Below, piece by piece: positions 1 to 20,131 of a stretch of 20,131 bases of DNA. The translations under genes and the position numbers were made by a program. Under the pieces are notes generated by a model. That model did not search any database. It was given only the letters and a program-made list of their open reading frames with translations, and had not been told where the DNA came from. The stretch spans positions 1-20,131 of the IMG/VR virus record IMGVR_UViG_3300010354_000900; one strand, written 5' to 3'. How positions within the stretch are numbered: position 1 is the stretch's first letter; each line of letters opens with the position of its first letter. The stretch comes from a virus.

Positions 1-102
1 ATCTTCAAGACATTCCGCAATGGATTGGTCACACTCACGCATTACTTCTTGAATAAGCATAGCGGCTTGTGCCAGTTTAGTGATTTGTTCATACTTGTTC
101 AT
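1..102 (-). CDS. Small hypothetical phage protein, 3' end beyond the window
   Basis: An open frame of 34 codons begins at the ATG at 102-100 and runs off the low-coordinate edge without a stop. The N-terminus reads MNKYEQITKLAQ and continues as a charged, probably helical peptide. Its ATG overlaps the TGA of the upstream gene (ATGA), and a GGAG sits seven bases before the ATG, so the start is well supported and translation is probably coupled. It belongs to the run of small genes behind the promoter at 713-741. No function is recognisable. Confidence 0.7.
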   Translation of the reverse strand, partial: MNKYEQITKLAQAAMLIQEVMRECDQSIAECLED

Positions 103-308
103 TCTTCAACTCCGAAATGTTCTCGGATCGCTTGTAGGCAATCGGCCCGCATAGCATCTTCGATTTGATTTCTGTAATCAAGATAACCGTTTGGAACCTT
201 ACTAACAATGTCAACACATTCCCGAACAATCAACTCTGCAAACTTGTTAACATCAAAACATTCAGGGCTTGAGCATTGTTCAGCAAGTTCTCGAATTCGT
301 TTGTTCAT
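99..308 (-). CDS. Conserved small phage protein of unknown function (69 aa)
   Basis: This 69-residue protein has the form MNKRIRELAEQ, then FDVNKFAELIVREC, and ends in AIREHFGVEE. From memory, this layout is common among short uncharacterised proteins of T4-like and other tailed phages; no function is known to me. It looks mostly helical and has no signal peptide or membrane segment. AGGTGA lies six bases before the ATG at 308. The ATG overlaps the TGA of the 38-residue gene upstream, and its own TGA overlaps the next ATG, so three small genes form one translationally coupled chain. It is probably an early accessory gene. Confidence 0.8.
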   Translation of the reverse strand: MNKRIRELAEQCSSPECFDVNKFAELIVRECVDIVSKVPNGYLDYRNQIEDAMRADCLQAIREHFGVEE

Positions 309-421
309 TGGTAATCACCTAATAGGTAACTGAGTAGATCACTGTCCAACTCCCACTGAGAATTGTAAACGACCGATTCGAGCCAGAACAGAAAATTATC
401 ACTAAGTTCGCCAACGTACAT
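305..421 (-). CDS. Very small phage protein (38 aa), probably genuine
   Basis: The frame starts at the ATG at 421-419 and ends at the TGA at 307-305, giving a 38-residue acidic peptide (start MYVGELSDNFLFWLES, end YLLGDYQ). Three features support it despite its size: GGAG sits six bases before the ATG; its ATG shares one base with the TAA of the upstream gene (TAATG); and its TGA overlaps the ATG of the downstream gene (ATGA). It fills exactly the only otherwise empty space in this gene chain. Leucine, aromatic and acidic residues dominate. No function is recognisable. Confidence 0.72.
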   Translation of the reverse strand: MYVGELSDNFLFWLESVVYNSQWELDSDLLSYLLGDYQ

Positions 422-687
422 TACATGCTCCAATACCGCTCAGTTGACGGATCGCAACAATATGGAGTATCTTCCGCGATTTGAATTTCTTGACCCGTCA
501 TAAGGTTTTTAACGGTCTTCATTCCTACTGGATACTTAATCATAAACAAAGTTTCTGCTAAAACTTCGTATACTTGGCGACCAGCATTACGATTAGAACA
601 TGTCGCACTACGCTTGGCACCACCAGCAGAGTTGAAATAACGCTTGTCCTGGTGAGGGAAATCTTTGTGGAAGACAATATAGTACAT
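421..687 (-). CDS. Hypothetical phage protein (88 aa), start reassigned to the second ATG
   Basis: The frame is open from an ATG at 699, but the second ATG at 687 is the better start. GGAG at 697-694, inside the first ATG's own codons, is spaced six bases from it, and the promoter at 713-741 would start RNA near 706, leaving only seven bases ahead of the first ATG. The protein begins MYYIVFHKDFPHQDKRYFN, has a basic AKRSATCSNRNAG stretch and a conserved-looking tail (TPYCCDPSTERYWSM). I recall similar short proteins in large phages, without a function. It is the first gene of the small-gene chain that continues to the window edge. Confidence 0.8.
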   Translation of the reverse strand: MYYIVFHKDFPHQDKRYFNSAGGAKRSATCSNRNAGRQVYEVLAETLFMIKYPVGMKTVKNLMTGQEIQIAEDTPYCCDPSTERYWSM

Positions 688-712
688 TTTTGGCTCCATT
701 CAGTTTGGATAA

Positions 713-741
713 ATTATACGATATTCAGATGCAATAGTCAA
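713..741 (-). promoter_or_regulatory. Sigma70-type promoter, near consensus
   Basis: On the minus strand, TTGACT (741-736), a 17-base spacer and TATAAT (718-713) match the sigma70 consensus at 11 of 12 positions. The predicted start near 706 leaves a 19-base leader with GGAG before the ATG at 687. It lies just after the stop of the GIY-YIG gene and would drive the small-gene chain as a host-polymerase (early) unit. Confidence 0.85.
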
Positions 742-749
742 CCGGAACT

Positions 750-1064
750 TCAATGACTGTTTAGTGCAGGATTGAAATTTTTGATCAATTCACGCTCACG
801 AGCGTGAGCCGGTTTGCGTCCACGAATCAATTCAAGTACACCATACTCAAAAGAGTTAACACCATGCTCTCGAATGCTACGGCAAAGAGCCCAATCTTTA
901 TTTTCAGTTAGAGCACGACGAATATGTTTCTGAATACGAATCTTAAGTGCTCGACGAACCTGTTGTCCGCAAACGGTAATCCCAATGTATTGCTCATGCG
1001 TTACTAAGTTAGTAATTACATAAACAACATGCTTAGTATCTTGGCGGCGTTTTCTTTGCATCAT
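750..1064 (-). CDS. GIY-YIG family endonuclease, stand-alone domain
   Basis: The protein (104 residues from the ATG at 1064) has the GIY-YIG nuclease pattern: VVYVITN as the GIY strand, QYIGIT as the YIG strand, the following basic helix with candidate catalytic Arg37/Arg38 and His47, then SIREHGVNSFEYGVLE, a glutamate helix (ARERELI) and a terminal NPALN with the conserved Asn. It is close to a bare catalytic domain with no visible DNA-binding extension, unlike longer homing enzymes of the Seg/I-TevI type. The open frame extends to an ATG at 1079, but that codon overlaps the -10 box, so the ATG at 1064 (or the adjacent one at 1061) is preferred. No ribosome-binding site is visible. It may be a selfish or repair-type nicking enzyme; its target cannot be inferred. 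Confidence 0.85.
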   Translation of the reverse strand: MMQRKRRQDTKHVVYVITNLVTHEQYIGITVCGQQVRRALKIRIQKHIRRALTENKDWALCRSIREHGVNSFEYGVLELIRGRKPAHARERELIKNFNPALNSH

Positions 1065-1070
1065 GTAAGT

Positions 1071-1099
1071 ATTATACATGATGTCGTACCAGTGGTCAA
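1071..1099 (-). promoter_or_regulatory. Sigma70-type promoter overlapping the start of the GIY-YIG gene
   Basis: TTGACC (1099-1094), a 17-base spacer and TATAAT (1076-1071) lie on the minus strand, again 11 of 12 consensus positions. The predicted start is seven bases past the -10 box, at 1064, which is the A of the preferred start codon, so the message would be leaderless. Confidence 0.8.
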
Positions 1100-1110
1100 C
1101 CGTTTTTTTT

Positions 1111-1170
1111 GCTTAAATTTTAAGCATTTTTTGTTGTTTTTTGACAACAAAACTGTTGTTTTTTAACAAC
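1111..1170. repeat. Three short inverted repeats between genes
   Basis: A perfect inverted repeat GCTTAAA/TTTAAGC occupies 1111-1125. Two near-identical 16-base hairpin units (GTTGTTTTTT[G/A]ACAAC) occupy 1133-1148 and 1155-1170, differing at one base. They lie between the stop of the 78-residue gene and the GIY-YIG promoter. They could be a weak terminator array for the upstream transcript, though the following T tract is poor in the minus direction, or binding sites for a regulator of the adjacent promoter. Confidence 0.6.
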
Positions 1171-1174
1171 AAAT

Positions 1175-1411
1175 TTAGTGCACTGTAACACCCGATCGAA
1201 TCATTAATTCCGATGTATCAACCCCGAACATTTCTAGAATTTTTAGAACATTTTCCGGTGGAGTATCAAATAATATTTCAGGACCAAATACTGTTTTTAA
1301 ATTTCCTTCGCTATCAATAAGAAAACCAAAATCGTCGTCCTCAACTGCAAACTCTGTTCTATCGTTAAACTCAAACGAATCGTCGAGTAATTGTTCGGAT
1401 CTTTTTGACAT
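1175..1411 (-). CDS. Acidic small phage protein of unknown function (78 aa)
   Basis: A strongly acidic 78-residue protein starts MSKRSEQLLDDSFEFND, followed by a conserved-looking core (VEDDDFGFLIDSEGNLKTVFGPE) and a helical end (PENVLKILEMFGVD). GAGGAG lies upstream of the ATG at good spacing. There is no membrane segment or recognised domain. Such acidic proteins in phages often bind host proteins or mimic DNA, but nothing here proves that. It lies between the lysis genes and the small early-type genes, with repeats on both sides. Confidence 0.75.
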   Translation of the reverse strand: MSKRSEQLLDDSFEFNDRTEFAVEDDDFGFLIDSEGNLKTVFGPEILFDTPPENVLKILEMFGVDTSELMIRSGVTVH

Positions 1412-1428
1412 GACTGACTCCTCTTTGC

Positions 1429-1468
1429 TAAGGTATTTAACTTGAGTCGGATAAGGTATTATCGAGTC
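1429..1468. repeat. Imperfect direct repeat in the leader of the acidic-protein gene
   Basis: TAAGGTATT followed shortly by GAGTC occurs twice (1429-1448 and 1452-1468, plus-strand reading). On the minus strand the same stretch holds an inner hairpin GATAA-TACC-TTATC within outer TTAACT/AGTTAA arms. A weak -10-like GATAAT lies inside it. It may be a regulator site ahead of the gene ending at 1175; evidence is the sequence pattern only. Confidence 0.4.
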
Positions 1469-1487
1469 AGTTAATAATTACTTAATT

Positions 1488-1814
1488 TTATTTAAATAGA
1501 ATCAAACTCATTGCAACAGTTTGAGCAACGAATCCAACACAAATAGTAGCTATATAAAGAAAATTCTTTTCAATTAAACTTTTAAAAAACAAAGTGATTA
1601 ATGCGGCCCAAATGAATAAAACTAAATCCACAGGAGGTAAAGAATCGGTCTTGTTAAGTAATACCGAAGCTAAAGTAGGAACGGTAGCCAAATGCATTAA
1701 TATGATACTTAACCATCCTAGTGTATGAGCACTTAGTTGTCCTAACTGTTTTGTAAAAAATGTATAAAAGAATAAGGGAATTAATTTTAGAAAATCAAAA
1801 ACTTTAGAAATCAT
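1488..1814 (-). CDS. Multi-pass membrane protein, holin candidate
   Basis: The 108-residue protein is very hydrophobic, with likely membrane segments near residues 7-20, 32-53, 62-81 and 85-107, separated by short charged or polar turns (NKTDSLPP, EKN), and a single basic residue at the C-terminus. AGGAG stands before the ATG. It begins 13 bases after the stop of the SleB-type hydrolase and is presumably cotranscribed with it. A small membrane protein directly behind an endolysin is the classic holin context, but there is no sequence-level proof. It could instead be an antiholin or an unrelated membrane protein. Confidence 0.6.
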   Translation of the reverse strand: MISKVFDFLKLIPLFFYTFFTKQLGQLSAHTLGWLSIILMHLATVPTLASVLLNKTDSLPPVDLVLFIWAALITLFFKSLIEKNFLYIATICVGFVAQTVAMSLILFK

Positions 1815-1827
1815 TTATTTGCTCCTA

Positions 1828-2409
1828 TTAACGATAAAAAATATGACGACCAATTTTGGTTATTCTTTCGCGATTCCAGCCCGGATTAACATAATCTGCA
1901 TGATAGTATAGTGCATGAGTTAAACTAGGAAGTCTATATCCTTCCAGTAAAACTTTTTTAGCCACAACCATACATTCTTGATATACTTCTTTGTTTATCG
2001 GTTTTATAAATGATGCTCTATCACAATACCAACTAAACTGACATACAGTTTTTTGATAAACTATATTTTTTTGATAAACAGTTTTACAAATATCGTCTGG
2101 AAATATACCACTTTGTGTTCTATTGATTGTAACTTGAGCTACTGCAACTTTTCCTTCAAATGGTTCCGTGGCAGCTTCGTAATAGATATTTTTAGCTAAA
2201 CAAGTCAATTGGCGATCTCTTAATTCAGCTGTAATTTTATTAGCTTCAATTTTGGCAATCTCGCTGAATTTTTTCTCTATACTCCAAGCCAATAATTTAG
2301 CAGTAAAAAAAATCCCGGTTGCCATCATAATAGCAATTAGTACCACTGATAGAAATTGCGAAAAACCTCCTGCGACCTCTTTGGTAGTCGATTCGGATTT
2401 ATAAGTCAT
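1828..2409 (-). CDS. SleB-type cell wall hydrolase with N-terminal membrane anchor (endolysin)
   Basis: A cytoplasmic N-terminus is followed by a hydrophobic segment (about residues 17-43), and the C-terminal 125 residues match the SleB/Hydrolase_2 peptidoglycan hydrolase family. Visible motifs are LAKNIYYEAATEP with the candidate catalytic Glu78, VAVAQVTINR, FPDDICKTVYQ, CQFSWYCD and the later THALYYHADYVNPGW. Family members cleave the glycan strand of peptidoglycan. The uncleaved hydrophobic segment suggests a signal-anchor or signal-arrest-release endolysin that reaches the periplasm through the Sec system; that mode is inferred. AAGGAG precedes the ATG. The gene is first in a two-gene lysis unit with the downstream membrane protein and has its own promoter at 2444-2473. 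Confidence 0.85.
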   Translation of the reverse strand: MTYKSESTTKEVAGGFSQFLSVVLIAIMMATGIFFTAKLLAWSIEKKFSEIAKIEANKITAELRDRQLTCLAKNIYYEAATEPFEGKVAVAQVTINRTQSGIFPDDICKTVYQKNIVYQKTVCQFSWYCDRASFIKPINKEVYQECMVVAKKVLLEGYRLPSLTHALYYHADYVNPGWNRERITKIGRHIFYR

Positions 2410-2443
2410 TACTTCTCCTTTACAAACGATGAGAATATCTGTA

Positions 2444-2473
2444 ATTATAACACTAGCTATCCAAGCTAGTCAA
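2444..2473 (-). promoter_or_regulatory. Sigma70-type promoter with an inverted repeat in its spacer, ahead of the lysis genes
   Basis: TTGACT (2473-2468), an 18-base spacer and TATAAT (2449-2444) with an extended TGT motif lie on the minus strand. The spacer is filled by a perfect 7-bp inverted repeat ACTAGCT-TGGAT-AGCTAGT (2470-2452). A repressor bound there would block polymerase. The repeat could alternatively be a weak terminator of the upstream gene, but no T tract follows. RNA would start near 2437, giving a 28-base leader with AAGGAG. Confidence 0.75.
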
Positions 2474-2482
2474 ACTTTATGA

Positions 2483-4138
2483 TTAATTGCAGAAATTCTG
2501 ATTTGATAACCAAGTAGCATACTCTAATGGATCCAGTTTGGTGTAATTAGATATGTTACGGTTATTTAATTGATAAATGTTATTGCCTTCGAGAATTGCT
2601 GCGAAAATTGCTTCGCCGAATACATTGTTGGCTGTGATACTTTTTATCATTTCACCATATCTTAAATTTGATATATCGCGATGTATATTATGTAGTTCAT
2701 TAACAAATGCTACTACTGAATAGACACTAGCACTAGACGATGTTAAATCAATAGATGATGCAACAACATTTTTTCTTTCATTGAGTAGTCTATTAAAAAT
2801 TTCTTCAAATCTTAAACTACCATTGACAACTAAATTTGAAATTAAATTCGACGACAAAAAATTAGCTGTTTGATTTTCTATTTGTTGAGCTACAGTTGAA
2901 TTGTTTGGTGTGGTAATAGATTGTTCAATGGCTAATTTTAAATTATTTCCAGGAACTGAACTAATTAATTGATTATGGATCGATATTAGTTCATTAATTT
3001 TATCGGTGTACCCGATACCACCGGCACTACCAATGACATCTGTAACTACCGGATTTCCGAAAATGCCAGTTCCGTTGCCTAGAGAATCTGTCGCACCAAC
3101 AAATATGTGTACAGGAGCCAATGATCCTAGATTCGAAAGGTATGGGAGATCGTCGGTTTGAATTGACGAATATAAAACTTTTACATCTGAGAACGACGAA
3201 AAAGACCCTCCGATGTTAGTAAGTTTTCTTGACAGATCCGAAAACGATCCGCCGGCCGCAGTCGCTGCCGCAGGTGATAAAACTTTTTGTATATCTAATA
3301 CCTCAGCAAGATTTTCTAATTGCCGATAAGGTTTGAATTTAGTAATAGATAAAATTGTTTTTAAGTCGGACCCTTTTATTTTTGATAATGCAGATAATAC
3401 TGAACGAACATCCTCATTAGGCAAGTTAGGAATACTGACACCTTCTTCCGAAAGTGCTTTACTAATTTGATAAAAACCTTGACTTAAAAGATTTTGACAT
3501 AAAGTTCTTGGGTCGTTTAACTTAGTCAAGTTCTTAATATCGTACATAGTACCAAAATTGCCAATTTGATTAACTAATGACGCGAATCCAGAACTAACCA
3601 CTGTTCCATTATCTAATTCAATTTCGGAATTAATTCCGCCGGAAACTTCCCTATATTGACTACTTACACCACCGGTTAAAATATCATGATAGTTTTTAAT
3701 TGTAATACCGAAACTATTAAAAGAAGTATTTTGAACTTGTGCAAAACTACCTGTCAGATCGAATATAGTTTTACAATATATATTAACTTGTGGTAATATA
3801 TCTACTAATCCAATCGACCCCGATGCTAATACTAAGTTAGCTTGATTTCTTACATCATTAATTAAATTCGTAAAGTCAAATTTTGTTTTTAAATCATTAG
3901 GTATCAAATTTTGTTTTTCTACACTAACTTTTCCCGTTAAAAACTCCGGGAGATCATTTAATGCATTAGTCACTGCTGGATCAGTATTAACCGCCAATGC
4001 CGAATTAACTAATTCAACAAAATCTAAATTATTAAATCCGTTGACTGCTGCAACTAAATTAGAAGAAACACCGAAACCCTGATTCTTCAACAGGCCGGCA
4101 GATGCAACAGATTGTATAGGGGTAAAAAACTTAGCCAT
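2483..4138 (-). CDS. Large virion structural protein, probably baseplate or tail-tip associated
   Basis: The 551-residue protein has no catalytic motif that I recognise. It begins MAKFFTPIQSVASAGLLKNQ, is rich in Asn, Ser, Leu and Ile, and has a Gly/Ala/Ser-rich stretch near residues 290-315 and a Gly-rich stretch near 345-375. It has no signal peptide. Its place directly after a PAAR gene and behind a late-type promoter motif suggests a tail or baseplate component, by context only. The upstream region has no ribosome-binding site, and the late motif ends only four bases before the ATG, so leaderless translation or coupling to the PAAR gene is possible. No other ATG lies near the N-terminus. 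Confidence 0.55.
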   Translation of the reverse strand: MAKFFTPIQSVASAGLLKNQGFGVSSNLVAAVNGFNNLDFVELVNSALAVNTDPAVTNALNDLPEFLTGKVSVEKQNLIPNDLKTKFDFTNLINDVRNQANLVLASGSIGLVDILPQVNIYCKTIFDLTGSFAQVQNTSFNSFGITIKNYHDILTGGVSSQYREVSGGINSEIELDNGTVVSSGFASLVNQIGNFGTMYDIKNLTKLNDPRTLCQNLLSQGFYQISKALSEEGVSIPNLPNEDVRSVLSALSKIKGSDLKTILSITKFKPYRQLENLAEVLDIQKVLSPAAATAAGGSFSDLSRKLTNIGGSFSSFSDVKVLYSSIQTDDLPYLSNLGSLAPVHIFVGATDSLGNGTGIFGNPVVTDVIGSAGGIGYTDKINELISIHNQLISSVPGNNLKLAIEQSITTPNNSTVAQQIENQTANFLSSNLISNLVVNGSLRFEEIFNRLLNERKNVVASSIDLTSSSASVYSVVAFVNELHNIHRDISNLRYGEMIKSITANNVFGEAIFAAILEGNNIYQLNNRNISNYTKLDPLEYATWLSNQNFCN

Positions 4139-4142
4139 ACTG

Positions 4143-4150
4143 TATTTATT
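4143..4150 (-). promoter_or_regulatory. T4-type late promoter motif AATAAATA
   Basis: AATAAATAC on the minus strand matches the T4 late promoter octamer TATAAATA at seven of eight positions and the looser NATAAATA form known from marine relatives. It lies four bases before the ATG of the 551-residue gene, so RNA would start at or next to the start codon. Confidence 0.5.
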
Positions 4151-4175
4151 TTAAAATACTTGGCAATTTGAGTGA

Positions 4176-4457
4176 TTAACCAGCAACAACATTAGGACTT
4201 CCGTCGGCTCTCGGATGGCCGCATTGGTCCATGTTCCCTCTAACATTAATTGGTATATATTCCGCAATTACATTTGTCAACCCATTGCTAGTAACTGTTG
4301 ACAAATGTGGCGGAAAAAAGGGCATATGGGGTGTAACACCGGTACCATCGATTACTATAGGTAGTCCATTAACCAGTACCGATGGGGCACCAACTCTTGC
4401 AGCCCCACCGGCAGTATTTCGATCGCCTTCTCTATGTACTGGTTCTTGTGGCATCAT
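4176..4457 (-). CDS. PAAR-domain spike-tip protein
   Basis: The 93-residue protein matches the PAAR family, which forms the sharp metal-bound cone at the end of the central spike of contractile tails and type VI secretion systems. Visible features are PVHREGDRNTAGG, the repeated short-strand pattern (GAPSVLVNGLPIVIDG), several His residues (PHMPFFPPHLS) and a late CGHPRADGSPNVVAG, with His and Cys as candidate metal ligands. Translation probably starts at the ATG at 4457, which overlaps the upstream stop (TGATG); a TTG one codon earlier is also open. The next gene downstream is the large probable baseplate protein, fitting a tail-tip module. Confidence 0.9.
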   Translation of the reverse strand: MMPQEPVHREGDRNTAGGAARVGAPSVLVNGLPIVIDGTGVTPHMPFFPPHLSTVTSNGLTNVIAEYIPINVRGNMDQCGHPRADGSPNVVAG

Positions 4458-4753
4458 CAACCCGCGTTATTTACTACAGAAATATAATGGTCTCTCATTT
4501 TTTCGTGAGTACGACACATTGTAATGATATGTTGATCTCGAAGAATTAAATTTTCTTTATCCGGATCAAGACCAAACATTGCTTGAATTAACCCTATTCC
4601 TTCTGGGCTTGTAACCACGATACAAGGTTTATTTAATTCATAATAGCTATCGGTGATCGAAACTAATCTTCCAACGACTTCATCTCCGACCACAGTTTTA
4701 AATGAAACTATCTCGTCGATTTCGTAAGGTTGTTTTACTCGTTCAATTAACAT
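4457..4753 (-). CDS. Small phage protein, possible Sm-like beta barrel
   Basis: The 98-residue protein has a strand-rich N-terminal half (DEIVSFKTVVGDEVVGRLVS, then YYELNKPCIVV) resembling the bent five-strand Sm/LSm fold, followed by EGIGLIQAMFGLDPDKE and a helical end EKMRDHYISVV. I recall Sm-like proteins of presumed cyanophage origin with this kind of sequence; the assignment is tentative. No RNA-binding residues can be named with confidence. It overlaps the glutaredoxin gene by 11 bases upstream and the PAAR gene by one base downstream, so it is part of the same translational unit. Confidence 0.7.
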   Translation of the reverse strand: MLIERVKQPYEIDEIVSFKTVVGDEVVGRLVSITDSYYELNKPCIVVTSPEGIGLIQAMFGLDPDKENLILRDQHIITMCRTHEKMRDHYISVVNNAG

Positions 4754-5003
4754 TTGAAATATTCCTTAATTCTTGAAATTTACTTTCATCCAATTTACTT
4801 AGACCGGTATAGCCGCCTTCAACAAAAAGTTTGTCGTTGAAATAAATTTGCGGTACGGTGCGATGTCCTTCTGCAATGATAAATTCTTTTGCTTCGGGAT
4901 CTAAATCAACACGAATTTCCTTGAATAATATTCCTTTTTGTTCAAGAAGATATTTGGCTTTATCGCAAAAAGGACAATTTGATTTGCTGTATATTGTTAA
5001 CAT
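4743..5003 (-). CDS. nrdC: Glutaredoxin (electron donor for ribonucleotide reductase)
   Basis: The 86-residue thioredoxin-fold protein has a CPFC active site at residues 9-12 in SKSNCPFCDKAKYLL, the cis-proline motif RTVPQIYFNDK, and the GGYTGL glutathione-binding segment. Length is normal for a class I glutaredoxin. It would reduce the NrdA active-site disulfide; the T4 counterpart is NrdC. It lies downstream of nrdA and nrdB in the same orientation with two small paralogous genes between, and its ATG directly follows the stop of the gene before it. The symbol follows T4 usage by role. Confidence 0.92.
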   Translation of the reverse strand: MLTIYSKSNCPFCDKAKYLLEQKGILFKEIRVDLDPEAKEFIIAEGHRTVPQIYFNDKLFVEGGYTGLSKLDESKFQELRNISNVN

Positions 5004-5201
5004 TTAATAACTATCTTTCGGTGTAATAAATGATGTAGTTATAGTAACATTGGAATCATTTATTAAAGTTGTAGCGGTTTCTTGAAGTATTGTCCTTAAT
5101 TCCCAGCTTGAAAACCTGAAACCAGTGGGTCTCGTAGCAGTGTCTTTGATTAATTTACTACATCGAAACAATATTGCTTCTTCGACAATCGAATCGGACA
5201 T
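5004..5201 (-). CDS. Small paralogue B of a tandem pair in the nrd cluster (65 aa)
   Basis: The 65-residue protein starts MSDSIVEEAILFRCSKLIKDTA. This N-terminal helix matches the neighbouring gene at 5209-5397 (pattern EExILxRxSKLIxDTA), while the C-terminal halves differ. Ser/Thr-rich strands end the protein. The ribosome-binding site is weak (AAAGAAAA) and its stop abuts the glutaredoxin start. Function is unknown; position between nrdB and the glutaredoxin suggests an accessory to nucleotide metabolism or merely a small insert. Confidence 0.7.
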   Translation of the reverse strand: MSDSIVEEAILFRCSKLIKDTATRPTGFRFSSWELRTILQETATTLINDSNVTITTSFITPKDSY

Positions 5202-5208
5202 TTTTTCT

Positions 5209-5397
5209 TTAAAGCTCGAGATTACCGGTGTAAATGCTCGCTTCTACTAGAATGTCCTCTGTAACGAAATCTTGAGCAAATGCTTCCATTGCATTTACGA
5301 TACTGGTAGTAACTACTGTACTATCCGTTACATTAGCAGTATCTCGAATTAATTTACTGAATCTAACCAAGATTCTTTCTTCATCAATTTGTGCCAT
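5209..5397 (-). CDS. Small paralogue A of a tandem pair in the nrd cluster (62 aa)
   Basis: The 62-residue protein starts MAQIDEERILVRFSKLIRDTA and continues with a second helix (VNAMEAFAQDF) and a strand-like end (EDILVEASIYTGNLEL). I recall comparable short proteins in marine T4-like phages, with no function. AAGGAG precedes the ATG at good spacing. It begins 11 bases after the nrdB stop and is followed at once by its paralogue, so the pair probably arose by duplication followed by divergence of the C-terminal halves. Confidence 0.75.
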   Translation of the reverse strand: MAQIDEERILVRFSKLIRDTANVTDSTVVTTSIVNAMEAFAQDFVTEDILVEASIYTGNLEL

Positions 5398-5408
5398 TTT
5401 TATTCTCC

Positions 5409-6503
5409 TTAAATATTTGGCAATTCTTCGTAGTTTACAGTTTCACTCATAACACCAATAACATAATTAGTGCTTTCTGATTCCTGCAATGCTGTTTGTT
5501 TCTTATTAATATTTATATGTTTATTGAACCAAGGTATAGGATTAGTTTTAGGGTGATCTTCAAGATATTTAATACCAATATCTTTTAATTTGGTAAACGC
5601 AGTATAATCTACAAAATCTTTAAGAATAGCAGCATTTAATCCTATAACTGGACCTTTCATGAACAAATAATCAGCCCAGTCTTTTTCCTCTCTAATAACA
5701 TCTAGATACATTGAGTAAACTTCATCTCGACATTGTTCAGCTACTTGTGCGAAACGATGATCATCTTTAACTACTTGATTGATAAGCCAAGCGGTCCATT
5801 CTGCGTGTAAGATTTCATCTTGCAGTATTAAACTAATTATATTTCCATTACCAATATAAATTTTATTTTCTACCATTGCAAGACTGGTTGCAAAACTAAC
5901 CATAAATCGTAATGCTTCGAGCGCATAACTAGCATTGAGAGCTAACCAAATTGCTCGAATATACTCTTCTTCATTGACATCGGCATTGAGTTCTCGACGA
6001 CAATTAATTTCATGCAATTGATCATAATATCGACCAATATTACTAGCCATGTTAACTATTTCTTGTGTTTCGTGAATTTTATTAAATTCGTCCTTTGGCA
6101 CCCCATAAACATTTCTAATAATATGACTATAGCTTTTACTATGAATATTCGTTTCGAAAAAACTCCAATTACTTACTAATGCTTCTAATTCAGGAATACT
6201 AATTACGGGGCCAAATACTTGAGCCGGCGCTCGACCCTGAATACTGTCCAAAGCAGTTTGACGAAGAAGATTTGAAGTGAATATATGCTTGATCGCATCC
6301 GTAGCTTCCTTATGATCGATTTTATCTTTTGTAAGACTAATTTCTTCGGGCACCCAGAAGAAACCTCGTGCCAACTCTTCGAATTTCTGTAACTTTGAAT
6401 ATTTGACTTCTTCGAATCGCTGGACGGTGACGGATCCATCTAAGAACATCCGTCGTTTTAAATAATTGGGATTATCTTTTAAATCGTATTGTGATTTACT
6501 CAT
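5409..6503 (-). CDS. nrdB: Ribonucleotide reductase class I small (beta) subunit
   Basis: The 364-residue protein carries the class I beta ligand set: Asp86 in LDSIQGRAP, Glu117 and His121 in FFETNIHSKSYSHIIRN with candidate radical Tyr125, Glu196 in ALEALRF, and Glu230/His233 in QDEILH. The C-terminal tail (TNYVIGVMSETVNYEELPNI) has the conserved Tyr and acidic end that dock on NrdA. Compared with E. coli and T4 NrdB as I recall them (ETIH), one extra residue lies between the first Glu and His ligands (ETNIH). The gene follows nrdA by 18 bases with an AGGA upstream. The subunit generates the radical for dNTP synthesis. Confidence 0.95.
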   Translation of the reverse strand: MSKSQYDLKDNPNYLKRRMFLDGSVTVQRFEEVKYSKLQKFEELARGFFWVPEEISLTKDKIDHKEATDAIKHIFTSNLLRQTALDSIQGRAPAQVFGPVISIPELEALVSNWSFFETNIHSKSYSHIIRNVYGVPKDEFNKIHETQEIVNMASNIGRYYDQLHEINCRRELNADVNEEEYIRAIWLALNASYALEALRFMVSFATSLAMVENKIYIGNGNIISLILQDEILHAEWTAWLINQVVKDDHRFAQVAEQCRDEVYSMYLDVIREEKDWADYLFMKGPVIGLNAAILKDFVDYTAFTKLKDIGIKYLEDHPKTNPIPWFNKHININKKQTALQESESTNYVIGVMSETVNYEELPNI

Positions 6504-6521
6504 TTATATTATGTCCTAAAA

Positions 6522-8873
6522 TTACAATTTACAACTTTCACAATCGGCTTCGATATCAAATATTTCAGGTGGCTCAGGAGGATTCATATATGTTTGAATT
6601 CCTACACTGTTACTGGTATTATTAGTAATCGAAACCTTAGCTCCAACCTTATTAATCAGACTATAGTAAATAGTTTTAATTCCCCATTTGTAAGCTAGCA
6701 TAAGATTTTTAGCTACTAATGTTCCGGGAACTTTACCATCTCGAAAATGTGCCGGATTATAAAATGTGTTGGTACTTAAACTTTGATCAATATATGCGGC
6801 TAAGACCGCAGCAGTTTTAAGATAGTTAACACAATCTGTTTGATCCCACATTAATTGATATCTATTTTTTAATCGTTTATATTCCGGAACCACCTGAACA
6901 AACGACCCGGCTTTACTTTCTTTTACACTAATTAGTTCCATTGGCATTTCAATGCCATTGGTACTATTAAGAACTACACTACTAGATTCCACTGGAGCAA
7001 CTGCCATTAATGTTGCATTTCGAATCCCATATTTCAATAACTTTTCTCTCAATAGTTCCCAATCCATAGAAGGAGTAAAATCGGTCAATTCGTTGACGCC
7101 GGAATTTCTGCGTTCCCATGGAAAAATTCCTCGGCCATACCAAGTATGTTGACTTCGTTTACATGATCCTCTTTCTTGCGCTAACTCAATACTGATTTCT
7201 GTTAAGTAATAAGACTGATGTTCCATCCATCTCTTAACTTCGGCCAATGAATCACTACTACCATATTTAAAATTTCTTTTGGCATGCCAGTAGGCCAGAT
7301 TAGTAATTCCGACTCCCAACGGTTCAAAATCTTCATTAGCGAGTCGACTTTGTACACTAAGAAAATCTTGATAATTTAAAAGATTACTAAGACTGCGAAC
7401 TAAAATGCGACAGCATTTACGCATATCTTGCGGATTACGAAATGATCCCCAATTTATACTGCCAAGAGTGCAAAGAGCAATTCGTCCCTCTGGGTCTTCA
7501 ATTCTCTGGAAAGGGCGGGTGGGTAAAAGTATCTCCTGGCATAAGTTTGATTGATATATCGGATCCAACGTTGTATCAAACGGCCCTTGATTGATGACGT
7601 TGTCCACGTTGACAAGATATATGCGCCCAGTATCAGTGCGTTCTTTAAGGATGCCATTTTTAAATATCTCATCCGCTGATATAACTTTCTTTTTCTTTGT
7701 CTTATCTTGCTCATATTGAATATATAATTTTTCGAACTCGGCCGAATCTCTATAGTATGCTTCGTATAGGTCGGGTACTTCATGCGGATCAAAAAGTGTA
7801 ATGTTTTCTCCGTTTTTGTATCTACGCCAAAACATAGCATTAACTACTACACTGTAATCCATTTGTCGTACACGAGTTTCTTCGGTTCCTTGATTATTCT
7901 TTAAAACAATCAAATCTTCGAATTGAGAATGCCAGACTGGGAAAGTTACTGTACAACTAGCGTTGCGAATCCCGCCTTGACTACAACTTCGAAGATCTGC
8001 AAACCATTTCTTTAAGAATGGTATCAAACCCGTATGTTTGATCTCACCATTACGAATCGGGGCCCCTAGGGGTCGAATTCTTCCTATTTCAAGGCCAATA
8101 CCGGCTCGTTTTGAAGCATATTTGGCCATCATTTCGCCGGCGGCAAAAATCGAATCCAAAGTATCGTCGCTGCTAATAAGAACACAAGAACTAAATTGTT
8201 TAGTAGTAGTACCTAGTCCAGCCAAAACAGGGGTGGCCAAAGTGAAGTGTCCATCAGACGCACATTCATAATATTCTTTAACATATTTCAGTCTAGTGTC
8301 TTTAGGTTCGTTATGAAATGCTGTTGCAGCAGCTACCGCATATCTTACCTGAGGCGTTTCATATATTTTACCATTGGCACGATTTTGGACCAAATATTTT
8401 TCGCAAAGTTGTGCTATCGCTGAATATGTATAGCTTTCGTCCTTAGTATGATCGATAAACAAATCAATAATATTCCATTCATCCTCTGTATACCATTCTA
8501 ACAATTCAGGAGTATACATTCCTAATTCTATGTTTTTCTTTACAATACTATAAAGTTTAGGAGGATCGTATTGACCATAAACTTCTTTTCTCAGCATACT
8601 TAGTCGTTGTCGACCGGCTACATATTGGTAATTTACATTATTAATTTCTGGGTTTTCGGTTTCGTCAATTAGACTTACCATTGACTGTAACAATAGTTGA
8701 TCTATAGTCTCTGTAGTCATTCCGTCATGAAATTCAAGCTGAGAACGAATTTCAATCATCGAAGGACTTACTCCGTCGATTCCTCTGCATCCAAAAGCTA
8801 CTTGTCGTTGTATTTTTGATATATCCAATGGGACTCTTTGTCCGTTTCTTTTTATAACTTGTATTTGGGTCAT
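6522..8873 (-). CDS. nrdA: Ribonucleotide reductase class I large (alpha) subunit
   Basis: The 783-residue protein begins with an ATP-cone (residues 1 to about 95, VIKRNGQRVPLDISKIQ) and the ten-stranded barrel core. Visible catalytic residues are Cys230 (FSSCVLI) and Cys468 (IALCTLGSIN) as the redox pair, Asn443/Cys445/Glu447 (SNLCQEI) for radical chemistry, Tyr736-Tyr737 (TIYYSL) in the radical path, and a C-terminal CESC shuttle pair (Cys778, Cys781). It reduces ribonucleoside diphosphates with NrdB. Length is normal and no intein or frameshift is seen. GAGGAA precedes the ATG. It leads an nrdA-nrdB-small genes-glutaredoxin unit. Confidence 0.97.
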   Translation of the reverse strand: MTQIQVIKRNGQRVPLDISKIQRQVAFGCRGIDGVSPSMIEIRSQLEFHDGMTTETIDQLLLQSMVSLIDETENPEINNVNYQYVAGRQRLSMLRKEVYGQYDPPKLYSIVKKNIELGMYTPELLEWYTEDEWNIIDLFIDHTKDESYTYSAIAQLCEKYLVQNRANGKIYETPQVRYAVAAATAFHNEPKDTRLKYVKEYYECASDGHFTLATPVLAGLGTTTKQFSSCVLISSDDTLDSIFAAGEMMAKYASKRAGIGLEIGRIRPLGAPIRNGEIKHTGLIPFLKKWFADLRSCSQGGIRNASCTVTFPVWHSQFEDLIVLKNNQGTEETRVRQMDYSVVVNAMFWRRYKNGENITLFDPHEVPDLYEAYYRDSAEFEKLYIQYEQDKTKKKKVISADEIFKNGILKERTDTGRIYLVNVDNVINQGPFDTTLDPIYQSNLCQEILLPTRPFQRIEDPEGRIALCTLGSINWGSFRNPQDMRKCCRILVRSLSNLLNYQDFLSVQSRLANEDFEPLGVGITNLAYWHAKRNFKYGSSDSLAEVKRWMEHQSYYLTEISIELAQERGSCKRSQHTWYGRGIFPWERRNSGVNELTDFTPSMDWELLREKLLKYGIRNATLMAVAPVESSSVVLNSTNGIEMPMELISVKESKAGSFVQVVPEYKRLKNRYQLMWDQTDCVNYLKTAAVLAAYIDQSLSTNTFYNPAHFRDGKVPGTLVAKNLMLAYKWGIKTIYYSLINKVGAKVSITNNTSNSVGIQTYMNPPEPPEIFDIEADCESCKL

Positions 8874-8888
8874 TGATTCCTCTTATCT

Positions 8889-9344
8889 TTAATAAAGATC
8901 AAGTGCCAGATCTTGGGTCGAATAACACGATTGCAAAACATATTTTTCATCGATGTGAGTTTTATTTACTATCTCATTAAAAATCAAATTAAGTATATAT
9001 TTTCCGTTATTGACCCAAACGGTATTCACAATATCTCTATTTTTCAAATCTTTATAGATTCGAATTTCGAGTGTATCGATATCTTTATTAAAATGATTAC
9101 TTAGATATAAAGTATAAAGCATTCCTAAACATTTTGCAAGGTCACAGTAATAATTTTCGTGCAATAATGTCCACGGATCTGGCCATTTAGTTATATCTAT
9201 ACTATCTAAATAGTGTGTTACATATGGTGCGTAACTCCACAATTGAGAGGTTTCTCGAAGTGCTTGAGGTAAATCAAGTTGACCAATTTTTTCTCGAAAT
9301 TCCTTCCATTCGTGGAGCCTTTCTTCAGGCTTTTGATTCCACAT
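8889..9344 (-). CDS. Conserved T4-like phage protein of unknown function (151 aa)
   Basis: The 151-residue protein begins MWNQKPEERLHEWKEFREK and is rich in Trp, Tyr and Leu, with ALRETSQLWSYAPYVTHYLD, a DPWTLLHENYYCDLAK segment, and a strand-like second half (EIRIYKDLKN, VWVNNGKYILNLIFNEIVN). I recall close counterparts in marine T4-like phages annotated only as hypothetical. There is no transmembrane segment or catalytic motif. It lies between the tail spike and nrdA with gaps of about 10 and 15 bases. Its ribosome-binding site is weak. A chaperone or assembly role for the spike would fit the position, but that is speculation. Confidence 0.75.
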   Translation of the reverse strand: MWNQKPEERLHEWKEFREKIGQLDLPQALRETSQLWSYAPYVTHYLDSIDITKWPDPWTLLHENYYCDLAKCLGMLYTLYLSNHFNKDIDTLEIRIYKDLKNRDIVNTVWVNNGKYILNLIFNEIVNKTHIDEKYVLQSCYSTQDLALDLY

Positions 9345-9353
9345 TTTCTTGAT

Positions 9354-10943
9354 TTATCTAATTAATGATTTTATATCGTAAGTTAAAGTTACAGGTGCCC
9401 CACTACCATCCACGGCACAAATTATATAAGGTTTTGGTGATCCACCAGATGAATTATATTCAACACTCATTTCAACTCCAGTCGGTCCTGTTTCTGTATA
9501 AGAATCATGAAATTCAAATCCCACATTCGTGATGTTTAATCCAAATTTAATTGTGCCAAATCTTTGTTCGTTGTTTCTTTCGATACTATAGTTGATCAAC
9601 CCACGACGATATTTAACAGGAACCGGTATAAAATTATTACTATTATTTGCTGCGATTACACTTTTACCAATGGTCATATAAGTATGACCTAATTTAATAT
9701 GATTCGAAGCATCAGTGCTAATTACTGACTTATTAATTCCTTGCCTTATTGCAGGAACTACTAAATCTTGATCTAAAGTTCTTGTAATTATATCTCCTAG
9801 AGAATAACTCAAATTTCCTTGTAATTCGATAACCGGAGTTACAGGATTATTTTCAACATTGTAATCATGTCCTACATTCACAAAAGTGTTATATGCACTG
9901 ATTACCCCGACAGACTCAGAGGAAGTTACAATACCTTGTGCCCCTACATTATTAAACAATGAACTGGTAATTTTTATACCTAAGACATTGCCTGTGTCGC
10001 TGGTAATTTTAACTCCCTGGAATACATTGCCGAATGTACATTTATCAAATGTAACATTATCTATTCCAACGGTGTTAGTTATTTCTGCTGCAACCCCTGA
10101 TTTATAAAAATCGCATTCATTAAAATAAATCGACGATGCCTTTGCTATCGCAGAAGTAATTTTTACTCCCTTTGAATTTGAAATTACTGTAGCTAAATCT
10201 GTTACACCTTCAAATCGACACTGATTAAAAGTAACATTTTTAGCTGAGTCTATTAACCCAATTGGGATATTAGCTACATCACTTTTAAATGTAATACCAG
10301 ATATTTCAACGGGACCTAGTTGACTTTGTTCGGTGAGCCCGTTATTGAACATATCAGATGATATTCCGATTGAAGTTGTTAATTTAAAAACACAATTGGC
10401 GGTGAGACTAGTTTGAACTATAAAGACGCTATCTTTGCCCGAATTACGAAAAACACAATAGGGCGGAATTTTCAAGTCTTTACTTATTAAATAAGTTCCT
10501 GGATGAAATCTTATTGTTCTTCGAGTGATTGCTGGAGTGGCAAATGCTTTTCTGTTATATGTTTCGTCTATACATCTTTGTATTGCGTCTGTGTCGTCAT
10601 TTTCACCGTTGCCTATTGCTCCATAGTCTTTAACATTAATAAAATCATCTAGTTTATCTTGTATAGTTCTTCTACTAGGATTATTTAAATCGGGCCCGGT
10701 CTGAACTTGATATCCACCTTGAAAACCTTTATAAGTGTAATTTGCCAACAATGACATAATGTCAGAGTTGACAGTAAGAATTTCAGTGTTTCCTTCGTAT
10801 GGGGCACCTTGCTCTAATAAACCGTTGCCAATAAAAAGTCGTAGTTTATCAATGGCCCACCCAAATTCACCGGCTCCTAATTGTGCCAGTTCCTCAAGAA
10901 GCCCTCGTCTAACTTGAATTTGAGAAATCTGTATTACAGCCAT
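9354..10943 (-). CDS. Tail spike or fibre with right-handed beta-helix (pectate-lyase-like)
   Basis: The 529-residue protein has an N-terminal module seen in phage fibres (residues 4-41, ISQIQVRRGLLEELAQL then GEFGWAIDKLRLFIGNG, similar to the Mtd/tail-fibre N-terminal repeat). Near 101-127 comes the pectate-lyase-3 signature INVKDYGAIGNGENDDTDAI, then a long stretch of beta-helix coils with repeated IxFxxCxF and GVKIT units (about 200-350). The C-terminal 130 residues look like a separate receptor-binding or trimerisation domain. It probably binds or trims surface polysaccharide; no catalytic residues are certain. AGGA precedes the ATG. A poor late-type match (ACTAAATA) lies upstream. Confidence 0.85.
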   Translation of the reverse strand: MAVIQISQIQVRRGLLEELAQLGAGEFGWAIDKLRLFIGNGLLEQGAPYEGNTEILTVNSDIMSLLANYTYKGFQGGYQVQTGPDLNNPSRRTIQDKLDDFINVKDYGAIGNGENDDTDAIQRCIDETYNRKAFATPAITRRTIRFHPGTYLISKDLKIPPYCVFRNSGKDSVFIVQTSLTANCVFKLTTSIGISSDMFNNGLTEQSQLGPVEISGITFKSDVANIPIGLIDSAKNVTFNQCRFEGVTDLATVISNSKGVKITSAIAKASSIYFNECDFYKSGVAAEITNTVGIDNVTFDKCTFGNVFQGVKITSDTGNVLGIKITSSLFNNVGAQGIVTSSESVGVISAYNTFVNVGHDYNVENNPVTPVIELQGNLSYSLGDIITRTLDQDLVVPAIRQGINKSVISTDASNHIKLGHTYMTIGKSVIAANNSNNFIPVPVKYRRGLINYSIERNNEQRFGTIKFGLNITNVGFEFHDSYTETGPTGVEMSVEYNSSGGSPKPYIICAVDGSGAPVTLTYDIKSLIR

Positions 10944-10968
10944 AAAAACTATATCCTAATAGATGTAT

Positions 10969-11679
10969 TTAGTTGTTTTTATAGTACTCAGTTACCCTAT
11001 CCCACCATTTATGAGTCCAGGTATCAAAGTCTTTAGGCTCTAGCACGAATTGTTGATATACAGGGTCCCCCCATTTACCCGGGTGTATTTCCGGAGGTCT
11101 TACACACATGAGAATTACACCTTTTCTTATATTAGTGCCAAACATTTCATTATGTGCTAGTGCATAGGCTGTAATCTGTAAAAAATAATCGTCGATATAT
11201 TCTATTTTTTTAGGTTTATTTGTTTGTTTAAAATCGAATATAGTTTCTTCGCCATCATGGATTCCAACTCCGTCGGTCGTACCAGCATATAGTCCCGGAT
11301 AATACAAAGTAACTTCATTACCCCAAACTTCATTGATCTCCGTAAATCCCTCGGCAATAACTTTTTTAGCCATTAAAAGGCTTTGTTGAGCATAAGGGTT
11401 ACTCACTGAATCTTTCAGTTGTTGCCCCTTAATATAATCTTCGAGGTACTTATGCATTCGAGTACCACGATTAGCTGCTTCCGTTGTAATAGCCTGTGCC
11501 TGTGCAGCACCGACTCTTTTCTTCCAGTTATGTAATCGTATTCTTCCTTCGATTGGCTTTGTTGCATCGAGTATAGATGTAACACTAGCTACACGATCGC
11601 CGTTGGGTGTTACATAATGGCGCTTTCCGTTAACTGTTTCTTTTTTGATTTGTTGGTAATTGTATTTTTGATTAAGCAT
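10969..11679 (-). CDS. PD-(D/E)XK exonuclease, RecB/MGME1-like
   Basis: The 236-residue protein shows the nuclease core: GTRMHKYLE with His76 and Glu80 (motif I helix), TTDGVG with Asp136 (motif II), the IFDFKQTNKPK strand with Asp149 and Lys151 (motif III), and Gln168xxxTyr172 in LQITAYALAHN. These match the RecB-like/MGME1-like branch, which degrades single-stranded or flapped DNA ends. Related genes occur in cyanophages as I recall. A role in replication or recombination, or in host DNA breakdown, is inferred. Its ATG lies directly at the end of the T tract of the upstream terminator, with no ribosome-binding site visible; translation may be weak or leader-dependent. Confidence 0.88.
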   Translation of the reverse strand: MLNQKYNYQQIKKETVNGKRHYVTPNGDRVASVTSILDATKPIEGRIRLHNWKKRVGAAQAQAITTEAANRGTRMHKYLEDYIKGQQLKDSVSNPYAQQSLLMAKKVIAEGFTEINEVWGNEVTLYYPGLYAGTTDGVGIHDGEETIFDFKQTNKPKKIEYIDDYFLQITAYALAHNEMFGTNIRKGVILMCVRPPEIHPGKWGDPVYQQFVLEPKDFDTWTHKWWDRVTEYYKNN

Positions 11680-11725
11680 AAAAAAATAGTGTTAGACTGT
11701 TTTATAACATATCTAACACTATTTT
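11680..11725 (-). terminator. Intrinsic terminator directly before the exonuclease start codon
   Basis: A 14-bp perfect stem (arms 11712-11725 and 11683-11696) with a 15-base loop is followed on the minus strand by seven T residues ending at 11680. It would end transcripts of the 137-residue gene (stop at 11736). The stem includes the A and T runs, so it may work in both directions. Confidence 0.85.
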
Positions 11726-11729
11726 ACAA
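11701..11729 (-). promoter_or_regulatory. Promoter embedded in the terminator loop
   Basis: TTGTAA (11729-11724), a 17-base spacer and an extended -10 TGT-TATAAA (11709-11701) lie on the minus strand. The -10 box falls entirely within the loop of the terminator hairpin and the -35 box on its 5' arm. RNA would start near 11694 and lack the 5' arm, leaving a leader of about 15 bases before the exonuclease ATG. Confidence 0.55.
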
Positions 11730-11735
11730 TCAATA

Positions 11736-12149
11736 TTATGATCTTTTTGATGCAGCTCTTTTTGCCATTTTGCTTACAGTGGAAACTGATTGATCGCCGC
11801 CCGATACATTACCAATTTCATTGCTATCGGTCTCTGGCCCAATATCAATAGTTTTTGTATCACTAACTGATGGGTTAAGATAGATATACTTAAATCCGTT
11901 TTCATCGCCACTGATCTTAGAGATGATGTTTTTCACCGCAGATTTTTTATCGTAAAGATTTTTTAGTGTGTCTACATTGAACATTTCTGATCCAGGTCGT
12001 GTTCGTACCATATTGACTAAACTATCAATACGAATTCTTGGCGCCTGATCAGTATGCCTGAATCGATTTCGAATTTCTTCTAAAGCGTCTAGAAGATTAT
12101 TTAAAGCAGAAGGATCCTGTCCTTCTGAAATAAATTCGCGAGCTCTCAT
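11736..12149 (-). CDS. Small probable virion protein with capsid-targeting-like N-terminus (137 aa)
   Basis: The 137-residue protein begins MRAREFISE followed by GQDPS. This resembles the T4 capsid-targeting peptide of internal head proteins (MKTYQEFIAE), which the prohead protease gp21 removes after (L/I)xE; here the site would be ISE. The rest is a helical, charged segment (ALNNLLDALEEIRNRFRH), a middle domain with SLVNMVRTRPGSEMF, and a polar tail ending KRAASKRS. Its ATG overlaps the upstream stop (TAATG) and GAG-rich sequence precedes it. It is followed by the terminator at 11680-11725. Capsid location is inferred from the N-terminus. Confidence 0.6.
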   Translation of the reverse strand: MRAREFISEGQDPSALNNLLDALEEIRNRFRHTDQAPRIRIDSLVNMVRTRPGSEMFNVDTLKNLYDKKSAVKNIISKISGDENGFKYIYLNPSVSDTKTIDIGPETDSNEIGNVSGGDQSVSTVSKMAKRAASKRS

Positions 12150-12823
12150 TAACGCTTTTCTCTACCAACTGGTTCAGTACCACCGGCTGCTGCATCGGTT
12201 GCAGCGAAATTATCTAAATCGGCATCCATATCGCTAGTTGGCATTCCCTGTGGTCCACCGGGTAAAGGCATAGCACCAGCTGGTGCAGCAGTCATTGCTG
12301 TTTCGTCGCCAGCTAGTTGACGAGCAGATGCATCTGCTGTTTCACGAGCCTGAGTTAGTGTAGCAGTTAAATCTGTCAATAATTGTCCCATAGACGATTT
12401 GAATTGTTCCGCATGAGGCGCACCCATTTGTCCTCTAATAGTATCTACTAGGGCTGGTAATTGTTCAACTTGCATTTTGCTAATTTTTTCAAGCATATCT
12501 TGTAAACTATCGACCATGTCTTTAGCTGCAAGAGCTACTTCAGCATCCTCAAGTTTTCCTTCCATCAAATGGCGGTTTTCGTTGATCCATTTTACTAAAC
12601 TTTCTCTTACTACCAAAAGTTCCATATATCTAGGATTTTTTTCTGCGGTATGCACACCGTAACTATGCCGAATACGATTAATATTTTCGGTAATAGTATT
12701 TGTTAAATGTAATGCTTTACCATAGGTAAGTTTATTAAAATCGATCGAAAAGCCAAAACGGCTATTCATCAACGAATTCATCTTTTTAGATGTTGTTATC
12801 GGACTGATATCTGAAAGGTTCAT
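12149..12823 (-). CDS. Conserved virion or scaffold-type protein with coiled coil (224 aa)
   Basis: The 224-residue protein has an N-terminal region (about 1-75), then RHLMEGKLEDAEVALAAKDMVDSLQDML, a long amphipathic helical segment through about residue 170, and a low-complexity tail rich in Ala, Gly, Pro, Met and Asp ending VGREKR. The core resembles proteins I recall from many large phages, labelled structural or hypothetical. LME followed by Gly is a match to the (L/I)xE prohead-protease site, so processing is possible. AGGA lies eight bases before the ATG within a short palindrome. It is translationally linked to the 137-residue gene. A head-core role is inferred. Confidence 0.65.
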   Translation of the reverse strand: MNLSDISPITTSKKMNSLMNSRFGFSIDFNKLTYGKALHLTNTITENINRIRHSYGVHTAEKNPRYMELLVVRESLVKWINENRHLMEGKLEDAEVALAAKDMVDSLQDMLEKISKMQVEQLPALVDTIRGQMGAPHAEQFKSSMGQLLTDLTATLTQARETADASARQLAGDETAMTAAPAGAMPLPGGPQGMPTSDMDADLDNFAATDAAAGGTEPVGREKR

Positions 12824-12833
12824 ATTAGGATTC

Positions 12834-13352
12834 CTAAGATTTAATGTATTTAGCTGAACTTAAAATTTTTTTAAGTCGATTTTTCGATTCGTCAAGTTTT
12901 AATAAAGATTCTCGATAACGAACAGAAAATAAATCAATTTTATGATTATTTTTCTTTTTTATAGCCTGTTTGAATCTTAATTGATATTGTTCAGTTTTTA
13001 TAGCTAGTCGATTAACTTCTTGATCGTGTATAAGAATATAATCAGCGAGACTAGTTTTATTAGTTTGTTTGTAGATAGCAAACAAAATAGCCGAAAGTTT
13101 ATTCAGAAAATTATATTCTATTTCTGAAAATAAAGAAACAGCCTTCCATTGATAGGATTTTTTGTAAACTATGTAATTTCCAATAAGATATCCGTCTTTT
13201 TTAATTTTAGCTATTAATGGTTTTTTCTTACTAAGAGTATTTTTAGTAACAAATGAAGTTAATTCAGACTGTGTCCAGTCCTTGATATAATCAACTGTTT
13301 GATTTACAAAACCCTCAACGGCTAGTATTTTTGAAATATTCGATTGATCCAT
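12834..13352 (-). CDS. Basic helical phage protein of unknown function (172 aa)
   Basis: The 172-residue protein is Lys-rich and mostly helical. It starts MDQSNISKILAVEGFVNQT, has KKKPLIAKIKKDGYLIGNY and KKSYQWKAVSLFSEIEYNFLNKL in the middle, and a long charged helix at the end. No domain is recognised and no membrane segment is convincing. Its start overlaps the upstream gene by 38 bases in another frame; no other ATG lies near the N-terminus, so the overlap is probably real. The ribosome-binding site is weak. Its place among head or assembly genes suggests a virion or assembly protein. Confidence 0.65.
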   Translation of the reverse strand: MDQSNISKILAVEGFVNQTVDYIKDWTQSELTSFVTKNTLSKKKPLIAKIKKDGYLIGNYIVYKKSYQWKAVSLFSEIEYNFLNKLSAILFAIYKQTNKTSLADYILIHDQEVNRLAIKTEQYQLRFKQAIKKKNNHKIDLFSVRYRESLLKLDESKNRLKKILSSAKYIKS

Positions 13353-13527
13353 TATTATTTTTTCTTACGACTAATCCCCTATTGACCATCTTGGATATTA
13401 AAAACTGTTCTCTTTCATTCAATGAAGATTTCATTATTTTTTCATTCTCGTTGAATTTTCCCAATAGGTCACTTTCCTCGTTATCAACAGGTATTTGAAT
13501 ATAATTAGTTAGTTCAACTATTTTCAT
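13315..13527 (-). CDS. Small phage protein, possible winged-helix end (70 aa)
   Basis: The 70-residue protein begins MKIVELTNYIQIPVDNEESD and ends with LNEREQFLISKMVNRGLVVRKNNNGSIEYF. The second half has the rhythm of a winged-helix DNA-binding unit (helix, Gly turn, basic strand, short hairpin), but it is short and this is only a suggestion. Its ATG overlaps the TGA of the upstream membrane-anchored gene (ATGA), and its 3' end overlaps the next gene by 38 bases. Similar short proteins are, as I recall, found next to structural genes in marine T4-like phages. Confidence 0.65.
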   Translation of the reverse strand: MKIVELTNYIQIPVDNEESDLLGKFNENEKIMKSSLNEREQFLISKMVNRGLVVRKNNNGSIEYFKNTSR

Positions 13528-13808
13528 AATTTATTAAAAAGCGTCACAATCAATGTAATCATTCCGCCCATTAAAACTCCTAATATACTTGTACCTATTG
13601 TTATTAATTGCTTACTTTGTTTATTAGAGGCATTTGCAATCGATTCTCTAATAAACAAAACATGGCCTTCTAATAATTTTACTTCTGCACTAACTGAATC
13701 TATTTTTGCTTGTAAAGTTGTATATCGTTCAGCTAGTACCCCGTATCTTTCTGCACACAATTCTACATGTGCCTCAAGATTGGCTTTTTCAATATTTGTT
13801 GTCGACAT
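13524..13808 (-). CDS. Coiled-coil protein with C-terminal membrane helix (94 aa)
   Basis: Residues 1 to about 62 form a heptad-rich coiled coil (ERYTTLQAKIDSVSAEVKLLEGHVLFI); a single hydrophobic helix follows (about 68-92, TIGTSILGVLMGGMITLIVTLF) with a short NKL end. The plan resembles XhlA-type and similar phage membrane proteins that accompany holins, or a tail-anchored virion assembly factor. AAGGG precedes the ATG. It heads the transcript from the promoter at 13881-13910, with four or more genes overlapping behind it. Its distance from the SleB/holin pair argues against a simple lysis-cassette role. Confidence 0.7.
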   Translation of the reverse strand: MSTTNIEKANLEAHVELCAERYGVLAERYTTLQAKIDSVSAEVKLLEGHVLFIRESIANASNKQSKQLITIGTSILGVLMGGMITLIVTLFNKL

Positions 13809-13880
13809 TACTTAAAACCCTTAAATTAAATTTAAAATTCGACAATTATTTCTACTTGAAATTCACTAAGTGATATTTGA

Positions 13881-13910
13881 TATTTATATCGTATTAGAAT
13901 TTATTGTCAA
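13881..13910 (-). promoter_or_regulatory. Composite promoter: consensus -35 plus a perfect late motif
   Basis: TTGACA (13910-13905, perfect -35), a 16-base spacer and TATAAA (13888-13883) lie on the minus strand. The same -10 is the start of a perfect T4-type late octamer TATAAATA (13888-13881). It could therefore serve both host sigma70 early and phage late polymerase. The -35 overlaps the T tract of the preceding terminator. RNA would start near 13876, with a leader of about 68 bases before the ATG at 13808. Confidence 0.75.
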
Positions 13911-13938
13911 AAAAAAGCCCTACATTGTAGGGCTTTTT
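13909..13938. terminator. Strong bidirectional intrinsic terminator
   Basis: GCCCTACA-T-TGTAGGGC (13917-13933) is a perfect GC-rich inverted repeat with eight A residues on the low side and five T residues on the high side. On the minus strand it gives a hairpin followed by eight U, 20 bases after the stop of the 95-residue gene. It can also act on the plus strand. Confidence 0.95.
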
Positions 13939-13953
13939 GTAATCAGCTAATAA

Positions 13954-14241
13954 TTACTTAATAGCGAAAGTATCAACAACTGCGGCTGTAACACCAGTAA
14001 CACCACCGAAGTTAGCACCGGCTGTAATACCTGGGCCTTCAATCAACATATAAAGAACATCAGTAACACCAGCTTCGAAACTACCAATTGCTGTAATACT
14101 ATTAGTTAATTGAATAAATTGAACTAATGAATCAGCTTCGGCTTGGGAAATATTTGTTTTGCTGAAGGAAGCCAATTGGGCTGTACGGCCAAAACCGTTA
14201 AAACCTTCAGTTTTACCATTAACTCTTGCAAAAATAGCCAT
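13954..14241 (-). CDS. Small monocistronic late protein, likely abundant virion component (95 aa)
   Basis: The 95-residue protein starts MAIFARVNGKTEGFNGFGR, has a Ser/Thr/Gln-rich helix (ISQAEADSLVQFIQ), a middle VTDVLYMLIEGPGI and a Gly/Ala/Val-rich end finishing VVDTFAIK. No family is recognised. The context says more: AAGGA before the ATG, a late-type promoter (14283-14290), a 5' GNRA hairpin and a strong terminator make a single-gene unit of about 370 bases. This pattern suits a highly expressed small structural protein, such as a head decoration or tail-tube-associated protein. That role is inferred from gene layout, not sequence. Confidence 0.75.
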   Translation of the reverse strand: MAIFARVNGKTEGFNGFGRTAQLASFSKTNISQAEADSLVQFIQLTNSITAIGSFEAGVTDVLYMLIEGPGITAGANFGGVTGVTAAVVDTFAIK

Positions 14242-14263
14242 GATTTTTCCTTTTTAAATCGTA

Positions 14264-14275
14264 ACGCTTTCGCGT
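14264..14275 (-). promoter_or_regulatory. 5'-terminal GNRA-tetraloop hairpin in the leader of the 95-residue gene
   Basis: The minus strand reads ACGC-GAAA-GCGT, a 4-bp stem closed by a GAAA tetraloop. It lies within one to three bases of the predicted RNA start, where such hairpins are known to slow 5'-end decay. It leaves the AAGGA site free. Confidence 0.55.
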
Positions 14276-14282
14276 ATGTAAT

Positions 14283-14290
14283 TATTTATC
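14283..14290 (-). promoter_or_regulatory. T4-type late promoter motif GATAAATA
   Basis: GATAAATA on the minus strand matches seven of eight positions of the T4 late octamer and lies in the 62-base gap between the ligase-like gene and the 95-residue gene. RNA would start near 14277, about 36 bases before the ATG at 14241. Confidence 0.6.
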
Positions 14291-14303
14291 AAAATGAAAA
14301 AAT

Positions 14304-15392
14304 TTAACGCTCTTTAGAGAAATGAGCTATTCCAAAATTTGGATTGATAAGTTTAATTAACCCCAGGCTAGTTGGAAATACGATTCCTTCGCCGCCGGGT
14401 CCGGCTATGGTTTTTTGATTGAAACCTTTTATCTGGGACTCAAACGCATTGACCAGCTCAATTTTAGTTTTAAAAATCGAATTCCATATTTGATACAATG
14501 AATCTAATCCTGACTTATTTTTAACTAAATATCCCGATTCGCCATCCCCTAATAGATTTTTTTGCTGTTTAAGATTAGCATTTTTTTGTAACCAAATATT
14601 GATAGTATCTTTAGTTTGTTGAGTTCGAATTTGATTTAAATAAGTTCCTAATAATTTTTTTGCTACATTATCGAGACCTGATAAAAATCTGTCAGATTCT
14701 GGTCCTTTAATTGACACTCTAGTTTCGGCATCTCTAATCATTTTTAAAATTGCATTTTGATTAGGTAATGTAAATGTCATATCGATGTTAGGTGGAATAA
14801 CTGCAACATTACTAATATTTGATAGCCCCGATTGTCCATCCCATGGTTTACCGTTATGTTCATGTACAACAATCAAGGCGACTTTATTGAACATTAATTT
14901 ACCCAAATAGCTATCTTTATCAACAGTATATTCAACTGTAGTCGGCCCAAATACAAAATTATCATTTTCGGGCTGTAATCCGGCAGAATTTACTACCATT
15001 AGGTCGCCTTTAAAAACACCGGCATTATTACTTACACTTTTAGAAAGACCAGGCCAAATTGTATCAATTTTATAGTATAGATCGGATCTATTAGCACCTC
15101 GCTGTATATCATAGTCTCTCCACCCTTGAGAACTAGTAGGATATACTCCTTTGGCTGGCATATACTTGTCAGTCATAAAAAACTGACCTTGTTGATTTCT
15201 ACCAAAATACAATGCGATACCGCCATCCCATTTAATAGTTGCCAATTCAGGATTCTGCACTATTTCTTTTAAAGCCCTAGTATAATTCATTGCTTGGGAA
15301 GAACCTTGCAATATAGAATCCTCGGGATGGGGAATCCTTGGCCCATCGCCGATAGCTTCAACTAAGTATTCTGAAAATCTTTTAATAGTCAT
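14304..15392 (-). CDS. Ligase-like covalent nucleotidyltransferase with capsid-targeting-like N-terminus
   Basis: The 362-residue protein shows motifs of the ATP-dependent ligase/capping superfamily: KWDG at 54-57 (motif I, Lys54 the candidate AMP acceptor) in ATIKWDGGIALYFGRN, VFKGDLMVVN near 126-135 (motif III), EGIVFP at 335-340 (motif IV) and LIKLINP (motif V, Lys347). Between motifs III and IV lies a helical stretch far longer than in compact RNA ligases. It begins MTIKRFSEYLVE then AIGDG; LVE fits the (L/I)xE prohead-protease site of T4 capsid-targeting peptides. Its ATG overlaps the stop of the nucleotidyltransferase gene (ATGA). Joining of RNA or DNA ends is the likely chemistry; the substrate is unknown. 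Confidence 0.7.
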   Translation of the reverse strand: MTIKRFSEYLVEAIGDGPRIPHPEDSILQGSSQAMNYTRALKEIVQNPELATIKWDGGIALYFGRNQQGQFFMTDKYMPAKGVYPTSSQGWRDYDIQRGANRSDLYYKIDTIWPGLSKSVSNNAGVFKGDLMVVNSAGLQPENDNFVFGPTTVEYTVDKDSYLGKLMFNKVALIVVHEHNGKPWDGQSGLSNISNVAVIPPNIDMTFTLPNQNAILKMIRDAETRVSIKGPESDRFLSGLDNVAKKLLGTYLNQIRTQQTKDTINIWLQKNANLKQQKNLLGDGESGYLVKNKSGLDSLYQIWNSIFKTKIELVNAFESQIKGFNQKTIAGPGGEGIVFPTSLGLIKLINPNFGIAHFSKER

Positions 15393-16858
15393 AGTGAGTT
15401 ACTAATCTGTCTAAACCAAGCCGCAGTTCCTGGTTGTATTGTTTCAGGTAATTTCATTAGGCCTTTAGCAGCATCTTGCCTAGCTTGAGATAACTTACCT
15501 TCTTTATCGGGATCATTTTCTAGTGCTTTGAGAATTGTCTTAACACTATTTAGATCGTTTTCTTTAGCTTTTGGACCTAATAATATTTTAGCAACTTCTT
15601 TACGAGTTCTGCCAACAATCTCGTTATCATCCCGACGAATTAAATTTGCACCAAAAGGATCAAATTTTAATCCTAGATATTTGGCAATACTACTAATTAA
15701 CATAAAGACTTCGCTACCCTTGAATTCAGGATCCGAATACATCCCCCGTAGTCCATGTTGGTGCCATGGTGCAACTATAGATGCTTCTTTAATTATCATT
15801 ACATCAACTTGAGCTATTTGTTTTTTTCTAGTTTTACCAGCAACATAAACGATTCCAATACTTACATTGCGACCGTTAACATTGGCTTCTATACCTTTAT
15901 TTTCAAAATAAGATTTTAATTTTTGTTTTGCCTCTTTAACAGGATCTTTAGAATCTTCTGTTTTAAACAATTTAATTACATCTTCGGCTTCAACCATTAG
16001 ATCGATATCGCCCGATTGTAGTTTATATCCAGCAGACCCTATATCTGTTTGCAGTTGCGGAGTTAATTCTGCTGGTATTAATTTTTTAGCCAATTCAACT
16101 ACAGTTTTAACATCATCTTGATTAACTGGAACAGAGTTAGCTATTGCATTTCCTCCTTCATTGATAACTGCGCTTTCGGTTACATTGGTCGGTGGTCTTG
16201 CACTAGAAATATTAGTAATATTAGAACCGGCCCCCGGAGCAGAAAAATCAAATTGCTGTTGTGCTGTTGCCGCTTCAAGATCGGGATTTTTAATTTGTTT
16301 ACCTGACTGTATAGCTAGTTTTATATCATGATATGTTTTATTCAAGAACTGAATATCTTTGGGGACTTTGATTTCTTGACCGTTTTCTTTATAGGTCCAA
16401 GTTTTCTTTTTAGAATCATAATATATAATATGACCTTGAACATTTAATTCGGCATCCACTCTAGGATAAGCATAATCCGTAGGAAGTTGCGACGGGGTGC
16501 TTGTTGTTGCAGGTGCTGCTTGAAAATATTCCTGTATTCGTTTAAAAATATAATCGTAAATGATATTATTATTTAAAACACCAGAAGGTATAGCTACATT
16601 TGAATTAGGACGATCGTGAAATTGCTGATTTGCCCAATTGGTTAAAATTTGGTTTAGTTGACCGGGAGCTACATTAGGATGCCTTGCTACTTCTTGATTC
16701 CATTTTTGAAAATAATGATCGGCTACCTTTTTAAGTTCTTCCTTTTCGGCTCGTTGTGCTCTACCTGCTTGCACATTTCTAATAGCCCCTTGAATACCAG
16801 ATCCTATTTTTCTAGCCCAGTCGCCGATTCCTTCGTAAACTATTTCATTTATTTTCAT
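15389..16858 (-). CDS. Pol-beta-type nucleotidyltransferase with long N-terminal extension
   Basis: The 489-residue protein has a nucleotidyltransferase domain in its second half: Gly274-Ser275 (IGSAGYKL), Asp284-Ile-Asp286 (SGDIDLMVEA) and third Asp352 (QVDVMIIK), the GS...DxD...D metal triad of the Pol-beta fold. Residues 1 to about 230 are an uncharacterised helical extension with Pro/Thr- and Ala/Gln-rich linkers. It starts MKINEIVYE then GIGDW, similar to capsid-targeting peptides. A second site-like INE at 232-234 followed by GGNAI resembles the start I recall for shorter phage homologues, suggesting fusion of two proteins or proteolytic release of the enzyme. It overlaps the upstream gene by 14 bases and the ligase-like gene by four. 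The added nucleotide and the target are unknown. Confidence 0.75.
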   Translation of the reverse strand: MKINEIVYEGIGDWARKIGSGIQGAIRNVQAGRAQRAEKEELKKVADHYFQKWNQEVARHPNVAPGQLNQILTNWANQQFHDRPNSNVAIPSGVLNNNIIYDYIFKRIQEYFQAAPATTSTPSQLPTDYAYPRVDAELNVQGHIIYYDSKKKTWTYKENGQEIKVPKDIQFLNKTYHDIKLAIQSGKQIKNPDLEAATAQQQFDFSAPGAGSNITNISSARPPTNVTESAVINEGGNAIANSVPVNQDDVKTVVELAKKLIPAELTPQLQTDIGSAGYKLQSGDIDLMVEAEDVIKLFKTEDSKDPVKEAKQKLKSYFENKGIEANVNGRNVSIGIVYVAGKTRKKQIAQVDVMIIKEASIVAPWHQHGLRGMYSDPEFKGSEVFMLISSIAKYLGLKFDPFGANLIRRDDNEIVGRTRKEVAKILLGPKAKENDLNSVKTILKALENDPDKEGKLSQARQDAAKGLMKLPETIQPGTAAWFRQISNSL

Positions 16859-17096
16859 TTTTTAATTTTCTTATCCCACGAACAAATTTGGTTGAGTCGC
16901 CACTACGAATACTATTCAACAACCGGCGCTCAAGTTCTCCGGAAACTTCTTGATCGTAATTTTCTCTTATAAAGGAAAGTAAATTAATGGCACTTTGAAT
17001 AACATTAGCTGCACGACTTTCAACAAAGTGTTCTTTGTCTCTTTGTGTTGCAATCTGATCTAATTCAGCCAATAAACTTTTAGTACGATTTTGCAA
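16845..17096 (-). CDS. Conserved small helical phage protein (83 aa), TTG start
   Basis: The frame opens at a TTG at 17096; GGAGG lies nine bases before it, and the only nearby ATG (17112) is in another frame, so TTG is the likely start. The protein is helical and charged (SLLAELDQIATQRDKEHFVESRAANVIQSAINLL, shown as its core theme in two helices) and ends in SGDSTKFVRGIRKLKNENK. I recall close relatives in marine T4-like phages, without function. A perfect late promoter lies just upstream, so it may be the first gene of the late nucleotidyltransferase/ligase unit. It overlaps the next gene by 14 bases. Confidence 0.75.
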   Translation of the reverse strand: MQNRTKSLLAELDQIATQRDKEHFVESRAANVIQSAINLLSFIRENYDQEVSGELERRLLNSIRSGDSTKFVRGIRKLKNENK

Positions 17097-17117
17097 GAGA
17101 ATAAGCCTCCATTCTTA

Positions 17118-17125
17118 TATTTATA
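17118..17125 (-). promoter_or_regulatory. Perfect T4-type late promoter TATAAATA
   Basis: TATAAATA on the minus strand overlaps the TAA stop of the helicase gene. RNA would start near 17112, giving a 16-base leader that includes GGAGG before the TTG at 17096. It separates early replication genes from the late unit behind them. Confidence 0.8.
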
Positions 17126-18527
17126 CTTGTGAGCTTTTAAAACTGCTTAACATTTGTCGTAGTTTTGTAGATTCTGATGATACATTTATTTTAGGTTGAT
17201 CGGATGATGTCGTATCTTTGTTAATAGTAGTTTTAGTTCTAATAGATTCTAACGCAGAAACTGCACTGTTCCTATAAGCAGAATCCTCTTTGGGCGATTC
17301 ACCGGGATCAGTAATACGCATATTTTCCATATTATAATCTAAATCGATTTTTTGTCCTACACCAGTCGAACTACGAGATTTCATGCATTGAATCTGATAT
17401 TTCCCTCTTTCTCTCATTGCTCTGCTAGTAAAAATACCAAATACATTATCGGCAGTATTAATTTTACTAATACCACCCGAAATATGACTATGATCGAATT
17501 CGACTTCTTCTACTGCACTTCGATTTAATTGACTAGCTGTTACCATTAAGACGCCTAGCTCTTTGGCTAAATTTCTTAATTCTTCAGAGACATACTTGTC
17601 TTTAACGAATAAATCACTAGGACTAACTTTAGTACTCACTGGCATAAGCAAATCTAAATAGTCAACCATAACAAAGTCTACCCGGATTCCAGTTTGAATC
17701 TGTACTTCTTTTAAGTAGCTGCGTATATCATTAATATTACTCTGCGCCGGAAGACCTTTTACACGATATTGTCCGGCTTTTTTTCCAGCTATTTTAATCT
17801 TTAATTCTGTATTTTCTATGTCTCTTCGTATCTCTTTTGTACTCATACCAGTTAACATAGCATCAGTTCGCAAGCTAGTTAATTCTTCGCTAAGTTCTAG
17901 AGTAATATAAATTCCACTAAGACCGGCCTGTAACCAGTTCAATGCTATGTTCATCATAACCAAAGATTTACCCGACCCAGAGCCGCCGGCGAAGATGTTT
18001 AGTTCGCCTCGGCTGAACCCACCATATAGCAATCTATCCATTTGAGGCCAACCTGTGCTGACTTGTCCGCCACTGTTAAAATATTTGTTAATACGCTCAC
18101 TGGGACTAGCCCAATAGTCTGTGCCCATGTCCTTGGTTAAACTAATTTGTACGGCGTCTTTGATCAGTCGCTCAACAGGATCAAACTCACCCTTTTCGAT
18201 CATGTCCGCGGCTTTGAGAATTGCTCTTTCAAGTTCTTGTTTTTTGGTAAACGACTCAAACTCATTCATAAACCATTCTAAATGGTTATCGTTTATTTCC
18301 GGAACAGGGCGTAATTCAACACCTGTAACTGCTCTTATTTGATCATAGGTGGGCAAAGTTTTATACTGATCCGAATGTGTAGCTAAAAACTTAGCACACT
18401 CTCTTAGACCGCGATCAAAATTGTCTGGATTGTAGATATTCTGAACCCGCACAAAACTTTGTGCGTCAGTTAACATAATTTCTAAAAATAGTTTTTGTAA
18501 ATCAACCGAATATTCTTTAAGAGTCAT
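17121..18527 (-). CDS. 41: Replicative DNA helicase, DnaB/T4 gp41 type
   Basis: The 468-residue protein has an N-terminal helical domain (about 1-150) that in this family binds the primase, then a RecA-like motor: Walker A GGSGSGKS at 181-188, ITLELSEE, Walker B VDFVMVDYLDLL at 283-294, and the TASQLNR motif (Gln333) that senses nucleotide. The tail after about residue 405 is polar and probably flexible (many Ser, Thr, Lys). It unwinds DNA 5' to 3' on the lagging strand as a hexamer. The gene begins three bases after the primase stop with no clear ribosome-binding site, but a promoter-like pair ends just before it. Confidence 0.94.
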   Translation of the reverse strand: MTLKEYSVDLQKLFLEIMLTDAQSFVRVQNIYNPDNFDRGLRECAKFLATHSDQYKTLPTYDQIRAVTGVELRPVPEINDNHLEWFMNEFESFTKKQELERAILKAADMIEKGEFDPVERLIKDAVQISLTKDMGTDYWASPSERINKYFNSGGQVSTGWPQMDRLLYGGFSRGELNIFAGGSGSGKSLVMMNIALNWLQAGLSGIYITLELSEELTSLRTDAMLTGMSTKEIRRDIENTELKIKIAGKKAGQYRVKGLPAQSNINDIRSYLKEVQIQTGIRVDFVMVDYLDLLMPVSTKVSPSDLFVKDKYVSEELRNLAKELGVLMVTASQLNRSAVEEVEFDHSHISGGISKINTADNVFGIFTSRAMRERGKYQIQCMKSRSSTGVGQKIDLDYNMENMRITDPGESPKEDSAYRNSAVSALESIRTKTTINKDTTSSDQPKINVSSESTKLRQMLSSFKSSQV

Positions 18528-18530
18528 AAC

Positions 18531-19511
18531 TTAATTATATAGTTTTCTTTTGCGTAATTCAATTTTAAGTTTGCTGATTTCCCGAGATTCAAGAATGCTT
18601 TTGAGCACAAATAGTTTTCCATAGCGTACTGTAGCTTCATTAATATCCTTACAAGTCTCTAACCATAATGGAAAACTTACAGTCCACCCGTATTTGACAG
18701 CATAATCAATAAGTTGAGCACCGGCGGCATCTGAGTCGGGTACAACAATAACTTCCCGTCTAAGACTATCAATGATATCGGCCTGATCTTCGCTACATTC
18801 ATTGCTCAGTACAGCAACACCATCTACACTCATGGCATCAAAAGGACCCTCGCTGACTATAACAAACTGCCAATCTTTTTGTTGACGATCAATGTTAAAC
18901 ACATAATGCGGCTCATGATTACTATAATATTTGGGTTTAACTGTGGAATCCCAGGTCCTAGCAGTATAACCAATTATTTCATTATGCCAAGTAAAGGGGA
19001 TTATCAATCTACGATTCAAATTATTCGCTATAGATTTACTAGTATAGATTGGATACTTATCTGGATTAATATTTCTTTCTAACAAATATTGTAATACCTT
19101 TGCATCTTTAGACTCAAGTACATTAACTGCATCCTCGGGTAAATAACGAGGTTTGAAGACTACTTCCTGTTGTTTTTCTTTTTCTAAAATTTCAGGTGCA
19201 ACTAAATCTTTGACCCGAATCGCTTCAAAAACCAAACGCCGTATTGTGTTTTCATCGGCCCCTAACCAGCCAATTAATTTTCGAAATTTATAGTTTAAAT
19301 GGTAGCCTGGGCTGTAACTAGCTTTAAAATTACAATTAAAACAATGATAGCTAATGCCACCATTATTATTGAACATTATACCTCCTCGACCACGGGTGTC
19401 TGCGGTTTCCCCGTTATGCACACAACAAGGTGCATTAAAACTAATCCAGCCCGAAGGACTACGCTTTTTGCGAGCCGGAAGTAATTGTAGTGCAGTATTT
19501 TGGATGGACAT
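18531..19511 (-). CDS. 61: DNA primase, T4 gp61 type
   Basis: The 326-residue protein has an N-terminal zinc-binding motif (Cys29/Cys30, His32 in CCVHNG, then Cys57 and Cys60 in HCFNC), a linker, and a Toprim domain with Glu221 (VIVSEGPFDAMS) and Asp259-Ser-Asp261 (VVPDSDAAG), the metal-binding residues of DnaG-type primases. It makes RNA primers for the lagging strand with the helicase encoded next. The start is set at the ATG at 19511, because AAGGA lies five bases upstream; an in-frame ATG two codons earlier overlaps that site. The start region is one arm of a 12-bp hairpin (19511-19545), which suggests regulated translation. Confidence 0.93.
   Translation of the reverse strand: MSIQNTALQLLPARKKRSPSGWISFNAPCCVHNGETADTRGRGGIMFNNNGGISYHCFNCNFKASYSPGYHLNYKFRKLIGWLGADENTIRRLVFEAIRVKDLVAPEILEKEKQQEVVFKPRYLPEDAVNVLESKDAKVLQYLLERNINPDKYPIYTSKSIANNLNRRLIIPFTWHNEIIGYTARTWDSTVKPKYYSNHEPHYVFNIDRQQKDWQFVIVSEGPFDAMSVDGVAVLSNECSEDQADIIDSLRREVIVVPDSDAAGAQLIDYAVKYGWTVSFPLWLETCKDINEATVRYGKLFVLKSILESREISKLKIELRKRKLYN
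18534..18562 (-). promoter_or_regulatory. Putative sigma70-type promoter at the end of the primase gene
   Basis: TTGAAT (18562-18557), a 17-base spacer and TATAAT (18539-18534) lie on the minus strand inside the last primase codons. The predicted start falls exactly on the A of the helicase ATG (18527). The motif is partly a by-product of the codons for Leu-Tyr-Asn and stop in AT-rich DNA, so confidence is limited. Confidence 0.45.
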
Positions 19512-19545
19512 TAGCATCCTTAATATTTTATACTAAGGATGCTAA
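19511..19545 (-). promoter_or_regulatory. Primase RBS-sequestering hairpin with a -10-like box in the loop
   Basis: A perfect 12-bp inverted repeat (TTAGCATCCTTA at 19545-19534 and its complement at 19522-19511 on the minus strand) encloses an 11-base loop. The 3' arm contains AAGGA and the first base of the start codon, so a read-through RNA would hide the primase ribosome-binding site. The loop holds TATAAA (19532-19527), with a weak TTGATT 15 bases upstream (19553-19548). RNA begun there would lack the 5' arm and be open for translation. Confidence 0.7.
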
Positions 19546-19561
19546 AAAATCAAAGATTTAT

Positions 19562-20131
19562 TTACCAACTACTTGTACCGGTAATTTTTACCCAAATATT
19601 TGCAGTACCATCAGTATAGTTGGTATTACAAATATAAAAATCGTCACCGCTGATTGAATAATACCCTTTAAGGTCTCCTGATACACCTTTGTTAGTAGTC
19701 GGAGCAGAATCTTTATAGTGCACAAGGTGTGTGCTAACGCCCGAACCAAGTGAAGTAATATCAATAAATGCACCTCGAGCATCGCCGCCCTGCTCAAATA
19801 TTCGTAACTTATTTTTATAAGCATCAACGGTAATGCCCGTTCCTGAATAATCTGCATTAGTATTAGGTTTTGATAATAATAACTCACCACCTTCGTCGCC
19901 TGAACCTGCTAAAATAGTCATCTGCGGAACAGACACTATGTTTGAAGCAAATGTAAAGTACGGGCTACCGGCCGGATCGTTAGAACTATCTTTGTAAACT
20001 ACTTGATTAGCAGAACCTGCCACGGGACCAGCACTTCCGGTATAACCAACACTACCGGCATAACCCACTGCACCCTGATCGCCTTGGCTACCTGTATAAC
20101 CAGTAGTTCCTTGAATGCCTTGATCTCCTTG
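19562..20131 (-). CDS. Tail fibre protein with collagen-like repeats, 5' end beyond the window
   Basis: The frame is open from the window edge (20131) to the stop at 19562, 189 codons. The visible N-terminal part is a collagen-type Gly-X-Y run (QGDQGIQGTTGYTGSQGD and onward for about 13 triplets), followed by GSANQVVYKDSSNDPAGSP, a strand-rich globular end (TILAGSGDEGGELLLSKP, GITVDAYKNKLRIFEQGG) and a final DFYICNTNYTDGTANIWVKI. Collagen-like triple helices are common shafts of phage fibres and the end probably a trimer tip. A GTG at 20068 is only an internal valine codon. It lies upstream of primase with a 50-base gap holding the hairpin. Confidence 0.85.
   Translation of the reverse strand, partial: QGDQGIQGTTGYTGSQGDQGAVGYAGSVGYTGSAGPVAGSANQVVYKDSSNDPAGSPYFTFASNIVSVPQMTILAGSGDEGGELLLSKPNTNADYSGTGITVDAYKNKLRIFEQGGDARGAFIDITSLGSGVSTHLVHYKDSAPTTNKGVSGDLKGYYSISGDDFYICNTNYTDGTANIWVKITGTSSW

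Follow-up and report, generated by a model that had tools for sequence, protein, structure and literature searches.

Two kinds of system come nearest to the gene pair described here—the internal proteins of phage T4 and the RlaP nucleotidyltransferase that accompanies an RNA ligase in jumbo phages—and neither covers it. Phage repair of host RNA damage, whether by T4 Pnkp/Rnl1 or by jumbo-phage RlaP and its ligase, needs prior phage gene expression, and translation-stopping defences can block such repair. African swine fever virus (ASFV) carries Pol X and an ATP-dependent ligase for polymerase X/ligase repair. The T4 proteins include an anti-restriction inhibitor (IPI) and an ADP-ribosyltransferase (Alt; PMC9958956); for jumbo-phage RlaP the prediction is that it puts back missing nucleotides ahead of the sealing step (PMC7824862). 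We analysed a 20-kb virus record, IMGVR_UViG_3300010354_000900 (20,131 nucleotides, referred to as the window), in which a nucleotidyltransferase (NTase) gene overlaps a gene for a ligase-like protein of the family DUF6267.

The pair resembles T4 IPI-IPIII and Alt in its 10-20 residue N-terminal peptides with an [L/I]xE cut, in its late-promoter setting and in the T4-type protease, found here in a relative; however, the cargo consists of a nucleotidyltransferase and a ligase, and a cut predicted inside the NTase precursor would separate two domains. With RlaP (PF10127) and the RNA ligase of jumbo phages it shares a Pol-beta-superfamily NTase co-occurring with a ligase, but PF10127 matched neither the window NTase nor five related contigs, RNA_ligase PF09414 (Rnl2-type) matched neither the window ligase nor ten related contigs, and a late promoter and protease-site leaders set the present pair apart. 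ASFV Pol X has the same short PolX catalytic core and is the best match of the NTase in VIA structure comparisons, yet the virus is unrelated, and in the present ligase motif IV is preceded by a helical region (residues about 212-318, from the secondary structure of the model). In cyanophages, a DUF6267 protein goes together with an HxGH cytidylyltransferase (the S-PM2d138 fusion; SSM1_189/190 in S-SM1) that has an FLNE↓A or FLSE↓A leader (the arrow marking the predicted cut) and is found in S-SM1 virions; there the partner is, judging from its HxGH-type sequence, a Rossmann-type nucleotidylyltransferase rather than a PolX, and some DUF6267 copies lack both the leader and motif III. The open-access literature searched yielded no account of a polymerase-ligase pair that is packaged and processed by a prohead protease, and the term DUF6267 was likewise absent from it.

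A late operon in a probable giant T4-like phage

The replicative helicase encoded in the window (17121-18527) shares 48% identity with its counterpart in Pseudomonas jumbo phage PA5oct and is likewise close to the helicases of Agrobacterium phage Atu_ph07 and Sinorhizobium phage Phosso. Because of this similarity, the phage, probably a giant T4-like one, is likely to belong near these T4-like jumbo phages. The link of the window NTase to isolate phages runs through the helicase and through a divergent relative of the NTase; the window protein itself gave no match in tblastn searches against isolate phages, and a contig scan of bacterial and archaeal genomes found no relatives of it.

Two overlapping reading frames had been predicted at 14304-16858, and both are present there on the minus strand (as are all other window features given below), with an overlap of 4 bp. 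The upstream frame (15389..16858) encodes a precursor of 489 aa that appears to comprise a capsid-targeting-like peptide, an internal-protein-like domain and a PolX-like nucleotidyltransferase; the downstream frame (14304..15392) encodes a 362-aa protein assigned to DUF6267 (PF19782) and to the ligase superfamily from Pfam, an AlphaFold (AF2) model and VIA. The head of the operon is a gene for an 83-aa protein (16845..17096) that matches phrog_11854 'virion structural protein' (E 1.1e-16) and corresponds in position to PA5oct gp259. About 22 nt upstream of this gene lies TATAAATA (17118..17125), a -10 element of the T4/cyanophage late-promoter type; NATAAATA is the late promoter of cyanophages and TATAAATA that of T4 (PMC2984593). 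The evidence for this element is its position and conservation—a TAAATA core lies at most 50 nt from the operon-head gene in 50/50 relatives, compared with 5% when upstream regions are shuffled and 23% for other genes. By number alone, TATAAATA does not exceed chance in the window (3 vs 4.2 expected). The same core precedes the NTase gene in 2/84 cases and the ligase gene in 0/77, both genes being inside the operon. Elsewhere in the window, a short protein (11736-12149) has the N-terminus MRAREFISE↓G, with a prohead-protease-like site; its relatives start MRAREFIVE or MRASEFLAE↓S.

Two scans of viral contigs, one per protein, provided the set of loci compared here. NTase and DUF6267 genes were found together in 140 loci, of which 95 are distinct by NTase sequence, locus counts being inflated by relatedness. 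They are linked in all 140, with a 4-bp overlap in most; in the remaining loci about 1 kb separates them and usually holds a second Pol-beta-type NTase with a leader of its own. The survey of co-occurrence suggested by the original prediction thus came out in its favour, with the pair and its cut sites conserved across the 95 distinct relatives. Five loci have the NTase only, and in these the contig ends within 660 bp of it; the DUF6267-only loci represent contig ends, cyanophage-type phages, or L153 and L154, whose ORF also includes a divergent NTase as a fusion partner. Fusion of the NTase and ligase genes into one ORF was seen in some loci, and in L153 it gives a polyprotein of 1105 aa.

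Several further arrangements were observed. The second Pol-beta-type NTase (MKIRDIILE↓GGWDTT...YGDIDLQ...QIDFMW; L006:1339-2355, L007:3196-4212, L076:4734-5762) sits between NTase and DUF6267 in many relatives, and its L006 copy had no Pfam or PHROG match. Two DUF6267 paralogues, the first closer to the cyanophage type, flank the NTase in L098, L101, L102 and L103. In the cyanophages S-PM2 (LN828717, 93485-95260) and Syn9 (gp183/gp184), DUF6267 and the leader-bearing HxGH-type cytidylyltransferase are encoded side by side or as one fusion. No kinase or phosphatase partner was identified near the pair.

Predicted folds and catalytic motifs

The enzyme part of the NTase precursor spans residues 235-489 (15392..16156), with GGNAI as its predicted mature N-terminus. 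The Pol-beta motifs that had been claimed (GS, DxD and D) are present as G274-S275...D284-x-D286 (16001..16039) and a third catalytic Asp, D352 (15803..15805), and residues G274, D284, D286 and D352 are each kept in 58/58 homologues. Structural comparisons place a PolX fold at residues 237-439, with Pol mu as a Foldseek match (E 1.1e-4, probability 1.00) and AsfvPolX as the best VIA match (Z 9.7, 158 aligned, rmsd 3.4 A). The 50 VIA matches listed are all DNA polymerases X (AsfvPolX, lambda, beta, TdT, mu); CCA-adding enzymes, RlaP and MNT-type NTases are absent among them, which does not by itself exclude these classes. The family had no match in PHROGs, NCBIfam or Pfam, and PDB sequence searches with single proteins and profiles gave nothing meaningful. 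Ahead of the enzyme lies the internal-protein-like domain (residues 10-234; 16157..16831), which ends at a second predicted cut, E234↓G235. The window gene is itself a fusion of this domain, the cut and the enzyme: its first ~120 residues match a separate leader-bearing gene in other phages, located directly upstream of the NTase in, e.g., L118, L073, L079 and L042. Residues 197-234, ending at the INE↓GGN site, are of low confidence in the model and probably flexible.

The product of 14304-15392 matches DUF6267 with 65.2 bits (cut-off 27; E 9.4e-18), and the profile is matched by all 64 aligned members. DUF6267 is a previously unannotated Pfam family without known function, with several hundred matching records among sequenced cyanophages. 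KWDG, EGIV and a lysine had been read as ligase motifs; all three are there, kept in 64-67 of 67 homologues, and agree with the motifs of the covalent nucleotidyltransferase/ligase superfamily (I, KxDG; IV, EGxV; V, K). Motif I, K54-W55-D56-G57 (15222..15233), contains the predicted adenylated lysine (K54 in 66/67, D56 in 67/67); motif IV is E335-G336-I-V338 (14379..14390; E335 65/67, G336 67/67, V338 66/67), and motif V is represented by K347 (14352..14354; K 64/67, R 3/67). A motif III-like G129-D130-L131 (15000..15008) is conserved in 65/67, 64/67 and 63/67, respectively.

The AF2 model of this protein has a pLDDT of 93, with low confidence at residues 12-16; the AlphaFold models were built on 58-64 sequences. 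The best 50 of 666 chains aligned by VIA are all ligases, led by the Naegleria RNA ligase 6vt9 at a Z of 7.6 (183 aligned, rmsd 4.1 A), although values below 8 can reflect a common arrangement; DNA ligases come next at Z 6.4 and lower, a lead for the RNA ligase of ~1 Z unit. Foldseek alone gave a weak match that was not significant (E 0.34). The homogeneity of the matches and the motifs are, at these middling scores, supportive of a ligase fold rather than proof of it. Of the two folds expected by the original prediction, PolX is thus clear in the predicted structures, and the ligase fold appears with middling scores plus motifs, which gives DUF6267 a predicted fold and a testable activity. 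When the model was compared with BFVD, the first match with a named ligase function was an Atu_ph07 'RNA ligase' of 324 aa (E 0.0099, probability 0.69), which by length and phage would be the NTase partner there. In hhalign comparisons the DUF6267 profile found nothing in T4 Rnl2 and nothing significant against the Atu_ph07, Phosso and PA5oct ligases, so that these are treated as analogous partners and not as proven orthologues. A role of DUF6267 as replicative ligase is unlikely, as a conventional DNA ligase is encoded elsewhere in the relatives G001, G003 and G006.

Predicted processing and virion evidence

The N-termini singled out in the original prediction, MKINEIVYE↓GIGD in the NTase and MTIKRFSEYLVE↓AIGD in the ligase, read as described, although only the ligase has [L/I]xE. 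Its capsid-targeting-like peptide MTIKRFSEYLVE (15357..15392) has a predicted cut at E12↓A13, with Glu at P1 in 63/66 homologues, and the site YLVE↓A fits the [L/I]xE criterion, at residues 9-20, of T4-type internal (CTS) proteins. The corresponding NTase peptide, MKINEIVYE↓G (16832..16858), has V at P3 (VYE↓G) instead of L/I; N-termini of its relatives include MKVNDIINE↓GP, MKTNEIIVE↓GP and, in L004, ELNE↓A. The second site of the window NTase, INE234↓GGN, which the original prediction had overlooked, is better conserved and lies directly before the catalytic domain. Across the loci, [LI]xE[AGS] occurs within the first 22 residues of 74/86 DUF6267 proteins and 74/87 NTases (~86% in both families), compared with 99/1207 other gene-like ORFs (8%), a background drawn from the same loci and not neutral, as neighbours also carry leaders. 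The aligned columns have the pattern of the T4 prohead protease, with L/I at P3, a free P2, Glu at P1 and Ala/Gly at P1': in NTases (n=58), P3 is L in 39 and I in 15, P2 is variable, P1 is E in 55 (Met in the other 3) and P1' is G in 56; in DUF6267 (n=66), P3 is L in 55 and I in 8, and P1 is E in 63. T4 IPII/IPIII start with MKTYQEFIAE↓A, and the DUF6267 protein of L079 with MKTYREFLTE↓A.

The fused NTase-ligase ORFs have a site at every junction (LME, LSE, LNE, LLE, IAE or ITE), and the 1105-aa ORF of L153 has LNE↓GG and LTE↓AR at its two junctions; sites in such positions are not required by targeting alone. Moreover, translation of the leaderless NTases of PA5oct, Atu_ph07 and Phosso starts precisely at the N-terminus predicted for the mature enzyme (M-[SG]-G-x-AF). 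We considered E-GG as a mere structural motif unlikely, given that P2 varies between fixed P3 and P1 positions and that leaderless homologues start exactly there. In the 267-kb relative G001, PF03420 identifies a prohead protease of the T4 type (E 2.2e-28); the capsid protein of this relative has LLAE↓SSAG close to where T4 gp23 has FLTE↓AEIGG.

Evidence from virions comes from relatives. PA5oct gp253, a homologue of the NTase by hhalign (probability 98.5, E 1.7e-15), is annotated, like several of its neighbours, as a structural protein by ESI-MS/MS. Since this virion-listed protein carries no leader, either the peptide is dispensable for packaging or the list includes carried-over material. 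The ligase-like gp256 of PA5oct has no MS tag in its record; this gene (NC_071039, 150524-151864), annotated as hypothetical and located near gp253, has the ligase-like motifs EKIDG...EGYV...KIVDK. The Atu_ph07 pair is at about CDS 65-66, within the CDS 31-76 region to which the account in PMC6102473 assigns 29 virion proteins by MS. In cyanophage S-SM1, the gene after DUF6267, the cytidylyltransferase T4-GC190, is given as detected in virions (PMC3037559); its leader is FLNE↓A, and DUF6267 itself in Syn9 and S-SM1 is without leader and GDL motif. The late promoter, present in 50/50 relatives, and the MS-tagged homologue PA5oct gp253 lend support to the capsid packaging that had been claimed.

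Proposed role and competing readings

We favour, with a probability of about 0.55, a late-expressed, head-packaged pair of PolX NTase and DUF6267 ligase that heals nucleic-acid ends. Head-packaging of the pair is well supported; end repair, and with it the targeting, cleavage, ejection, catalysis and substrate set out below, is what we infer. Transcription from the late promoter at 17118-17125 would yield the internal-protein/NTase precursor and the DUF6267 ligase, whose N-terminal peptides would carry both into the prohead core. A T4-type prohead protease would cleave the ligase once, after E12, and the NTase precursor twice, after E9 and after E234, leaving mature NTase (GGN...) and mature ligase (AIGD...) in the DNA-filled head. 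Both enzymes would reach the cell along with the genome; there, the NTase may add missing nucleotides and the ligase may seal the ends via AMP on K54, before any phage gene expression. If true, a kit delivered with the genome would escape the translation-stopping block. In a more general form, we see an even chance that every virion of T4-like jumbo phages carries a ready-made end-repair kit, in some phages produced as a prohead-protease-cut polyprotein, for mending tRNA cleaved by the host or breaks in the phage DNA at entry, ahead of all phage gene expression; such processing of enzyme polyproteins is a probable theme.

As to the substrate, we lean towards RNA (tRNA-like) ends over DNA ends. 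A packaged pair that mends breaks and gaps in the phage DNA itself, by gap filling and nick sealing as in ASFV and not on RNA, is a serious though less likely contender: PolX homology favours DNA, all 50 listed structure matches of the NTase being DNA polymerases X, as does residence among the packaged DNA. On the other side, RNA is slightly favoured because the Atu_ph07 partner ligase is RNA_ligase-like (PF09414 E 0.002, below the cut-off; named RNA ligase in BFVD) and because a separate, conventional ATP-dependent DNA ligase is already present in 3/10 sampled relatives; the best structure match of the ligase is also an RNA ligase, though with a lead over DNA ligases of ~1 Z unit.

That the packaged enzymes modify other host molecules, e.g., by nucleotidylylating proteins in the manner of phage polyvalent-protein Pol-beta domains, seems improbable to us. 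Such modification has been predicted for injected Pol-beta NTases (PMC5512222) and would suit the second leader-bearing NTase lying between the pair in many relatives, but the strict pairing and repeated fusion with a ligase fold point to a two-step end reaction. Less plausible still are ordinary late enzymes that stay outside the virion, their N-terminal peptides being coincidental or serving another purpose; while some homologues do lack leaders, the frequency of [LI]xE (~86% against the 8% background), the junction sites kept in fusions and the MS-tagged homologue all argue against this reading. Arrays of apparent paralogues with N-termini like MRWHQLxE/MRITELLE were also seen to adjoin the pair in Atu_ph07 (MF403008, about 43300-50600) and in L085 (8843-10200 and 12827-13486), and these are possibly further injected proteins.

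Follow-up and report, generated by a model that had tools for sequence, protein, structure and literature searches.

A predicted leaderless promoter of a phage primase gene whose spacer may close the start codon in read-through RNA

A putative dual-purpose control element is located in front of the DNA primase gene of the virus record IMGVR_UViG_3300010354_000900 (IMG/VR), whose 20,131 bases were analysed as a whole, are termed the window here and carry their long open reading frames on the minus strand. Occlusion of read-through messages resembling that known from phage T4 appears to be combined at this gene with a leaderless promoter of early type on a replication gene, a reading to which we give somewhat better than even chances. 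Its computed basis consists of the promoter-to-ATG spacing, the absence of a Shine-Dalgarno (SD) sequence, the excess of pairing between promoter spacer and start region, the bias of this pairing to the sense strand and the cost of opening the initiation region.

The primase gene (18531..19517, minus strand) encodes a T4 gp61-like protein of 328 aa (PHROG DNA primase, E 1.5e-38), which gave 62 matching records among named relatives, the best at about 36% identity. The nearest named relatives are jumbo phages, including PA5oct, Atu_ph07, SCTP-2, RaK2, 121Q and others, and the relatives in PA5oct, RaK2 and 121Q carry a primase annotation. Upstream lies the 3' part of a tail-fibre/collagen-like gene on the same strand (19562..20131, stop codon TAA at 19564-19562), which matched PHROG tail/tail fiber with E 7e-6 and Pfam Collagen with E 1e-4, the latter below the cut-off. 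Since this virion gene runs in the same direction and its end lies 44 nt from the primase ATG, RNA read through from it, the proposed source of read-through, would contain the promoter spacer. Downstream follows a T4 gp41-like replicative helicase of 468 aa (17121..18527, minus strand; PHROG DnaB-like helicase, E 6e-67), for which a possible second leaderless promoter, TTGAAT-N17-TATAAT-N6-ATG, lies inside the primase 3' end (18527..18562, minus strand). It is built from the last primase codons (Tyr-Asn-stop), and similar, less conserved sites occur in relatives, where 64 of 150 primase tails end in YN and 58 of those 64 contain TATAAT. Elsewhere in the window, positions 750-1079, which from a motif may encode a GIY-YIG homing endonuclease, have TTGACC close upstream.

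The primase start codon was assigned by homology to the ATG at 19515..19517, which aligns in all 80 sequences of the first scan, a set comprising 79 of the 80 first-scan loci (L072, which lacks upstream sequence, was dropped) and the window. The -10 box ends 6-8 nt before the ATG in 79 of these sequences, and a -35-like hexamer is situated 17 nt above it in 76. A second scan, with the start resolved in 72 of 80 loci, added 47 loci not identical to the first set, all of which have a spacer of 17-18 nt and 6-8 nt from -10 box to ATG. Pooling of six scans gave 372 entries including the window, many of them from the same contigs; the start was located by protein motif in 351, and 160 unique upstream sequences (63-mers) were finally obtained, 21 loci without the motif and 4 with short upstream sequence being left out. 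The -10 box was found 6-8 nt before the start in 159 of the 160 (157 by script, L071 and L268 by eye, with L020 as the exception), and 157 possess a 17-nt spacer to a -35-like hexamer. Among the motif-less loci, the promoter is visible by eye in seven (L004, L005, L201, L204, L248, L272 and L404) and also in L140, which has a GTG start; L072, L267 and L349 begin inside the gene, and the other ten form a clade (L176, L177, L181, L183-L185, L193, L196, L412 and L427) in which the start of the primase overlaps the stop of the gene before it. These ten loci have no leaderless promoter, and translational coupling to the virion gene is suggested there instead.

In the window, the promoter is of the sigma70 type and reads TTGATT-N17-TAAAAT-N7-ATG, with the -35 box at 19548..19553 and the -10 box at 19525..19530 (minus strand), both supported by prediction and by conservation in the relatives, whose -10 boxes are TATAAT, TATACT or TAAAAT. 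RNA from sigma70 promoters usually starts about 7 nt after the -10 box, so that with the observed spacing of 6-8 nt the primase message, judged from its sequence, should begin at the start codon or within a base or two of it and should thus be leaderless. Messages of this kind are known, as exemplified by the lambda cI mRNA made from PRM. The preliminary description had placed the RNA start inside the loop of the hairpin, from where the -10 spacing shifts it to the start codon. Moreover, an SD core 4-11 nt before the primase start occurs in none of the 160 unique upstream sequences, as compared with 106 of 294 ORFs in the genome of a relative and 5.8% of random 20-mers. The same description had taken 19511 as the start codon and held that a primase SD is hidden in the hairpin, and both claims had to be given up: with the start at 19517 by homology, the supposed SD (AAGGA/AAGG) touches or overlaps the start codon and does not stand 5-9 nt before it, and the only start that AAGGA could serve is the second ATG, at 19511, which is missing from the relatives inspected. 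Initiation at 19511 with AAGGA as SD is ruled out by these two sets of counts. We propose that the primase has its own sigma70-type promoter of early or middle type, which would be read by the host polymerase and whose leaderless mRNA would be translated without an SD.

The hairpin itself was confirmed as a perfect 12-bp inverted repeat on the minus strand, with the 5' arm TTAGCATCCTTA (19545-19534) lying within the promoter spacer, an 11-nt loop GTATAAAATAT (19533-19523) and the 3' arm TAAGGATGCTAA (19522-19511), which is composed of the discriminator, the start codon and the second codon. If one G.U pair is allowed, the 5' arm extends to 19530 and the stem becomes one of 16 bp closed by AAA; the -10 box is found at the top of the hairpin. 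The hairpin stretch folds as RNA at -20.3 kcal/mol (z -6.1), a stability reached in none of 200 shuffles, and z falls to -10 against shuffles of the spacer only, while the computed cost of opening the initiation region is 19.7 kcal/mol in read-through RNA versus 0.2 in leaderless RNA. As the 5' arm is promoter spacer and the 3' arm is discriminator and start, only RNA read through from upstream can fold in this way, and the primase promoter's own RNA would lack the 5' arm. In read-through RNA, the spacer is proposed to pair with the discriminator and start-codon region and the resulting hairpin would bar ribosomes from the start codon.

A 12-bp repeat alone is not unique, because other perfect repeats of 12-14 bp are present in the window (4270-4308, 11683-11725, 13616-13659 and 13912-13938), and it is the position that counts. 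The one at 11683-11725 (minus strand) has a perfect 14-bp stem, a U-run and TTATAAAA in its loop; it directly abuts the ATG (11679) of an exonuclease-like gene and, going by its sequence, could be a terminator positioned at a start codon. The one at 13912-13938, which has a 13-bp perfect stem, a 1-nt loop and A/T runs, is terminator-like and located between genes. The primase hairpin is not a terminator, because its stem is followed by TGTCCATCC and no U-run, and it is absent from the list of predicted minus-strand terminators in the window. T4-type phages are known to carry promoter-early stem-loops (PeSL), in which a promoter and a stem-loop between genes are combined with a terminator; the present locus shares the combination of a promoter with an intergenic stem-loop but differs in the missing U-run and in its arms, which are promoter spacer and start codon. 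The intrinsic terminator was ruled out, and the U-run looked for as a mark of a PeSL was not found. A known Rfam family was likewise ruled out, as Rfam 15 gave no match at the gathering score in the window. In a separate observation, the promoter-hairpin stretch of locus L074 is identical to that of the window though the two primases are only about 73% identical, which points to a recent exchange or to constraint that is strong.

Pairing between spacer and start region recurs throughout the relatives. For 91 dereplicated 48-mers (L020 was excluded from the fold sets), the mean native fold is -9.1 kcal/mol, compared with -5.6 kcal/mol when the 3' halves are swapped (z -14.4; 0 of 10,000); the same half-swap test gave z -10.3 for the first 40 loci and z -4.2 (1 of 5,000) for 17 out-of-sample loci, and shuffling of the spacer within each locus gave z -24 (0 of 200). 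In addition, opening of positions -8 to +12 costs 8.8 kcal/mol natively versus 5.5 in swaps (z 14.5), with 10.6 kcal/mol in loci having a non-coding gap and 0.5 in the leaderless RNA. The AUG itself is paired weakly above swaps (0.63 vs 0.56, z 2.1); the stem stops just short of it in some loci (L011, L041 and L210) and extends into primase codons in others (L006, L026, L145, L180, L182 and L377). No pair rose above z 3 for covariation in registers aligned on the -10 box (47 and 40 sequences), which means that there is no fixed fold and that the stem drifts, and a fixed conserved fold was ruled out. Compensatory changes in relatives, to which the preliminary description had appealed, were accordingly not seen at any single pair.

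It could be argued that only the leaderless promoter is conserved and that the repeat, with its centre at the -10 box, serves as a DNA operator to which a repressor or activator of the primase promoter binds. In many loci the repeats are indeed centred on or near that box, the antisense strand of the 91 sequences displays strong excess pairing too (z -11.7), and the excess at other leaderless sites (n=48) is weak and equal on both strands (z -3.0 sense, -2.8 antisense). A palindrome, however, predicts symmetry between the strands, and this was not what the relatives exhibited: among the 39 non-Watson-Crick cells of the stems in 40 loci, 21 are G.T, 4 are A.C and 14 are others, and the sense fold exceeds the antisense fold by -1.46 kcal/mol natively versus -0.50 in swaps (0 of 10,000; 91 sequences). 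The preponderance of G.T over A.C and the sense-strand excess together point to RNA. The arm sequences also vary between lineages with no shared operator motif seen by inspection, and excess pairing is concentrated where read-through is possible, although not significantly so on independent lineages; we consider the operator unlikely. The comparative computation thereby supports the earlier proposals that the hairpin is formed by read-through RNA only and, with the promoter in 159 of 160 sequences, that an internal promoter gives RNA free of the 5' arm.

The gene context was compared as well. Where the upstream gene is co-oriented and a non-coding gap follows it, 42 of 65 loci received a hairpin call and 23 did not; the numbers were 1 of 7 for loci with a divergent upstream gene, 4 of 17 for those in which coding sequence from upstream runs into the spacer and 0 of 2 for those of unclear context. 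L021 and L040, divergent in the 91-sequence swap analysis, were reclassed as gap loci for these counts. On phylogenetically independent pairs the association with context is not significant (about 4.6 vs 2.3, median p 0.69). The difference between contexts agrees with the read-through model, but coding constraint accounts for part of it. Five loci (L008, L014, L015, L018 and L027) have a related gene of about 210-226 aa in divergent orientation to the primase; in four of the five it starts some 71-75 nt upstream. The strongest stems occur in the gap context, and in most gap loci the hairpin lies no more than about 60 nt from the upstream stop, as would also be expected if it served the 3' end of the upstream virion mRNA, for its stability or processing (an RNase III site, for example), and covered the primase start as a side effect of the short intergenic gap. 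A protector of the 3' end need not cover the primase initiation region, yet the stems repeatedly enter primase codons and raise the opening cost of that region well above swaps, which renders this explanation improbable, a little more so than the operator.

With regard to timing, the 7-mers ATAAATA and TAAATAC, which represent the T4-type late motif, are the most enriched upstream 7-mers in the genome of a 357-kb relative (G001), and in 21 of 88 loci TAAATA occurs in the 45 nt that precede the upstream gene. Together with the tail-fibre-like nature of the upstream gene, these motifs make late read-through into the primase plausible, and upstream virion-gene RNA, expected to be late, would then run into the primase gene. 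In the window, a small gene with a TTG start (16845-17096) has TATAAATA, a T4-late-like box, just before it. A switch of the T4 late type was also conceivable for the primase, with a late box in the loop, an SD hidden in early read-through RNA and the primase expressed late, since the window loop reads TATAAAATA, near TATAAATA, and T4-type late motifs are present in the related genome. This is very improbable, as the relatives carry TATAAT or TATACT at that position and a -35 box 17 nt away from it, a virion gene and not an early one lies upstream, and there is no SD. The TATAAA promoter box that had been noticed in the loop is accordingly retained as part of a promoter, namely a sigma70 -10 box, and not as a T4 late box.

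Hairpin-occluded genes are described for T4 (e, soc, 49, I-TevI, II, III and segB) and for Aeh1 (mobE) in PMC2988022 and PMC3014915. In the long read-through transcripts of these genes a stable RNA stem covers the initiation region, whereas RNA started at an internal promoter lacks the 5' arm, as is envisaged here. Those genes hide the SD and/or the AUG and their internal promoter is late or middle, whereas the window locus has no SD and is further set apart by a sigma70-type promoter with a -35, a predicted leaderless RNA and a replication gene behind a virion gene. Of four T4-class features tested, the computed helix over the initiation region and the internal promoter without the 5' arm (159/160) were found, and an SD in the helix (0/160) and a late promoter (TATAAATA without a -35; here sigma70 with a 17-nt spacer) were not, for which reason the locus is said to work like the T4 class and not to be a member of it. 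The parallel drawn earlier to T4 e and I-TevI consequently holds for occlusion and internal promoter, and fails for the hidden SD and the late box. The T4 hairpin-regulated genes 'are all late genes' according to the review PMC2988022, and to judge from the sequence the timing is probably reversed here, where a replication gene that follows a virion gene has a promoter of early type.

Leaderless mRNAs that lack an SD and have a -10 box immediately ahead of the start codon, as predicted here, are reported from Deinococcus-Thermus, where -10 boxes are adjacent to ORFs, in PMC12340547, whose available text describes no hairpin of spacer and start codon; in the present case this hairpin recurs in a family of jumbo phages in which many other genes use SDs. 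The AR9 paper (PMC5312081) states that phage transcripts are often leaderless, yet gives AR9 leaders of 26-491 nt. The word 'leaderless' does not occur in the available text of PMC3014915 or in a 2026 review of jumbo phages (PMC13282480), and in that of PMC9693318 it occurs in a reference only. A search of open-licence papers found no description of the arrangement of promoter spacer and start codon in one hairpin.

The leaderless class extends beyond the primase. The pattern TTGA-N19-TATA[AC]T-N5-8-ATG gave 32 matches in one set of 9 records, 6 of which had at least one, and 43 in another of 10, all of which did, in both instances with 0 in the reversed control; nine named isolates gave 15 matches versus 4 in the control, PA5oct contributing 5 versus 0. 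In G001, the distance from -10 box to first ATG peaks at 6 on the coding strand, and the genes with leaderless sites include those of primase, helicase, SbcD-like nuclease, 5'-3' exonuclease, 3'-5' exonuclease, DnaJ, a radical SAM protein and a GGACT protein, in addition to two small ones without a Pfam match and another without a PHROG match. Predicted leaderless promoters thus seem to recur throughout the genomes, frequently in front of genes of DNA metabolism. A few non-primase sites have strong start-codon hairpins, e.g. G017:53081 and G013:60753. Among cultured phages, the Pseudomonas phage PA5oct, whose primase is about 36% identical to that of the window, carries TTGACA-N17-TATAAT-N6-GTG at this gene, the same arrangement but with GTG as the start codon, which is in frame and lies within the primase as annotated; the hairpin there has 8 bp, two of them G.U. 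Its primase as query retrieved only 2 relatives in viral contigs, and no published RNA 5' ends for PA5oct were found in the search of open-licence papers. Leaders are instead longer in 121Q, RaK2, Munch, CBB and Vibrio 2.275.O, and most of them contain, on inspection by eye, an SD-like sequence.

If the start codon is hidden in read-through RNA, the primase would be made from its own promoter only, independently of tail-gene transcription. More tentatively, at slightly less than even chances, it may be supposed that in this jumbo-phage lineage DNA-metabolism genes (primase, helicase, SbcD-like nuclease, exonucleases and DnaJ) are leaderless and that the promoter spacer has evolved repeatedly as an anti-start-codon strand behind a late virion gene. 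In that case, the promoter DNA would double as a translation-off switch in read-through RNA, following the logic of T4 lysozyme with the timing reversed and with no ribosome-binding site. One short stretch of DNA would then serve both as promoter spacer and as RNA lock, by which a replication gene would be insulated from the transcription of its late neighbour without a terminator; meanwhile, the recurrence of such promoters suggests that this jumbo-phage lineage employs leaderless translation as a systematic strategy.
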